Shown here: positions 1 to 64,000 of the stretch, one piece after another
Position numbering within the stretch: the stretch's first letter is position 1
Layout of the letters: every line of letters starts with the position of its first letter
Origin: Candidatus Fimousia stercorigallinarum
GTDB lineage: Bacteria > Bacillota > Clostridia > Lachnospirales > Lachnospiraceae
Assembly (NCBI GenBank): GCA_018715775.1
Contig: DVKZ01000029.1
Coordinates: 1-64,000, forward strand
Length of the DNA: 64,000 nt
Reading direction: 5' to 3'
Position numbers and translations under genes: made by a program
The notes under the pieces: generated by a model
What the model saw: only the letters and a program-made list of their open reading frames with translations
What the model was told of the DNA's origin: nothing
The model's database searches: none

Positions 1-894
1 ACATAAATACGTATAGATTAATGTAACCGCAATCTGCTCCATATCATGTTGCAAATCTTGATATTGGGCACAAAATTGTGAATAACATCTCATATACTGC
101 TTTGCGTCCATCTTTGAAATCACTTCAAAAGACCGATCAAGTCGTTTGAACCATTGCTTTTGCAACGGCTCCAGTGTTTCGAAGATATCTTTTAATCTAT
201 GCATCCATTCTATAAATTCACAGTAAGAAACATGATATCGTTCGATTTTCTTTTTCAGATCAGAGACTGCAAGCGGTGTCTGATATCGTTCGATCAGATC
301 ATCCAATTCAAATATCTTATTTTTTTGGATTCGGCGCTGTGCATCGTGGGCAAATGTAAGAGCAATTGCAAGTCGATCATGTATGTTAATCGATTCCATT
401 TGCAGTAAATGAAACAAAAAATCACGCATTTCCTCTAATTTTGTAAAAAAGAAAAAATCAAAATCTTCGATCTCTTCCATTTTATTATCTTCTTTATAAT
501 AAAAAGACAGCTTCTGCTTCTGTCCAAGGATCAATCTGCACGCCTCCGGGCAAGAAAGAGACAAAGAAATTTCCCTTATATTCTCAAATTCTTCAATATG
601 TCTCGGATAAGTCCGGCAGGTCTGACAAAGACTCTGTTTGCCAAGTTCCCGGTAAATGTCACAAAGCTGGTCATCATTTAAAAACGCACAACGACGATCA
701 TACTGGTCAAAACACCCGTCCTCCCATCGAATACAGTTTTTTAAACGGTTTCCGAAACTTCCCGTCACTTTCTGATATTTCTTTAGCGACTCCTTGTCGA
801 TCATGATCTGCCAGCCTGCACAGCAGGTATCTTCACAGCGCCCGGCAATACATGAAAATTTCGGATAATAATCCGGATATACATATTCCATCAT
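1..894 (-). CDS. FliB-like lysine-N-methylase / YkgJ-type Cys-cluster protein, 3' end runs off the window
   Basis: My translation of the minus strand from 894 gives MMEYVYPDYYPKFSCIAGRCEDTCCAGWQIMIDKES...GCFDQYDRRCAFL...CDIYRELG...LCQTCRTYPR, a CxxxCxxxCC and CxxCxxYPR pattern typical of FliB/YkgJ family proteins; frame open to base 1. Confidence 0.75.
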   Translation of the reverse strand, partial: MMEYVYPDYYPKFSCIAGRCEDTCCAGWQIMIDKESLKKYQKVTGSFGNRLKNCIRWEDGCFDQYDRRCAFLNDDQLCDIYRELGKQSLCQTCRTYPRHIEEFENIREISLSLSCPEACRLILGQKQKLSFYYKEDNKMEEIEDFDFFFFTKLEEMRDFLFHLLQMESINIHDRLAIALTFAHDAQRRIQKNKIFELDDLIERYQTPLAVSDLKKKIERYHVSYCEFIEWMHRLKDIFETLEPLQKQWFKRLDRSFEVISKMDAKQYMRCYSQFCAQYQDLQHDMEQIAVTLIYTYLC

Positions 895-993
895 TTTCTC
901 TCCATTCTTAATCATTTTGTATCTATCATAGCATAAAATATTTCAATTTCGTTACATGTATTTATAAAAATACATTTATTTGTTACAAAAGTG

Positions 994-1021
994 TTGCATT
1001 TTGTTTCTTTTCTGTTATAAT
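994..1021 (+). promoter_or_regulatory. Sigma-A type promoter, TTGCAT-N16-TATAAT
   Basis: ttgcat 994-999 and tataat 1016-1021, upstream of the 3D-domain gene. Confidence 0.6.
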
Positions 1022-1064
1022 ATAGTCCATGAGGGAAACAAAGCTATATAAAAAGGAGATTACT

Positions 1065-1466
1065 ATGAAAAAGTTACAGCAAAAATTACTTTTAGCATTT
1101 ATGATATTATCGATTGTGATCAGCGGAATCATGGTTCCTGCAAAAGATACACAGGCAGCAACAAAAAAAGTTTATCTTGGAAAATACACTTTAACCGCTT
1201 ATTGCCCATGTAAAAAATGCAGCGGTTCAAACGGAAAGAAAACAGCAAGTGGAAAAACAGCAAAGCAGGGTCGTACGATCGCTGTTGATAAAAAGAAGAT
1301 CAAATTAGGAACAAAGATTCGGATCAACGGAAAAACATATACTGCTGAAGATACTGGTGGAGCAGTAAAAGGTAAACGTATTGACGTTTATTTTAATTCA
1401 CATAAAAAAGCATTGAAATTTGGTAAGAAAACAAATGTAAAAGTTTATAAAATCGTTAAAAAGTAA
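1065..1466 (+). CDS. Secreted 3D-domain protein (cell-wall lytic-like)
   Basis: Signal peptide MKKLQQKLLLAFMILSIVISG; 3D domain motifs LTAYCPC...SGKTA...TIAVD...AEDTGGAVKGKRIDVYF; start moved to 1065 from the ORF start at 1029. Confidence 0.8.
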   Translation: MKKLQQKLLLAFMILSIVISGIMVPAKDTQAATKKVYLGKYTLTAYCPCKKCSGSNGKKTASGKTAKQGRTIAVDKKKIKLGTKIRINGKTYTAEDTGGAVKGKRIDVYFNSHKKALKFGKKTNVKVYKIVKK

Positions 1467-1483
1467 ATCTTTTCTCATATTCA

Positions 1484-1531
1484 AAAAAATTGCGGGAACA
1501 CGGATCATCATTCGTGTTCCCGCGATTTTTA
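1484..1531. terminator. Bidirectional intrinsic terminator
   Basis: gcgggaacacg (1492-1502) / cgtgttcccgc (1513-1523) perfect stem flanked by A and T runs between convergent genes. Confidence 0.85.
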
Positions 1532-2116
1532 TTTTCCTGCCAGATAAGTGATAATATCTGCGCATCCTTCTATACCAAATTCCGAGCTATCCAGTGTCAG
1601 GTGATAATTTGAAGCATTTCCCCATATCTGATCCGTATAATAGCGATAATGAGTCTTTCTCTTTTTATCTTTGTCCCTTAAATGTTTTTCAATATTTTTG
1701 ACTGGATCTCCGTATACTTCGACTGCCCGTTTTTTTCGGCTTTCCAAATCCCCATGAATGAAGACATTCAGACAATCATCCCGTTCTCTGAGAATATAAT
1801 CCGAACACCGGCCAACGATCACACAATTTCCTGTCTGAGCAAGATATAAAATCAGTTCTCTCTGCTTTTGCCACAGAAAATCCGGCAGGGAAAAGCTGTT
1901 AAATCCCATTCCCATATAGCCATAATTGAAAAAATAACTTCCACGTGCGCTTTCCCCATGATTTTTAATATACTCCGGATTCAATCCTGTTGCTTCCGCA
2001 ACAGTACTGATGATCGCCTGATCATAAAACTGATAGCCGAGTTTTTCTGCCGTTAATTTTGCGATATCACGCCCGCCGCTTCCGTATTCACGGCTGATCG
2101 TAACGATTCTTTTCAT
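1529..2116 (-). CDS. Cytidylate kinase-like family protein
   Basis: N-terminal ITISREYGSGGRDIAKLTAEKLGYQFYD P-loop-like motif; 195 aa. Confidence 0.75.
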   Translation of the reverse strand: MKRIVTISREYGSGGRDIAKLTAEKLGYQFYDQAIISTVAEATGLNPEYIKNHGESARGSYFFNYGYMGMGFNSFSLPDFLWQKQRELILYLAQTGNCVIVGRCSDYILRERDDCLNVFIHGDLESRKKRAVEVYGDPVKNIEKHLRDKDKKRKTHYRYYTDQIWGNASNYHLTLDSSEFGIEGCADIITYLAGK

Positions 2117-2169
2117 ATCACATGCCTCCTTTCATTATTTTAAATTCCCTGCTGCCATTATTAAAAATC

Positions 2170-3192
2170 TTAACAGATTCTCGGAAGAAGCTCTCCTCCC
2201 GGCTGCGGCAGCAGTGTTTCCGCGCCAATTTCTGTCGTAACAACTACTTTTCCAGGCATAGACTCTGTAATCTCACCGATCACTGCTGCATTCTTTGAAT
2301 ACTTCCCTTTATGAAGCGTCTCCACCAAGGTATCTGCCTGTTCTGCCGGAGCGATCACAACGAGCGTTCCTTCATTCGCCAAATACAACGGATCCAGCCC
2401 AAGCATGCCGCAGACTCCGCTGACCGCAGGATCAACTGGAATTGCAGAAGAATCCAGCTTTACCCCGACATTACTTTCCGCTGCAATTTCATATAAGACC
2501 GTTCCGACACCGCCACGCGTAGCGTCACGGATAACATGAATATCCTTTGTCGTTTCCAACATCATCTCTACTGTTCCCCAAAGAGGTGCGCAGTCACTCT
2601 GGATATCCGCTTCAATACCGAGATTTTCCCTTGCGAGCAGGATCGTACATCCGTGCCGTCCGATATCACCGGTTACAATGATCTTATCCCCTGGCTTTGC
2701 AAATGCTCCGGAAGTGCTGACACCGTCAACGATCTTCCCAATCCCGGTAGTCGTAATAAACAAGTGATCAACTTGTCCTCTGCCGGCAACTTTCGTATCT
2801 CCGGCTACGATCTTTACCCCTGCTTCTTTTGCTGTTTTTTCCATATAAGAAGCGATCTCCTCCAGTTTATCCATAGAAAATCCTTCTTCAATAATAAAAG
2901 AACAGGTCATATACAATGGTTTTGCTCCCATGCAGGCCAGATCATTAACGGTTCCGCAGATGCTGAGTTTTCCGATATTTCCGCCATTAAATTCATAAGG
3001 AGAGACGATGAAACCATCCGTAGACATAGCGATCTTTCCGTTAACCTCCAATACCGCCGCATCATCGGCCGTAAACTGTGGATTTGAAAAATGGGCTTTA
3101 AATACCTGATCAATAAGTTCTGATGTCTGCTTTCCCCCTGCACCATGTGCCAAAGTCACTATTTTTCCTGATTTCACTTTCATTTCCTCCAT
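2170..3192 (-). CDS. hypE: Hydrogenase maturation protein HypE (carbamoyl dehydratase)
   Basis: LAHGAGGKQTSELI..., DGFIVSPYEFNGGNIGKLSICGTVNDLACMGAKP, DATRGGVGTVLYEIA; ends in the conserved C-terminal PRIC cysteine. Confidence 0.97.
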   Translation of the reverse strand: MEEMKVKSGKIVTLAHGAGGKQTSELIDQVFKAHFSNPQFTADDAAVLEVNGKIAMSTDGFIVSPYEFNGGNIGKLSICGTVNDLACMGAKPLYMTCSFIIEEGFSMDKLEEIASYMEKTAKEAGVKIVAGDTKVAGRGQVDHLFITTTGIGKIVDGVSTSGAFAKPGDKIIVTGDIGRHGCTILLARENLGIEADIQSDCAPLWGTVEMMLETTKDIHVIRDATRGGVGTVLYEIAAESNVGVKLDSSAIPVDPAVSGVCGMLGLDPLYLANEGTLVVIAPAEQADTLVETLHKGKYSKNAAVIGEITESMPGKVVVTTEIGAETLLPQPGGELLPRIC

Positions 3193-4242
3193 TTATTCCA
3201 TTCCATATTGATAATAGGCAGAACAGCTTCCTTCGTTCGAAACCATACATGCACCAATCGGATGCTGCGGGGTACAGCCCCGGCCAAATACTTTGCAGTC
3301 CGATGGTTTACATTTTCCCTGCAGGACATCACCGCATCGGCAGGCCGGATTCGGTTTCCCCTGCATCTTCGGAAGATGGAATTTCAATCTTGCGTCATAT
3401 GCCTCATATGCCTGACGAAGTTTCAGTCCGGACATTGGGATCACGCCAAGACCGCGCCATTCCGAATCACACGGTTCCATTACTTCCTTGATCATCTTCT
3501 GTGCCGCCGGATTTCCTTCCGGACGGACAACGCGCGGATAGCAATTAACAAAATACGATTTTTTCGTCTTGGATTTTTCAATAATCACCGCAAGTGCCGT
3601 CAACAGTTCCTTTGCCGTAAATCCTGCAATGACACCGGAAATCACGCCATCTTGTGCCAGCTTTTTACATTCTTCTTCTCCGGTGATCGCATTGACATGT
3701 CCTGGGTAAAGAAACGCATCTGCACTTCCTTTCAACGCCTGATATGCATTTGGCATCGTTTTATTAGCCGTTAAAATAGAGAAATTCTGCAGGTTCTCCT
3801 CTTTTGCTTTTTTTACTGCAAGGCAGGAAGACGGCGTTGTCGTCTCAAATCCAACCGATAAAAACACAACCTGTTCTTCCGGATGTCCGACCGCATATTC
3901 CACCGCATCAAGCGGGGTATAGACAATCTGTATGTTTGCCCCCTCCGCTCTTGCTCCCGCAAGACTCATTGTTGTTCCTGGAACCCGGATCAAGTCGCCA
4001 AACGTGCAGATCGTAACCTGATGATCCAGCGCAAGCATAACCGCCTCATCAATAAATCCAATCGGTGTCACACAGACCGGGCAGCCGGGACCGGAGATCA
4101 GCTCGATCGTCTCCGGCAGGATCTTCCGTATTCCGAGACGGAAAATTTCATGTGTATGCGTTCCACATACTTCCATAATTCGAAGCTTCGGTCCATCATA
4201 AGACTTGATGATCTCCAAAGCACTTTTCTTTTGTTCAGCCAT
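3193..4242 (-). CDS. hypD: Hydrogenase maturation protein HypD (Fe-S scaffold for Fe(CN)2CO)
   Basis: MEVCGTHTHEIFR, GPGCPVCVTP, GFETTTP, C-terminal Cys-rich CRCGDVLQGKCKPSDCKVFGRGCTP. Confidence 0.97.
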   Translation of the reverse strand: MAEQKKSALEIIKSYDGPKLRIMEVCGTHTHEIFRLGIRKILPETIELISGPGCPVCVTPIGFIDEAVMLALDHQVTICTFGDLIRVPGTTMSLAGARAEGANIQIVYTPLDAVEYAVGHPEEQVVFLSVGFETTTPSSCLAVKKAKEENLQNFSILTANKTMPNAYQALKGSADAFLYPGHVNAITGEEECKKLAQDGVISGVIAGFTAKELLTALAVIIEKSKTKKSYFVNCYPRVVRPEGNPAAQKMIKEVMEPCDSEWRGLGVIPMSGLKLRQAYEAYDARLKFHLPKMQGKPNPACRCGDVLQGKCKPSDCKVFGRGCTPQHPIGACMVSNEGSCSAYYQYGME

Positions 4243-4448
4243 TATAACATCTCCATAATATCATCCGTTTCATTGGTATCATCATCCGTAATTTTCGCAA
4301 TTGCAATTCCTGCATGAACCATGACATAATCACCAGGTTCCAGCTCTTCGATCAGTTCCGCGGAAACCTTTCTCTTTGCCCCGGATGCATCGACAACTGC
4401 CATTCCGTCTTTTACTCCAACTACTTTCGCTGCTAAACCTACACACAT
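4242..4448 (-). CDS. hypC: Hydrogenase maturation chaperone HypC/HybG family
   Basis: MCVGLAAKVVGV...GDYVMVHAGIAIAKI; start reset to the MC start at 4448 (listed ORF starts at 4544); TAATG overlap with hypD. Confidence 0.93.
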   Translation of the reverse strand: MCVGLAAKVVGVKDGMAVVDASGAKRKVSAELIEELEPGDYVMVHAGIAIAKITDDDTNETDDIMEML

Positions 4449-4467
4449 AAATGATATCCTCCTAAAT

Positions 4468-6831
4468 CTATTTCTCTTTTTCTCGTCTCCTACAAAGAGT
4501 ATGCATAGCAAAAACCGCCTGCCCAACAGCAATCCCTCCATCATTTGGCGGGATCAGGCTGTGTTTCAGTACAAGAAAACCCTCCTCGGTCAATCGATGA
4601 TCACAAATCTTTAACAGCAGCTGATTTTGAAAAACACCGCCACTTAATGCACAGGTGGTTATCTTTGTACATTCCGATGCCCGTTTACAGCCATGCACGA
4701 TTTGTTCTGCCAACAAAGCATGGAACAAATAAGCAAGCTCACCGCTGTCCTCTCCTGCAATTTTTTTATCCGTCAACATCCGGACAAGTCGATGCGTCGG
4801 CAAAAGAAACCGCTCTTCTGCCTCTTCTGGATCTGTTAATTTTTTCCATTCCTCTTTGTATTTCTCTTTTATAAAATCAAGTGTACCACAATCCAGGCGT
4901 TCTTCATAGGCTTCTGCCGCAAATTGCAGGGATGTAGAAGCCTCGCCCTCAAATGTCGATGAAAGACGGATTCCAAGAATGGCACTGACCGCATCAAACA
5001 GGCGCCCTGCGCTCGTTGAATCTACGCTGTTGATCCTTCTTCTTCTCATCTGCGCATAGACATTCCGTGTCGTTTCCTCACATAGTCCCAATTTTGCGGC
5101 GATTTCCGCTGCATCATCCTTATATAGATCATTCAACATCGATACTGCAATCCTCCAGCCTTCTTTTGCAGAAAGATCGCCGCCGATCTGTACAAATGGC
5201 ATAATGCTTCCAATCCGTTCAAATCCATCATAAGAAGCTTTCAAAAATTCGCCGCCCCAAATTGTTCCATCGATTCCATAACCGGTGCCGTCAAAAGAGA
5301 CTCCGATCACCGGCTTGCTATGATCATTTTCCGCCATACAAGAAAGAACATGGGCAAAATGATGCTGGACAGGAAGCACTTCGATTCCCTGATCCATTGC
5401 CACTACCGTCGTATTGTATTTCGGATGCATATCACAGGCAACGATCACCGGATCCGTTTCTAACAGTTCTTCCATCCGCCGGATAGACTCTTCTAACGCT
5501 TTTACCGTTCTTAAATCCGCCATATCCCCAACATAAGGAGACGGATAAAATAATTGATTTTTACCGAGACAGAATGTATTTTTCAATTCACCGCCTACCG
5601 CCAGCACCTGTCCTTCAAATGTATCAGAAAGCATCAGCGGCAGAGGAGCATATCCTCTGGAACGCCGGATCATATACGGTTTTCCATCGTAAAAATCCAT
5701 AACCGAATCATCTGCACGAAGGCGGATTTTCCGATTGTGAGATAACATAAGATCGCAAAAAGACGAAAGTTCTTTTATTGCATCTTCATCCGTGCGGCAG
5801 ATCGGTGCTCCGGAAACATTGCCGCTTGTCATAACAAAGCAGTCCGTTGTCATCTCTATCCCATCATTATAATCAAATAAAAGCATCTGGACCGGAGCGT
5901 ATGGAAGCATCACTCCGACTTTCGGGTTCTCTGGTGCCACGGACGGGGCCAGACAACTTTCCTTTTTCTTTTTTAATAAAATGATGGGCTTTTGATGACC
6001 ATCTAAGATCTCCTCGCACTTTTTCGGGACGAAACATTCTCTCTCCACCGTATCCATATTTCTCATCATAACTGCAAATGGCTTCACCGGTCTTGTTTTT
6101 AACATTCGAAGCCGGGCAACCGCTTCTTCGTTCGAAGCATCACAGCACAGATGAAATCCGCCGATTCCTTTTACTGCCACAATCCTGCCATCGATGATCG
6201 CTTTTCGAACGAGTGTGATCGCATCCCTTCCCCGTTCTTTCCTGCCTATCAGATATACTTCCGGTCCGCAGTCATTACAGCAGACAGGCTGCGCATCGTA
6301 TCTTCTCGTTTCTGCATGTGTATATTCATATTCACATTCCGGACACATCGGAAATTCTCCCATACTCGTCCGTACTCTGTCGTATGGCATAGAATCCAGG
6401 ATAGTAAGCCGGGGACCGCATGCCGTACAATTGATGAACGGATGCATGTATCTCCGGTTTTTCGGATCATATAATTCTGCCTGGCATTTTTTGCAGGTTG
6501 CAATATCCGGAGAAACAAAGATGTCTCCTTCTTCCTTTTTACTCTCGATAATGTCAAACCGCTCAAAACTGCGGTATGCAATCGGTGAGATATCTGTTTT
6601 TAAAACAGCAGAACGTTCCGGCGGCTGTTTTTCCAGATCATCCAGAAACCGGTCCAGCTGTTCCTGCGTGCCGGTTGCATAAATTTCCACATAAGAACCT
6701 TTATTGGCAACGCTTCCTGTAATTCCTGCACGGTCTGCGATCCGACTGACAAACGGGCGGAAACCGACGCCCTGAACGATCCCATACACTCTGATCACAT
6801 TTGTTTTATATTCCAATTTCTCCATTGTCAT
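4468..6831 (-). CDS. hypF: Carbamoyltransferase HypF
   Basis: Acylphosphatase domain VIRVYGIVQGVGFRPFV, two CxxC zinc fingers (CKKC..CTAC, CPEC..CNDC), YrdC domain, Kae1-like VQHHFAHVLSCMAEND; start 6831 or 6825, overlapping the upstream gene. Confidence 0.96.
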   Translation of the reverse strand: MTMEKLEYKTNVIRVYGIVQGVGFRPFVSRIADRAGITGSVANKGSYVEIYATGTQEQLDRFLDDLEKQPPERSAVLKTDISPIAYRSFERFDIIESKKEEGDIFVSPDIATCKKCQAELYDPKNRRYMHPFINCTACGPRLTILDSMPYDRVRTSMGEFPMCPECEYEYTHAETRRYDAQPVCCNDCGPEVYLIGRKERGRDAITLVRKAIIDGRIVAVKGIGGFHLCCDASNEEAVARLRMLKTRPVKPFAVMMRNMDTVERECFVPKKCEEILDGHQKPIILLKKKKESCLAPSVAPENPKVGVMLPYAPVQMLLFDYNDGIEMTTDCFVMTSGNVSGAPICRTDEDAIKELSSFCDLMLSHNRKIRLRADDSVMDFYDGKPYMIRRSRGYAPLPLMLSDTFEGQVLAVGGELKNTFCLGKNQLFYPSPYVGDMADLRTVKALEESIRRMEELLETDPVIVACDMHPKYNTTVVAMDQGIEVLPVQHHFAHVLSCMAENDHSKPVIGVSFDGTGYGIDGTIWGGEFLKASYDGFERIGSIMPFVQIGGDLSAKEGWRIAVSMLNDLYKDDAAEIAAKLGLCEETTRNVYAQMRRRRINSVDSTSAGRLFDAVSAILGIRLSSTFEGEASTSLQFAAEAYEERLDCGTLDFIKEKYKEEWKKLTDPEEAEERFLLPTHRLVRMLTDKKIAGEDSGELAYLFHALLAEQIVHGCKRASECTKITTCALSGGVFQNQLLLKICDHRLTEEGFLVLKHSLIPPNDGGIAVGQAVFAMHTLCRRREKEK

Positions 6832-7873
6832 GTTCGTATTCCCCTGATACAGCAAAATGCGGAACATGGATAAATTCACCATCAAACTCTCTTAAAGCAA
6901 GAGAAAGATAAGCATCACCAATGACCGTATCAAATTGCTGTTCTGCCACATAATCCGCAAATCCCTGTTCTGTCTTCAACATAACATCCTGCGGCTGTTT
7001 CCACTCTTTCTTCTGCATAAACCACGTAGCGGCTGTCACTTCGACATCGTGGTATTTTAAAATCTCTTTTCGTATTTCATTCGCCATAACCTGCTGATGG
7101 ATAACTAAAATTTTCTTTCCGTTCAAATCACAGATCTGCTTCTTCAGCTTTTTATCCAAAATCGGATAGCCGGCCTCATATGGAATACCAAAGGTTTTTT
7201 CCATATATTTTGCCGCCTTTAATCCCGACGGCGCGACGACGAGATTTTTCTTGACCGAAGCTGCTTTTTTTAACGTATCCAGTCCATCTCCCATTCCATA
7301 ACAATAAACATGGTCATAGCCTTCTTCTTTTAATACATGACGAATTGTCTCATCGGCAGTCACGCTGCTTAAATTTAAAGGTGTTGCGCCGATCACGCCG
7401 ATGGCATTTTCCTTTTCTTTGACATCGGGATCAACGAATTTCCGGAACAGTTCCATGTAAGTTTCTTCTTCTCCGGTGTCATACAGCTCTGTTCCGGTAC
7501 ATTCTACCGTTATAACCGGAAGCTGGCACCGCTTTTCGGCCATTCGCTTTAATGCCTTAAAGTCCGTTGCGATCACCGCCGGTACAGGAGTACCGATGAT
7601 CGCAGCAAAACTGGCATCCACTTTTTGCGCCGTATCCTTCAATTTCTCAATCAGTCGGTCGTCTCTTCCGAGGATCGCATCCATATCACGAAGACCGGCA
7701 CTAAAAATCGCACTTTTGCGAACAAACCACCGCGGTTCATCGAATCCGCATATATTTCCGGTGCATCCACCGGCATCGCAAATAACCGTAATTCCTCCGA
7801 GATCATATAATACAGAAACCGCACCCGACTGATCCGGTGCAAAAGGAGACAGATATTTTAATAACCCTTTCAT
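6806..7873 (-). CDS. Nitrogenase component-1-like protein (set 1, short subunit)
   Basis: LYDLGGITVICDAGGCTGNICGFDEPRWF, AAIIGTPVPAVIATDF, IGATPLNLS; lies in a NifH-like/component-1 gene cluster; paralogous to 9919..11070. Confidence 0.85.
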   Translation of the reverse strand: MKGLLKYLSPFAPDQSGAVSVLYDLGGITVICDAGGCTGNICGFDEPRWFVRKSAIFSAGLRDMDAILGRDDRLIEKLKDTAQKVDASFAAIIGTPVPAVIATDFKALKRMAEKRCQLPVITVECTGTELYDTGEEETYMELFRKFVDPDVKEKENAIGVIGATPLNLSSVTADETIRHVLKEEGYDHVYCYGMGDGLDTLKKAASVKKNLVVAPSGLKAAKYMEKTFGIPYEAGYPILDKKLKKQICDLNGKKILVIHQQVMANEIRKEILKYHDVEVTAATWFMQKKEWKQPQDVMLKTEQGFADYVAEQQFDTVIGDAYLSLALREFDGEFIHVPHFAVSGEYEHDNGEIGI

Positions 7874-9172
7874 CTACTGTTCCCCCCTTTCCATCGCTTC
7901 TGTCAATTCTTCAAATAAATGGCGTAGTCCGGAATAACCAAACGGCTGGCGCTCCTGATTCCAAGGAACATTGACACAATCCGGATGATAATACTCCGCG
8001 TCTTTTCCGATCGTAATATCCGCAACGCTGTCGGAACAATCATAGTTGAGCATGGACGGCGATAAATTCGTATAAATCTTCGTTTCCGGACTCAATTCAG
8101 CGATTTTCTTAATATAGATAAAATTCTCATCAGATACCGTTCCATAAATTTCCGAAACTTGATGTCCGTATCGCAGCAGCGCAAGCGCCAGTTCAAAGGA
8201 ACCCGCATTCATACACTCTCCGATCGCAAATGTTGTATTCGGATATTTTTCCGTAAAATCATCAACCGCTTTTTTCGCACTGTCATAATATTTCTGATCA
8301 TCAAAGGTTACGCCAAGCGCCCCGCCAAGCAGTTCATACTGTTTATGAATTTTATCAATCTGATACAATCTTGTCAGCTCGATCCCCGGAATTCCAAGCC
8401 GGCGTTTGATATCTTCCGCCGCCAGGCGTGCCTCCGGATTTAAGATCAAATTAAAGTTTGCCTCTGCCATTGACAGATATTCCTCAAAATCTTTGCATCG
8501 TGCGATTTCCAGTATCTTTTTTACGCCAATCTGATGCAAGAGATCATACAGTTCAGAATCATCTAAAAACGGGGCAAATTCTCCGATCAGATTGACGGTT
8601 GTCGGTTTCTTTTTCCGCGGTTCTAACAGAGCATAGATAGATTTTCGTACCTGCGTCATCGGCGGTACCCGTCCTTCTCTGGTCAGAGCATACATATAAC
8701 ACGGAAGTACCGGAATGCCCGCATAATCCGAAGCCTTTCTGCAGACGCGGTCCATATCCGTTCCAAGCAGTGCATCCACACAAGTAATACAGATCATCAC
8801 GGCTGTCGGCGTTTCCTCAAGTGAGTCCGCTACTTCCTTCACCGCTTTTGAAATCTTATTTAAATGTCTACCGGTAACAATATCGGTATCATCCATCAAC
8901 AGATAGAAAAATCGTTCGCTGTATCCGCCGATCTTACTCAGCATCGTCGTATTCCTTCCACAGCACCCCGGTGCAACTAACAGCATAACGGAACCAGGAA
9001 TTGCAAGTCCTGCCCGTTTCACTCCGAACCCCTGTGCTCCCGGGGAGTTAAAGGAGAGGGTTGCCGGAGAACTGTAGATCAGATGTTTGGATGAAAGCAA
9101 CTCATCCGGAATCTGTCCCTTGCCCCTTTTAGCAAGTTCTGCAGCAGTAATATAATATACTTCTCGTTCCAT
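7874..9172 (-). CDS. Nitrogenase component-1-like protein (set 1, long subunit)
   Basis: LLVAPGCCGRNT and AVMICITCVDALLGTDMDRVC, matching component-1 Cys / CxxxxxGxD patterns; adjacent to NifH-like gene. Confidence 0.88.
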   Translation of the reverse strand: MEREVYYITAAELAKRGKGQIPDELLSSKHLIYSSPATLSFNSPGAQGFGVKRAGLAIPGSVMLLVAPGCCGRNTTMLSKIGGYSERFFYLLMDDTDIVTGRHLNKISKAVKEVADSLEETPTAVMICITCVDALLGTDMDRVCRKASDYAGIPVLPCYMYALTREGRVPPMTQVRKSIYALLEPRKKKPTTVNLIGEFAPFLDDSELYDLLHQIGVKKILEIARCKDFEEYLSMAEANFNLILNPEARLAAEDIKRRLGIPGIELTRLYQIDKIHKQYELLGGALGVTFDDQKYYDSAKKAVDDFTEKYPNTTFAIGECMNAGSFELALALLRYGHQVSEIYGTVSDENFIYIKKIAELSPETKIYTNLSPSMLNYDCSDSVADITIGKDAEYYHPDCVNVPWNQERQPFGYSGLRHLFEELTEAMERGEQ

Positions 9173-9925
9173 TTATTCCTCCTCAAGCAGACGTTTTGCC
9201 AGATCCAGATAGATCTTGCTGATTTCCAGGTTCGGATTTCCTTCGATCACTGTTTTCCCCTGATCTTCATAACGGATAATATCATCGCTTCTTGGGATAT
9301 CGGCAATGATCTCAAGATTACTGTTTTTGGCAAACTCTTCTACCTTTTTTCTTTCATTTTCTACATTTCTTCTATTTAAAATAATCCCTTTTACGGTTGC
9401 ATATCCACGGTCTTCAAAATTATCCACCGCCGTTTTAATATTGTTGGCTGCATATAATGCCATCTTTTCGCCGGAAGTAACGATCAGAATCTCATTGGCA
9501 TATCCTTCCCGGATAGGAGCAGCAAAACCGCCGCAGACAACATCCCCGAGGACGTCATATAAGACAACATCCGGTTTATATGTCTCAAACAATTCGAGAT
9601 CCTCTAACAGGCTGAATGTCGTAATGATCCCGCGTCCCGCACAGCCAAGTCCTGGCGTCGGTCCGCCGGTTTCAATACACAAGACGCCTCCAAATCCTTC
9701 TTTCGCAATCTGTTCAATTTCTTCCGGTTCTTCATCAAACTCCCGCAGATAATTCATTACCGGTCTGACCGGATTTCCACCGAGCAAGTTGATCGTTGAA
9801 TCCGCTTTCGGATCACAGCCGATCTGGATTACTTTTTTTCCAAGGCTTGCAAATGCTGCAGCCAGATTTCCGGTCGTCGTTGACTTTCCGATACCGCCTT
9901 TTCCATATATCGCAAGTTTTAACAT
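9173..9925 (-). CDS. NifH-like nitrogenase iron-protein family ATPase (set 1)
   Basis: [10 protein letters not shown]-loop, [17 protein letters not shown] and [17 protein letters not shown] Fe-S ligand motifs. Confidence 0.96.
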
Positions 9926-11070
9926 GATGGTTCCTCCATATAAGTTAACGTTCTATTCACCAGATCAGGATTTTGATCATCATAAATCCTCCCTGAAAAT
10001 GCCTCATGCGGCAGATCATAAAAATCCATCTGCCCGCATAATGCACGATAAAGCGGATCCGCAATCACACCATCCGCATATTTCAACTGTTCAATCAGAT
10101 CATCTTCCTCCGGGGTGTACCGATCGCCTTCTCGTAATATCTCTGTAATCGTATCCAGTGGCGTCAGGACCTGAATATCGAGATCATATTCCATCTCAAT
10201 TGCCGTTGCCAACGATGTGGCAAATACGCTTTCCCCAATTAGGCACAATCTCTTTATTTTCCCCTTCCCTGCTTTTTTTGCTGCATAAAGAGACTGACCA
10301 TTTTTTGCTGTTCGATCTAACAGTCCGGCCAGATAATCCGCATAGTCTTTTCCAAACGGAACACCGACTACATAGGGAATTCCAAAACGTTCTTCCATCA
10401 GTCTGGCCGCCGCAATGCCTCCATAGGAAATAACCAGATTTACATGTGCTTTGGATGCCTGTTTGATCTCCTCCAAAGAGCTTCCCATCGCAAAACAACT
10501 GTTTACACTCCACCCTTGTTTCGTAAGCCACGTCCGAATTGAATCAATACTGCCATTTAAGGAAAAATCCAGCGGCGTCGCACCGATAATATTGACCGAC
10601 GGCAGTTTGGTTTGTTCCATCTGATCTGTGCAAAATCGATCCACAATCTTATGAAAAGCCATGGAAATTCCTTCTGTATAATTTCGCATGCCATTTGCAG
10701 CAAATCCAAACGCCGGAATCCCGGTTTCTGCCTCCACGATCATGGCGATCGCTTCCAGATCCGTCCCGATCATATAGGGAATCGGCGCACCGACGATCGC
10801 AATAAATTCCGGATGTAACTTCTCCGCTGTTGTAAGAATGTCACGGATCAGTTTTTCATCATCACCCATGATTGCTTCCATTTCCGAGATTGCTGAGATA
10901 AAGATCATACTGTCAATATCATACCATCTCGGTTCATCGTGCGTTGTATATGTTGAATTACATCCCGATGCATCATGCATCACAACCATTCCGCCTAATT
11001 CATACAGTGCGGAACAAATGCCGAATTCATCAGATGAATATGTAGAAATTAATCCTGCTACCTGTCTCAT
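9919..11070 (-). CDS. Nitrogenase component-1-like protein (set 2, short subunit)
   Basis: [81 protein letters not shown]; shares motifs with 6806..7873. Confidence 0.86.
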
Positions 11071-12395
11071 ATGCAGCTCTCACACCCGTAACCCTTTCTC
11101 TGAATGATCTCCTTCCTTGGTTTTTCATTCAGATATGCATCTATCATCAGTTCCGCAATCTGGCGGATGCCGTCATATCCAAACAGTCCGCCGCTTTCCA
11201 CAACATTGACAAAATGATCTGTCCCGGTAAAATACGCCGCTTTCTGACCGACCGCCAAGATCGTTTCATCTCGATGCCGTTTCAGATACCGCATATTTGG
11301 CTGGTTCGTGGCATAAATGTCAATATCCGGAAAATGTTCTTTCATCCAAAGAAAATCCTCCCGTTCTTCCGGTAAGAATGTATCTGCAAAAATTTCTGTT
11401 ACATGAAATCCATGCTGCAAAAGCATCTTTGTAAAACTCAAGATTCGAAATGTAAACGTATAATCGACAGCGATCTTCGTATTGCCGATACACTGTAAAG
11501 CCCTTTCTAATGCTGCTTCTGCCGCTTTTCGGAATCCACGGACATCCGGATGTACCATTCCAAGCATATCCGCTAATCTACAATAATTTTGCTCTAATTC
11601 ATCCATATCAAACACAAAAGGAAGATAACGATACTCCTGTCCGATCCGCTTTTTCAGATCCTGTGCTGCCGGAATCGCGATCGGTTCATAGACCAGGTTC
11701 AATTTGGCTTGTGCCATATCCAGATAATCATCAAATGTCCGGCACCAGTTCAGCATTTGCAGTTCATATCCTGCCTGCCGAAGGATCATGACCAATTCGG
11801 AGGAAGCTGATATTTCCAGATTGCTTCCGATCAGATTGATTTTTTTCGGATTCTTTTCTTTTTCCTCTAACAGACTAAAAAGCTGAAGACGCATCTTCTG
11901 ATCAGGAGTCAGTCCGCTCTTTCGAAGCGTCGGGATCATGTAACAGTCCATAAATCGAATATCCGGATACTTTTCTCTTAATGTATCAAATACGAGCTGC
12001 TGATTATAAGCCAGAAAGAAATGCTGACAGCTGATAAATAACAAAATCGCTTTCGGACGATACGGAAGCTTATCCAGTATGTCCGCCACACCGTTAATCA
12101 TCAGATTTTCCACAGAACCATCAATGACATTTTCTTCACGGATGATGATCGACGAATACCGGTCTAACGCTCCCATTTCAGCAGCAGTTAACACAACACC
12201 ACGCAGACAGCCTTGTGCACAAACAAAAATCTGATGCGATTCCGGGATCAGCATTCCCGTATGAACAATATTCCACGTTCCTCTCGCAGGAGAACTGTAT
12301 TCCAGTCCCTGCTCAAAAGGAGCCGGAAAAAAAGCTTCCCTGATTTTTCTTTTTGCACCGGAAGTATTCTCTTCCCGTCTAAGTCTTGTTAACAT
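11067..12395 (-). CDS. Nitrogenase component-1-like protein (set 2, long subunit)
   Basis: LEYSSPA, IFVCAQGCLRG, AILLFISCQHFF, INLIG; ATGA overlap with 9919..11070; paralogous in layout to 7874..9172. Confidence 0.83.
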   Translation of the reverse strand: MLTRLRREENTSGAKRKIREAFFPAPFEQGLEYSSPARGTWNIVHTGMLIPESHQIFVCAQGCLRGVVLTAAEMGALDRYSSIIIREENVIDGSVENLMINGVADILDKLPYRPKAILLFISCQHFFLAYNQQLVFDTLREKYPDIRFMDCYMIPTLRKSGLTPDQKMRLQLFSLLEEKEKNPKKINLIGSNLEISASSELVMILRQAGYELQMLNWCRTFDDYLDMAQAKLNLVYEPIAIPAAQDLKKRIGQEYRYLPFVFDMDELEQNYCRLADMLGMVHPDVRGFRKAAEAALERALQCIGNTKIAVDYTFTFRILSFTKMLLQHGFHVTEIFADTFLPEEREDFLWMKEHFPDIDIYATNQPNMRYLKRHRDETILAVGQKAAYFTGTDHFVNVVESGGLFGYDGIRQIAELMIDAYLNEKPRKEIIQRKGYGCESCI

Positions 12396-12407
12396 CTCAA
12401 ATCTCCT

Positions 12408-13166
12408 TTATTGCTCATCCAATTGTTTTAGGATCTGTTTTGCAAGCGCCCGGTACTGTTTGGCCATACGGCTGTCCGGAAATGCTTCCAATACCGTTTT
12501 CTTCAACAATTCCGCTTCCTGCACCGTTTCAGAAAAATCCAGCTCCCCGAGAATTGATGTATGAAGTTCGTCACTCAATTCTTTCACTTTTGCATATTCG
12601 TCTTTGACATTCCTTTTATTCAGGATCAATCCGCCGAGTCCTGCATATCCGCGTCCTTTAAAGTTATCAATTGCCATTGCGATATTGGCTGCTGCATAAA
12701 TGGACATATTTTCACCGGACGTAACGATAAACACCTGATCGGCATACCCGGATCGCATCGGCATCGAAAACCCGCCGCACACGACGTCTCCCAACACATC
12801 ATACAAAACGATGTCCGGCTGATAAATCTCATATGCGCCTTTCTCCTTCAGTTTTTCCAATGCGGTAATAATTCCGCGGCCGGCACATCCAAGCCCCGGG
12901 ATCGGTCCACCGGCTTCCACACAGACAACACCGCCATATCCAATCTTCACGACCTCATCCAATTCAAACATCTGCTGCTTTTTACGAACGACCTCTAATA
13001 CGGTAGGAAGCGGCTCTCCATGCCGTAAGGCGATTGTCGAATCCGCCTTCGGATCACATCCGATCTGCATCACCTTTCTTCCCTGTTCTGCAAAAGCAGC
13101 AGAAAGATTTGATACGATCGTCGATTTCCCGATGCCTCCCTTTCCATAAATAGCCAGTTTTTTCAT
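12408..13166 (-). CDS. NifH-like nitrogenase iron-protein family ATPase (set 2)
   Basis: [43 protein letters not shown]. Confidence 0.96.
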
Positions 13167-13177
13167 AACGATCCTCC

Positions 13178-13441
13178 TTATTTTTTGCCAGACGGAAGCT
13201 TCGAATACATCGTTTTCGCACTGACACCAGAAATTTTCCCGAGTTTTCCAGCAATCTGATTAATGACATCCGTCGGCGCATCGATCGCAATGCTGATAAT
13301 ATTCAGATTCTTTTCTCGATAAGGAAGTCCCATTCTTCCAAGAATATACATGCCATAATCGTGCAAGATTTCATTTACATCACCTGTGGCATCAACATCC
13401 TCTACTATGATACCGATAATTGCAATTCTTGTTTCCATCAT
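13178..13441 (-). CDS. TM1266-like putative iron-only hydrogenase system regulator (ACT-like small protein)
   Basis: [77 protein letters not shown] matches the TM1266 family pattern. Confidence 0.85.
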
Positions 13442-13448
13442 ACACTCC

Positions 13449-13632
13449 TTTTATAAAATAAAAAAACCGCATCTTTAAGATAAAGATGCAGTAATCGACA
13501 TTTCTATACGTCCTCTGATCACAAGATTTTAACTGGATAAAATAATGTAAAAAGATAGACGATTCCCTGTTAAAAACGCATCTTTAATCTCAATGATCAG
13601 TTATCATCCGATAACTGAAAATTTTAATCTCA
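13449..13632 (-). promoter_or_regulatory. 5' leader of the nitrogenase-like/hyp operon with candidate attenuator (unclassified riboswitch-like RNA)
   Basis: Terminator stem 13469-13477/13481-13489 with T-tract 13460-13466 just before the RBS; the 11-nt sequence cgcatctttaa occurs at 13468-13478 and again at 13577-13587, giving an alternative partner for the terminator 5' arm; upstream hairpin 13598-13605/13610-13617. Confidence 0.72.
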
Positions 13633-13633
13633 G

Positions 13634-13661
13634 ATTATAATTTATGATAGCATATTTTCAA
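13634..13661 (-). promoter_or_regulatory. Sigma-A type promoter, TTGAAA-N16-TATAAT
   Basis: Reverse complement of tttcaa 13656-13661 and attata 13634-13639. Confidence 0.75.
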
Positions 13662-13691
13662 AAAAAGGGCAATGCAATTATATACAAATGG

Positions 13692-13738
13692 AAAATACCG
13701 CCGCATCTCCCCTGATCGGGAAAATACGACGGTATTTT
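13692..13738 (-). terminator. Intrinsic terminator downstream of pgmB
   Basis: aaaataccg 13692-13700 / cggtatttt 13730-13738 inverted repeat. Confidence 0.6.
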
Positions 13739-13793
13739 CGGATTATTTATGTTTATATGAAACCCTCGCAAAATGTTGTCGTCAGAACACCGA

Positions 13794-14444
13794 TTATAAT
13801 TCTAATAACTCGCTGACATTTAATTCTTCAAAACTCTTGATCGTCATATCTGCCTGTGTCAATGGCTCATGTCCCTCTACTCCGATTGCATACATTCCGG
13901 CACCTTTAATTCCTTCTACGCCTGCCTGTGCATCTTCAAAGCCAATCGCTTCGGATGGATCGATGTTGATCAGTTCCGCAGCCCGGACAAAGATTTCTGG
14001 ATCCGGTTTTCCTTTTTTCAATGTTGCAGGATCTACGATTGCATTAAAATAATCATATACGCCCAGTTTCTTTAAAATAAATGGTGCATTCTTGGATGCA
14101 GATGCCAGGGAACAAGGTACTTTCTTTTCTCTGGCTTCATCTAAAAACGCTTTCACGCCAGGAAGCTGATCATCCGGTGTTAAATCTTCCAATAATTTTA
14201 CGTAGTTCGCATTTTTATCTGCTGCCATTTCTTCTTTCTGTTCTTTCGTATAGTCATTTTCTTTTCCGCCGTATGCAAGAATACGATCCAAAGAATCCAT
14301 GCGGCTGATTCCCTTTAACTGCTCATTAAATTCCAGGTCGATCGTAATTCCGATGGAATCTGCAAGTTCTTTCCATGCAATATAATGGAATTTAGCTGTA
14401 TCTGTAATTACTCCGTCTAAATCGAATACAAATCCTTTTTTCAT
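13794..14444 (-). CDS. pgmB: Beta-phosphoglucomutase
   Basis: HAD motif FDLDGVITDTAKFHYIAWKELAD, GFEDAQAGVEGIKGAGM; next to a GH65 gene. Confidence 0.92.
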   Translation of the reverse strand: MKKGFVFDLDGVITDTAKFHYIAWKELADSIGITIDLEFNEQLKGISRMDSLDRILAYGGKENDYTKEQKEEMAADKNANYVKLLEDLTPDDQLPGVKAFLDEAREKKVPCSLASASKNAPFILKKLGVYDYFNAIVDPATLKKGKPDPEIFVRAAELINIDPSEAIGFEDAQAGVEGIKGAGMYAIGVEGHEPLTQADMTIKSFEELNVSELLEL

Positions 14445-14454
14445 TTTTTCTCCC

Positions 14455-16896
14455 TTATTTCATTTCCTGTTTCTGGTTTGCTGTTAATGTTACTAACTGA
14501 TCTTTGTAAACAATTTCCGTATCCTGATCCGCTGTGATACAGCATGTATCCTGCGTCATATCAAAAGTATAATGAACTTGATTAACATCAATATTAAACT
14601 GGATGCGTGACCACTGTTTTGGCAGATGCGGATTTACATGTAATTTTGTTTCTCTTACATCAATTCCTGCAAAAGTCGTCAATGTGATATAAATGGTTGC
14701 TGCCATAACGCCGGCATGGATACCTTCTGCTGTTGTTCCGCCCTGAATATCACGGTAATCGGAATACAAAGCTTCCTGATATAACTGCCATGCCATATCA
14801 TCATTTCCTACCATAGCTGCTAACTGAGAATGTACAACCCTTGATAATGTGGAACCGTGAGATGTTCTGTCCAGATAATAAGTTAAATTTTTCGTCAGAT
14901 AATCTTTTGGAAGCTGATAATCCAAATCTGCTAAAATATTGTCTACTTTCTCTTTAGAGAAGTTATAGAAGATCATCAGTGTATCTGCCTGTTTTGCCAC
15001 CTTATAATCATCAGCGGATAATCCCTCTGCACGAAGGATACGGTCCATTCGATAAATGTTTCCGTATTTTTCACGGTAATAATCCCAATCTACTTCTTTT
15101 AACTGGAAATATCCTTCATATTGTCCGATAATGCCATCTTCATTGATGTCCAGAGCAAGCTTAGTCTTGATGTCGTCCATCGCTTCCAGATCATCATTAT
15201 CTGTACCGGTTTTTTCCATCAGGGCATTTAAAGTATCTTCCGGGATCATCGCTTTTAGCTGGTCAATGAATTCAAATAACCAGACAACCATCATATTCGT
15301 ATAGGTATTGTTCTTTAGTCCGCCTTCTTCTGTACCAGGATAGGTTTCATGGAATTCATCCGGGCCCATTACTTTATCAATGCTGTATTTTCCGGTCGTT
15401 TCATCATATTCTGCTGCACTCTGCCAGAAACGGGCAATTTCCAGCAACATTTCTGCACCGTATTCTTCCATGTATTTCTGATCATGTGTATTGTTCCAAT
15501 ATAACCAGATATTATAAGCAACTGCCAGAGAAACATGTCTTTGCAGACGGCTGAAATCCTTATCCCAGTTTCCGGTCATTGGATTTAAATGGATTTCCTG
15601 TGACTGCTCTGTTCCTTCCAGTCCGGACTGCCATGGGAACATTGCTCCCTGATAGCCTGCTTCTTTTGCCGCTTCTTTTGCCGCACCCAGACGATCGTAA
15701 CGGTACATTAAGATCTGTTTCGCTGTTTCCGGAAAATGCATAATATAAAATGGAAGAATGAAGATCTCATCCCAGAAAATGTGACCGCGGTAAGCTTCGC
15801 CATGCAGACCTCTTGCTGTGATCGATGCATCCAGATCTTTGTTGCCATTTGGTGATCCGGAAACGAGCAAATGATATGTGTGCAGATGAAGAAGTTTTTG
15901 AGACATAGGATCACCTTCTACGATGATATCTGTCTTTTTCCATAATTCTTTCCAGGCGTTCGTTGTCATTTCCAGCATATCTGCAAAGCTTTTAGCCTCT
16001 ACTTCCATTTGGATATGTTCTTTTGCTTCATCCAACTGCTGATTTGTCAGACATTCGATATGAACATACTTTTCGATCGTTGCCATCTGATTTTCCTGAG
16101 CATTTATTTTTAATGTCTGGATCACTCTGTCACTCTTAATATCATTTTCAATCGCTGCAGATTCCACTACATCTCCCATAAGCTCTGATTTCTGGATAAT
16201 GGTAAACTTTGACTGTTTTGTTCTGGCAACAAGCATTGCCTTCTTCTGTGAAGCTTCTACCGCTACAATATCAAGATGATGCTGTTCCAGGCTTCGATAA
16301 CGTTCTACATTGTAATTATAGACGGAACCATCAATTTCTGAAACAATTTCAATTTCTCCGGAAAAGTTTATTGGAGTTACACAATATTTGATCGCGTATT
16401 CCCTTGTATTTTCCATATTTGCTATTTTTGATGTCTGGATTCGAAGTTGTTTTTTGTTCTGGAGTTCAATTTCCATATCAGACTGGAACAGACCATTTCT
16501 CATATTTAAAGTTCTGGTCAAAGATAAGACATTCTGAGATGTAATATCAACCAATTCTCCATCGACTCTTACGCTCAAATATTGTCCGTTTGGAGCATTC
16601 ACAAAATCTTCGTTGAAAATTTCAGCATCTCCTACTTTTGATTTTGCCTGGTTGTATAAACCTGCTAAATAAGTTGCCGGATAATGTCCATCCGAAATTT
16701 TCATTTCCGGTAAAGTTCCCCTTAACCCGAAATATCCATTCCCTACGGTCAATAAAGACTCTACCGAATATTCATCTTTTCCCGGATGATATCCTTCATA
16801 CTTCATCTCCCATATAAAAGCCTCTTTTTCCTTTGATGACTGCTGATCCGTGATGACAACATCTTTATCATCCACATGCGAATTGAATGGTTTCAC
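14455..16896 (-). CDS. GH65 family glycoside phosphorylase (trehalose-6-P, maltose or related)
   Basis: 813 aa; SLLTVGNGYFGLRGTLPE, FWDEIFILPF, MGPDEFHETYPG; linked to pgmB and treR. Confidence 0.9.
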   Translation of the reverse strand: MKPFNSHVDDKDVVITDQQSSKEKEAFIWEMKYEGYHPGKDEYSVESLLTVGNGYFGLRGTLPEMKISDGHYPATYLAGLYNQAKSKVGDAEIFNEDFVNAPNGQYLSVRVDGELVDITSQNVLSLTRTLNMRNGLFQSDMEIELQNKKQLRIQTSKIANMENTREYAIKYCVTPINFSGEIEIVSEIDGSVYNYNVERYRSLEQHHLDIVAVEASQKKAMLVARTKQSKFTIIQKSELMGDVVESAAIENDIKSDRVIQTLKINAQENQMATIEKYVHIECLTNQQLDEAKEHIQMEVEAKSFADMLEMTTNAWKELWKKTDIIVEGDPMSQKLLHLHTYHLLVSGSPNGNKDLDASITARGLHGEAYRGHIFWDEIFILPFYIMHFPETAKQILMYRYDRLGAAKEAAKEAGYQGAMFPWQSGLEGTEQSQEIHLNPMTGNWDKDFSRLQRHVSLAVAYNIWLYWNNTHDQKYMEEYGAEMLLEIARFWQSAAEYDETTGKYSIDKVMGPDEFHETYPGTEEGGLKNNTYTNMMVVWLFEFIDQLKAMIPEDTLNALMEKTGTDNDDLEAMDDIKTKLALDINEDGIIGQYEGYFQLKEVDWDYYREKYGNIYRMDRILRAEGLSADDYKVAKQADTLMIFYNFSKEKVDNILADLDYQLPKDYLTKNLTYYLDRTSHGSTLSRVVHSQLAAMVGNDDMAWQLYQEALYSDYRDIQGGTTAEGIHAGVMAATIYITLTTFAGIDVRETKLHVNPHLPKQWSRIQFNIDVNQVHYTFDMTQDTCCITADQDTEIVYKDQLVTLTANQKQEMK

Positions 16897-16914
16897 TGTT
16901 TTTCTCCTTTCTAA

Positions 16915-16969
16915 CTTGTACGTATATGTTTGTTGTCTTTAATATACACCTGTACGTACAAGAAGTCAA
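16915..16969 (-). promoter_or_regulatory. GH65 promoter with two TreR-like operators
   Basis: TTGACT (16964-16969) N17 TATATT (16941-16946); cttgtacgtata 16915-16926 and ctgtacgtacaag 16950-16962, palindromic boxes within and downstream of the promoter. Confidence 0.65.
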
Positions 16970-17080
16970 CCTATATTTTTATTTTTTTTACTTTTCTATC
17001 AGACACAAAAAAACATGATAAAATCAGTGTGTGATTGCTGATTTTATCATGTCTGTTATTTTTTGTTTTTTATATTGATT

Positions 17081-17788
17081 TTATACGGTTCTTCGGGCAA
17101 ACTCTACAAACCGGAATTTATCGGGTCTGTGTTTTGACTCGGTATACTGGAACAACGTAGCATCTTCCAAATATGTGTAAGATTTTACGCATACCAGCAG
17201 ATCATATTCATGCATATCCAGCAGCTTCTTTTCTTCTTCCGTTGCCGGAAATACTACAATTTCTTTTTTCGCAAAACTGACCTTTAACCCCAGCGTGCCT
17301 TCAATGTATTCGTACAGAGAATCCTGAGCATGTTCTATGGTCAGCCCCGGGATCACCTGAGCATTCAGATAATCGATATCGAGAATCACCTTTTCTCCGT
17401 CAATTTCCCGGATTCTCATAACCTCATACATATCTCCGGAATCCATTCCCAATTCCTTTTTCATCCTTGGTGTCACCGGATATTTCTCAAATCGATGGAC
17501 ATGGGTTATGACCTGTTCGTGCATCGTCTCCTTTAATTCCTTAAAACTCATAACACCGGAAACCGGAAAACTGATCTTATCCGTGTCCAGTACAAGAGAG
17601 CCTTTTCCTTTTTCTTTTTGGATATATCCATTTTGAAGCAACAGGCTCAATGCCTTTCGAACGGTATCCCGGGATGCACCAAATTGCTGCTGAAGCTCAC
17701 TTTCACTTGGCAGATAGGTGTTTGCCGGAATCGTTCCATTCAAAATTTCCCCCCTGATATGCTGAAATATAGACTGATATTTACTCAT
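17081..17788 (-). CDS. treR: GntR family regulator, TreR-like
   Basis: YQSIFQHIRGEILNGTIPANTYLPSESELQQQFGASRDTVRKAL wHTH, UTRA domain with PVSGVMSFKEL. Confidence 0.85.
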   Translation of the reverse strand: MSKYQSIFQHIRGEILNGTIPANTYLPSESELQQQFGASRDTVRKALSLLLQNGYIQKEKGKGSLVLDTDKISFPVSGVMSFKELKETMHEQVITHVHRFEKYPVTPRMKKELGMDSGDMYEVMRIREIDGEKVILDIDYLNAQVIPGLTIEHAQDSLYEYIEGTLGLKVSFAKKEIVVFPATEEEKKLLDMHEYDLLVCVKSYTYLEDATLFQYTESKHRPDKFRFVEFARRTV

Positions 17789-17830
17789 ATTGACTCTCCT
17801 CGTGTGTTCCTATCCATTCATTTATCGGTT

Positions 17831-18325
17831 TTAACTAATTCTCTGCCAGACTCCGGCATATGTGGAAACAGAATGATCGGTGATCATCTCCTGTACGGCA
17901 CAGATCTTATCCGCCATACAGACGATCACGCTTTCTTTATATTTGGGCACACGAATATTTAATGGAAACATATGTTTTTTAATGATATCTTTTTCGACAT
18001 CCGACAATTCAAAATCCCGCTCCGCATTGCGCAAAGCAGTATTCGCATGGTGGAAGCCATGAAGGCGGTGAGACGGATCCGGATCATGCCAGTCATAGAG
18101 AAAATAATCATGCAGCAGCGCACCGCGGATCAATTCACGCTCTCTGACTTTCAGATGCAACTTTTTGCAAAGATATAAGCTGAAGCAGGCAACCGCAACG
18201 GAATGTGCATATACCGAAGTGGTTCCATGCTGGATAAATTCCTTTTCCATCTGCATACCTTTTGAATAGATAATGTCGGATCCATGTTTCATTAAAATAT
18301 CATGTATGTTTTTCTGTATTCTCAT
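17831..18325 (-). CDS. HD domain phosphohydrolase-like protein
   Basis: HSVAVACFSL...LIRGALLHDYFLYDWHD HD motif. Confidence 0.8.
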   Translation of the reverse strand: MRIQKNIHDILMKHGSDIIYSKGMQMEKEFIQHGTTSVYAHSVAVACFSLYLCKKLHLKVRERELIRGALLHDYFLYDWHDPDPSHRLHGFHHANTALRNAERDFELSDVEKDIIKKHMFPLNIRVPKYKESVIVCMADKICAVQEMITDHSVSTYAGVWQRIS

Positions 18326-18327
18326 CT

Positions 18328-19254
18328 TTATTTCAAGAAACCGCTGATAATCTGTTCCTCGGCTTCTTCCTCCGTCAAACCTAAGGTCATCAGTTTCATA
18401 ATCTGTTCGCCGGCAATCTTTCCGATCGCAGCTTCGTGGATCAGGGCAGCATCCAGATCGTTCGCTTCCAACTGCGGAACAGCAAGGATTCTTGCATCTC
18501 CCATGATGATCGCATCACATTCTGTATGTCCGCTGCAAGGAGCATTTCCGGTAACTTTGGCATCAAATTTCTGATAAGACTGATCTTTTGCTACCGATCT
18601 GGAAATGACATCTGCATTTGCTCCTTCTCCGTTTAATTTTACATCATAAATACTTTCTGCATACTGGTCTCCATGGGTCATCAGGCGTTCACGGATCACA
18701 AGAGAAGCTCCTGCATCCAGTTCCGCCTTTGTCGTGCGGACTGTTGAGTCAACTCCTTTAATCTGTACCATTTCCATCTCCATGGAACTTCCTTCTTCCA
18801 TATACACTTCTGTTCCCGGATTCAGTATACGCTTTCCTTTTCCATCTCCGGAACCATAATGTTTTTCTACATATTTTACTTTTGCATTTTTTCCAACATA
18901 AAAACGGTGAATACCGTCATGTTCAGAATCCTGACTTCCGCAGTTATCGATTCCACATCCGGCAACAATCATAACATCGCTGTCTTCCCCGATGTAAAAA
19001 TCATTATATACCATTTCTTTCAGACCGCTTTTGCTTAAAACAACCGGAATATGAACACTTTCATTTTTTGTTCCCGGTTTAATCTTAATATCGATCCCGC
19101 TGACATCTTCCTTAGAAATGATATCGATATTCGCTGTTGTCTGTCTTCCTGCCATGCCACTGTTGGCACGGATGTTATAAGCTCCTTCCGGTACGGAATG
19201 AAGATCGGCTACCTCTCTTAAGAGTCTTTTTTGAATCTCATCAATCTTGATCAT
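18328..19254 (-). CDS. SufB/SufD-like Fe-S assembly protein (minimal SUF, SmsB-like)
   Basis: ADVISRSVAKDQSYQKFDAKVTGNAPCSGHTECDAIIMGDARILAVPQLEANDLDAALIHEAAIGKI is typical of SufB/D beta-helix. Confidence 0.9.
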   Translation of the reverse strand: MIKIDEIQKRLLREVADLHSVPEGAYNIRANSGMAGRQTTANIDIISKEDVSGIDIKIKPGTKNESVHIPVVLSKSGLKEMVYNDFYIGEDSDVMIVAGCGIDNCGSQDSEHDGIHRFYVGKNAKVKYVEKHYGSGDGKGKRILNPGTEVYMEEGSSMEMEMVQIKGVDSTVRTTKAELDAGASLVIRERLMTHGDQYAESIYDVKLNGEGANADVISRSVAKDQSYQKFDAKVTGNAPCSGHTECDAIIMGDARILAVPQLEANDLDAALIHEAAIGKIAGEQIMKLMTLGLTEEEAEEQIISGFLK

Positions 19255-19997
19255 GCCTGCACTCCTCCCTGCTGAAATTTATTACATACATTAACTGCTG
19301 AAGACGTTCCAAGAAGCGTTGGTAAAATTTCTTCTTTTGGTCCATGGTTCACGATCTGTCCATCTGCAATCACAACGATTTCATCTGCGATATTTAAAAT
19401 CCGTTCCTGATGGGAAATAATTAAAATGGAACCATCCTGGTTCTTCTCCTGCATTCTTTCAAATACCTGAATCAAATTCTGGAAACTCCATAAATCAATT
19501 CCCGCTTCCGGTTCATCAAAAATGGAAAGCTGTGTTCCTCTTGCGAGAACTGTTGCAATCTCAATTCGTTTTAATTCCCCACCGGATAAGCTGGCATTTA
19601 CTTCCCGGTTAATATAGTCCTTTGCACAAAGTCCGACTTCGGATAAATACTTGCATGCGTCTGCCGGTGAAAGATTTTTATTCGCCGCAATACGGATCAG
19701 ATCCAGTACCTGGATGCCTTTGAAACGAACCGGCTGCTGAAAAGCAAAGCTGATCCCCATATTGGCTCTTTCTGTAATCGTCTTATTCGTAATATCTTCA
19801 CCATTGAAGAAAATCTGTCCGGAAGTCGGCTGTTTGATCCCTGCGATCAGTTTTGCCAATGTGGACTTTCCGCCTCCGTTTGGTCCTGTGATCACTACAA
19901 ATTTATTTTCATCAATAGTAAGACTTAAATCTTTGATGATCTCTTTTTGTCCGAGTTCATCTAACACATCATAGGATATATTCTTTAACTCTAACAT
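19251..19997 (-). CDS. SufC-like Fe-S assembly ATPase (minimal SUF, SmsC-like)
   Basis: GPNGGGKSTLAK Walker A, LSGGELKRIEIA signature, LSIFDEPEAGID; start reset to MLELKNISYD at 19997. Confidence 0.92.
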   Translation of the reverse strand: MLELKNISYDVLDELGQKEIIKDLSLTIDENKFVVITGPNGGGKSTLAKLIAGIKQPTSGQIFFNGEDITNKTITERANMGISFAFQQPVRFKGIQVLDLIRIAANKNLSPADACKYLSEVGLCAKDYINREVNASLSGGELKRIEIATVLARGTQLSIFDEPEAGIDLWSFQNLIQVFERMQEKNQDGSILIISHQERILNIADEIVVIADGQIVNHGPKEEILPTLLGTSSAVNVCNKFQQGGVQA

Positions 19998-20181
19998 AGT
20001 TCCTCCAATTTTTATCGTATTGTTTGCCAAATTTAATACAATATATTGCATATTGGGCTTAAATAACCCGTATCCATACCAATTAATTATGATTACCACA
20101 CCAATTTTAAAGCATTTGAAGCTTAAAATCAACAATAAAAAGAAAGTTTCGAAAGTTTCCAATCATTTTTTACCTTCTATT

Positions 20182-20535
20182 TTAGCATCCATACTTTATA
20201 GATTCTGTCTTCTCATTTTCAATATCGTAGAGATCCACAAAAGAAATCCTGGTATTGACGATCTGCAGGAAATGCCCTTCCGGATCAATACGAGAAACCA
20301 TACCTGTCTGTTCAACATAATCTGTTTTATCATAATAAATGACGGTAACGATATCCTTTACCCGAATCTGGTGCAGTTTCCAGTCCAATACTTCTTTCTG
20401 GGCTTCCGAAAGAACAATTTGAGGAACTATCTTTTTTTCTTTCCGGCGCAGCGCTTCCGAATATCCTTTTAACGCCGCAAATGGCATAAACTGTTTTGCC
20501 CGTTCTGCCCGGCTCATCTTTGGTCTTTGTCCCAT
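20182..20535 (-). CDS. YolD-like protein
   Basis: RPKMSRAERAKQFMPFAALKGYSEAL; overlaps Y-family polymerase gene. Confidence 0.75.
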   Translation of the reverse strand: MGQRPKMSRAERAKQFMPFAALKGYSEALRRKEKKIVPQIVLSEAQKEVLDWKLHQIRVKDIVTVIYYDKTDYVEQTGMVSRIDPEGHFLQIVNTRISFVDLYDIENEKTESIKYGC

Positions 20536-21836
20536 GTTTCTACCTCATTTTTATCTAGCTGAACGATACCAGCCCGGTGCCCGCCAATCTGTTGATTTCG
20601 TTCTATTGTCGTGGCTCCTTTTTCCAGGTTCATTCCCTTTAAAATCGCATTTTTCCCGAATCTGTCCTTGATCTTGAGCATCGCCTGTTGCATCTTATGT
20701 TCCTTTTCCAATTCCTCCGGATCGGTAAAAAGATCATACTGTTGATACCGTTCATCCATAACCCGGTTAAACGTAACCGAGAAACGATGAATCGGTGTAT
20801 ACCGGTCGACGATGGTTTCATACAGATCCAATGCCGCTTTCATTATAACTTTTGCAGAGCTTGATATAACGGTCGTTGTCGCCGTTCCATGAGCGGACTT
20901 TTTCTGATATCGCTTATTATAACCGATATGCAGCGTGATGGAGTCCGTAACCAGCCCCTTTTCTACCATTTCAAGGCAAAGAAGATCGACCATCTCTTTT
21001 AAGATCAATTTTCCTCTTTCAAAATCACAGTCACAGCCGAGTACCTGACTGCTTCCAAGTGAATTTGCCTTCGGCTTATAATGTTTAATATCTGACATCA
21101 ATGTCGGCTCCCTGCCCCAGGCATGATCGATCAAAAGCTCTGCATCAACACCAAACAGATGATATAATAGATCTTCTTTTGTTTGAGCAACTTCTCCCAT
21201 CGTTCGTATTCCATTTTCTCTTAATTTTTTTGCAATCCCCGGTCCGACCCTCCAAAAATCCGTGATTGGTCTGTGATTCCAAAGCGTATCCCGATACGTC
21301 TGCTCATTGAGGATTCCGATATGGTCTTCGGTATGTTTCGCCGTAATATCCAGTGCGATCTTTGCCAGATAAAGATTGCTGCCGATGCCGCAGGCCGCCG
21401 TAATCCCTGTTTTCTGATAAACATCCTGCATGATCATCATGCCAAGTTCTTTTGCCGTCATCCCATATAATTCCAGATAATCTGTCACATCCATAAATGC
21501 CTCATCAATGCTGTATACATGGATATCTTCCTTTGAGAGATATTTTAAATAAATCTCATAAATATTGGCAGAAATCTCGATATACGTTGCCATCTGGGGC
21601 GGAGCCATAATATATTTTATTGTCTTGGGAATCTCAAATACTCTGCATCGTCCCGGAACTCCGAGCGCTTTCATAGCCGGCGACACTGCCAAACAAATCG
21701 TCTTATCCGTTCTGGAAGGGTCTGCCACAACGAGATTGGTCGTCATTGGATCTAATCCGCGGGCTACACATTCTGCAGAAGCATAAAAAGATTTCAGATC
21801 AATGCATAAATACGTACGATCCATATTTATCTCCAC
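20514..21836 (-). CDS. Y-family DNA polymerase (UmuC/UvrX type)
   Basis: YLCIDLKSFYASAECVARGLDP, VYSIDEAFMDVTDYL, IAKIALDITAK-type motifs. Confidence 0.92.
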   Translation of the reverse strand: MEINMDRTYLCIDLKSFYASAECVARGLDPMTTNLVVADPSRTDKTICLAVSPAMKALGVPGRCRVFEIPKTIKYIMAPPQMATYIEISANIYEIYLKYLSKEDIHVYSIDEAFMDVTDYLELYGMTAKELGMMIMQDVYQKTGITAACGIGSNLYLAKIALDITAKHTEDHIGILNEQTYRDTLWNHRPITDFWRVGPGIAKKLRENGIRTMGEVAQTKEDLLYHLFGVDAELLIDHAWGREPTLMSDIKHYKPKANSLGSSQVLGCDCDFERGKLILKEMVDLLCLEMVEKGLVTDSITLHIGYNKRYQKKSAHGTATTTVISSSAKVIMKAALDLYETIVDRYTPIHRFSVTFNRVMDERYQQYDLFTDPEELEKEHKMQQAMLKIKDRFGKNAILKGMNLEKGATTIERNQQIGGHRAGIVQLDKNEVETWDKDQR

Positions 21837-21982
21837 CTTATCCTGCAGTATTTTTCCTATTTGATATATTATACCACGCAGATGGATGTTTGAGACATAT
21901 TGACTATCCCCATTTATAAAAAGTTTATTTTCACATGTTATGCTACATATAATAAGATGATAATAGAAGGGAGTAACACAAG

Positions 21983-22378
21983 ATGAGAGAACGATTAGAA
22001 CGATTTATGCAGGGACGTTATGGAGTCGATCAGCTCGCACAGTTTATGAATATTTTTCTGTTAATATTGATTGTGATCAGTTTCTTCTTCCACAGCCGGA
22101 TCTTTAACCTGATCATATTCCTGCTGCTGATTTTTACATACAGCCGGATGTTTTCCAGAAATTACAGCCGATGCTCAGCACAAAATCAATGGTTTTTAAA
22201 TAAAACCGAAGGAATCCGCCGAATGTTCGGAAAACAGAAAGCTTATAATGAGATCAGAAAAGATTATCATATCTATACATGTAAAAAATGCAAGCAAAAA
22301 ATCAAAATCCCAAAAGGAAAAGGCAAGATCATTATTACCTGTCCAAAATGTGGATATGAATTTCAGAAAAGAAGTTAA
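21983..22378 (+). CDS. Membrane protein with C-terminal zinc ribbon
   Basis: TM segment IFLLILIVISFFFHS...; CKKCKQKIKIPKGKGKIIITCPKCGYEF. Confidence 0.75.
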   Translation: MRERLERFMQGRYGVDQLAQFMNIFLLILIVISFFFHSRIFNLIIFLLLIFTYSRMFSRNYSRCSAQNQWFLNKTEGIRRMFGKQKAYNEIRKDYHIYTCKKCKQKIKIPKGKGKIIITCPKCGYEFQKRS

Positions 22379-22379
22379 A

Positions 22380-22433
22380 AAAAATCCTTTCCAGTGTCTG
22401 AGCCACAGACAACTGAAAAGGATTTTTCTTTAT
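22380..22433. terminator. Intrinsic terminator between convergent genes
   Basis: aaaaatcctttccagt ... actgaaaaggattttt inverted repeat. Confidence 0.75.
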
Positions 22434-23722
22434 TCTACGATCTGCATATTCGGATAAATCTGTTCCATCTTATCATCACCATAATATGTATCAAGTGTTC
22501 GTTCCAGCTCATTTGCAGCAGACACGCCTTCACTGCGCTCTACATACCGGATCATCGTCATTCCGGATAATACAAAATCAAATATCATGAATACTAAAAA
22601 TACGACTGTAAGCCAGATTCCTGTTTTTTTTCTGATCCATAAGATCAGACGATGCATATGGGGATATAAAACTTTTAAAAGAAACCATGCGGCAATCCCC
22701 CAGAAAAAACAGTACAGCAAATTGATTCTTCCGCCCAGATTAAACGGGATATCACTGTAATCCCAGAAAATCGTTCCAAATACAATCTCCGAAAAAACAC
22801 TGCAAATATATTCATATGCCGCACCTAAAAGAACACCGGCACCAAAGATGTAGCGGTCCGGTTTTTCTGCATTCCGATGCAGCAAAAGAATAAACGCCAT
22901 AACTGCGAATCCCCATACAATGCTGAACGGTCCGATCACCAGACTGCTTCTGCTCATCCATACGCCGGCCCGCAGTCTGCAATAGACAGTTTCCAGCAAA
23001 TCCCCGCCGACAGCTCCCAAAATAAACAGCCAGAAACATTCAAACAGGCTGAGCGCATCGGAAGTTTCCATTGCATGATACGATGCCTTCTCCAGTGAAT
23101 AAGCTTTTCGGATCCTCGCTTTGATTTTAGAAGCCAGAAAATCTGCACATTGATCCGCACGTTCATGTAATCGGCTGTTCCAGAGAAATATCTTTGTAAA
23201 ATTATTTTCCAGATGGAGCAGGATCGCAATCGTCAAGATCAGATCCACTCCTCCTCCAATTAACAGCCCCAGTGCAAGCACCATCTGAAGGACAGCAGGA
23301 AGATGCTCAAAAAATCCTATCAGGAAATCATTGACAACAGCAACTGCAAGAAATCCGAGCGTTCCCCATAACAAAGAATAAGTCAGGCAGATATATCCAT
23401 CCAGATTGAATTTATGGTCCGAATAGTCCCACCATTTTTTATGATTTAATTTTTCCAATGTCTTTCCGGTAAACCATTCAACTGCCGTAGCAACAATCGT
23501 ACACTGTAAAAACAGATATCCCGGATACATTCGTAATTCCTGAAAGAAAAAAGTCAGCAAAAATCCTGTAAAACCATAGATAAAACAAAAAGGTCCTGTA
23601 ATAAACCCCCGATTACGAAATTGTTTTTTTTGTATGGTAGCAAATGCAGATTCCAGGCACCATCCAAAAAATGAATGGACATAGAATAATAAAATCATTT
23701 CAAATATCGTATACTTCATCAT
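22430..23722 (-). CDS. CmpB-type putative ABC-transporter membrane protein, tandem-duplicated
   Basis: Two halves each with a WDYSDxxFNLxGxIxLxYxxxWG motif (WWDYSDHKFNLDGYICLTYSLLWG; FWDYSDIPFNLGGRINLLYCFFWG). Confidence 0.75.
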   Translation of the reverse strand: MMKYTIFEMILLFYVHSFFGWCLESAFATIQKKQFRNRGFITGPFCFIYGFTGFLLTFFFQELRMYPGYLFLQCTIVATAVEWFTGKTLEKLNHKKWWDYSDHKFNLDGYICLTYSLLWGTLGFLAVAVVNDFLIGFFEHLPAVLQMVLALGLLIGGGVDLILTIAILLHLENNFTKIFLWNSRLHERADQCADFLASKIKARIRKAYSLEKASYHAMETSDALSLFECFWLFILGAVGGDLLETVYCRLRAGVWMSRSSLVIGPFSIVWGFAVMAFILLLHRNAEKPDRYIFGAGVLLGAAYEYICSVFSEIVFGTIFWDYSDIPFNLGGRINLLYCFFWGIAAWFLLKVLYPHMHRLILWIRKKTGIWLTVVFLVFMIFDFVLSGMTMIRYVERSEGVSAANELERTLDTYYGDDKMEQIYPNMQIVE

Positions 23723-24962
23723 TTTCTCCTTTGTTATTTTTCATTTGTGCTTTTGCTTTTCGGCCGATTTTCGGACTGGTGCTCATCGTACTCGCTCTCC
23801 CGATCATATGACCGCCGAATTTTTTTCGTATCGCGTCAACCGCCTGATCCATCTTTTGATGTTTTACGTGATCTTCCGCGGAATGAAACATAGATATCTG
23901 CATATATTCTTCTTCTGTCAGAGAAGTCAACGCAACCCCGAGAAGCCGAAGCGGCTCGCCCTGCCAGGATTCCTCAAATAAGTGCCTGACACATGCAAAG
24001 ATCTCATCTGTAACATCCGTACTGCCCTCCAGCGTACACTGATGTGATTTGTTCTTAAACGCCGTCGTACGAAAAGAAATTGCAATACAGCCACATTTTT
24101 TACCGTCTCGCCGCATTCTTGCGGCAACCACGTCTGTCTGTGTCAGCAGGATCGGAAAAGCCTGTTCGAAAGAGACAATATCATCTTCAAATGTAGTTTC
24201 CACACTATATCCCTTTGGCTCATCCGGAACAGATTTTACCGGTGTTTCATCAATTCCATTTGCATAAGAAAAAAGCTGATGTCCTGCTTTTTGTCCAAGC
24301 AACTTCTGAATATCAGCCTCTTTGCTATGAGCAAGTTCTCCAATCGTATGGATACCTGCTCTATTTAATTTCAATGCTGTCGATTTTCCGAGAAACAATA
24401 GCTTTTCAACCGGAAGCGGCCACATCTTTGCCGGAATTTCATCCGGAAAAAGCGTATGTACTTTGTCCGGTTTCTCAAAATCAGAAGCCATCTTGGCCAG
24501 CAGTTTATTGACCGATATACCGACATTGACCGTAAATCCGAGTTCATCCCGGATTTTGTCTTTGATCTCATGTGCAGTTGCAATTGGATCCGGATACACA
24601 TATCCGGTTCCACTCATGTCCAAAAACACCTCATCGATGGAAAAAGATTCCATAACAGGTGCATAAGACCGGCAGATTTTTTTAAAAGCTTTCGAACATC
24701 TGTCATATAACTCAAAGTCCGGTCTGACCGAAACTAAAGAAGGGCATTTGCGCAGAGCAAGCGCCATCGGTTCCCCTGTCTTTACTCCGTATTGTTTTGC
24801 CGGAATAGATTTTGCCACAACAATACCAGTACGTTTTTTCGGATCGCCGCCCACACAGGCAGGAATCAGACGAAGATCTGACAATCCTTCTTTTACCCGT
24901 TTCGCAGAACTCCATGACAGATAAGCACTATTTACATCGATATGAAAAATCAAACGATCCAT
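23700..24962 (-). CDS. dinB: DNA polymerase IV
   Basis: IFHIDVNSAYLSWSSA, FSIDEVFLDMSGTG, VNVGISVNKLLAKMASDFEKP. Confidence 0.93.
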   Translation of the reverse strand: MDRLIFHIDVNSAYLSWSSAKRVKEGLSDLRLIPACVGGDPKKRTGIVVAKSIPAKQYGVKTGEPMALALRKCPSLVSVRPDFELYDRCSKAFKKICRSYAPVMESFSIDEVFLDMSGTGYVYPDPIATAHEIKDKIRDELGFTVNVGISVNKLLAKMASDFEKPDKVHTLFPDEIPAKMWPLPVEKLLFLGKSTALKLNRAGIHTIGELAHSKEADIQKLLGQKAGHQLFSYANGIDETPVKSVPDEPKGYSVETTFEDDIVSFEQAFPILLTQTDVVAARMRRDGKKCGCIAISFRTTAFKNKSHQCTLEGSTDVTDEIFACVRHLFEESWQGEPLRLLGVALTSLTEEEYMQISMFHSAEDHVKHQKMDQAVDAIRKKFGGHMIGRASTMSTSPKIGRKAKAQMKNNKGENDEVYDI

Positions 24963-25064
24963 TTCTTTGTACTCCTGACTTGTTTTTTCCCCTTTTTATA
25001 TTATAATAAAGAAAAAAATGACTGTCTATAAAAGAATTCTTACAATTTGGAGGATATGTACACT

Positions 25065-25811
25065 ATGGTTTCATTTGAAATTTGCTGTGGATCGGCGGAA
25101 GACGCCATTGCCGCATGGAAAGGAGGCGCTGTCCGCGTCGAATTAAATTCCGACTTGTTTCACGGAGGCCTGACCCCGTCGATCGGAACGCTCACAGTTG
25201 TAAAGAAGGCTGTTCCGAACCTGAAAGTAATCTGCATGGTCCGGCCACGGGAAGGCGGATTTCATTACTCTGATCTGGAATTTCAGGTCATGCTCGAAGA
25301 TGCCGCACAGCTTCTCGAACACGGTGCAGACGGCATCGCCTTTGGATTTTTACACGAAGACGGTACGATTGATATCAAGCGATGTCAAAAAATGCTGCAG
25401 GTGATCGGAGAGAAGGAATCTGTTTTTCACCGTGCAATCGATGTTGTTCCGGATGTTTTCGATGCTGTCAGCCTCCTTTCAGAACTCGGCGTAACAAGGA
25501 TTCTGACAAGCGGGCAAAAGCCAACTGCATTAGAAGGGGCAGAAACGATCCGCCAAATGATCCGAATTGCAGATGGGCGTATTGAAATTCTTCCGGGAAG
25601 CGGAATTCGTCCGCATAACGCCGCCCGGTGCCGAGAACTGTTTCAGACGCCGTTTCTTCACGCGTCCATGCATACGATCATCTGTGACAACAGTCTGGCG
25701 CATCATTCGGAAATTCATTTTCACGGAAACACGCTGCTGCCGGAAACACAGTATAAAATCATCCTTCCGGAAAATGTTGCTGATCTGATCAACCAGGCAA
25801 ACAAAAACTGA
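25065..25811 (+). CDS. cutC: Copper homeostasis protein CutC
   Basis: FEICCGSAEDAIAAWKGGAVRVELNSDLFHGGLTPSIGTL, MVRPREGGFHYSDLE, ILTSGQKPTALEG; ORF from 25047, start probably internal (MVSFEICCGS). Confidence 0.9.
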   Translation: MVSFEICCGSAEDAIAAWKGGAVRVELNSDLFHGGLTPSIGTLTVVKKAVPNLKVICMVRPREGGFHYSDLEFQVMLEDAAQLLEHGADGIAFGFLHEDGTIDIKRCQKMLQVIGEKESVFHRAIDVVPDVFDAVSLLSELGVTRILTSGQKPTALEGAETIRQMIRIADGRIEILPGSGIRPHNAARCRELFQTPFLHASMHTIICDNSLAHHSEIHFHGNTLLPETQYKIILPENVADLINQANKN

Positions 25812-25824
25812 TGCTGCAAACGAC

Positions 25825-25864
25825 AGAAGGCCGAAACCTGTTCATACAAGTTTCAGCCTTTTGC
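25825..25864 (+). terminator. Intrinsic terminator
   Basis: aaggccgaaac ... gtttcagcctttt stem. Confidence 0.7.
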
Positions 25865-25910
25865 CATTTGTGTGTGTTATAAATGATATCTATAAAGAAG
25901 ATAACATTAC

Positions 25911-27344
25911 CTATAAAGCATTGTGATCGAGTTCCGGTATCGGTGCCATAACTGCACGCATTTTCATCTGGTCGGCATCCTGGACAGAGATAAAGTTCTG
26001 TTCCAGCATCTTATCGATCGCAATAAACATTTTTAATACATAATCCTCATGTGTCGGATATAATTCTTTTAATTTTTCTGTTGAAAATGGAACATAACAG
26101 CTGTCCTGATCATTTGTTTTGGTACCGCTGTGATAAGCAGCAACCGGAACATCAATCTGTGGAAGACGCAGCCCGCCTTTGCAGTTCCCATTTTCATCAA
26201 GTGCCGCATAACCGTTTTCATCCGTTTCAATAAATGCAGGTGCATGCGGAGGAGCAATGTTCTGTCTTGACCACATATCAAGATTTCTAACTGCCTGTCT
26301 CATCACGGCATCCAACGGAAGCGGTGAAAAATCAGTTGCCGGAAATTGTGTTTTCTGGCCCAATGCTTTCATTTCTTCCCTGCCCGGCCGATACAGACCG
26401 CCAACAAAGGTATTATGTGCATGGCTGGCAATCTCATACAGGCGGAAACGATCTCCGATCTCATCTCCATCCGGCCTTCTGTGGCTGATATGGCCGGCAA
26501 AATCCCGGAAATCCCACTGAGACATGATCCGGATCACCGGTACCGGACAATTCTTCGTAACCTGAATCGGATCAGTTGCTTCCGGCGGATCTTCTTCCTG
26601 GTTTAACGGTACCATCATACTTCCTGTATAACTTAAATATCCATCAAATGGCGGGTCGATCGGAGATGGTCTATCCGTTTCATGAAATACGTTAAAATAA
26701 GTGGATAAATACATACCGGACTGAGAGCATCCGATCGCATATACTTTTTCAACCGGAGCTCCAACCAACTCGGCACCCTCTTTTTCTTTAAAGAAATATC
26801 CAAGCTGCGTCAGCATGTCCCAGAACAAGCCATATTCCGTCTCTTTCGAACAATGCTGCCACATAAGAATCTTTTTACTGATCTCTCCCGGTTCCTTGTT
26901 CGGATTTGTCCAGTCTAATTCCGCATAACGTTCCGGATCATATTTTTTCAGGGACGCAATACAGCCTTCGCGAATCGTGATCCCTACATAAATATCTCCA
27001 TCCTGCAGAATGGAAGGCCAGATCTGACACCACATCGGCACAACATCCCATCCATTTGTCGGATTGATCAGTTCCATCACAACTTTTCCGCTGAATTTTT
27101 TCATATCTTTTGGTTTGCGGATCAGAAAACGGTTTGTGTACGGAGCTGCTTCTGATTTTATCTCCGCATGGTCCCCATTCAATGTATATACATTTGCTTT
27201 CCCAGAGAAAAAATATTCCTCTTCGTCATATCCATAACGATCCAGATCGATCGGAACAAGCTGGCGATCCGCCGCATTCCACGGGATCGAATGTTCAGTA
27301 CGCGGGATATGCTTCATACTTTCAATTCTTAATGAATAAGCCAT
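25911..27344 (-). CDS. Alpha/beta hydrolase domain protein
   Basis: VYAIGCSQSGMYLSTYFN nucleophile elbow-like, long Abhydrolase-type protein. Confidence 0.7.
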   Translation of the reverse strand: MAYSLRIESMKHIPRTEHSIPWNAADRQLVPIDLDRYGYDEEEYFFSGKANVYTLNGDHAEIKSEAAPYTNRFLIRKPKDMKKFSGKVVMELINPTNGWDVVPMWCQIWPSILQDGDIYVGITIREGCIASLKKYDPERYAELDWTNPNKEPGEISKKILMWQHCSKETEYGLFWDMLTQLGYFFKEKEGAELVGAPVEKVYAIGCSQSGMYLSTYFNVFHETDRPSPIDPPFDGYLSYTGSMMVPLNQEEDPPEATDPIQVTKNCPVPVIRIMSQWDFRDFAGHISHRRPDGDEIGDRFRLYEIASHAHNTFVGGLYRPGREEMKALGQKTQFPATDFSPLPLDAVMRQAVRNLDMWSRQNIAPPHAPAFIETDENGYAALDENGNCKGGLRLPQIDVPVAAYHSGTKTNDQDSCYVPFSTEKLKELYPTHEDYVLKMFIAIDKMLEQNFISVQDADQMKMRAVMAPIPELDHNAL

Positions 27345-27375
27345 TTTTCATACCTTCTTTCTTTTGATCAGACTT

Positions 27376-28857
27376 TTATACAAAATTTGCAAAAATGATA
27401 GTTCCGACTGGTATAATTACAATACAGGAAAGAATGACCAAAAGCGCGCAGACAGCAACGCTGTATTTTGGTGTTCCTTTATATTCGATACCAATATCCG
27501 AATATACGATACCCATCGTTGGGCAGGCACTCAGCGTACATACAGCTGTACCACAGGTTGCAATAACTGCGCAGGCAAAAGCAAGAACCTGTGCAGAACT
27601 GATTCCAGGTACGGAAAGCATGGCCGGTACAAAGCTGGAACATACAACGACACCTGCAACGGTATTGGAACAGAAATTTGTGATCACACTTGCAACCGCA
27701 ACGCCAAGGAACATTGCCAGCATTACCGGCATATTTGCTACAACCGGTCCTAACAGAGTCTGTAAGCATATGGAAATTCCATATTCTTCTCCTCCAACTG
27801 CTCCGGCATAGAACATGATCGCACCAAGGAAAATGATCATAGACCATGGAACTTTTGCAGCAGCTTTATTTAAATCCATAACCGGTTCTCCGTCAACCGT
27901 GATCACGCAAAGCAGAGCACATACTAATGTTACAGATGCAGCGATTGTAATACCGTTAAAATATTCTGCGATCGGTCCAAGGAAGCTGCAATAAGCAAGC
28001 ACGTAACAGATTAAAATGAACATCATGCCGGCGATCGCGATCTTTCCTTTTTTCGAAATTGGATTCTGTTTTAATTCTTCTCGCATTTTTGCATCATCAA
28101 AATTTTCGAATTTCGATACATCCGGACGAATAAACAGTTTGATAACAACCATTGCAACGATCACTGTAAGAACAAGGTAGATCGCTCCTACCTTAAAGTA
28201 GTCAATTGCTGTAAAGTTTGCAAATCCAAGACCGGCAACAACAGCAACCATCGTAAGTACATAAGGACGACCCCAGATCAGTACACCGTCGCAGATCTGC
28301 GCGATCCATCCAACTAACAGACCATGTGCTTTATAGAAGGAATCTTCCTTTGTATAACCGATGGACTGTGCCACTTCATATAACAGACGGAAAAATAATA
28401 CGGCAACCACCTGCGGTGCTGTAAAGATTGAAATAATAATCATTGCAATTGTAAACATGACCATAAACAATGTCGGACGGCCATGAATAAATCTTCTGGA
28501 AATGATCCATTTCACGATCCATTCAAATGCACCACTTTCTTCCATTACAGATGCAACCATCAGAAATGGGATAACTGCCGCACCACAAATATTACCCCAC
28601 AGGGTCATATAGGTGGATGCTCCCGGTGCGACCTGCAGCATAACCGCTACTGTTACACTCAGAAGAGACGTCCATCCCGTTCCACATGTCAGCCATAAAT
28701 AAATCGTTGGAATAAATACCGCGAGCATTCTGACTCCGGCATTTGTTAACCCGTTGGCTTCCGGCAGTCCGAAGTAGATCAGCACACCGGCGATCAACGC
28801 GATAATAAAGTGTTTTTGATACTTTTTCATAAATTCTTTCCTCCTTTTAACACACAC
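27376..28857 (-). CDS. DASS/SLC13-like (ArsB/NhaD superfamily) anion transporter
   Basis: About a dozen hydrophobic segments, VITNFCSNTVAGVV and GTAVCTLSACPTMGIVY repeats typical of DASS proteins. Confidence 0.7.
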   Translation of the reverse strand: MCVKRRKEFMKKYQKHFIIALIAGVLIYFGLPEANGLTNAGVRMLAVFIPTIYLWLTCGTGWTSLLSVTVAVMLQVAPGASTYMTLWGNICGAAVIPFLMVASVMEESGAFEWIVKWIISRRFIHGRPTLFMVMFTIAMIIISIFTAPQVVAVLFFRLLYEVAQSIGYTKEDSFYKAHGLLVGWIAQICDGVLIWGRPYVLTMVAVVAGLGFANFTAIDYFKVGAIYLVLTVIVAMVVIKLFIRPDVSKFENFDDAKMREELKQNPISKKGKIAIAGMMFILICYVLAYCSFLGPIAEYFNGITIAASVTLVCALLCVITVDGEPVMDLNKAAAKVPWSMIIFLGAIMFYAGAVGGEEYGISICLQTLLGPVVANMPVMLAMFLGVAVASVITNFCSNTVAGVVVCSSFVPAMLSVPGISSAQVLAFACAVIATCGTAVCTLSACPTMGIVYSDIGIEYKGTPKYSVAVCALLVILSCIVIIPVGTIIFANFV

Positions 28858-29007
28858 TTATTATGACTTTTTTTTAACAATACCATTATATCTCTTTTTT
28901 CTTTGTTTTTTAAATAACAATTATCTGCATTTCTATTACAAAATGTAATTGAAATCTGTTATAATTTGGAGTGGAAATTATGTCAATACAAAGAAAGGAA
29001 ACGAGAA

Positions 29008-29886
29008 ATGACTTTTGATCAATTGCAATATTTTATTACGATCGCAAAAACCGGAAATATGACAAGAGCCGCCGAACAGCTTAATGTTGTCCAGCCTGCA
29101 TTAAGCCGCGCGATTAAACGTTTAGAAACTGAACTGGATGTAAAACTTTTCGATCGAACCGGAAAATCTGTCGTTTTAAATGCAAACGGAACAGCCTTTT
29201 TGAAATTCGCAGAACAATGTGTAAACAGTTTTCATAAATTACATCATCTTCTTTCGAATGAAGAACTTCATGGATCTTTGTTAATTGGAAATATGCTGGA
29301 AAATATCAAAATCAATCGGGCGATCGTCGCTTTTTCTAATGCTTATCCTAATATTCATCTAGAGATCATCCGTTCTCCAAAAAAGAAACATCCTTCTATG
29401 TTTCATTTTTTCTTTGGAACAAGTGCATATGAAAGTTCCTATTTGAAAGATTCTCTTCAATCTGTCGAACTATGGCAGGAACCGATGTCCATGCTCGTTT
29501 CAAAAGACCATCCACTGGCCAATCATAAGAATATCCGTCTTAGCGATGCCAAAGATTACTCGTTCATTTTGCCATGCGATACAGAATTTTCCAATTTTAT
29601 CAACCATTTTTTTGAACTCGCTGATTTTCAGCCTCTTTCTTATTTTAAAACAAATGATCAATCCATGTTAACCGAAATGATCCGAGGTTCCAACTGTGTT
29701 GCACTTACTCCGGCTTATTGTAATCTTTACGAAGACAAACATGATTTTCGGATCATTCCACTGACAGAACCGGAATATATTCGCCATACCTTTCTTTACC
29801 GTCCAATAAAAGATGCATATACTTCTTCTGAACAGGCCTTTTTTGACTTTATCACCGGTTATTTTATAGCAAATCCATTTCATTAA
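29008..29886 (+). CDS. LysR family transcriptional regulator
   Basis: MTFDQLQYFITIAKTGNMTRAAEQLNVVQPALSRAIKRLETELDVKLFDRTGK HTH. Confidence 0.92.
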   Translation: MTFDQLQYFITIAKTGNMTRAAEQLNVVQPALSRAIKRLETELDVKLFDRTGKSVVLNANGTAFLKFAEQCVNSFHKLHHLLSNEELHGSLLIGNMLENIKINRAIVAFSNAYPNIHLEIIRSPKKKHPSMFHFFFGTSAYESSYLKDSLQSVELWQEPMSMLVSKDHPLANHKNIRLSDAKDYSFILPCDTEFSNFINHFFELADFQPLSYFKTNDQSMLTEMIRGSNCVALTPAYCNLYEDKHDFRIIPLTEPEYIRHTFLYRPIKDAYTSSEQAFFDFITGYFIANPFH

Positions 29887-29975
29887 CCGGAAATATATTG
29901 ATTAAATGAATGATTTCTGTTATTTTCGCTTGAAATTTTTACTGTAGTACGGTAAACTATCAAAAGGTGAGAACA

Positions 29976-30041
29976 ATGAGGTATCGCATCTATTGCGGTA
30001 CCTTTTTGCATTTTTTCGCTTTTCGGACTTCTGACCGATAA
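29976..30041 (+). CDS. Candidate leader peptide upstream of the AGCS symporter
   Basis: aaaggtga RBS then ATG; MRYRIYCGTFLHFFAFRTSDR*; overlaps hairpin ggtatcgca/tgcggtacc followed by ttttt. Confidence 0.3.
   Translation: MRYRIYCGTFLHFFAFRTSDR
29979..30006 (+). terminator. Attenuator-like intrinsic terminator upstream of the AGCS symporter
   Basis: gaggtatcgca tctat tgcggtaccttttt within the leader, downstream of TTGAAA-N17-TAAACT promoter. Confidence 0.6.
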
Positions 30042-30068
30042 ATAAAGAAGAAAAGGAGGATAAAAATC

Positions 30069-31466
30069 ATGTTGGAAGTAATAAGCGATATGATCTATAA
30101 GATTGATAATGCCATATGGGGATGGTGGCTGATCATCTTACTATTTGGTACCCATATTTTTATGACGTTTAAAACACATTTTATTCAATGGAAATCAATT
30201 ACAAAAGGAATCAAACTTTCCGTAACAAAGGATCCGGATGCAGAAGGAGAAGTATCGAACTTCGGGGCTCTTACAACTGCTCTTGCGGCAACGATCGGAA
30301 CCGGTAATATTGTCGGTGTTGGTACTGCGATCGCACTCGGTGGTCCGGGTGCCGTTCTCTGGTGTTGGTTATCCGGTGTATTTGGAATTGCAACAAAATA
30401 TGCAGAATCTTTAATTGCTGTAAAATACAGAGTAAAAAAGAGAGACGGCAGAATGCAGGGTGGTGCGATGTATGCTCTTTCCCGCGGATTAAAATGGCAG
30501 CCGCTCGGAAAAATCCTCGGTATGATCTTTGCTGTATTTGCCGGATTTGCTTCTTTTGGAATCGGCTGCGCAACACAGGTAAACGCCATCGCGAATGTTG
30601 TACAGGCTAATACCAGTGTTCCAAAATGGTTTGTCGGTGTCGTTGTTGCGATTTTAACTGCATTTGTCATCTTTGGCGGTATTAAGTCTATCTCTAATGT
30701 CTGTGAAAAACTTGTTCCTTTTATGGCAATTTTTTATGTAATAGGATGTGTGATCATTCTTTGCATCAATTATGATTATATCATTCCGGCAATCATAACG
30801 ATCTGCCGTCTTGCATTCCAACCAGGCGCTGCTGCCGGCGGACTTGTAGGAACCGGTATTATGATGGCCATGCGCTATGGTATTGCCAGAGGATTGTTCT
30901 CGAATGAATCCGGTATGGGTTCTGCTCCAATCGCGGCTGCAGCTGCCCAAACAAGAAATCCGGTACGCCAGGCACTCGTTTCTTCTACCGGTACTTTCTG
31001 GGATACCGTTGTTGTCTGCCTGATGACTGGTCTGACACTCGTCTCTACAATCATGAAAAACCCAGCGATCAATGCAAATGAGATTTCCGACGGCGGAATT
31101 TTAACGACTCTTGCTTTCGGACAGATTCCTTATCTTGGACCGATCATCCTGACGCTTGGCATCATTTGCTTTGCTTACTCAACGGTTCTTGGATGGGCAT
31201 ATTACGGAGAACGTGCCGTTGAATATTTCTCCGGTAAAAAAGGTCTGATCCCTTACCGTGTTCTTTATATTGTCGTTGCAGCAATCGCTCCGGTTGTGAC
31301 TTTGGACGTTGTATGGGCCCTGGCTGATATTTTGAATGCTCTAATGGCCATTCCGAACCTGCTCGCTGTTATTCTTTTATCGAATGTAATATCAAAGGAA
31401 ACCAAAAAATATATCAACGATCTTGACAAATGGGATGAAGCAGATGTTCCGATCGTTGACGATTAA
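30069..31466 (+). CDS. Sodium:alanine/glycine symporter (AGCS family)
   Basis: TALAATIGTGNIVGVGTAIALGGPGAVLWCWLSG, ARGLFSNESGMGSAPIAAAAA. Confidence 0.93.
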   Translation: MLEVISDMIYKIDNAIWGWWLIILLFGTHIFMTFKTHFIQWKSITKGIKLSVTKDPDAEGEVSNFGALTTALAATIGTGNIVGVGTAIALGGPGAVLWCWLSGVFGIATKYAESLIAVKYRVKKRDGRMQGGAMYALSRGLKWQPLGKILGMIFAVFAGFASFGIGCATQVNAIANVVQANTSVPKWFVGVVVAILTAFVIFGGIKSISNVCEKLVPFMAIFYVIGCVIILCINYDYIIPAIITICRLAFQPGAAAGGLVGTGIMMAMRYGIARGLFSNESGMGSAPIAAAAAQTRNPVRQALVSSTGTFWDTVVVCLMTGLTLVSTIMKNPAINANEISDGGILTTLAFGQIPYLGPIILTLGIICFAYSTVLGWAYYGERAVEYFSGKKGLIPYRVLYIVVAAIAPVVTLDVVWALADILNALMAIPNLLAVILLSNVISKETKKYINDLDKWDEADVPIVDD

Positions 31467-31486
31467 TTTTACATAAAGGATCCTAT

Positions 31487-31527
31487 GAAAAACAGGGAAT
31501 TCTCCAATTGAGAATCCCCTGTTTTTT
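31487..31527. terminator. Intrinsic terminator between convergent genes
   Basis: aaaacagggaattctc caatt gagaatcccctgtttttt. Confidence 0.85.
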
Positions 31528-31533
31528 CATGTA

Positions 31534-33270
31534 TTATTTTCGATTATTTAACTGATGCTTTTTCTCATATTTTACGAGCAGATCTTTATTCGCCACCTCA
31601 TATTTATTAAATGTCTTTTCCACCTTTGCCTGGTCGGTCTCTGTTCCATTATACCAGCTGCATTTGTTAAAATGCGCGATCAGAAATTGATTCGTCTGGA
31701 ATTTATAATTTCTTCTTGCATACAATTCATTTAATGCAATCAATACTTCTTCTTCCGATAAATTATCGAGCTCCGATTCACTCAAATAACGGGAATCGCT
31801 GTCATGGAAGACAAAACCGTCAATTGTATAATTGGAAGGGACATACGTTTTCTCTGCCCGTACCAGATATTGATCATTGCTGAAACGAATATAGACTTCC
31901 CGTTCGAGATCCGTCTGCGACTCTTTCTGTGTCGTATACTGTACAACATACATCGCTTTCTGTGCCTGATAAATCTCATTATAAATCTGATCCATTGAAG
32001 AAACATTATTGATATTCCAATATTGTCCACCGGTCTGCTCTGCGATATCTGTCAGATCATAGTTGCTGACGCCGCTGCCGATTCCGATAATATAAACAGG
32101 AATATCGTACTGTTTTGCTTTCTCAATGACATAACTTTTTGTTGAATGACTGTTATTTTCCATACCGTCGGTAAAAGCAATGACGCATTTTGCTCCATTT
32201 TCTACTGTGATGTCGCTGATCGAATATACGATCGCATCGTAAAGAGCAGTCATATTTCCCATACTCAGGCTATTGATCGCATTCTTTAAAGTCGTTTCCT
32301 CATTGGTAAAGAATTGCTCCCGATTAACTGTATCGGCAAAGGAATACAGAGCTGCATTATCATTGACATTAAACTGCATGCTGCTCACAAAATTCGACAT
32401 CGCCGTCTGCGCAAGACCGAGATTGGATCCCATACTTGCACTAACATCTGCTACAATTGCGGTATTCAGTCCTTCTTTTTGATCCATCTGCGAAACACTC
32501 TTGATCTTCACGTCTTTATAACCGACTTTCGCACTGATCTTTTCTTTTAAGGAAAATCCGGAGGCATCCAGCTGATCGAGCGATTCTCCACTTGTCAGAT
32601 CCGAAATCGACAAATACAATTTTACTGATGGAAAATTCGTAACATCTACCTGCCGGAGTTCCATGCCATATTGAGAAGCAGAATTTGCAGCATCAATGAT
32701 TCTCTGGCATTCCACATACTGCTTTTTTGCATTCAGATAATCCTTTTTCTCCAGATACTTTTCACCGGCTTCCTGATACTGTGCGATATCATTGATCTCA
32801 ACCTCACAGAGATTTGATGTATTCGCATTATCTACACTGCTCGCAAGTGTTTTGATCTTATCACCTACTGTACTCTTTAATTCTGTTTCCAACTGATCCA
32901 ATTGATTCGAAGCATATTTACATGCATCCAGATCCTCCTTTGCAATCGCTTCTTTCAGTACGTTCTTATCCTCATCAAATGCAGCCTGATCGCTGTCATC
33001 AATGATATACGGATAAAACCTGTCGTCCAGACCGTCATAAGTTTCCTGATAAGCAGCAAGCTTTCTGGACGGACTCGTTACAAAATAAATCCCCGCCGCA
33101 GCAACTGCCACGATTAATATCGCTGCAAGCACGAGCGGCATTTTACTTTTTGGCTTTTTGGGTTTCTCCGGTTTAACCGGATCGGGTTTTACTGAATTCA
33201 GTTTTTCACCACAATGATAGCAGTATTTTGCATCATCCGGATTTTGTTTTCCACAATTGGAACAAAACAT
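31534..33270 (-). CDS. Zinc-ribbon, TM, VWA and YARHG domain protein
   Basis: MFCSNCGKQNPDDAKYCYHCGEKL; VWA NTAIVADVSASMGSNLGLAQ; C-terminal ALNELYARRNYKFQTNQFLIAHFNKCSWY YARHG-like. Confidence 0.8.
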   Translation of the reverse strand: MFCSNCGKQNPDDAKYCYHCGEKLNSVKPDPVKPEKPKKPKSKMPLVLAAILIVAVAAAGIYFVTSPSRKLAAYQETYDGLDDRFYPYIIDDSDQAAFDEDKNVLKEAIAKEDLDACKYASNQLDQLETELKSTVGDKIKTLASSVDNANTSNLCEVEINDIAQYQEAGEKYLEKKDYLNAKKQYVECQRIIDAANSASQYGMELRQVDVTNFPSVKLYLSISDLTSGESLDQLDASGFSLKEKISAKVGYKDVKIKSVSQMDQKEGLNTAIVADVSASMGSNLGLAQTAMSNFVSSMQFNVNDNAALYSFADTVNREQFFTNEETTLKNAINSLSMGNMTALYDAIVYSISDITVENGAKCVIAFTDGMENNSHSTKSYVIEKAKQYDIPVYIIGIGSGVSNYDLTDIAEQTGGQYWNINNVSSMDQIYNEIYQAQKAMYVVQYTTQKESQTDLEREVYIRFSNDQYLVRAEKTYVPSNYTIDGFVFHDSDSRYLSESELDNLSEEEVLIALNELYARRNYKFQTNQFLIAHFNKCSWYNGTETDQAKVEKTFNKYEVANKDLLVKYEKKHQLNNRK

Positions 33271-33423
33271 AATGCTGTCCTCCCTTTCTCATTATTTTTA
33301 TGTTACCTGTTATAGTATAACATAAAAACAGGAATTATGTCGGTTATTTGCTGATTTTGTATACAAAAAAAGCCCACCCGGATATTTCATCCGAAATGAA
33401 CTTTTCCTTCTAGTCCATATACG

Positions 33424-34245
33424 TCAAAGATTTACCTCATCCCCGCTATGCACATATTGAACCTGATCTCTCATCACAGACTGCAAAATCTGAAATGGCA
33501 GTTCTCCTGTACAATGTCCCGTATAAAATTTTGTATGATATTTTTTCAATTCCTGAGCGATCGCATAAACCAGATCTTCATCTTTTTTCGTATAGCCGTC
33601 CCGCTTCATCATATGGAAACCGCTGATCACTACGTCCGGTTCCTTCCCATATAACTCCATAAATTTATCCAGAATATTCAGGATACCGTTATGAGCACAT
33701 CCGGAAATCAGAATTTTTTGATTTCCGGATGTGATTACCAGATACTGTTCATGTAAAAACTCATCCTGGACAAAAGAATCACCCTTCTTTTCCTTTAAAA
33801 TCCGGTTGCCCTCCGGCCACAATCTCCTGCCTTTCACACCTGTAAAAATCGATAATTCTTCATCAATCGTGTGATCACCGTCCAGCAGGATCAACTGAGG
33901 CAATGAAAGGATGTCCGGATCGATCCCGATATAACGCTCTACTGTTTTGCTCTTATGATAATAGGCATTGCCGGCGAAACGCTGCATATAAATCGGGGCT
34001 GTCGGATTGATCTTTGTAAAATCCAGGATTCCTCCGGCATGGTCATAATGCCCGTGACTTAAAATGAGCAGATCCACGTCTTTCAGATCAACCCCGCGGA
34101 TCCTTGCATTCTCAATAAAACTTTTGCTGGCACCGGTATCAATTAATAATTTATGGTTTAACGTTTCGATATAAAAACTGAGCCCATGTTCGTACAGACA
34201 ACCATGATCTCCTTCTGTATTTTCCATCAGATTGATCATTCTCAT
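33424..34245 (-). CDS. MBL-fold metallo-hydrolase
   Basis: LLIDTGASKSFIENA, LILSHGHYDHAGGILDF, SGCAHNGILNIL. Confidence 0.9.
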   Translation of the reverse strand: MRMINLMENTEGDHGCLYEHGLSFYIETLNHKLLIDTGASKSFIENARIRGVDLKDVDLLILSHGHYDHAGGILDFTKINPTAPIYMQRFAGNAYYHKSKTVERYIGIDPDILSLPQLILLDGDHTIDEELSIFTGVKGRRLWPEGNRILKEKKGDSFVQDEFLHEQYLVITSGNQKILISGCAHNGILNILDKFMELYGKEPDVVISGFHMMKRDGYTKKDEDLVYAIAQELKKYHTKFYTGHCTGELPFQILQSVMRDQVQYVHSGDEVNL

Positions 34246-34249
34246 TTTT

Positions 34250-35164
34250 CTACTCCGATGCCAGTTCCAGCATGCGTTTTAATGGTGCATGCGCATCATT
34301 TCTCGTTTCTTCCGGCAGTTCTACTTCTGCATCCATATGTTCGAGTGCTTCTGCGATCCCCTCCAGAGAAACCTTTTTCATATCCGCACAAATCTGATCC
34401 TGTCCGACAGGGAAGAACTTTTTGTCCGGATTTTTCTGCATCAGTTCATAAAAAACGCCCATCTCGGTGGCAATCAGAAATTCATCATCATCAGAAGCCG
34501 TCGCATAATCAATGATCTGAGACGTGCTGCCGACATAATCTGCCAATTCAAGTACATCACCGGTACATTCCGGATGCGCCAACATCTGCGCATGCGGATG
34601 TGCTTCCTTTGCTTTCCGGACATCGTCTGCCAGAATCGCCTTATGTACGTGACAGTATCCATCATTAAAGATAAAGTGTTTTTCAGGAAGCTGTGCGGCA
34701 ATGAATCTTCCGAGATTATGATCCGGGATAAAGAAGATATCCTTGTTCGGAAGTTTCTTAACGATTTTTAACGCATTCGAAGATGTCACACAGACGTCCG
34801 ATGCTGTTTTGATCTCTGCCGTTGAATTCACATAACATACAACCGCTACATCCGGATATTCTTTACGGACTTCCTCAATTTTTTTCATATCTACCATATG
34901 TGCCATCGGGCAGTCCGCATGACGATCCGCCATGATCACTTTCTTTTCCGGATTTAAAATCTTTGCACTTTCTCCCATAAAAGAAACACCGCAGAATAAG
35001 ATCACACTCTCCGGAACTTTTGTTGCAACTTCTGCAAGATAATAGGAATCGCCGACATAATCTGCAATCTCCTGTACTTCACCGTCTACGTAATAATGGG
35101 CTAATATTACCACATCTTTTTCCTTTTTCAGCTGCGCAATCCTGCTTTTTATACTTTCATTCAT
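34250..35164 (-). CDS. nadA: Quinolinate synthase A
   Basis: VILAHYYVDGEVQEIADYVGDSYYLAE, FCGVSFMGESAKILNP, CVTSSNALKIV, AHPECTGDVLELADYVGSTSQII, CADMKKVSLEGI. Confidence 0.96.
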   Translation of the reverse strand: MNESIKSRIAQLKKEKDVVILAHYYVDGEVQEIADYVGDSYYLAEVATKVPESVILFCGVSFMGESAKILNPEKKVIMADRHADCPMAHMVDMKKIEEVRKEYPDVAVVCYVNSTAEIKTASDVCVTSSNALKIVKKLPNKDIFFIPDHNLGRFIAAQLPEKHFIFNDGYCHVHKAILADDVRKAKEAHPHAQMLAHPECTGDVLELADYVGSTSQIIDYATASDDDEFLIATEMGVFYELMQKNPDKKFFPVGQDQICADMKKVSLEGIAEALEHMDAEVELPEETRNDAHAPLKRMLELASE

Positions 35165-35307
35165 CTTACATTCTCCAATTATATAAAATATATCTATCGT
35201 AACATTCCAATTATATTTCGATTAATTCCTGTTGTCAACTTATTTTTACATATTCCATGTCAACTGACAAGACAGCTTGAACGAAAATAAAAACTTCTTC
35301 TATACAA

Positions 35308-35350
35308 AACAACAGGCGGAAAGAAATTCACTTTCTTCCCGCCTGAAAAT
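35308..35350 (-). terminator. Intrinsic terminator downstream of pfkA
   Basis: caggcggaaagaaattcactttcttcccgcctg stem. Confidence 0.75.
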
Positions 35351-35367
35351 AGAAAAATCCAGTATAT

Positions 35368-36444
35368 TTACTTTTCTCCAAAATTGATGCCCGCTAATTT
35401 TGCTTCAACAATCACATCGGATTCCGGATCGACATATTTTAATTTGCCTGCAACTTCTTCCAGCGGAACACGGATGATTTCATTATTACGGACTGCTGCC
35501 ATCTTACCATAATCTTCTTCCAGGATCATCTGTGCAGCTGTAGCGCCAAGACGTGTTGCAAGTACACGGTCATATGCACAAGGATTGCCGCCTCTTTGAA
35601 CATGTCCAGGATTAGCAACACGAAGTTCCGCATCCGTCTTTTTCGCAAGTCTCGCTGCAAGCTCTTCCGAAGCTGTTGTATAATTTTCTGCTGCTCTCTT
35701 TGCCCTTAATTCTTTTTTGCTCAGTTTTGCATCTTCTTTTGAGATTGCTCCTTCGGCGCATGCGATGATCGAGAACTTTGCACCGGATTTCTTTCTCTGT
35801 TTGATCGCTTTTGCAATCGCATCGATATCATATGGGATTTCCGGAAGAAGGATAATATCAGATCCGCTGGCAATTCCGGCATATAAAGTAACCCATCCAA
35901 CTTTATGTCCCATAACTTCTACAATAAATACACGGCTGTGAGAAGATGCAGTCGTATGAATGCGGTCAATGTATTCTGTTGCAACATCTACAGCACTCTG
36001 GAAGCCAAACGTCATTTCTGTTCCGTATAAGTCATTATCAATTGTTTTTGGAAGTGTTACAACATTCAGTCCTTCTTCTCTTAACAGATTCGCCGTTTTA
36101 TGAGTACCGTTACCGCCCAAAACAACAAGGCAGTCTAAATTCAGTTTATGATACGTATGTTTCATTAACTCTACTTTATCATTACCCTTATCGTCCGGTG
36201 TTCTCATTAATTTAAATGGCTGTCTGGATGTACCGAGGATCGTACCGCCTTTATTCAGAATCCCTCTGAAATCTTTTGCGCCCATCACATTAAATTTTGA
36301 ATACATCAATCCTTTGTAACCATCCAAAAATCCATAAATCTCTACATCTTTACGTTTTGCATATAGTCCTTTTACAACTCCCCGCATTGCAGCGTTGAGC
36401 GCCTGGCAGTCACCGCCGCTTGTAAGCATTCCAATTCTTAACAT
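35368..36444 (-). CDS. pfkA: 6-phosphofructokinase family
   Basis: MLRIGMLTSGGDCQALNAAMRG, VVLGGNGTHKTA, PKTIDNDLYGTEMTFGFQSA; start reset to 36444. Confidence 0.93.
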   Translation of the reverse strand: MLRIGMLTSGGDCQALNAAMRGVVKGLYAKRKDVEIYGFLDGYKGLMYSKFNVMGAKDFRGILNKGGTILGTSRQPFKLMRTPDDKGNDKVELMKHTYHKLNLDCLVVLGGNGTHKTANLLREEGLNVVTLPKTIDNDLYGTEMTFGFQSAVDVATEYIDRIHTTASSHSRVFIVEVMGHKVGWVTLYAGIASGSDIILLPEIPYDIDAIAKAIKQRKKSGAKFSIIACAEGAISKEDAKLSKKELRAKRAAENYTTASEELAARLAKKTDAELRVANPGHVQRGGNPCAYDRVLATRLGATAAQMILEEDYGKMAAVRNNEIIRVPLEEVAGKLKYVDPESDVIVEAKLAGINFGEK

Positions 36445-36562
36445 TTTTTTACCTCCTGATCCTTCTTTTATCGAAATCTTCATTGATCTCAGCACAATAT
36501 CTGTTTTTCATTATACTCCTTTTTTTCCATTCACACAATGGATAAGAGCAAAAGCAGGGAAA

Positions 36563-38011
36563 TTATTTCAGTTTTTCAAATACTTTTAAGACAAGATCCC
36601 AAGTACGTTTCGTCGATGAAATGCTCAAAACTTCATTCGTCGTATGTACATTTGCCATCTGCGGACCAAATGAAACCGCATCCAGTCCTTCCATTTTAGC
36701 AGAAAACATACCACATTCCAGTCCGGCATGGATACCTTCTACAACCGGTTCTTTTCCATATAATGATTTATATGTCTCAACCATAACATCACGAAGCCTG
36801 GAATCTGATTTATATTCCCATCCCGGATATGCACCGGAAATTTCTACCGAACCACCTAAAAATTCCGTCAGGGAATGAAGTTTATCGATCAAAAATTCTT
36901 TTTCTGTTTCACTGGAGCTTCGAACAGCATAAGAGAATCGAACATCTGCATCACTTGTGGAAAGGATGCCGAGATTCAGAGAGGTCTGTACCATACCTTC
37001 CATCTCCGGATTCATACGCTGAATGCCGTTTGGAAGATTCACTAAACAGGTAATAACAGACGCTGTTGCAAGTGCTGTCATGCAGGTTACTTCCTGTTCT
37101 CCCTGCTCTTCAAACGAAATCTTAATGTCCGGATCAACTGCACTGTACTCCGCCTGTACTTCTGCCATAACTGCCTGCATCGTTTCTTTTGTCTGTTCGA
37201 TCTGATCTTTTGGTACAGCGATCACTGCTTCACTATAAGTTGCGATCGCATTGTCTTTTTCTCCGCCATTTACAGAGATCAGACGAAAATCTTCATATTC
37301 AGCACCGTATAAAATTCTGCCGAGTGTAACATTTGCATTCAGACGTCCTTTGTTGATTTCAACACCGGAATGGCCGCCAATGAAACCATCTAAACGTACC
37401 TTTAATACGTCTGCAGTCATTGTTTCGGTATCATACGGAAGAATGCAAGTAGCCGTTGCGCCGCCGGCACAGCTGACCGTAAAAACGCCCTCATCTTCTG
37501 AATCCATATTCATGAATAAGCGTCCTTTTAAATCGGATACATCAATATAATCCGCACCCAGCATACCAATTTCTTCATCAACCGTAAAAACAGCTTCGAG
37601 CGGAGGATGTGCGATGGAATCGTCATCCAGTACCGCGAGCATGATCGCTACTGCAATCCCGTTATCGCCTCCAAGAGAGGTTCCTTTTGCAGAGATCAGA
37701 TCTCCATCCAATACCTCCAGATCCAATCCGTCTGTCTCCATGTTTTTATCACATCCATCGACCTTTACTGCGACCATATCCATATGTCCTTGTAAAATCA
37801 CAGGTTCTGATTGTTCATAGCCTTCGGATCCATCTTTCCAGATGATCACATTCTTTTTTTCATCCTGACGGTATTTTAATCCGCGTTCTTTTGCAAACTC
37901 CACCAGATAATTACTGATCTGCCCAACATTTGTGGAACCATGCGGAATAGAACAGATCTTTTCGAAATACTGAAATACGTTCACTGGTTCATAATTCGAT
38001 AATACGCCCAT
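36563..38011 (-). CDS. pepD: Aminoacyl-histidine dipeptidase
   Basis: VFQYFEKICSIPHGSTN, VILQGHMDMVAVK, GTSLGGDNGIAVA, HSGVEINKGRLNA, EGIHAGLECGMF. Confidence 0.93.
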   Translation of the reverse strand: MGVLSNYEPVNVFQYFEKICSIPHGSTNVGQISNYLVEFAKERGLKYRQDEKKNVIIWKDGSEGYEQSEPVILQGHMDMVAVKVDGCDKNMETDGLDLEVLDGDLISAKGTSLGGDNGIAVAIMLAVLDDDSIAHPPLEAVFTVDEEIGMLGADYIDVSDLKGRLFMNMDSEDEGVFTVSCAGGATATCILPYDTETMTADVLKVRLDGFIGGHSGVEINKGRLNANVTLGRILYGAEYEDFRLISVNGGEKDNAIATYSEAVIAVPKDQIEQTKETMQAVMAEVQAEYSAVDPDIKISFEEQGEQEVTCMTALATASVITCLVNLPNGIQRMNPEMEGMVQTSLNLGILSTSDADVRFSYAVRSSSETEKEFLIDKLHSLTEFLGGSVEISGAYPGWEYKSDSRLRDVMVETYKSLYGKEPVVEGIHAGLECGMFSAKMEGLDAVSFGPQMANVHTTNEVLSISSTKRTWDLVLKVFEKLK

Positions 38012-38024
38012 AATAGCCTCCTTG

Positions 38025-38372
38025 TTATTTCACTTTTTTATATCTTATGCCTTCTTTTTCAAGCTGGCCAGTTTTTACCATATAACCAAGCAGCTTATTC
38101 GTAAAATCCTTCGTGTCTCTGACAACGGCTTTATTTTGCGAAAAAGGTAATTTTGCAGTTAAGCCTTCACACAATCGTTCTGCTTCTTTTTGTGTGATAC
38201 TGTCATGATTTTTCATATATTTTTTTATTTTACTCTGTCCATTGCTAAAAAGCAGGTTTAAGAGATCTTTTTCCTGATTTTTCTGTCTGGCTAGTCCCCA
38301 TACATAGATGATCATCGTTGCAATAGCAAATAAGAGTATTCCAATAATGATTGTACTGATCTTCATATTCAC
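38025..38372 (-). CDS. Hypothetical protein with N-terminal TM helix
   Basis: ISTIIIGILLFAIATMIIYVWGL; 115 aa. Confidence 0.55.
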   Translation of the reverse strand: MNMKISTIIIGILLFAIATMIIYVWGLARQKNQEKDLLNLLFSNGQSKIKKYMKNHDSITQKEAERLCEGLTAKLPFSQNKAVVRDTKDFTNKLLGYMVKTGQLEKEGIRYKKVK

Positions 38373-38375
38373 TCC

Positions 38376-38738
38376 TTATGCCTGATCACGGCCATTTTCT
38401 TTCTTATATTGAATATAGTGATGCTGCTCCAAAATGACAAAGAATTTAACCAGACGTTCATATAACTGATGAGATGCTCCTTTACGTTCTTTATTTAAGA
38501 TCTGACCGATTTCATAGATCGACTTTGTCCCATCAATCTGCTTCCATACAAAACTGCCGTAATCGTCTAATTTAATAAAACTATATCTTGGTTTATGAAA
38601 AATTTTCTGGGCAAGAAAATGATAGAACCCTTTATTCTCTACTGTCACTTCGACCAACCCATCATCTGTCTCTTCCCACGCCAGATTGATCATAGGAATT
38701 TTATCAATATAATTTCCCCTGTTTTTTTTCTTACTCAT
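38376..38738 (-). CDS. PqqD family protein
   Basis: FIKLDDYGSFVWKQIDGTKSIYEIGQIL pattern of PqqD. Confidence 0.7.
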   Translation of the reverse strand: MSKKKNRGNYIDKIPMINLAWEETDDGLVEVTVENKGFYHFLAQKIFHKPRYSFIKLDDYGSFVWKQIDGTKSIYEIGQILNKERKGASHQLYERLVKFFVILEQHHYIQYKKENGRDQA

Positions 38739-38802
38739 AATATAAAATCACCTTGTCTACGTTTTCTCCCAGTATAACACAAAATGGTCTGTTATACAAA
38801 AT

Positions 38803-38832
38803 CGGGTACCGCCATCCAAATGACAGTACCCG
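38803..38832 (-). terminator. Intrinsic terminator downstream of the OPT gene
   Basis: cgggtac (38803-38809) / gtacccg (38826-38832), T-rich on the minus-strand 3' side. Confidence 0.6.
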
Positions 38833-38876
38833 GTCAACATACATACCCCTGCGCCTTGACGCATGATTATGACAGC

Positions 38877-40505
38877 TTATGCTGATTTTTTGTTTCTACA
38901 TACATAATTCAGCGTTGCAAGCAATGCAGCAAATGCAATGAGGCCGACCCAATTACCGATTGCCATAAAATTATCTCCATAAATGGAAGACATGTTTATA
39001 TCTACCCCAAATACTGCAATAACTGCAAGCAAGATACCAACTAAGCCTTCACCGGCGATCATACCGGAAGAATAAAGAATACCGGCATCCACTGCATTTT
39101 TACGTGCTTCTTCGCTCGCAAATTTTTTCTTGTTTTCCACATAAGAACGAATCAGTCCGCCAACAAAGATCGGAGCACTTAAGTGGATCGGTAAATAGAG
39201 TCCGATCGCAAAAGCAAGTACCGGAATACCAAGTACTTCAACTGCAACTGCAACAAATGCACCCATAAAGATCAACGTCCATGGCAAGGTTCCTCCCATA
39301 ACGCCTTCTACTACCATCTTCATCAAAGATGCCTGAGGTGCAGGGATTGCTTCAGAACCAAATCCCCATGCAGCATTTAACAGATACATAACACCGCCGA
39401 TCGCAATTGCTGCTACGATACATCCTAAAATCTCACCCATCTGCTGTAATCTTGGTGTCGCACCAACAATATATCCGCTTTTTAAATCCTGAGAAGTATC
39501 ACCTGCAATTGCTGCGATGATACAAATGATCGTGCCAACTGTAATAGCTGCGATCATTCCGGCTGCTCCGGTTGTTCCGGTTGCCTTAAAAACTGCTGTT
39601 GTAATAATCAATGTCGCGATAGCCATGCCGGATACCGGATTATTGCTGCTTCCTACAAGTCCAACCATACGGGAGGATACCGTTGCAAAGAAGAAACCTG
39701 CAATGATGATGATAACTGCTCCGGCAGGACTTACCGGAATAGATGGGATCAAAACCATTGCGACCGCGATCAGGATAATACCGACTAATACAACTCTCAT
39801 AGAAATATCCTGCTGTGTTCTGACACCGCCGCTTACATTTTTACCAATGCCGCCAACTGCCTGTTTAAATGTTTTGACCATAGTAGGCAGAGTTTTAATT
39901 AAACTGATGATACCACCTGCAGCAACTGCGCCGGCACCAATATAACGGATGTACTGACTCCAGATAGATCCAGGATCAAGCTGATTGAATGGGATCGCAT
40001 TACCTGCTTCGTCAACGATAGCAGAAGCTGTATCGCCTCCAAAATAAGAAATTGCAGGAATTAATACAAGATAGGATAAGATACCGCCGGCAAACATATA
40101 GCTGGATATCTTAAGGCCGCAAATGTAGCCGACACCTGCAAGAGCGGGCAGTACGTCCATACCGATACCACATGTGTATGTTTCATTTTGGATATCAAAG
40201 TTTACTTCGCTTGGGAAGAGGCTTAACCCATCGGCAATAAATTTATAAACTGCCGCAATTCCAAGTCCTGCAAATACGACTTTCGATTTATCCCCGCCTT
40301 CTTCTCCCGCCAGAAGAACTTCCGCACAAGCCGTTCCTTCCGGATATGGAAGTACCCCATGTTCTTCTACGATCAAAGCCGTACGAAGAGGGATCATAAA
40401 AAATACACCAAGAAAACCACCACAGACTGCAACCGCTGCGATCAAAGGAAAAGAAGCATTTGTATGTACGATAATAATACATACAAATGCCTCTTTCCCT
40501 TCTGT
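38877..40505 (-). pseudogene. OPT family oligopeptide transporter, apparently N-terminally truncated
   Basis: Begins (TTG at 40445) at a point that is internal in OPT proteins: FLGVFFMIPLRTALIVEEHGVLPYPEGTACAEVL; upstream frame closes with TGA at 40506-40508. Confidence 0.65.
40455..40491 (-). repeat. Long perfect inverted repeat, possible marR terminator
   Basis: gcatttgtatgta (40456-40468) / tacatacaaatgc (40478-40490). Confidence 0.7.
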
Positions 40506-40511
40506 TCATTC

Positions 40512-40961
40512 TTAATGTTTCGCTTCTCTGTAAAAGAATTCATGCAGGGCTTCAAAAGATTTGACCCAGGTTTTTAATTCTTCTGTTGTCATATGTGCGA
40601 TCAAAGCATCCGTCATCCTTTCATGAAACTCTTCATGATGTTTATATGCTGCGATCCCTTTTTCAAGCAAACAAATATTTACAACTCTGCGGTCCTTATC
40701 ACTTCTCTGCCGAACAACATATCCCTTTTGTACTAATGCATTCATGGATGTTGTTAAAGATCCAACCGTAATATTCAGTTTTTTTGCGATCACAGACATT
40801 CGATTGCCTTCTCCCAAGCCAATTGCCGCAATGATATGCATGTCATTGTTCGTAATATCCTTAAATTCATCCGTAATGATCGCTTTTTCTTCCAGATCCA
40901 TGATTTCATTAAAAAACTCTATTAATGTTGTATTGATCTTATCTCGTAACTCTAAATCCAT
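40512..40961 (-). CDS. MarR family regulator, FabT-like
   Basis: VIAKKLNITVGSLTTSMNALVQKGYVVRQRSDKDRRVVNICLLEKG; last regulatory gene of the fab cluster. Confidence 0.88.
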   Translation of the reverse strand: MDLELRDKINTTLIEFFNEIMDLEEKAIITDEFKDITNNDMHIIAAIGLGEGNRMSVIAKKLNITVGSLTTSMNALVQKGYVVRQRSDKDRRVVNICLLEKGIAAYKHHEEFHERMTDALIAHMTTEELKTWVKSFEALHEFFYREAKH

Positions 40962-40999
40962 TCATATACTCCCTGCAAATATCAATATGGCCTGCTATA

Positions 41000-42058
41000 C
41001 TAGATAACATGGAACGACTCCAATACTTCTTTTACAGTTTCAATTTTTTCAGCCTGATAACTTTTCGCTCCGCAGAAAAGCAGTGCCTGATCAATTTCGC
41101 CCTTTGCAGCATGAATCAACGCTTCGGTAATGCAATACGGAGTGCTGGCCGGATCACACGTATGAATACAGCGATAACAATGTTTTGGAGCAAAACGCTC
41201 TCCATCCATAATGTTTTTAATAAAGCTGTTCATGATCGCGCGTCCAGGCATGCCGACCGGACTTTTTATAATTGCAATATCCTCTTTTTTCGCATTAATA
41301 TAAGTCATTTTATATTTTTCATCAGCATCACACTCCACCGTTGTCACAAATCGGGAACCGATCTGGACACCGTCAACACCGAGTGACATCGCATGCTGAA
41401 AATCTTCCTCTGTGTAAATACCGCCACCCAGGATAACAGGAATCTTTTTATCATACATCGCTTCATATTCCGAAACGATCTTTTGTATTTTTTTTACTTC
41501 CTGATCATAAACATCCTGTGAAAATTTTTCCAGCTGTTTTTGATTGAAACCAAGATGTCCACCCGCAAGAGGGCCTTCGATCACAATCGCATCCGCTGTC
41601 CGATGAAATTTTTTCGACCAGTATTTCAAAATAACCTTTGCAGATTTCTCTGTCGAAACGATCGGTGCGATCGCAATGTCATAATCTTTTACATATGCTG
41701 GAAGCTCAACCGGGAGACCGGCTCCTGATACGATCATATCGGCTCCGGCTTCTGCCGCTTCTCTGACATGTTCTTCATATTGATTCATTGCAACCATGAC
41801 ATTGAATGCAATCACGCCATCCGGAGCGATTTCCCTTGCTTTTTTTAGTTCTTCATGAATGGCTTTTCGATTAGCAGCCAAAGGATCTTTATAAAAATCC
41901 GGATCACGATAACCAATCTGAGAAATAGAAATTGTTCCGACACCGCCTTCTTTTGCAACCGCGCCGGCCAAACGGCCCAGACTGATCCCAATGCCCATGC
42001 CCCCCTGAAAAATCGGAATTTTTACCTCTTTTTTTCCGATATAAAATGAATTACTCAT
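41000..42058 (-). CDS. Nitronate monooxygenase family (2-nitropropane dioxygenase-like/FabK-like)
   Basis: PIFQGGMGIGISLGRLAGAVAKEGGVGTIS, VIEGPLAGGHLGF, GVDGVQIGSRFVTT. Confidence 0.88.
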   Translation of the reverse strand: MSNSFYIGKKEVKIPIFQGGMGIGISLGRLAGAVAKEGGVGTISISQIGYRDPDFYKDPLAANRKAIHEELKKAREIAPDGVIAFNVMVAMNQYEEHVREAAEAGADMIVSGAGLPVELPAYVKDYDIAIAPIVSTEKSAKVILKYWSKKFHRTADAIVIEGPLAGGHLGFNQKQLEKFSQDVYDQEVKKIQKIVSEYEAMYDKKIPVILGGGIYTEEDFQHAMSLGVDGVQIGSRFVTTVECDADEKYKMTYINAKKEDIAIIKSPVGMPGRAIMNSFIKNIMDGERFAPKHCYRCIHTCDPASTPYCITEALIHAAKGEIDQALLFCGAKSYQAEKIETVKEVLESFHVI

Positions 42059-42073
42059 TTTTCATTTATCTCC

Positions 42074-43771
42074 TTACATCTTACGAAAACGATCATATCG
42101 TTCATTGATCAATTGGTCTATGGACTTACTGTCTGTTTTCTGTAAGAACAGACAGATTTTATCCTTTAATTCTTCACATACCTTATCCATGGAATCAGCA
42201 GTATAATTTTCCGGTTCCATAATAATGTCTTCTACAAAACCGGCTCTATACAGATCATATGAAGTCAGTTTCATCACTTTTGCAGCATTTTTTGCCAGTT
42301 TTGCATCTTTCCATAAGATAGAAGCAAAACCTTCCGGCGATAAGATTGAATAAACTGCATTTTCAAGCATCCAGACTTCATCCGCTACTGCAAGTGCAAG
42401 CGCACCACCGCTCCCTCCTTCACCAATAAAAATTGATAAAATCGAAGTTTTCAGATCAGACATTTCAAAGAGATTTTTAGCGATCGCTTCTCCCTGCCCA
42501 TGCTCTTCCGCTTCCATTCCGCAAAATGCACCCGGAGTATCCACAAAACAAATGACTGGACGATGGAATTTCTCTGCCTGCCGCATAAGACGAAGAGCTT
42601 TTCTGTAACCTTCCGGAAGCGGCATTCCAAAATTGCGTTTTACGTTTTCTTTCGTCGATTTTCCTTTCATCTGAGCGATAACAGTAACCGGTCTTCCCAT
42701 AAACCAACCGATACCGCCACAGACTGCCGGATCATCTCCATAGAAACGATCGCCGTGAAATTCCATAAACCCATCAAAAATACCTTCTATATAATCTCCA
42801 CCTACCGGGCGTTCGCTCTGTCTAGAGAGCTGGACTCTTTCCCAGGCAGTTTTTTCATTTCTGCTTTTCATAGAAACAGGAGCATATAGCGGAACTTTAT
42901 GTTTTGACACATCTGCATATTCCTTTTGATGCAAATGCAAGAGCTTGATCAAAGTATCACGCATATACTCTCTTCTGACAATCTGATCGATAAATCCATG
43001 CTCCAAAAGAAATTCCGAACGCTGAAATCCTTTTGGAAGTTTCTGTCCGATCGTTTGCTCAATGACTCTTGGACCGGCAAAACCAATTAACGCTTCCGGT
43101 TCAGCAAGAATAATATCACCAAGCATCGCAAAACTTGCAGTTACACCACCAGTCGTCGGATTTGTCAACACAGATATATATAACAGTCCTGCCTCACTAT
43201 GACGCTTTAAAGCTGCAGAAGTCTTGGCCATCTGCATCAAAGAGGTCATCCCTTCCTGCATTCTTGCGCCCCCGGAACAGGTAAAGATAATGACCGGAAG
43301 ACCGAGGGCTGTTGCCTTTTCAATCCCTCTGGTAATTTTTTCTCCAACAACCTCTCCCATGCTGGCTGTCAGAAATCGGCAATCCATGATCATAAGAACC
43401 GTTTCATAACCGCCGATCAATGCTTTTCCTGTCACAACAGCTTCATCCAGTCCGGTTCTTTGCTTCAATTCCTGAATTTTGGCAGGATAATTCTTTAAAT
43501 TCAGAGGATTCTCGTTTTTCAAACCAAGATCCCATTCTGTAAATGTACCTTCATCAACGAGCGTTTCAAGCCTTTTATCTGCAGGCATACGAAGATAGCC
43601 GCCACATTTCGGGCAAATATAATCGTTATTTTCACATTCCTCGACAAAAATACCTTTCCCACACAGATTACACTTTTTCATTAAACCTTCTGGAACTACC
43701 GGTTTTCTCTTATCGCTTTGAAATGCTCGATTTGATTTTGCAGTTTTCTTAAAAATATGATTAAAATCCAT
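42074..43771 (-). CDS. accDA: Acetyl-CoA carboxylase carboxyltransferase, fused beta and alpha subunits
   Basis: N-terminal AccD zinc finger CNLCGKGIFVEECENNDYICPKCGGY, TCSGGARMQEGM; C-terminal AccA IYDRF..GDRFYGDDPAVCGGIG, FVDTPGAFCGMEAEEHGQGEAIA in one ORF. Confidence 0.95.
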   Translation of the reverse strand: MDFNHIFKKTAKSNRAFQSDKRKPVVPEGLMKKCNLCGKGIFVEECENNDYICPKCGGYLRMPADKRLETLVDEGTFTEWDLGLKNENPLNLKNYPAKIQELKQRTGLDEAVVTGKALIGGYETVLMIMDCRFLTASMGEVVGEKITRGIEKATALGLPVIIFTCSGGARMQEGMTSLMQMAKTSAALKRHSEAGLLYISVLTNPTTGGVTASFAMLGDIILAEPEALIGFAGPRVIEQTIGQKLPKGFQRSEFLLEHGFIDQIVRREYMRDTLIKLLHLHQKEYADVSKHKVPLYAPVSMKSRNEKTAWERVQLSRQSERPVGGDYIEGIFDGFMEFHGDRFYGDDPAVCGGIGWFMGRPVTVIAQMKGKSTKENVKRNFGMPLPEGYRKALRLMRQAEKFHRPVICFVDTPGAFCGMEAEEHGQGEAIAKNLFEMSDLKTSILSIFIGEGGSGGALALAVADEVWMLENAVYSILSPEGFASILWKDAKLAKNAAKVMKLTSYDLYRAGFVEDIIMEPENYTADSMDKVCEELKDKICLFLQKTDSKSIDQLINERYDRFRKM

Positions 43772-43774
43772 GCA

Positions 43775-45130
43775 TTAATCCTCCTGCATTTCTTTCAAAA
43801 CTTTATCCATATAAGAAATCGTAATATTACCCTTCTTATAATCTTCCCTTTCCATGATTCCATATAAGAAATCGATATTGGTCGTAATTCCTTCGATGAT
43901 CACTTCACCAAGAGCACTGTGCATCTTTTTGATCGCTTCACTCCGGTTTTTCGCATAAACGATTAGTTTTGCCATCATCGAATCATAATATGGCGAAATC
44001 GTATAGCCGCTGTATATTGCAGAATCAATTCGAATTCCTTTTCCACCCGGTAAATACATATCCTGAATCGTTCCCGGACACGGACAGAAATTGCGATATG
44101 GGTCTTCTGCATTGATCCGACATTCGATCGAATGTCCCGTAATGTGAACCTGATCCTGTGTATAAGAAAGTTTCTGTCCATCCGCAATACGGATCTGTTC
44201 CTTAATCAAGTCAATGCCTGTAACCCATTCCGTTACCGGATGTTCTACCTGAATACGGGTATTCATTTCCATAAAATAGTATTTTCGGTCTGCCTCCAAT
44301 AAAAATTCAATCGTTCCTGCATTCGTATATCTTGCCGCTTTCGCAGCACGTACAGCAACCTCTCCCATTTCCTTTCTTAATTCTTCATCGACAGCTGTTG
44401 ACGGAGCCTCCTCGATCATCTTCTGATGATTTCTCTGAATCGAACAGTCTCTTTCGCCAAGATGGATCACATTTCCATACTGATCGGCAAGAATCTGGAA
44501 TTCAATGTGCTTTGGATTTTCAATATAATGTTCCAGATACATACGGGCATCCCCAAATGCCTGGGATGCTTCCTTCTGTGCAGTCAAAAACTCATGTTCA
44601 AACTCATCTTTTGAACGCGCAACTCTCATTCCTTTACCGCCGCCGCCAAGCACTGCTTTAATAATAACCGGATATCCGATGGATTCAGCGATTTCAATCC
44701 CACGGTATAATTCTGTCACTGGTTCGTCACTGCCCGGAATAACCGGAACACCTGCATTTGACATCGTCTGTCTTGCATGCGCTTTATTCCCGAGACTTTC
44801 AATCGTTCTGGAATCCGGCCCGATAAATGTAATATTGCATGCTTCACACAGTTCTGCAAAACGGCTGTTTTCTGATAAAAAGCCAAATCCCGGATGAATC
44901 GCATCTGCGCCCGTGACCATCGTAGCACTAATGATCTGCTCCATATTTAAATAACTGTCTTTTGCAGGTGCCGGACCGATACAAACTGCTTCATCAGCAA
45001 GCTGTGCATGAAGTGCTGTTTTATCTGCTTCCGAATATACTGCAACAGTTTCAATGCCCATTTCTCTGCAGGCACGAATAATGCGGATTGCAATTTCGCC
45101 GCGGTTTGCAACTAATATTTTGTGTATCAT
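43775..45130 (-). CDS. accC: Acetyl-CoA carboxylase biotin carboxylase
   Basis: ILVANRGEIAIRIIRACREMGI, GGGGKGMRVA, EMNTRIQVEHPVTE. Confidence 0.97.
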   Translation of the reverse strand: MIHKILVANRGEIAIRIIRACREMGIETVAVYSEADKTALHAQLADEAVCIGPAPAKDSYLNMEQIISATMVTGADAIHPGFGFLSENSRFAELCEACNITFIGPDSRTIESLGNKAHARQTMSNAGVPVIPGSDEPVTELYRGIEIAESIGYPVIIKAVLGGGGKGMRVARSKDEFEHEFLTAQKEASQAFGDARMYLEHYIENPKHIEFQILADQYGNVIHLGERDCSIQRNHQKMIEEAPSTAVDEELRKEMGEVAVRAAKAARYTNAGTIEFLLEADRKYYFMEMNTRIQVEHPVTEWVTGIDLIKEQIRIADGQKLSYTQDQVHITGHSIECRINAEDPYRNFCPCPGTIQDMYLPGGKGIRIDSAIYSGYTISPYYDSMMAKLIVYAKNRSEAIKKMHSALGEVIIEGITTNIDFLYGIMEREDYKKGNITISYMDKVLKEMQED

Positions 45131-45139
45131 AACAAACTC

Positions 45140-45565
45140 CTAACTGACCGCAAAAGTAAGTTCCGCTTTTACTACAACTTTTCCATCAACAGTGGCAATT
45201 GCTTCGCCAACGCCAATCGGTCCTTTCGATTTAATAATTTTCGTCTCTAACCGTATCTTGTCACCAGGAACAACTTTCTCACGGAATTTACATTTATTGA
45301 TTCCACCAAAATAAGCTGTTTTCCCTTTATTCTCCTCCAGAGAAAGAATTGCTACCGCACCGACCTGCGCCAGTGCTTCAATTGTCAGGACTCCCGGCAT
45401 AACCGGTTCCTGAGGAAAATGTCCATTGAAAAAGTCTTCACGGAATGAAACACATTTGTATCCTACCGCTCTGACACCCGGTTCTAATTCTTCAATATAA
45501 TCAATTAACAAAAACGGATGTCTGTGCGGAATGATCTTTTCGATTTCCTTAATCCCTAACTTCAT
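45140..45565 (-). CDS. fabZ: 3-hydroxyacyl-ACP dehydratase FabZ
   Basis: [34 protein letters not shown]. Confidence 0.97.
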
Positions 45566-45577
45566 ACTTTTCTCCTA

Positions 45578-46021
45578 TTACTGAATGAGGAATAATGGCT
45601 GGCCATATTCCACAGCCTGTGCATTTTCTACACAAATTTCAACAATCGTTCCATCATACTCTGATTCGATCTCATTCATCAGTTTCATAGCCTCTACGAT
45701 TGCCAGTGTCTGTCCCTTTGTTACTTTATCGCCCACTTTTACAAATGGTTCTTCATCTTCAGAAGGAGCAGCATAAAATGTTCCAACTAATGGAGAAACA
45801 ACAACATTGCCCTCCGGTTCTGTTTCGGTCTGAACATCGACAGGCGCTTCTGGCGCTGTTTCCTTTTGTACTGTGCGTACAACAACATTTTCTGCCGCAC
45901 TCGGACAGCTCATAGAAAGTCTGACATCACCTTCCTGATATTCAAAATTCGATAATCCGGCTTTTGACACCGCTTTTACTAATTCTAAAATCTGATCGTA
46001 TTCCATAAGACTACTCCTCAT
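45578..46021 (-). CDS. accB: Biotin carboxyl carrier protein AccB
   Basis: IVEAMKLMNEIES biotinylation motif. Confidence 0.96.
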   Translation of the reverse strand: MRSSLMEYDQILELVKAVSKAGLSNFEYQEGDVRLSMSCPSAAENVVVRTVQKETAPEAPVDVQTETEPEGNVVVSPLVGTFYAAPSEDEEPFVKVGDKVTKGQTLAIVEAMKLMNEIESEYDGTIVEICVENAQAVEYGQPLFLIQ

Positions 46022-47249
46022 ATTTTTTTATCAATAATGATGCATTATGTCCGCCAAAACCAAGAGAATTTGAAATTGCAACATTAACCGGCTGTAAAAC
46101 AGGTTCTCCGATCACATAATCCAGATCACATTCTTCATCTTTTTCTGTCGTTCCAACGGTTGGATGGATATAACTTTCCTGAACGGATTTTACACAAGTG
46201 ATCAATTCTACCGCACCGGCTGCGCCAAGCAAATGACCGATCATCGATTTTGTAGAATTGATCTTTAAATGAGCCGCCGCATCTCCAAATGCCAGATGAA
46301 TCGCTCTTGTCTCAAACAGATCATTGTGATGTGTACTTGTTCCATGCGCATTTACATAATCCACTTCTTCCGGCGTAACACCGGCTTCCTTCATAGCAAG
46401 TTCCATTGCTTTTGCAGCACCGCTTCCATCTTCTGCCGGAGATGTAATATGAAATGCATCACAAGTTGCACCATAGCCAGACAGTTCAGCATAAATCTTT
46501 GCTCCACGAGCTTTTGCATGTTCCAATTCCTCTAAAACGACAACGCCTGCACCCTCTCCCATAACAAATCCGCTTCTGTTCTTATCAAATGGAATGGATG
46601 CTTTATAAGGATCTTCTTCTGTCGACAATGCTGTCATATTTGAAAAACCTGCCACTGCAAGTGGTGTAATGCTGCTTTCCGTACCGCCTGCAAACATAAC
46701 ATCTGCATCTCCATACTGGATCGCACGTAAGGCATCGCCAATAGAATGACTTCCTGTTGCACACGCAGTCACTACATTCGTACATTTTCCTTTACATCCA
46801 AGTGCGATCGCCGTATTTCCGGCAGCCATATTCGAAATCATGTTCGGGATCAGCATCGGACTGATTCTTTTTGGTCCCTTTTCCAGTAATTTCTTATGTT
46901 CGCTTTCCATGATCGGAAGTCCACCAATCCCGGAACTGATGATTACTCCAACTCTGTATGGATCTTCCTGTTCCATAACAATTCCGGAATCCTCTGCAGC
47001 TTCCATCGCTGCACTGACCGCATATTGTGAAAATACGTCCATACGTCGTCCTGCTTTTTTGTCCAAACGCTGTTTTACATCAAATCCTTTTACTTCCGCA
47101 GCATTTTTAACTTTATAATCCGTTGTATCAAATTTTGTGATCGGACCAATTCCGACTTTTCCTTCTTTAATTCCGTCCCAGAATTCCGGAACAGAATTAC
47201 CGATCGGCGTGATCGCGCCCATTCCGGTAATTACAACTCTACGTTTCAT
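46011..47249 (-). CDS. fabF: 3-oxoacyl-ACP synthase II FabF
   Basis: VVITGMGAITPIGN, VTACATGSHSIGDA, NAHGTSTHHND, GHLLGAAGAVE. Confidence 0.97.
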   Translation of the reverse strand: MKRRVVITGMGAITPIGNSVPEFWDGIKEGKVGIGPITKFDTTDYKVKNAAEVKGFDVKQRLDKKAGRRMDVFSQYAVSAAMEAAEDSGIVMEQEDPYRVGVIISSGIGGLPIMESEHKKLLEKGPKRISPMLIPNMISNMAAGNTAIALGCKGKCTNVVTACATGSHSIGDALRAIQYGDADVMFAGGTESSITPLAVAGFSNMTALSTEEDPYKASIPFDKNRSGFVMGEGAGVVVLEELEHAKARGAKIYAELSGYGATCDAFHITSPAEDGSGAAKAMELAMKEAGVTPEEVDYVNAHGTSTHHNDLFETRAIHLAFGDAAAHLKINSTKSMIGHLLGAAGAVELITCVKSVQESYIHPTVGTTEKDEECDLDYVIGEPVLQPVNVAISNSLGFGGHNASLLIKKYEE

Positions 47250-47264
47250 ATTAATCTCCTTTAT

Positions 47265-48005
47265 CTACATTACCATTCCGCCATCAACTAACAGCACCTG
47301 TCCGGTAATATAAGATGCTGAATCAGAAGCAAGAAAGACAGCAGCATTGGCAATATCCTCAGGATCGGCAAAACGTCCAAGCGGAATCTGTTTCATAGCC
47401 TGTTCTTTTACTTCTTCTGATAAAATATCCGTCATTTCTGTCTTAACAAATCCGGGAGCAATGGCATTGACCGTAATATTTCTAGATGCAAGTTCTTTCG
47501 CTGCTGACTTTGTCAGCCCGATCATTCCCGCTTTGGAAGAACAATAATTTGCCTGTCCGGCATTCCCTGCTACACCGGAAACAGAAGAAATGTTAATGAT
47601 CCTTCCGCTTTTCTGCCGCATCATGATGCGGCTGGCAAATCTCATACAATTGAATGTCCCTTTCAGATTTGTATCGATAACGGCGTCAAAATCATCTTCT
47701 GACATTGCCATTAAAAGACCATCTTTCGTGATACCTGCATTATTAACAAGAATATCAATTTTACCAAAGGTCTTTTTGACAGATTGGATCATTTCCTTAC
47801 ATGCGTTAAAATCCGCAATATTACACTGAAAGATTTCTGCTTTTCCTCCCAGTACTTCGATTTCCTCTTTTACCGATTCTGCACGTTTCTGATTTCCATT
47901 ATAGTGAATCGCAACAGCAGCTCCCGCTTTGGCAAAGGCAAGAGCGATCGCTCTGCCTATACCTCCGGAAGCTCCTGTAACAATTGCAGTTTTATTTTTC
48001 AGCAT
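47265..48005 (-). CDS. fabG: 3-oxoacyl-ACP reductase FabG
   Basis: TAIVTGASGGIGRAIAL, NNAGITKDGLLMAM, YCSSKAGMIGLTKS. Confidence 0.97.
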   Translation of the reverse strand: MLKNKTAIVTGASGGIGRAIALAFAKAGAAVAIHYNGNQKRAESVKEEIEVLGGKAEIFQCNIADFNACKEMIQSVKKTFGKIDILVNNAGITKDGLLMAMSEDDFDAVIDTNLKGTFNCMRFASRIMMRQKSGRIINISSVSGVAGNAGQANYCSSKAGMIGLTKSAAKELASRNITVNAIAPGFVKTEMTDILSEEVKEQAMKQIPLGRFADPEDIANAAVFLASDSASYITGQVLLVDGGMVM

Positions 48006-48935
48006 TTAACTAAGCTCCTTTATCTGATCAATCACCTGTTCCATCTGTTCCCATGTACCAATTCGATATACCGGTACTGTTTTATCGATTTTCTTCATAA
48101 ATCCGGATAAGGTTTTTCCAGGTCCGATCTCAACAAAAAGATCAACGCCGTCCCGGATCATATTGCGTACGCTCTGTTCCCATAAAACAGAACTGTATAC
48201 CTGCTGTTTTAACAGATCGGCAGAAAGTGAAATATCTTCAATTTTTTCTGCAGTTACATTTGTAACATATGGGATCTTAAGAGTGTGCCACTGAACATCG
48301 TTCAAGGTATCCGCAAGAGTTTCTCCTGCTTCTTTGAGGTAAGGTGAATGAAAAGGTCCACTGACGTTAAGCAGCATCACTCTTCTCGCCCCTGCTTCTT
48401 TGATTGCAGGAATCAGCTGTTCAATCCCATCTTTTTTCCCAGTGATCACAATCTGACCCGGACAGTTATAATTTGCGATCGTTACATCATCTCTCGTATC
48501 TGTCACTGCTTTTACCTGTTCTCCGGACAAACCGAGAACAGCAGCCATTCCGCCGGAACCGTCCGGAACGGCATGATGCATCAGATTACCGCGGCGCCAG
48601 ATGACTTTCACAGCATCATCAAAGTCCATACCACCGGCAGTTTCAATCGCACAATATTCACCAAGACTTAAACCGGCAGTTATATCCGGCGTTAATCCAG
48701 CTTCCTCGATTGCTTTTGTCATTGCAATACAGGTCGTTACCAACGCTGCCTGCGTATAATCGGTTCGATCTAACAGGTCATTCTTTTCAAAACAAAGCGC
48801 AGCCACATCAAATCCCAATAATTCAGATGCTCTGTCAAAGATTTCTTTTGACAGAGTGCTGTTTTCATAAAAATCTTTTCCCATTCCGACGGTCTGTGAA
48901 CCCTGACCCGGATATAAAAATGCTATCTTACTCAT
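48006..48935 (-). CDS. fabD: Malonyl-CoA:ACP transacylase FabD
   Basis: AFLYPGQGSQTVGMG, TAGLSLGEYCA, VSGPFHSPYL. Confidence 0.97.
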   Translation of the reverse strand: MSKIAFLYPGQGSQTVGMGKDFYENSTLSKEIFDRASELLGFDVAALCFEKNDLLDRTDYTQAALVTTCIAMTKAIEEAGLTPDITAGLSLGEYCAIETAGGMDFDDAVKVIWRRGNLMHHAVPDGSGGMAAVLGLSGEQVKAVTDTRDDVTIANYNCPGQIVITGKKDGIEQLIPAIKEAGARRVMLLNVSGPFHSPYLKEAGETLADTLNDVQWHTLKIPYVTNVTAEKIEDISLSADLLKQQVYSSVLWEQSVRNMIRDGVDLFVEIGPGKTLSGFMKKIDKTVPVYRIGTWEQMEQVIDQIKELS

Positions 48936-49863
48936 ATTGACTGCCTTTCAAAAGTTCCTGTGCCTCGCCATATACCTTTTCGATGATCTCTTTACAACTG
49001 AGTTCCTCTTTTACCAGTCCTGCGATCTGACCAGCCATAACGCTTCCATGCATTACATCGCCGTCTACAACCGCTTTTCTTAATCCACCGAGTGTCAGCT
49101 TTTCCAGTTCTTCCAAAGAAGCACCTGCTGCTTCCAGACGCAGATATTCTTTTGTCTGCTGGTTTCTTAATGTACGTACCGGATGTCCGGTTGATCTTCC
49201 GGTTACTTTTGTATCGATATCTTTTGCTTTGATCACTTTTTGCTTATATGCTTCGTGAACAATGGATTCCTTGGAAGCAACAAAAATCGTTCCCATCTGC
49301 ACAGCTTTTGCACCGAGCATCATAGCAGCCGCAAATCCTCTTCCATCTGCAATTCCGCCTGCCGCGATGACCGGAATGGATACTGCATCCACAACCTGTG
49401 GAACCAAAACCATCGTTGTTGTTTCTCCAATATGTCCGCCGGATTCTGTACCTTCTGCGATGACCGCATCAGCACCTGAACGTTCCATACGTCTTGCCAG
49501 TGCTACACTTGCAACAACCGGAACAACTTTTACTCCGGCTTCTTTCCACATTTTCATATATTTTTCCGGATTTCCGGCACCTGTAGTTACTACTTCAACG
49601 TGTTCTTCTGCAATGATCTGGGCAATTTTATCTGCATCCGGATTCATCAGCATCAGATTGACGCCAAATGGTTTGTCCGTATGTTTCTTTACCTGTTGAA
49701 TCTGATCTTTCACCCATTCTGCAGGTGCTCCACCGGAACCGATAATTCCAAGTCCGCCTGCTTCTGAAACAGCGGAAGCCAATTCCCAAGTACCAACCCA
49801 GGCCATACCGCCCTGAATGATCGGATACTGGATACCAAGTAATTCTGTGATTTCTGTTTTCAT
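48928..49863 (-). CDS. fabK: Enoyl-ACP reductase FabK-like
   Basis: YPIIQGGMAWVGTWELASAVSEAGGLGIIGSG, AEGTESGGHIGETTT, position in fab operon. Confidence 0.92.
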   Translation of the reverse strand: MKTEITELLGIQYPIIQGGMAWVGTWELASAVSEAGGLGIIGSGGAPAEWVKDQIQQVKKHTDKPFGVNLMLMNPDADKIAQIIAEEHVEVVTTGAGNPEKYMKMWKEAGVKVVPVVASVALARRMERSGADAVIAEGTESGGHIGETTTMVLVPQVVDAVSIPVIAAGGIADGRGFAAAMMLGAKAVQMGTIFVASKESIVHEAYKQKVIKAKDIDTKVTGRSTGHPVRTLRNQQTKEYLRLEAAGASLEELEKLTLGGLRKAVVDGDVMHGSVMAGQIAGLVKEELSCKEIIEKVYGEAQELLKGSQYE

Positions 49864-49872
49864 AAATAACTC

Positions 49873-50100
49873 CTAGTTACATTTTTCTTCTAAGTAATTT
49901 ACAAGATCTCCAACTGTTTTAATGGATTCAAGGTCTTCAGAAGGAATTTCTACGTCAAATTCATCTTCTAATGTCATAACCATTTCAAAAAGATCCAGAG
50001 AATCTACTTCTAAATCATCTTTAAAAGAAGCATCTAAAGTTACCTGGCTTTCTTCTACGTCCATTTCTTCCATAATTAATTCTTTTACTTTGTCAAACAT
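49873..50100 (-). CDS. acpP: Acyl carrier protein
   Basis: DLEVDSLDLFEMVMTLEDEFDVEI with DSL phosphopantetheine site; start reset to 50100. Confidence 0.97.
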   Translation of the reverse strand: MFDKVKELIMEEMDVEESQVTLDASFKDDLEVDSLDLFEMVMTLEDEFDVEIPSEDLESIKTVGDLVNYLEEKCN

Positions 50101-50123
50101 CGTTTTTTCCTCACTTTCTTTTC

Positions 50124-51077
50124 TTACCATTCTAAATACATACCGCCCCAGGTAAGGCCTGCGCCAAATCCTGCAACGATCAATTTCATACCCGGTTTTA
50201 ATTTCCCCTGCCTGTTCAGATCATCCAGCAAAACCGGTATACTTGCGGATGAAATATTGCCATTTTCCTGCAGGTTCATTGGAAATTTGCTTATATCCTG
50301 CTGCAAATGCTTTGCAATCGATGTAATGATCCTTTCATTTGCCTGATGCAACAGGAACAGATCAATTTCTTCAACAGAACGTCCGCTTTGTTCCAGAATC
50401 TCATGGATCAACTGTGGAATCTGTTTTACCGCAAATTTATAAATCGCCCGGCCATCCATAAAAATGTGATTGCCGTACGGAGATTTCTCAGCTCCGAAAC
50501 CGGAACTGCAAGATAATGCAGCACCTTTTGCCCCATCACTGTGAAGCACAAAAGGGACCTCAATGTTACTGTCCTGACAAGTGATCACCGCTGCCCCGGC
50601 ACCATCTCCAAATAAGATACATGTTCCACGGTCTGTCCAGTCAATGAGATTGGACAGACATTCAGATCCAATAACAAGTGCTGTCCGGATCAAGCCCGCT
50701 TTCATTTGAGCAGCTGCTACCTGATACGCAGAAATAAAACCGGTACAAGCTGCATTCAGATCAAATGCAGCAGCGTTGTCAGCACCGATCGCAGCCTGAA
50801 CCTCACATGCCGCACATGGCAAAATCTGCTCAGCAGATACAGAAGATACGATGACCAGGTCAATTCCGGCAGGCTCAATTCCCGCATTGCGAATAGCTTC
50901 TTTTGCTGCACTGACAGCCATTGATACGACGGTATCCTGTTCTGCTATATGTCTTGCCTTAATTCCGGTCCTGCTTTGTATCCACTCATCACTGGTGTCC
51001 ACCATTTCGGAAAGTTCGAAATTATCCATCAGATGATCCGGAAGATACGAACCTGTTCCCGTAATCTTTGCATACAT
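50124..51077 (-). CDS. fabH: 3-oxoacyl-ACP synthase III FabH
   Basis: ITGTGSYLPDH, DTSDEWIQSRTGIKARHIA, DLNAACTGFISAY, LLHQANERI, ENGNISSASIP. Confidence 0.97.
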   Translation of the reverse strand: MYAKITGTGSYLPDHLMDNFELSEMVDTSDEWIQSRTGIKARHIAEQDTVVSMAVSAAKEAIRNAGIEPAGIDLVIVSSVSAEQILPCAACEVQAAIGADNAAAFDLNAACTGFISAYQVAAAQMKAGLIRTALVIGSECLSNLIDWTDRGTCILFGDGAGAAVITCQDSNIEVPFVLHSDGAKGAALSCSSGFGAEKSPYGNHIFMDGRAIYKFAVKQIPQLIHEILEQSGRSVEEIDLFLLHQANERIITSIAKHLQQDISKFPMNLQENGNISSASIPVLLDDLNRQGKLKPGMKLIVAGFGAGLTWGGMYLEW

Positions 51078-51131
51078 AGTTCTTTCCTCTTTCTTTTTTC
51101 ATAAATGTAACATAGTTTTGTTTGAAACATA

Positions 51132-51189
51132 AATAGTTTTAAAGTCAAACTATTGAATACTAATATAACATAAGCATAGAAATAGTCAA
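51132..51189 (-). promoter_or_regulatory. fab operon promoter with FabT/MarR-like operator
   Basis: TTGACT (51184-51189) N16 TATATT (51162-51167); perfect inverted repeat aatagttt (51132-51139) / aaactatt (51147-51154) near the expected TSS. Confidence 0.65.
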
Positions 51190-51220
51190 GTATTTTTTTA
51201 TGTGCCTGTAAACAATGATT

Positions 51221-51445
51221 TTATCTTCGTTCGCGCACGATATACCAGATGCCAAGCGCAAACAAAGCGACTGCACCCAGGATCCTGTCAATTCCAGCGG
51301 GCACGTTTCCATACAGGACATTTGCGATTCCTGACACAGCAAATGCAGCTGCAACTAAAAAAAATAATCCGATCAGCATGATCGTTCCCTGTTTTTCTTT
51401 TTCGTTCATTTCTTTTTTCTGCTTTGCTTTTTTCTCTTCTTTCAT
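51221..51445 (-). CDS. Small membrane protein, unknown function
   Basis: Two TM segments, 74 aa. Confidence 0.5.
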   Translation of the reverse strand: MKEEKKAKQKKEMNEKEKQGTIMLIGLFFLVAAAFAVSGIANVLYGNVPAGIDRILGAVALFALGIWYIVRERR

Positions 51446-51457
51446 ATGTCTTACTCC

Positions 51458-52609
51458 CTAAGCCTTTGTCCGTTTTTCATTAAGCTGGAAATGCTGATAA
51501 TCTTTAGTTTCTTCCCAATCACCTCCCCAGTGAAAGCCTTTTTCTATAAATAATTGATAACAGAGGTCCATATGATCAATCTTATGGGGAGCTTCTTTTT
51601 GCCGACTTACGTATCTTCCGGCGTTGAGCGGAGTAAAACTTCCGTCGGATAAAACATACGGATTATAAAGAGGATTAATATCTACCGCCCTGCCATATGC
51701 ATGTTCTGACAATATATTCGTTCCTGCGATCATACGAAAATTAAAGCAGGAACTGTTATTGTCTGCCATAGATAATTCATCATTGCCTCCATAAACATCC
51801 ACCAACAGCATCTTTTCAATTGGATAACCCGCCTCATAGAGGCTGCGGAAAATATCACACAGATCTTTTGCAATCTCCTTGTGACAGATCATCTCTCCAA
51901 TATGCGTCTTCTGATCGAATCCGATATGGAGCACTCGCAGATATCGTAGATCACCCCTTGGAACCGTACATTCTGGTCCATAGGAAATACCTTTCATCCT
52001 CGAAAAGATCCAATCCGGAATAGATTTCGACCGGAAACACCAGTCCAGATCACTATGGAGTTTAGCGATCAGTTTCGGATAAATCCTTTCCTGAAACCAC
52101 GCTTCTGTCGAGGCTTCGATTGCTTCTCCAAACGAAAACCAGGCAACACCGCTATTTTCATCCGGTTTGATCCGGATATCTTCTTTCTCATCTGCCTTTA
52201 AGAGATACGTAATATTCAAATGAAGATGAGAAGGAACATAAACACCGTTTTTTTCATGCCCGTCAACTGTCAGCACTTCTAATGAGTAAATTTCTTCACT
52301 GACTGGTTCTACGCTTCGTAATCCGCTTTCTTCCTGAACTTCGCGGATCGCCACTTGCAATAAATCTTCTTCACCGTCGGCATGTCCACCCATCCATGAC
52401 CAAGAATGATACAGATTATGAAATACCATCAGCGTCTTCGTAATATCATGATTAACTACCCATGCCGATGCTGTCATATGTGCGATCTGGTTTTCACGCC
52501 GGAAAATATCCTTTTGTGTCAGCATCGATAAAATAAGGCGTTTATCTGTTTCTTCCTGTTCATTAAAAGGTATCATTTTTTCAATCTGTCTAATTAATTC
52601 TGCCCGCAT
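51458..52609 (-). CDS. NUDIX hydrolase fused to M15-like (VanY-type) peptidase
   Basis: Nudix box GGHADGEEDLLQVAIREVQEESGL; C-terminal SEHAYGRAVDINPLYNP and FHWGGDWEETKDYQHFQ M15 zinc motifs. Confidence 0.85.
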   Translation of the reverse strand: MRAELIRQIEKMIPFNEQEETDKRLILSMLTQKDIFRRENQIAHMTASAWVVNHDITKTLMVFHNLYHSWSWMGGHADGEEDLLQVAIREVQEESGLRSVEPVSEEIYSLEVLTVDGHEKNGVYVPSHLHLNITYLLKADEKEDIRIKPDENSGVAWFSFGEAIEASTEAWFQERIYPKLIAKLHSDLDWCFRSKSIPDWIFSRMKGISYGPECTVPRGDLRYLRVLHIGFDQKTHIGEMICHKEIAKDLCDIFRSLYEAGYPIEKMLLVDVYGGNDELSMADNNSSCFNFRMIAGTNILSEHAYGRAVDINPLYNPYVLSDGSFTPLNAGRYVSRQKEAPHKIDHMDLCYQLFIEKGFHWGGDWEETKDYQHFQLNEKRTKA

Positions 52610-52743
52610 ATTTCCACCATTATCAATATTTACCTTTTTTATTGTACCACAAATGCAGAATTCCTCATAGATAATTTTCCAAGATTCCCCTCTGCACTTC
52701 CACTAAAACAAAGCAGCTGCTTCCCCTGCTTTTATACAAACGA

Positions 52744-52795
52744 AAAACACCACCTGCTCCGGATTCGAACATCGCACCGTTGCAAGTGGTGTTTC
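52744..52795 (-). terminator. Intrinsic terminator downstream of phosphohexomutase
   Basis: aaacaccacctgc ... gcaagtggtgttt stem. Confidence 0.55.
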
Positions 52796-52819
52796 TACTA
52801 TGATTAAATCATTTTTCTT

Positions 52820-54502
52820 TTATGAAAAAATCGGTTTCAATGCTTCTGCCAAAGCATCTTTCTGAGCCTGAGCTTCTGCAAGATCTTTACCTAAAGTTGT
52901 ATAATAACCTTTAATCTTTGGTTCTGTACCGGATGGACGAACGATTACAGATGCACCGCCTTCCAGATCATAACGAAGAACATTTGCTGCAGGAAGTCCT
53001 GTAGATTCTGTATCTTTATAATCGGTAACTTTTACTACTTTATATCCGGCGATTTCTGTCGGAGCTTCTTCACGAAGTCCTTTCATAATGCCCGCCATCT
53101 TGTCCATACCTGTTAAACCAGGGAATTCAAAGCTGTCTACTTTATTTAAATAACGGCCATATTCTGCATAAATTTCTTCCAGGCGCTGTTTAATAGAACT
53201 TCCGATGCTTCTATAATAAGCTGCCATCTCACAGATTAACATGGAAGCAATCACTGCATCTTTATCACGTACATATGGACCTGCAAGATATCCGTAAGAT
53301 TCTTCGAAACCAAAGATGAAACGATCAACTTCACCATCTGCTTCTAACCCTGCGATCTGATCTCCAATCCATTTAAAACCGGTTAATACGCTTCTTAATT
53401 CCACACCATAATGTTTTGCAACTGCATCAGCAAGCGGTGTGGATACGATAGATTTTACAGCTACCGGATTTGCAGGCATTGTGCCTTTTTCAATACGTCC
53501 GGCACAGATGTAATCTAACAGAAGAACCCCCATTTCATTACCGGATACAAGTTCATACGAACCATCCGGGCACTTCATGGCAATTCCTACACGGTCTGCA
53601 TCTGGATCCGTAGCAAGCATCAGATCTGCTCCAATTTCCGTAGCCATATTAACACCTAATTCCATAGCTGCATAGATTTCCGGATTTGGATAACTGCATG
53701 TTGTAAAATATCCGTTTGGATATTCCTGTTCAGGAACAATGGTAATATCTGTTATTCCGATATCTTTTAATACCTTTGTTACCGGAACAAGACCTGTTCC
53801 ATTCAATGGAGAATATACAAGTTTTAATCCTGCTGTTTTTGCGAGACCCGGACGAACCTGGCGTGCTTCAATTGCTTCATAGAATGCTTTATAGCAGTCA
53901 TCGCCAACAAACTTGATCATACCGCATTCTACACCTTCTGCAAATGACATGCATTTTGCACCTGTTAAGACATCTGTCTTCTGAATCTCAGCATATACGA
54001 TTGCTGCCGCATCGTCTGTCATCTGGCATCCGTCCGGACCATATGCTTTATATCCGTTATATTTCGATGGATTATGAGATGCAGTTACCATAATACCTGC
54101 ATTGCATTCATAATAACGGGTTGCAAAGGAAAGTGCCGGAACCGGCATTAACGTATCGTAAATGCGTACATGAATTCCATTCGCTGCTAATACACCTGCA
54201 GCTGTTTTTGCGAATACATCGCTCTTCAAACGGGAATCATAGCTGATCGCAACTGTCTGATTACCGCCCTGAGTTTTTACCCAGTTTGCAAGACCTTGTG
54301 TAGCCTGACGAACAACATAGATGTTCATGCGGTTTGTGCCGGCACCTAACACCCCACGGAGTCCGGCTGTTCCGAATGCTAAAGCTACAGCAAAACGGTC
54401 TTTGATCTCATCATCGTTACCTTCGATTTTAGCCAACTCTGGATTTAAATCACAATCTTCTAAATCTGCAGCAAGCCAACGTTCGTATTCTTTTTGATAC
54501 AT
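52820..54502 (-). CDS. Phosphoglucomutase/phosphomannomutase
   Basis: GTAGLRGVLGAGTNRMN, MVTASHNPSKYNGYK, LATDPDADRVGIA, GFEESYGYL, RPSGTEPKIK. Confidence 0.95.
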   Translation of the reverse strand: MYQKEYERWLAADLEDCDLNPELAKIEGNDDEIKDRFAVALAFGTAGLRGVLGAGTNRMNIYVVRQATQGLANWVKTQGGNQTVAISYDSRLKSDVFAKTAAGVLAANGIHVRIYDTLMPVPALSFATRYYECNAGIMVTASHNPSKYNGYKAYGPDGCQMTDDAAAIVYAEIQKTDVLTGAKCMSFAEGVECGMIKFVGDDCYKAFYEAIEARQVRPGLAKTAGLKLVYSPLNGTGLVPVTKVLKDIGITDITIVPEQEYPNGYFTTCSYPNPEIYAAMELGVNMATEIGADLMLATDPDADRVGIAMKCPDGSYELVSGNEMGVLLLDYICAGRIEKGTMPANPVAVKSIVSTPLADAVAKHYGVELRSVLTGFKWIGDQIAGLEADGEVDRFIFGFEESYGYLAGPYVRDKDAVIASMLICEMAAYYRSIGSSIKQRLEEIYAEYGRYLNKVDSFEFPGLTGMDKMAGIMKGLREEAPTEIAGYKVVKVTDYKDTESTGLPAANVLRYDLEGGASVIVRPSGTEPKIKGYYTTLGKDLAEAQAQKDALAEALKPIFS

Positions 54503-54697
54503 CTTTTTACACGCTCCTATTTTTGTTTTTCAATGTGGACATTTTTAACGAAAATCCTATCCTTAATATAAACTATTTTGGCATATATGTCAATTCAGTT
54601 TCCGCTATTTGCGTAGCCGTATTTCAAATGGAAAAAAGAATCATTCTGTGATAGAATAAATTTATTAGAAAAAAAATAGGAAAAGAGGCTTAAAAAC

Positions 54698-55888
54698 ATG
54701 AATTTTGTATTTATCTCTCCACAGTTTCCGGATTCCTACTGGAACTTTTGTGACAGATTAAAACAACGAGGTGTCAATGTACTTGGAATCGGCGATTCTC
54801 CATATGATAGTTTATCCTGGCAGTTAAAATCCTGCTTAACGGAATACTATCGTGTTGACCAGATGGAAGACTACGATCAGATGGTACGTGCCATGGGATA
54901 TTTTACATATAAATATGGTAAAATTGACTGGCTCGAGAGCAACAACGAATATTGGCTAGAACAGGATGCCAAACTGCGTGCGGATTTTAATATCCAGACC
55001 GGTATGATGCCCGAGCAGGTATGCATTGTCCGCAGAAAATCAACGATGAAAAAGTATTTTGAACAGGCAGGCGTCCCTGTTGCACGTTACCATATGGTTT
55101 CTTCTTATGAACAAGGAATTGCCTTTGCAAATACCGTCGGCTATCCGGTATTTGTAAAACCGGACGGCGGCATGGGTGCAGAAGACAGTTACAAGCTGTC
55201 TAACGAAGATGATATGCGCTGGTTCTATTCCACGAAAAAGGATGTTCCGTATATTATGGAAGAATTTATTTGCGGCGATATCTGGTCCTATGACGGAATT
55301 TCCGACAGCAATGGTGACATCATTTTTGAATCTTGTGTATCCTGGCCGAGAAGTGTTGCAGATATCGTCAACAATAAAGATCATCTCGCATATTACACTG
55401 CTAATATGCTGCCGGATGATCTTCGGGAAAAAGGACGTGCAACGATCAAATCGTTTAACGTCAAGAGCCGCTTCTTCCATCTTGAATTTTTCCGTTTAGT
55501 TGAAGCAAAAGAAGGACTTGGCAATGTCGGTGATATTGTTGCTCTGGAAGTAAATATGAGACCGGCCGGCGGATGGACACCGGATATGTATAATTTCGCA
55601 AACAGTGTAGACGTATACAGCATCTGGGCGGATATGGTTGTCTATGATAAAACGTATGTTGATCTGACACAGCAAAAATACTATGCTGTTTACGCAAGCC
55701 AGCGTTATGGAAAACCATATGTACATAATTTCGACGACATTCGAGCAAGATATGCGGGCAAGATCGTTTTAGATGAAGAAATTCCAGAGGCATTGAGCGG
55801 AGCAATGGGAAATCATATGTGGACGGCAAAATTAGATACGGAAGAAGAAAAAGACGAATTTATCCGTTTTGTACAGGAAACCTATTAA
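54698..55888 (+). CDS. ATP-grasp domain protein
   Basis: YPVFVKPDGGMGAEDSYKL, PYIMEEFICGDIWSYDGI, ALEVNMRPAGG. Confidence 0.8.
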   Translation: MNFVFISPQFPDSYWNFCDRLKQRGVNVLGIGDSPYDSLSWQLKSCLTEYYRVDQMEDYDQMVRAMGYFTYKYGKIDWLESNNEYWLEQDAKLRADFNIQTGMMPEQVCIVRRKSTMKKYFEQAGVPVARYHMVSSYEQGIAFANTVGYPVFVKPDGGMGAEDSYKLSNEDDMRWFYSTKKDVPYIMEEFICGDIWSYDGISDSNGDIIFESCVSWPRSVADIVNNKDHLAYYTANMLPDDLREKGRATIKSFNVKSRFFHLEFFRLVEAKEGLGNVGDIVALEVNMRPAGGWTPDMYNFANSVDVYSIWADMVVYDKTYVDLTQQKYYAVYASQRYGKPYVHNFDDIRARYAGKIVLDEEIPEALSGAMGNHMWTAKLDTEEEKDEFIRFVQETY

Positions 55889-55930
55889 AAGATTGTCAGC
55901 CGTATATAGTCAAAAAACTACCATGAAAAA

Positions 55931-55968
55931 GAGCAGCATATACGTTTTGTGTATATACTGCTCTTAAA
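55931..55968 (+). terminator. Intrinsic terminator
   Basis: gagcagcatatac gttttgt gtatatactgctc. Confidence 0.7.
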
Positions 55969-56008
55969 AATGTTTATACTTCTGTTCTATTGCTATTTTT
56001 TCACTGAT

Positions 56009-57220
56009 CTAAATTCGGATACTGTCCGCATCACGCATTCGTTTCTGCGTATACATCATAATCTTATCTCCAACCTGGATCCGCAGATTTCCATTTGGGA
56101 TCATAACCTGCTCGCCTCTCTCAACCATGACGATGACAGAGCGGCGGGAAATATCCAGATCACGGATCAATTCACCTGCCCAGTCATTTTGTTGCTTGAT
56201 CTCGATTTCTTTCAATTCAATGCGGCTTTCCCCGGCAAAAGATTCCGCAGCCAGTACAAGCATATCACCCGGGCGCAAGATCGTTTCTCCACGCGGGACT
56301 AAAATCTCGCCCATACGTTGGATCACAACAACCAGAATCCCGTGCGGAAGCCCCAGATTTTTAATAGATTTATTGGCCCAGGCATCGATGTCCTGCAGCT
56401 GCACCTTAATGAACCGAACATTGCTCTCTTTCGCATATTCGCTGATCTGTTTGATCCTGTTATACTGTTCTACGAATCCGGCAGAAATAATACCCGTCGG
56501 AATCGCAACGATACCAACACCGAGAAAAGATATGAATATACCAAATACTTTTCCCAAAAAAGTAATCGGATAAATATCTCCATATCCCACCGTCAAAAGT
56601 GTGGAAACCGACCACCAGATTCCGGAAAATGCATTTTGAAACACATCCGGCTGAGCCTTATTTTCAAGACTATACATGCAGAGGCTGGATGCCAACATTA
56701 AAATAAGGATAATAAATACCGACGACATCAACTGCTGCCTTTTTCCCACAATAACTTCGGTGATCACATACAGGGAATCGTAATAGGCATTGATTCGAAA
56801 CAGCCGGAAGATCCGGATAATCCGGAAGATGCGGAATGCCACTGCTCCCGACGGGAAAAAGATAGGGAGAAAATACGGTAAAAAGGACAACAGATCCACA
56901 ATCCCGGAAAAGGATAGCATATATTTTCTCATCGCACCATATTCTGTATCCGCATCAAATATGTATTTTGCCGTCCAAAGACGAAGGACATAATCAATGG
57001 AAAAAAAGATAACCGTGATCCGTTCAATAAGCAGCAATATTTTCCCATATTGCTGTTCTACCGAAGTAAACGTCATTAATACACTGACGATCAGGTTAAT
57101 GATGATCACAAGAGTTCCCAGTACATCATATCCCCGGCTGACTGAACCGTCCGAACTTCCGATTTCAACGATACCCGCCAGTCTTTTTCGTCTTTGCTCC
57201 CACATTGATTTTGTATTCAT
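56009..57220 (-). CDS. Voltage-gated-type K+ channel with two TrkA-C/RCK-C domains
   Basis: STLLTVGYGDIYP selectivity filter, RIFRIIRIFRLFRINAYY S4-like; C-terminal duplicated RCK_C-like segments. Confidence 0.85.
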   Translation of the reverse strand: MNTKSMWEQRRKRLAGIVEIGSSDGSVSRGYDVLGTLVIIINLIVSVLMTFTSVEQQYGKILLLIERITVIFFSIDYVLRLWTAKYIFDADTEYGAMRKYMLSFSGIVDLLSFLPYFLPIFFPSGAVAFRIFRIIRIFRLFRINAYYDSLYVITEVIVGKRQQLMSSVFIILILMLASSLCMYSLENKAQPDVFQNAFSGIWWSVSTLLTVGYGDIYPITFLGKVFGIFISFLGVGIVAIPTGIISAGFVEQYNRIKQISEYAKESNVRFIKVQLQDIDAWANKSIKNLGLPHGILVVVIQRMGEILVPRGETILRPGDMLVLAAESFAGESRIELKEIEIKQQNDWAGELIRDLDISRRSVIVMVERGEQVMIPNGNLRIQVGDKIMMYTQKRMRDADSIRI

Positions 57221-57238
57221 CTCAACGCTTCTCCTGTC

Positions 57239-58159
57239 CTAATTCTTTTCTTTATGATTCACAATATAGAAAAAGTCTTTCACCATTCTTCCGTCTACAA
57301 AAACATATCCGATACGGTCGCCTTCCCAAAGTACCTGATTGTTCGTAATATTTGTAACATCGAATACATCCCAGCAGTCTGTCAAAATAAAGATTTTCGG
57401 ATTTCCATCTGCATTTGCATAAAATTTTTTCAAACAGATATGGTATTGAATACGTATTTTCGCTTTACTGCCTTCCTTTTTTCTTTTCGGCAGTAAAAAT
57501 AGTTCCGTGCCGGCTTTAAAAATACAGACCGCACATAAAATTTCCAATATTCTTTCTAACGATGGGATCCATCTTCCAAATTGATACAGGCAGACTGCGA
57601 TCAGAAGCCACAAAATAATCGTCCGAACAAGTCCCATCTCATTCAAGTTCAAATCTTCTTTTACCATAGAGTCATTCACATGATCTGTCACGATACATTT
57701 ACGAAATGTTTTTTCTGCCGGTTTTACGTTCTTGTCATTCTCCATATTTTGAGAATGATCATATTCCTGTTGCAGCATCATTTCCTGCAATTCTTTTTCC
57801 AGTTCATGATCCACATCTGATGAAATACCGTCTTCCTCTGTCTGTTTTTTTAACTCCAACGCTTTTTGATAATAGTCCTCATCAAAAAGAACAACCTGAT
57901 TTTTACAGGACAGATCGATCGTATATCGTGGGAACATCTCATATGGTTTTTCTGCTGCCGCTTTCAGATCTTCATTGGGGATCAGCAATCCCCATACCGA
58001 TTCGGCAGCTGTACATTTATAGACCGATACATATTCCCTTTCTGCTACATTTAAGATGATGACTTCACTGTTATCATACACAATTCGAACAAGCCCCTCA
58101 TCAAAATACGATTGTAACATTTCTTTTACATCATTTGTCTTCATTGTTTTTAACCTCAT
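57239..58159 (-). CDS. Hypothetical membrane protein
   Basis: 306 aa ORF with a central TM pair; C-terminal DVFDVTNITNNQVLWEGDRIGYVFVDG. Confidence 0.55.
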   Translation of the reverse strand: MRLKTMKTNDVKEMLQSYFDEGLVRIVYDNSEVIILNVAEREYVSVYKCTAAESVWGLLIPNEDLKAAAEKPYEMFPRYTIDLSCKNQVVLFDEDYYQKALELKKQTEEDGISSDVDHELEKELQEMMLQQEYDHSQNMENDKNVKPAEKTFRKCIVTDHVNDSMVKEDLNLNEMGLVRTIILWLLIAVCLYQFGRWIPSLERILEILCAVCIFKAGTELFLLPKRKKEGSKAKIRIQYHICLKKFYANADGNPKIFILTDCWDVFDVTNITNNQVLWEGDRIGYVFVDGRMVKDFFYIVNHKEKN

Positions 58160-58195
58160 TTTTTATTCTTATCTATTGTTTGTGATCAATCATTT

Positions 58196-59155
58196 TTATC
58201 CGGAATACTTCTTCAAAATACGGCAGACACTGCCAAGATACGAACTACCAAAAAGATTGAGGTGATTCAGGAGATGATATAGATGATACAGATCTCTACG
58301 CTCATAAAATTCCTTATCGATCGGATATACTTCATGGTAGGCAGCATAAAATGCGTCCGGAAATTTTCCAAACAGCTGTGTCATCGCAAGATCCGTCTCA
58401 TGATCTCCAACATAAACAGCCGGATCGAGAATCCATGCTTTTCCATCCGTTCCGCAGACCGCATTACCGCTCCACAGATCTCCATGCAGTATCGACGTTT
58501 TCATTGGTTCTCTTAAATAAGTATCCAGATGATCCAGAAGGTGGCTGCACCGTCTTTTCATCCCAGCATCCATATAATGTTCTGCCATCTTCATCTGCGG
58601 CCTCAGACGGCAGTCCCGGTAAAAGTCAACCCATGTCTCCTTCGGCGTATTTTTTTGCGGATTGGCACCGATATAATTGTCTGCAAAGAAGCCATACGCT
58701 CCATTTTTACCGCTGCGCTCCACATAACCGGAAGCGTCCGCTTTATGCATATAGGCAAGCTGTCGTCCAAAGCATTCCCAATAGTCCCGAATACGTTTCG
58801 ATGCACCAATATATTCCATCAGAAGAAATGCCGTCTGTTTCTTCTGATCCGTTCCAATCCCAAGCGGCTTTGGAACCCCGATTTCTCCGGTAGAACGAAG
58901 TGCCAGAAGACCCTGCATCTCCGTCTGAAAAAAATTCAGATTCCGGATGTGGTTTGTTTTTACAAAGATTTCCTCGCCGGAAGACAATGACACCCGCCAG
59001 GCATCATTGATATCCCCGCCGTATACCCGTTCTCGCTCCGTACACCTTACCTGACCGCCAAAAAGATGGGTAACTGCTTCTTCCAGGGAATGATATTGTT
59101 TGATTTTTTGATTTTCTGACAACAATGATCTTTCTCCTTTATTGTTTTCTGACAT
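58196..59155 (-). CDS. Fructosamine/ketosamine-3-kinase family protein
   Basis: GGDINDAWRVSLSSGEEIFVKTN, ILHGDLWSGNAVCGTDGKAWILDPAVYVGDHETDLAMTQLFG. Confidence 0.9.
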   Translation of the reverse strand: MSENNKGERSLLSENQKIKQYHSLEEAVTHLFGGQVRCTERERVYGGDINDAWRVSLSSGEEIFVKTNHIRNLNFFQTEMQGLLALRSTGEIGVPKPLGIGTDQKKQTAFLLMEYIGASKRIRDYWECFGRQLAYMHKADASGYVERSGKNGAYGFFADNYIGANPQKNTPKETWVDFYRDCRLRPQMKMAEHYMDAGMKRRCSHLLDHLDTYLREPMKTSILHGDLWSGNAVCGTDGKAWILDPAVYVGDHETDLAMTQLFGKFPDAFYAAYHEVYPIDKEFYERRDLYHLYHLLNHLNLFGSSYLGSVCRILKKYSG

Positions 59156-59305
59156 AACTATACCGCTTTTTTGTCAACCTTACAAGCTTTTCGGGATATT
59201 CTTCACAAGGATTTTCCTCTTCTTGTACTTTGTTCATTTTCGGTATATACTAGGTAACAAAATCAGTAATAACAGGAAAACACAGATTTTTACGGAGGGA
59301 TTGTT

Positions 59306-60046
59306 ATGAAAACCACACGATATTCTGTTTTAGATGCTATACGCGGACTCGCTCTTTTCAGCATGATCCTATATCATGCTGTATGGGATCTTGTCTACAT
59401 TTTTCATTTTCCCTGGAACTGGTATCAATCTACCAGCGCCTTTCTATGGCAGCAGAGTATCTGCTTTACCTTTATCATCTTATCCGGTTTTTGTCAGCCG
59501 CTCGGACGACACAGAACAAAACGCGGACTGGTCGTGTTTTTTTCCGGGTTCCTTATCAGTGCAGCCACCATTCTCATTATGCCGCAAAACAGAGTTTTAT
59601 TTGGCGTACTCACTCTGATCGGATCTTGTATGCTCCTGATACTTCCTCTGGAAAACATACTCCAAAAATGTTCTCCCGTTTCGGGATGGATCCTCTCAAT
59701 CCTGCTGTTTATTCTGATCAGAATATCTGACTGGTCTTCCATCAGCGCTCTTATTCAGCCATTAAGGATCAGGCATCCACTGATCGACTTATTTTTCTCC
59801 TATCTCGGTCTGCCGTCCGCAAATTTTTATTCTACGGACTATTTTCCATTGTTTCCATGGATATTTCTGTTTTTATCGGGCTATTATTTATACCATATAT
59901 TTTTAAAATGGAATCTGCTGCGCTATCTGAAACATTCCTTTCTCAAACCGCTTGAATGGATTGGCAGCCATACACTGATCATCTATATGCTCCATCAGCC
60001 GGTACTATACGGTTTGTTTACCCTTATCCTAAATACAAACGGCTGA
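59306..60046 (+). CDS. Heparan-alpha-glucosaminide N-acetyltransferase-like membrane protein (DUF1624 type)
   Basis: RYSVLDAIRGLALFSMILYHAVWDLVY, HTLIIYMLHQPVLY. Confidence 0.8.
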   Translation: MKTTRYSVLDAIRGLALFSMILYHAVWDLVYIFHFPWNWYQSTSAFLWQQSICFTFIILSGFCQPLGRHRTKRGLVVFFSGFLISAATILIMPQNRVLFGVLTLIGSCMLLILPLENILQKCSPVSGWILSILLFILIRISDWSSISALIQPLRIRHPLIDLFFSYLGLPSANFYSTDYFPLFPWIFLFLSGYYLYHIFLKWNLLRYLKHSFLKPLEWIGSHTLIIYMLHQPVLYGLFTLILNTNG

Positions 60047-60120
60047 TTATCGGCAAATTTGATTATCACTTATCCTTTTTTTACATATCATAAATTAAAC
60101 TTGTTTTTTGGAGTTTCCCA

Positions 60121-61017
60121 ATGACGATTCATTATGATTTTGCTGTTGCCGGCGGGGATATGCGGCATCGGTATCTTGCAGAGGAACTGATCCGCCGGGG
60201 ATACCGCGTCTGTCAGTATGCTCTTTGCGATATGCCGAGCGAAAATCCGGCTGTTTTTCCATCCGGAGCCACCCCGCTTTCTTCTATAACAGAACTTTCG
60301 TCCGCTTCCTGCGTGATCAGTTCCATTCCACTTTGCAGATCCGAAAATTTATGGAATCAATCCCATGATGCAGAAAAAGTTCCGATTCACGAAATCCTCT
60401 CACATTTGCAGCCGGGACAGATTTTTTTCGCGGGTTCCATCCCGGAATCCTTTCAAACAGCTGCTGCGTCCGCTGATATTCAAGTCTATGATCTGATGGA
60501 ACAGACTTCTCTTTCTTATTTTAACACAGTTGCAACAGCGGAAGGTGCTATCTGCGAGGCAATCAAGCAGAGTCCACTCAATCTGCGCGGCAGCCGATGT
60601 GCTGTTTTCGGATATGGTAAATGCGGTCAGATGATCTGTCAATATCTAAACGGTATTTTATGTCCGGTTTATGTCGTTTCCGAACCGTCAAATGAACGCG
60701 TTTTTGCTTCTTTGATCACCAGGCATACCGGAACACGACAGGATTTTGAAGCGATTGCCGGACAATTTGACCACATTTTCAATACAATTCCGGCAAAAAT
60801 CCTCACGGCCGAACTTCTTACAAAACTGAAGCCATCGGCTGTGATCATCGATATCGCATCTGCACCGGGCGGGGTTGACTATGAAGCCGCAAGACAGCTT
60901 GGCATTGCGGCGCATTTTTGTCCGGGACTTCCCGGAAAATATGCTCCGGCTTCATCAGCAGAAGCCGTTGTGGAAACCATCGAACAAATCTTAAAGGAGC
61001 AAACGATATGTCTATAA
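60121..61017 (+). CDS. spoVFA: Dipicolinate synthase subunit A
   Basis: FAVAGGDMRHRYLAEELIRRGY, AEGAICEAIKQSPLNLRGSRCAVFGYGKCGQMI. Confidence 0.93.
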   Translation: MTIHYDFAVAGGDMRHRYLAEELIRRGYRVCQYALCDMPSENPAVFPSGATPLSSITELSSASCVISSIPLCRSENLWNQSHDAEKVPIHEILSHLQPGQIFFAGSIPESFQTAAASADIQVYDLMEQTSLSYFNTVATAEGAICEAIKQSPLNLRGSRCAVFGYGKCGQMICQYLNGILCPVYVVSEPSNERVFASLITRHTGTRQDFEAIAGQFDHIFNTIPAKILTAELLTKLKPSAVIIDIASAPGGVDYEAARQLGIAAHFCPGLPGKYAPASSAEAVVETIEQILKEQTICL

Positions 61018-61586
61018 AAGGAAAGCATATTGGCGCAGCCATTACCGGCTCATTCTGCACATTTGATAAGTTATTTGAAGAACTTCAGAAACTGGCAGAT
61101 GCAGGTGCTCACATTCACCCGATCTTCTCAGATTCTGCCGGAACGATCAACAGCCGTTTTGGCAATGCAGAGGATTTTATTAAAAAAATACAGGAAATCT
61201 GCGGCCGTCCGCCGATTCTCTCAATTCCGGAAGCAGAGCCGATCGGACCCGGAAATCTTCTTGATGCACTCATTCTTTTCCCGTGTACCGGAAATACGAT
61301 CGCCAAGCTCGCAAACGGAATTACAGATACTCCGGCACTTATGGCCGCAAAAGCACATCTGCGCAATAATAAACCTTTACTGATTTCCATTTCAACCAAT
61401 GATGCTCTTGGCATGAATATGAAAAACATCGGTTTACTGATCAATGCCAAGAATATTTACTTTGTGCCATTTGGCCAGGATAATCCAAAAGCAAAGCCTA
61501 ACTCCATGATCGCACATACCGAATTGTTGATCCCTTCTCTCGAAGCAGCCTTACAGGGACGTCAGTATCAACCCGTTATCTGCTGA
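61008..61586 (+). CDS. spoVFB: Dipicolinate synthase subunit B
   Basis: MSIKGKHIGAAITGSFCTFDKLF, PCTGNTIAKLANGITDTPALMAAKAHLRN; overlaps spoVFA. Confidence 0.93.
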   Translation: MSIKGKHIGAAITGSFCTFDKLFEELQKLADAGAHIHPIFSDSAGTINSRFGNAEDFIKKIQEICGRPPILSIPEAEPIGPGNLLDALILFPCTGNTIAKLANGITDTPALMAAKAHLRNNKPLLISISTNDALGMNMKNIGLLINAKNIYFVPFGQDNPKAKPNSMIAHTELLIPSLEAALQGRQYQPVIC

Positions 61587-61654
61587 CAATTTGCCGGACG
61601 GACAAAACACGTGTTACGAAAATCAAAACAATCATTATGCAAGGAGGCTATTAT

Positions 61655-63508
61655 ATGTGTGGAATTGCAGGCTTTTATAATGCAAATGCCGATTATCAGA
61701 TTGAACCAAAACGATGGGAGGGTATTTTACATCGCATGAACCAGATACAAAAAAGACGCGGTCCGGATGATGACGGGATCGATCTGACCCGTCAATGTGG
61801 ATTGGCTCACGTCCGTCTTGAGATCATCGATCTGGAAACCGGACACCAGCCTATGATCAAGCAGCATGGGAACCGAACATGTTCCATTGTTTTTAACGGT
61901 GAAATTTACAATATGAAACAATTAAAGGCAGATTTAATATCAGAAGGAGCTCTTTTTTCCACAACAAGCGATACGGAAGTTATTTTAGAAGGTTATATGT
62001 TGCATGGTACTGATTATATAAAAAAACTAAATGGTATATTTGCGGCAGCCATCTGGGATCCTTCTCTTGGGCAGCTTCATCTGTTCCGGGATCGTCTGGG
62101 CGTAAAACCCCTTTTTTATACAAAAAAGGGGGAAACTCTCATTTTTGCATCCGAAATAAAAGGGCTCTTTGCCTATCCCGGTCTGCAACCAGTCCTTGAC
62201 CGGGATGGATTATGCGAGATTTTTGCTCTCGGCCCTGCCAAAACATATGGCAAAGGTGTCTTTAAAAATATTTTCGAAGTTCTTCCCGGATACTGTCTGA
62301 CCTTTCATGATAATCGATGCACTGCAAACGCTTATTGGAAACTGGAAAGCCGTCCTCATACTGATTCCATAGAAAAGACGATTGAAAAAACGTCCTGGCT
62401 TATCCGGGATGCTGTCAAAATGCAGATGCTGTCTGATATCCCGATCAGCACTTTCCTTTCCGGCGGTGTAGACAGCAGCATTGTAACTGCGGTCTGTGCA
62501 GAGGAATTAAAAAAACAGGGAAAACGGCTTAATACTTTTTCGTTTGATTTTAAAGATAATGATAAATATTTCCAGGCCAATGCCTTTCAACCGAGTCAGG
62601 ACCGCCCATATGTCGAACAGATGACTGCTTACTGCAAAACCAATCATCATTTTCTGGAATGCACCAACCAGGATCAGCTGGAATGTCTCTATCATGCCGT
62701 AAATGCCAGAGACCTTCCCTGCATGGCCGACGTAGAATCATCAATGCTTTACTTTTGTTCTAAAGTCACAAAATATAACAAAGTCACGCTGACCGGTGAA
62801 TGTGCGGATGAAATTTTTGGCGGCTATCCATGGTTTCATACACAAAAAGCATTTCAAACGAATGCTTTCCCGTGGTCGCCAGATATGGCGCCGCGACAGA
62901 CGCTCTTATCCGATGATGTCATCAATTCTCTGAATATGGAAGAATATGCCCATGCAGCTTACGAAAAAACGATCCGGGAAACACCGGTACTTGCAGAGGA
63001 TACGCCGGAAGAAAAAAGAAGGCGCGAAATCGCCTATCTGAATCTCCGATGGTTTATGGTCACATTGCTGGACCGCATGGACCGCACAAGTATGTATCAC
63101 GGACTGGAAGCAAGAGTTCCTCTCGCCGACCATCGGATTGTAGAGTATGTCTTTAATGTACCATGGCAGATGAAGTGTCCGAACGGAATCGTAAAAGGCC
63201 TTTTGCGGCATGCCGGTGAAGGCCTTTTACCAAAAGAAGTTCTCTGGAGACGAAAAAGCCCTTATCCAAAAACCTATGATCCATCTTATGAGATGATGCT
63301 CGGAAACCGACTTAAGGAAGTTCTCTCACAGCCAAATGCACCGATCCAGTCACTGCTTGATCCAAAAAAAGTCCACGCCTTTTTAAACAGCCCGTCCGAC
63401 TACGGAAGGCCTTGGTACGGACAGCTAATGGCAGGACCTCAGATGCTTGCCTATATGCTTCAGGTCAATTACTGGCTGAAAACCTATCAGATCCGGATTG
63501 TTTCTTGA
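61655..63508 (+). CDS. asnB: Asparagine synthase (glutamine-hydrolysing)
   Basis: MCGIAGFYN N-terminal Cys, RRGPDDDG, ISTFLSGGVDSSIVTA, TGECADEIFGGYPWF. Confidence 0.95.
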   Translation: MCGIAGFYNANADYQIEPKRWEGILHRMNQIQKRRGPDDDGIDLTRQCGLAHVRLEIIDLETGHQPMIKQHGNRTCSIVFNGEIYNMKQLKADLISEGALFSTTSDTEVILEGYMLHGTDYIKKLNGIFAAAIWDPSLGQLHLFRDRLGVKPLFYTKKGETLIFASEIKGLFAYPGLQPVLDRDGLCEIFALGPAKTYGKGVFKNIFEVLPGYCLTFHDNRCTANAYWKLESRPHTDSIEKTIEKTSWLIRDAVKMQMLSDIPISTFLSGGVDSSIVTAVCAEELKKQGKRLNTFSFDFKDNDKYFQANAFQPSQDRPYVEQMTAYCKTNHHFLECTNQDQLECLYHAVNARDLPCMADVESSMLYFCSKVTKYNKVTLTGECADEIFGGYPWFHTQKAFQTNAFPWSPDMAPRQTLLSDDVINSLNMEEYAHAAYEKTIRETPVLAEDTPEEKRRREIAYLNLRWFMVTLLDRMDRTSMYHGLEARVPLADHRIVEYVFNVPWQMKCPNGIVKGLLRHAGEGLLPKEVLWRRKSPYPKTYDPSYEMMLGNRLKEVLSQPNAPIQSLLDPKKVHAFLNSPSDYGRPWYGQLMAGPQMLAYMLQVNYWLKTYQIRIVS

Positions 63509-63521
63509 AATATCTGTAAAC

Positions 63522-63562
63522 AAAATCCTCTGCATGATCACACCATACAGAGGATTTTTATT
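63522..63562. terminator. Intrinsic terminator between convergent genes
   Basis: aaaatcctctgcatg atcaca ccatacagaggattttt. Confidence 0.8.
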
Positions 63563-63619
63563 TTGATAAAGAATCCTATTACAATTTCCTGTAAATTTCT
63601 TCCAGCCAGTTTTCCCCTT

Positions 63620-64000
63620 TTATCTACGTAACAACGAAATCGAATGCTGCAGGATATACGCTGTCATTCCCCAGATCACCCGGTCTTCATAATAATAAAA
63701 ATAAATATCCCGATAAGCATCTCTCCATGGATATTGTCTTCCTCCCGGAATCTTATCAAATGGAAAATTCTTCGGCGGAATTGTTTTTACCCGATTACGA
63801 TATACCTGTGGTTTTTCCTCGTAAAAGAATTCCAGAGGAACGGAAAATACTTCCGCTACTTCTTCTTTTGCAAATGTCATATGGTAATCATGAAGTTCGC
63901 ATAAGAAAACATCCAGTTTTATATTCGCTACATTCAGCAGAGAATCAAGCTGCGCGATCACTTCAATCTGGGAAGGGCGGATGCGCAGTTCCTCCGATGT
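63620..64000 (-). CDS. NUDIX CoA pyrophosphatase-like protein, 5' part beyond window
   Basis: Frame open to the window edge (TSEELRIRPSQIEVIAQLDSLLN...); VYRNRVKTIPPKNFPFDKI, WGMTAYILQHSI typical of CoA diphosphatases. Confidence 0.7.
   Translation of the reverse strand, partial: TSEELRIRPSQIEVIAQLDSLLNVANIKLDVFLCELHDYHMTFAKEEVAEVFSVPLEFFYEEKPQVYRNRVKTIPPKNFPFDKIPGGRQYPWRDAYRDIYFYYYEDRVIWGMTAYILQHSISLLRR

Follow-up and report, generated by a model that had tools for sequence, protein, structure and literature searches.

Organization of the operon

The window, i.e., the whole 64-kb stretch of DNA that was analyzed, carries an 11-gene operon on the minus strand (13441–2170), with genes tightly packed (intergenic gaps of 0–19 nt, or overlaps). 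From its start, the operon encodes a TM1266-family protein, two nitrogenase-like NifH-NifD-NifK sets, and then HypF, HypC, HypD, and HypE, which form its distal part. The initial annotation had missed that hypFCDE belong to this longer operon with the TM1266 gene and the two NifHDK-like sets. The genes are as follows:

13178–13441, minus strand: ACT-domain protein of the TM1266 family ("iron-only hydrogenase system putative regulator"), with which the operon begins (TIGR03959, 114.7 bits vs. a cut-off of 60.8; PF21699)
12408–13166, minus strand: NH1, NifH-like ATP-dependent reductase of set 1 (335 bits to TIGR01287, whose equivalog cut-off for NifH is 394)
11067–12395, minus strand: ND1, NifD/NifE-like subunit of set 1 (PF00148, 64 bits)
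9919–11070, minus strand: NK1, NifK/NifN-like subunit of set 1 (PF00148, 123.6 bits)
9173–9925, minus strand: NH2, NifH-like ATP-dependent reductase of set 2 (PF00142, 298 bits)
7874–9172, minus strand: ND2, NifD/NifE-like subunit of set 2 (PF00148, 108 bits)
6806–7873, minus strand: NK2, short NifK/NifN-like subunit of set 2 (PF00148, 75 bits)
4468–6831, minus strand: HypF carbamoyltransferase, start ATG at 6831 (TIGR00143, 752 bits)
4242–4448, minus strand: HypC chaperone (TIGR00074, 63.7 bits vs. 48)
3193–4242, minus strand: HypD, scaffold for Fe(CN)2CO (PF01924, 455 bits)
2170–3192, minus strand: HypE with a C-terminal PRIC cysteine (TIGR02124, 420.6 bits)

The gene order NH2-ND2-NK2-HypF-(HypC)-HypD-HypE was found in essentially all loci of sufficient length, with set 1 located either upstream or downstream. 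The operon occurs in Lachnospiraceae, Clostridium, Megamonas, and MAGs labelled Spirochaetaceae and Synergistaceae.

Hyp proteins

The Hyp proteins exceeded the curated NCBIfam cut-offs (251.6 bits for HypE, 192.8 for HypD, 48 for HypC, and 466 for HypF), with HypD scoring 400.9 bits and the others as listed above. Among 52–61 operon homologues, Cys340 of HypE (PRIC), Cys26, Cys54, Cys57, and the C-terminal Fe-S cysteines of HypD, as well as the Zn-finger cysteines of HypF, were invariant or nearly so. The native start of HypC (MCVGLA) lies at 4448, while the listed ORF starts at 4544. With HypD, HypE, and HypF at the equivalog level and HypC present, all with their catalytic cysteines, the proteins belong to the HypCDEF machinery; scores and conserved cysteines thus bore out the initial annotation, which had described HypF, HypC, HypD, and HypE at 2170–6831 as intact. 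The genome contains no other copy of HypF and no other full-length copy of HypE. HypD is present in two copies, one in the operon and one on another contig (C135), and the HypDs of the operons form a clade separate from the hydrogenase-linked HypDs.

Nitrogenase-like sets

The cysteines of the NifH-like proteins were invariant at C37, C82, C94, and C130 in NH1 (48 homologues) and at C95 and C131 in NH2 (65 homologues); NH2 matched NifH 1cp2 with a phmmer E-value of 1e-73. ND1 matched no NCBIfam family. Its AF2 model (pLDDT 82.7) had nitrogenase and NifEN chains as the best Foldseek matches, and that of ND2 (pLDDT 81.7) matched 4wes_B with a TM-score of 0.70. The best PDB-profile match was NifE for both ND2 (7e-14) and NK1 (4.8e-19). 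Invariant among homologues were C59, C63, and C123 of ND1, C70, C71, C128, C131, and C144 of ND2, C37 of NK1, and C37 and C42 of NK2 (63 homologues). NifH-like ATPases with conserved cysteines and NifDK/EN-like folds place both sets in the nitrogenase superfamily; scores below the NifH, NifD, NifK, and NifE equivalog cut-offs separate them from N2-fixing nitrogenase and from NifEN proper. A second distinction is that, in PDB-profile alignments, the position of the FeMo-cofactor-ligating cysteine of NifD/NifE is occupied by a non-Cys residue in ND2 and NK1, so any cofactor would differ from those of known nitrogenases.

[NiFe] hydrogenase and hypAB genes

Whole-genome searches located the only copies of HypA, HypB, and the [NiFe] large subunit on contig C135; none therefore lies in the 64 kb, as had been noted initially. 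Besides an Ech-type [NiFe] hydrogenase (RVCGIC...DPCISC), this contig has hypA, hypB, the second hypD, and probably also hypC. The expectation that hypA, hypB, and [NiFe] hydrogenase would be absent genome-wide thus failed for this genome. Since hypE and hypF are found only in the window and Ech is encoded on C135, the HypE and HypF of the window probably serve Ech too, and such a shared role is likely in other genomes that have Ech.

Among 50 genomes with the operon, all encoded HypD, only 11 encoded a [NiFe] large subunit, and 18 had HypB above the cut-off. Partners for [NiFe]-hydrogenase maturation are therefore present in the window genome and scarce across operon genomes, which does not fit such maturation as the general role of the operon. 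The initial annotation had suggested a nickel-free acceptor of the Fe-cyanide-CO unit, without naming one, to be given up if hypAB and a [NiFe] hydrogenase occurred both elsewhere in this genome and in most operon genomes. The counts show that most operon genomes do not have them, so a nickel-free acceptor probably exists; the suggestion is partly supported, in that it holds across most relatives. In hydrogenase-free genomes, HypB was accompanied by hypA and a flavin/Fe-S oxidoreductase of ~930 aa at two loci (L126 and L129) and elsewhere occurred alone or in tandem copies; HypFCDE was not found in the stretches around these HypB genes.

[FeFe] hydrogenase and HydG

An [FeFe] hydrogenase H-domain (HydA) was detected in 51/51 operon genomes. 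HydG above the cut-off was missing from 49 of them, including C. ljungdahlii, and co-occurred with the operon in two, most of the 51 being incomplete MAGs. In the window genome, HydE (561 bits), HydF (589 bits), and [FeFe] hydrogenases of groups A (464 bits) and B1 (578 bits) all exceeded the cut-offs. HydE and HydF were confirmed there and at L039 and L063, and HydF at L087; thus, in the genomes checked, HydE, HydF, and HydA of the canonical HydEFG system are represented, and HydG is the component that is generally lacking. The TM1266 gene of the operon is itself an "iron-only hydrogenase system" equivalog. HydE and/or HydF were encoded in the operon or its flanks at 22 of 76 loci, often abutting it, although not adjacent to it in the window itself. 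Examples are:

L039: hydE-hydF-nifH, 4 bp apart
L073: TM-hydF-hydE-nifH
L082: hypE-hydE
L087: nifK-hydF
L055: nifK-hydE

An overlooked HydG was also considered and, on the matches inspected, rejected. The inspected matches to the HydG profile at ~180–220 bits (window genome, A. hallii, Anaerostipes, C. luticellarii, and another Clostridium MAG) adjoin thiG or lie in thi operons, and that of the window genome scores 519 bits to ThiH and is assigned to it. Among weaker matches (55–83 bits), that of the window genome is HydE by score and that of C. ljungdahlii reads as HydE-like; the sole matches in C. ljungdahlii and C. ragsdalei scored 68 and 67 bits, respectively.

In a class-wide sample of Clostridia (105 of 133 matching genomes, among the matches listed; three candidates scored per genome), HydG was found in 99 genomes, the ND2 system in six, and both in none. 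HydF was present in all six ND2 genomes, and a single genus holds both states. Fisher's test gave 6e-10 for the 105 genomes and 2e-4 with the other 28 of the 133 counted as neither; these values take no account of relatedness, and the six ND2 genomes come from only a few lineages.

Proposed pathway and alternatives

[FeFe] hydrogenase usually receives its CO and cyanide ligands from HydG, which makes them from tyrosine. The intact parts, the conserved operon with its HydE/HydF/TM1266 linkage, the presence of [FeFe] hydrogenase, the absence of HydG, and the frequent absence of [NiFe] hydrogenase, all seen in the sequences, make it quite likely that HypFCDE and the two nitrogenase-like complexes replace HydG as the source of the Fe-CN/CO unit for [FeFe] hydrogenase. 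Further points in favor are the mutual exclusion of HydG and ND2 in the class-wide sample, the separate clade of operon HypD, and the purification of an [FeFe] hydrogenase from C. autoethanogenum (PMC9431212), a close relative of the HydG-less C. ljungdahlii. The best candidate for the nickel-free acceptor is the H-cluster, reached via the nitrogenase-like complexes. It also seems fairly likely that the H-cluster can thus be reached by a second route not homologous to the first, with an Fe-CO/CN synthon derived from carbamoyl phosphate (possibly CO2) and not from tyrosine via HydG, joining the assembly machineries of [NiFe] hydrogenase, [FeFe] hydrogenase, and nitrogenase.

The pathway that follows is inferred throughout, from the individual reactions to the CO source and the sequence in which the two nitrogenase-like complexes act. 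HypF and HypE would convert carbamoyl phosphate to thiocyanate, and HypC-HypD would assemble an Fe(CN)x(CO) unit. With ATP and low-potential electrons, the two NifH-driven NifEN-like complexes may accept, reduce, and remodel this unit and perhaps also supply additional CO by CO2 reduction. Their output would be the Fe(CO)(CN) synthon otherwise made by HydG, after which HydE and HydF would finish the [2Fe] cluster and load HydA with it. Since Hyp yields Fe(CN)2CO and the H-cluster has two CN and three CO ligands, one has to assume that the ligands change or that CO is also drawn from another source. Also counting against the replacement of HydG are the two genomes with both HydG and the operon, the HydE/HydF genes of the window genome lying apart from the operon, and the putative or atypical HydG proteins of acetogens described below.

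Three other explanations were weighed. It is unlikely, though more probable than the other two, that the nitrogenase-like proteins are themselves the recipients of Fe(CN)2CO from HypFCDE, giving a new CN/CO-ligated reductase or cofactor that has nothing to do with H-cluster assembly, the loss of HydG being coincidental. HypF always adjoins a NifDK-like set in the operon loci, and the non-Cys residues of ND2 and NK1 at the cofactor position agree with this explanation; however, it leaves unexplained TM1266, the recurrent linkage to hydE/hydF, the universal [FeFe] hydrogenase, and the missing HydG.

Maturation of [FeFe] hydrogenase by a divergent HydG or by free metabolic CO/CN, with another role for the operon, appears improbable. 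Both options were proposed for acetogens, in which missing HydG is a stated open puzzle; a putative HydG was reported in C. autoethanogenum, and further acetogens were reported to have radical SAM proteins that resemble HydG but are atypical (PMC9431212). Activation by free ligands in vitro, however, reached only ~1% of normal (PMC9431212), and the inspected HydG-profile matches, either weak (one of them HydE-like) or located in thiamine operons, argue against a divergent HydG.

Ordinary [NiFe] maturation genes merely separated from hypAB and the hydrogenase would suit the window genome, with its Ech, hypA, hypB, and single hypE and hypF, but this very improbable explanation is rejected as a general one because 39/50 operon genomes have no [NiFe] large subunit, and it is further opposed by 32/50 having no HypB above the cut-off, the Ech locus carrying its own hypD, and the distinct clade of operon HypD.

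If HydG is indeed replaced by HypFCDE and the nitrogenase-like complexes, [FeFe]-hydrogenase maturation without HydG would be explained in C. ljungdahlii-type acetogens and gut Lachnospiraceae, a gap for which PMC9431212 states that it had no explanation. A function would be assigned to an uncharacterized pair of nitrogenase-like complexes, and a second biosynthetic origin would be added for the CN and CO bound in [FeFe] hydrogenase, with relevance to gut H2 metabolism and gas fermentation. A literature search covering few subscription papers and preprints found no paper linking HydG absence in acetogens with NifHEN-like/hydrogenase-maturation loci, and a search of the main text on C. autoethanogenum transposon data (PMC9004356) found no mention of it.

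Comparison with known systems

"NifHEN-like proteins associated with hydrogenase maturation proteins" were described in 2012 in Coprococcus catus and other Firmicutes, with a suggested role in active-site metallocluster assembly (PMC3464626). Judged by that passage, this is very probably the same locus type; the passage itself does not mention HydG absence, HydE/HydF linkage, or an [FeFe] acceptor. NifEN/NifH cofactor assembly is similar in its NifH-like ATPases and NifE-like folds (NifE being the best profile match of ND2 and NK1), whereas the operon has two sets of short subunits, of which ND2 and NK1 have a non-Cys residue where NifD/NifE bind the cofactor through Cys, and Hyp/Hyd gene linkage. 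DPOR, CfbCD, and methylthio-alkane reductase share the superfamily and the two-component architecture, but the operon proteins fall below all equivalog cut-offs and have another operon context. HypABCDEF maturation of [NiFe] hydrogenase shares true family members (HypC, HypD, HypE, and HypF) with retained catalytic residues; the operon differs in having no HypA or HypB, mostly no [NiFe] hydrogenase in the genome, and a fixed NifHDK-like linkage. HydEFG maturation is alike in that HydE, HydF, HydA, and TM1266 are present or linked and the same H-cluster product would result, but in place of HydG nearly all operon genomes have HypFCDE and two nitrogenase-like complexes.

Organization of the operon

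The HypFCDE set of the initial annotation was borne out in the window, where all four genes scored above the curated family cut-offs.

Hyp genes of the window with scores above the curated family cut-offs
4468-6831, minus strand: HypF
4242-4448, minus strand: HypC
3193-4242, minus strand: HypD
2170-3192, minus strand: HypE

They form the distal end of a packed operon starting at 13441, with the gene order TM1266 (a putative ACT-domain regulator), NH1, ND1, NK1, NH2, ND2, NK2, HypF, HypC, HypD, HypE; neighbouring genes overlap or are spaced by 0-19 nt. According to family profile scores, NH1 and NH2 are NifH-like, and the ND and NK proteins are nitrogenase component-1-like. A strong promoter-like match (11 of 12 positions) lies upstream at 13661-13634, such matches being no commoner here than in shuffled sequence. 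Between this site and the first gene (13441), a terminator-like hairpin with a T-run was observed at 13466-13492 (minus strand), possibly a leader attenuator of the operon.

The NifH cysteines were invariant in both sets. Conserved cysteines of the other subunits (C59, C63, and C123 in ND1; C37 in NK1; C70, C71, C128, C131, and C144 in ND2; C37 and C42 in NK2) would be sufficient for inter-subunit Fe-S clusters. Profile comparison revealed NifE as the nearest solved structure to ND2 and NK1, both of which have no cysteine at the NifD/NifE cofactor-cysteine position. Predicted models of ND1 (pLDDT 83) and ND2 (pLDDT 82) matched nitrogenase and NifEN chains. An assembly role fits the nitrogenase-like parts better than N2 fixation, short of proof.

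Conservation of the locus

One scan with the ND2 query yielded 77 loci. The order NH2-ND2-NK2-HypF-HypC-HypD-HypE was repeated at every locus with a sufficiently long contig, HypC frequently being below the size that the search could call; the Hyp genes are thus a fixed component of the double nitrogenase-like operon. NH1-ND1-NK1 and TM1266 precede this block in the Lachnospiraceae type, including the window, and come behind it in the Clostridium type. ORF lengths indicate ND/NK fusions at several loci (ND1 in L037; ND2 in L082 and L087), which supports each pair acting as a single complex.

Putative NifD-like/NifK-like fusions (ORFs of about double length)
L037, 6671-9229, strand not given
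L082, 9977-12415, strand not given
L087, 10001-12463, strand not given

Megamonas and MAGs carrying Spirochaetaceae or Synergistaceae labels also have the operon (L073, L068, and L087; partial on the short L068 contig), which suggests horizontal transfer or, for the MAGs, mis-binning.

Nickel-dependent hydrogenases

Another contig of the window genome (C135, locus L005) carries at 10178-17380 Ech-type [NiFe] hydrogenase genes with both cysteine motifs; behind them lie hypA, hypB, a second hypD, and, where hypC would be expected, a small ORF. The genome-wide absence of hypAB and [NiFe] hydrogenase predicted initially did not hold. Since a whole-genome search found HypF and full-length HypE only in the window, these two probably serve both the operon and Ech.

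Among 50 operon genomes, all contained HypD, 18 had HypB above the cut-off, and 11 had a [NiFe] large subunit, leaving HypFCDE without its textbook client in 39. The earlier suggestion of a nickel-free acceptor of Fe(CN)2CO is therefore partly supported, holding for most relatives, and is here redirected to the H-cluster of [FeFe]-hydrogenase as the likely acceptor. In the tree, 54 operon HypDs split from nine hydrogenase-linked HypDs (support 0.90), and residue C140 was near-diagnostic between the two.

In operon genomes free of hydrogenase, a flavin/Fe-S pyridine-nucleotide oxidoreductase of ~930 aa lies between hypA and hypB (L126, 95-3981; L129, 154-3944), possibly reflecting a nickel role other than hydrogenase. 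Tandem hypB duplicates were observed at L125 (3878-5201) and likewise in genomes G015, G016, and G025, with no [NiFe] hydrogenase detected in these genomes.

Link to [FeFe]-hydrogenase maturation

Flanking-gene clustering revealed HydF as the commonest operon neighbour and HydE among the next commonest; family scores confirmed both in L039 and L063, and HydF in L087. One or both occurred in the flanks of 22 of 76 loci, frequently abutting the operon at varying ends, which points to more than one origin of the linkage. TM1266 is an [FeFe]-system equivalog, and the [FeFe] H-domain was present in 51/51 operon genomes. Besides HydE and HydF, the window genome encodes a group A [FeFe]-hydrogenase together with an enzyme of group B1; the top HydG-profile match in this genome was ThiH, within a thi operon.

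Of the 51 operon genomes, C. drakei and C. thailandense were the only two in which HydG reached the cut-off. A joined query (HydG, ND2, and HydF) was run on the class-wide Clostridia sample, with three candidates scored per genome. Among the matches listed (down to E about 6e-138), HydG occurred in at least 99 genomes, ND2 in at least six, and both in none, with genomes counted regardless of relatedness and 28 of the 133 matching genomes without assignment. Within one genus (g52), the matches listed included at least four ND2 genomes and at least one HydG genome.

Proposed function

NifHEN-like genes adjoining "hydrogenase maturation proteins" in Coprococcus catus were described in 2012, with metallocluster assembly suggested as their role (PMC3464626). 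In 2022, hydG was not found in C. ljungdahlii, C. carboxidivorans, C. ragsdalei, C. coskatii, and C. sp. AWRP, all except C. carboxidivorans having HypCDEF without HypAB, and no straightforward explanation was offered for the missing hydG (PMC9431212). An active NADP-dependent [FeFe]-hydrogenase has been purified from C. autoethanogenum, as cited in the same paper. Our literature search, with most subscription papers and preprints outside it, yielded no study tying the NifHEN-like/Hyp locus to hydG loss and active [FeFe]-hydrogenase.

Judging from gene content, we consider the [FeFe]-hydrogenase H-cluster the likely acceptor, the operon probably standing in for HydG. HydG converts tyrosine to an Fe(CO)2CN synthon, and completion of the [2Fe] cluster falls to HydE and HydF; HypF and HypE convert carbamoyl phosphate to thiocyanate, and HypCD carries Fe(CN)2CO. 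The supply role of HydG would be taken by HypFCDE together with the two ATP-driven nitrogenase-like complexes. The ligand ratios do not match, 2 CN:1 CO in the Hyp unit vs. 2 CN:3 CO overall in the H-cluster, and the nitrogenase-like complexes may bridge this mismatch by ligand remodelling and/or reduction of CO2 to CO.

Follow-up and report, generated by a model that had tools for sequence, protein, structure and literature searches.

The window analyzed here, a 64,000-nucleotide stretch of DNA from Candidatus Fimousia stercorigallinarum, carries on its minus strand an operon that opens with a TM1266-family gene, continues with a series of nitrogenase-like genes, and ends with hyp-type genes (Table 1). 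The leader is preceded by a beta-phosphoglucomutase gene with what is probably its terminator. Farther out, some 5 kb upstream of the operon, two minus-strand genes at 18328-20162, for an ABC-type ATPase and a neighboring protein, resemble by sequence SufC and SufB/D of Fe-S cluster assembly. The original prediction read the leader as an unclassified riboswitch-like element that switches between a terminator and an antiterminator and controls the TM1266 operon. Direct reading of the window found all the sequence elements it named at the minus-strand coordinates it gave, and the terminator/antiterminator design is supported below by hairpin covariation, a match between the antiterminator strand and its own terminator arm, and an intrinsic terminator. 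The 173-nt leader has a folding energy of -47.5 kcal/mol, against a mean of -31.2 for shuffled sequences (z = -4.5), and beats 200 of 200 dinucleotide shuffles. It stands well above chance because its hairpin covaries in relatives and because its antiterminator strand fits its own terminator arm best. The attenuator in the window leader is real.

Table 1. Features of the leader and its operon in the window
Feature	Position	Strand	Remark
-35 TTGCCC of the likelier promoter	13667..13672	-	17-nt spacer; promoter scan and relatives
TTGAAA, -35 of the original prediction	13661-13656	-	direct reading
Extended -10 TGcTATCAT (hexamer 13649-13644)	13644..13652	-	same place as TGgTATCAT in L036
TATAAT, -10 of the original prediction, probably not the promoter	13639-13634	-	overlaps hairpin 5' strand
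Sensor hairpin	13637-13578	-	covariance model R1, 40.2 bits, E = 1e-7 in 0.9 Mb
Outer pairs C13633-G13582 and U13632-A13583	13632..13633	-	invariant, 42/42 rows
P1 5' strand GAUU, pairs with 13589-13586	13626..13629	-	covarying helix
P1 3' strand GAUU	13586..13589	-	covarying helix
CAGTTATC-GGAT-GATAACTG hairpin (RNA CAGUUAUC-GGAU-GAUAACUG)	13617-13598	-	extension of loop stem; variable
Repeat TTAAAGATGCG	13587-13577	-	direct reading
Antiterminator strand UAAAGAUGC	13578..13586	-	overlaps hairpin 3' end
Terminator 5' arm GCAUCUUUA (GCATCTTTA), alternative partner of 13586-13578	13481..13489	-	
Intrinsic terminator, 12-pair stem, 3-nt loop, then T-run	13466..13492	-	
RBS AAAAGGAG after T-run		-	direct reading
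TM1266-family protein, first gene	13178..13441	-	TIGR03959, 114.7 bits (cut-off 60.8); start probably second ATG, 13438
NifH-like protein 1, next in operon	12408..13166	-	
NifD/K-like protein (PF00148)	11067..12395	-	query for homologous operons
Further NifK-, NifH-, NifD-, and NifK-like genes	6806..11070	-	
HypF, then HypC-, HypD-, and HypE-like genes	2170..6885	-	HypF by hmmscan; others named from sequence and homology

Which parts of the leader are conserved? A search of 397 family genomes turned up homologous operons in 42, and sequence was retrieved for 80 named loci. The homologous leaders carry AUCUGAGAUUGAAAU-N-AUUGAGAUUGAAGAUGCG just after an extended -10, together with a terminator 5' arm complementary to GAUGCG. 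Their consensus is a 5'-terminal hairpin, YCUGA-N4-RAA(A)...UUGA-N4'-RAAG, in which a C-G and a U-A pair are followed by a tandem G.A-type mismatch, a 4-bp helix (P1), a second tandem G.A-type mismatch, two A-U pairs, and a variable stem-loop. The core, about 39 nt long, consists of one symmetric hairpin; the resemblance between its two strands (YUGA-N4-RAA/G) makes the element nearly two-fold symmetric. Of the four mismatch pairs, two are A.A rather than A.G in the window, a change shared by about one aligned row in four. The original prediction overlooked this sensor, which appears in the window as two TGAGATTAAA-type repeats around 13633-13622 and 13593-13582. The CAGTTATC hairpin that it had singled out instead proves to be an extension of the loop stem, common only to locus L036, where it reads AGCUGUAA/UUACAGCU.

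The two sides of P1 change together across operons. Once more distant operons are compared, the N4/N4' combinations are GAUU/GAUU, GGUC/GAUC, CAUC/GAUG, UAUC/GAUA, CGUC/GACG, CGCC/GGCG, CACC/GGUG, and UACC/GGUA. In all, 98.2% of P1 cells are paired, and the covariation score is 0.835, compared with 0.406 for shuffled alignments and 0.07-0.19 when the partner strand is slid. The first alignment was selected by a rule requiring at least three of the four P1 pairs, and we therefore reran the pattern with P1 left free: four of four positions paired in 53 of 64 instances, three in 10, and none in 1. RNAalifold independently gave the identical nine pairs. The leader alignment suggested as a check by the original prediction thus favors a covarying helix, but not the two long-range pairings proposed alongside it, CTGATCA/TGATCAG and TTTTAAC/GTTAAAA. 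Both are present in the window; their downstream partners are absent in L036, the closest relative, so they are probably incidental. As judged from these alignments, the 5' UTR contains a conserved, covarying, aptamer-like core. Evidence from the window by itself would be compatible with a constitutive attenuator that has no sensor, or with a plain terminator accompanied by accidental repeats. Conservation refutes such a reading, to which we give hardly any weight, since the core recurs across many families of the class, as well as Lentisphaerota, and in one gene context only.

An intrinsic terminator precedes the first gene. The stem foreseen by the original prediction is there, but its 12 pairs exceed the 9 bp (13489-13469) first assigned to it. 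The antiterminator 5' strand is made up of the hairpin's last nucleotides, RAAG, and the 5-9 nt that follow. Because this strand starts within the hairpin, hairpin and antiterminator are mutually exclusive. Among 58 leaders with a recognized terminator, the antiterminator strand pairs with its own terminator arm at a mean of -8.9 kcal/mol, versus -6.3 when arms are swapped (0 of 5,000 permutations). Leaders without GATGYG are similar (-7.6 with their own arm versus -5.2 swapped), but a few leaders are without a good antiterminator match. Of 94 pattern matches, which include some chance ones, 62 are followed by a terminator. By sequence, then, a strand upstream of the terminator is complementary to the terminator's 5' arm and covaries with it, as in an attenuator. 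Leader-peptide or tRNA (T-box) attenuation would share the terminator/antiterminator design, but is scarcely credible here: no T-box leader model matches in the window, the covarying hairpin lies within a few nucleotides of the predicted start, and base pairs rather than codons are conserved.

How could such a leader switch? Equilibrium folding lets core and terminator form together, with the terminator strongly favored over the antiterminator. Since the terminator always wins at equilibrium, any switching must be kinetic and take place during transcription. The energy of the core is near zero in six of eight leaders computed (about +1 to -2 kcal/mol), two of the eight, with long loop extensions, having been scored without the extension stem. 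With a core so close to zero energy in most leaders, something has to hold the hairpin.

The position of the promoter also bears on the hairpin. The original prediction placed the promoter at TTGAAA/TATAAT, which is probably about 10 nt too far downstream. This TATAAT is the less likely -10 because its end abuts CUGA, so that transcription would start inside the hairpin and its 5' strand would be lost. Relatives usually have an extended -10, TGnTAtnaT, with a -35 at 16-18 nt, mostly ending 8-15 nt before CUGA. The combination TGcTATCAT/TTGCCC fits these relatives better and is probably the promoter, with a predicted transcription start near 13637.

Where else does the element occur? Covariance model R1 was searched, blind to gene content, against 392 genomes of the class and a further order. 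Model matches and operon loci together gave 67 strong instances, and all 67 lie directly before one of five genes: TM1266 (40), HydE (11), a FecCD transporter gene (7), HydG (6), or HydF (3). The motif also stands directly after TM1266 in 20 instances, and both before and after it in L065, L067, and G831; several of the intercistronic copies after TM1266 have no recognizable promoter. The element marks a whole H-cluster-maturation regulon, a point that had escaped the original prediction. In the window's own genome, we found no second credible copy, a 23-bit match there falling in an ORF, and no motif upstream of the HydE and HydF genes. The leader element is thus a single copy of an RNA hairpin that is widespread, seems not to have been described before, and probably controls whether transcription of its operon goes ahead. 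Model matches in L117 (inside an ORF), L134, L136-L138, L140-L142, L144-L146, L148, and L183 were set aside as chance; they are weak and/or lie within coding sequence or without gene context.

TM1266 has long been annotated only as a putative regulator of the iron-only hydrogenase system. It has a ferredoxin/ACT-like fold, whose nearest structure after its own crystal structure (2NZC) is the nickel-sensing C-terminal domain of NikR, and it is without NikR's DNA-binding part. Could the element then act as DNA, as an operator close to the promoter, and not as an RNA structure? It does lie just downstream of the -10 in many leaders and offers two similar half-sites, and TM1266 resembles the sensor domain of a DNA-binding regulator. 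However, a protein with no DNA-binding domain, the compensatory base-pair changes in P1, the fit of the 3' half to its own terminator arm, and the roughly 20 intercistronic copies, several of them promoterless, make an operator very improbable.

Is TM1266 the factor that holds the hairpin? The original prediction named it as a candidate effector, and its distribution lends support: it is encoded in 20 of 20 credible motif genomes versus 12 of 30 controls (Fisher p = 8e-6), where the motif genomes are 21 picked by model match less G994, whose match looks like chance, and where genome tallies are lower bounds given MAG sequences, small control sets, and few candidates scored per genome. Among HydG-bearing genomes, TM1266 is encoded by all 14 that carry the motif and by 10 of the 16 that do not (p = 0.02). 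Six motif genomes do not have HydG, so the motif tracks TM1266 more closely than it tracks HydG; HydE was present in all eight HydG-less genomes tested. Twelve control genomes have TM1266 but no model match, and about four of these contain variant hairpins, with one or two more holding weak candidates. Because TM1266 is part of the same gene set, co-occurrence cannot tell a regulator from a co-regulated gene, and TM1266 could equally be the latter. We nevertheless consider it the most likely effector to bind the hairpin, a judgment we would put at about even.

The main rival is a true riboswitch, in which the hairpin would itself bind a metal ion (e.g., Fe2+) or a compound from the synthesis of the H-cluster or another organometallic cofactor, and TM1266 would be only a regulated gene. 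A compact conserved core, a covarying helix, and an expression platform all suit a riboswitch. So do copies of the motif directly before HydE, HydG, HydF, and transporter genes with no adjoining TM1266, and a FecCD-type transporter is suggestive of metal-chelate import. Yet TM1266 occurs in all 20 motif genomes, even where it is unlinked to the motif (G715, G767, G684, and G670), and HydG-bearing genomes without TM1266 are also without the motif. Moreover, for a metabolite aptamer the core would be unusually small, and its two-fold symmetry suits a protein dimer. We regard a riboswitch as a serious possibility, though well short of an even chance.

We regard a protein-bound attenuator as the best explanation. 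A small, nearly two-fold symmetric hairpin would form at the 5' end of the transcript or, in other operons, between genes. When the effector is absent, the marginally stable hairpin would give way during transcription to the antiterminator, and the operon would be read. When the effector is bound, the hairpin would be held and the antiterminator strand occupied, so that the terminator could form and transcription would stop. From the geometry of the leader, binding probably means termination, turning the operon off. The sequences themselves establish the RNA class, its covariation, the mutual exclusion of hairpin and antiterminator, and the association with particular genes. The full model, in which this new class of RNA attenuates transcription, the effector-bound hairpin blocks the antiterminator, and TM1266 is the likeliest effector, seems to us an evenly balanced proposition. 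More tentatively, and at somewhat less than even, we suggest that TM1266 proteins are new RNA-binding attenuation regulators in which a NikR-type sensor domain grips a two-fold symmetric, G.A-flanked hairpin. They would tie H-cluster maturation, and a nitrogenase-like pathway perhaps replacing HydG, to an organometallic or metal signal.

The proposed layout resembles PyrR attenuation. In the pyr operon of Bacillus subtilis, PyrR attenuators lie in the leader and between genes, the PyrR-bound hairpin acts as an anti-antiterminator, and binding leads to termination. The hairpins described here are likewise found in leaders and between genes around the regulator gene, 40 before and 20 after TM1266, with a second hairpin after that gene in some operons; they too overlap the antiterminator, and binding would again mean termination. 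However, the hairpin does not match the consensus for the binding loop of PyrR; TM1266, with its ACT-like fold, would stand in place of a phosphoribosyltransferase homologue as regulator; and the genes serve H-cluster and nitrogenase-like cofactor assembly. Since the protein family is TM1266 and not PyrR, the leader may work like PyrR attenuation without being a member of it. The RAT antiterminators bound by BglG, LicT, and SacY overlap the 5' arm of a terminator, and their binding leads to antitermination. Like RAT, the element is a short hairpin whose internal loops are non-Watson-Crick and would suit a dimeric protein, and it competes near a terminator. Unlike RAT, it is separate from the terminator, about 90 nt upstream of it, and its competitor is the antiterminator; sequence and protein family differ as well.

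Is the RNA already known? Its 5'-UTR position, terminator-based platform, and metal-enzyme genes recall metal and cofactor riboswitches such as NiCo and the Moco candidate, but it is a single symmetric hairpin. The original prediction recognized no known riboswitch, and Rfam 15 agrees: no family reaches its gathering threshold in the window's leader or at the other loci searched, the only match being an unrelated T-box elsewhere in L068. At relaxed thresholds, matches to trpB, CRISPR-DR50, and others (E of 0.18 or worse) are chance. The biochemistry of [FeFe]-hydrogenase maturation is well studied. We found neither RNA-level control of this maturation, nor a stated mechanism for TM1266, nor an RNA element tied to TM1266 or H-cluster maturation in the open literature searched. 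The RNA-discovery surveys consulted, which do not include the 2017 survey of 224 candidate RNAs, do not mention the motif. By Rfam 15 and this literature, the element is most aptly described as a new RNA class within a known kind, that of attenuators or riboswitch-like RNAs. A cis-regulatory candidate also tied to nitrogenase-type cofactor synthesis is the nifV candidate RNA; as described, it is confined to Geobacter nifV, has an intricate structure involving the Shine-Dalgarno sequence, and bears no visible relation to the leader hairpin (PMC11109978). As a concrete and testable target, the RNA described here combines a short hairpin with a defined regulon found in many families of Clostridia and in Lentisphaerota. 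Work on it would reveal the role of TM1266 and the signal that cells read for making H-clusters. The RNA also connects a nitrogenase-like operon, widespread in gut anaerobes, with an H-cluster control circuit.

Further variants of the hairpin occur upstream of TM1266 in L172, L157, L162, and L179 and upstream of NifH1 in L033, with P1 of UUGC/GCAA or UUAC/GUAA and the A-U pair beside the mismatch changed to G-C. Because such variants occur in genomes and operons scored as motif-less, the RNA class extends beyond model R1. A shorter variant, AUCUGACCAUAAGG-N-CCUGAAGGGGAAGACAAGUGA, is found at a similar upstream position in L039, L041, L047, L049-L054, L059, and L071 (e.g., L050:2817). Model R1 misses it, and no TM1266 adjoins NifH in these operons; in L050, the gene that follows encodes a HydF-like GTPase. 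Hairpins of the same pattern also lie over apparent start codons after NifK (L078:7357, L080:7529, L081:7290, L100:7688, and L106:7739), where in some loci the gene encodes a substrate-binding protein. As read from their placement, these would suit translational control by the same element.

Other loci join TM1266 directly to transport. At L065:2120-3193, a FecE-type ABC ATPase carries a C-terminal TM1266 fusion, with similar fusions in L063, L066, L067, L078, L093, and L098. The fusion adjoins a FecCD permease, a HydE-like radical-SAM protein, and NifHDK-like genes; a metal complex might be imported at these loci and sensed by that TM1266 domain.

Finally, HydG is present in 3 of 41 genomes with a nitrogenase-like operon of the type at 2170-13441 in the window versus 5 of 12 without it (p = 0.01). 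In the window's genus, the three operon carriers have no HydG, and HydG is present in one of two non-carriers. Both HydE and HydF occur in all eight of the HydG-less genomes tested. Given the HypF and HypC/D/E-like genes of the operon, a HydG-independent route to the H-cluster is possible.
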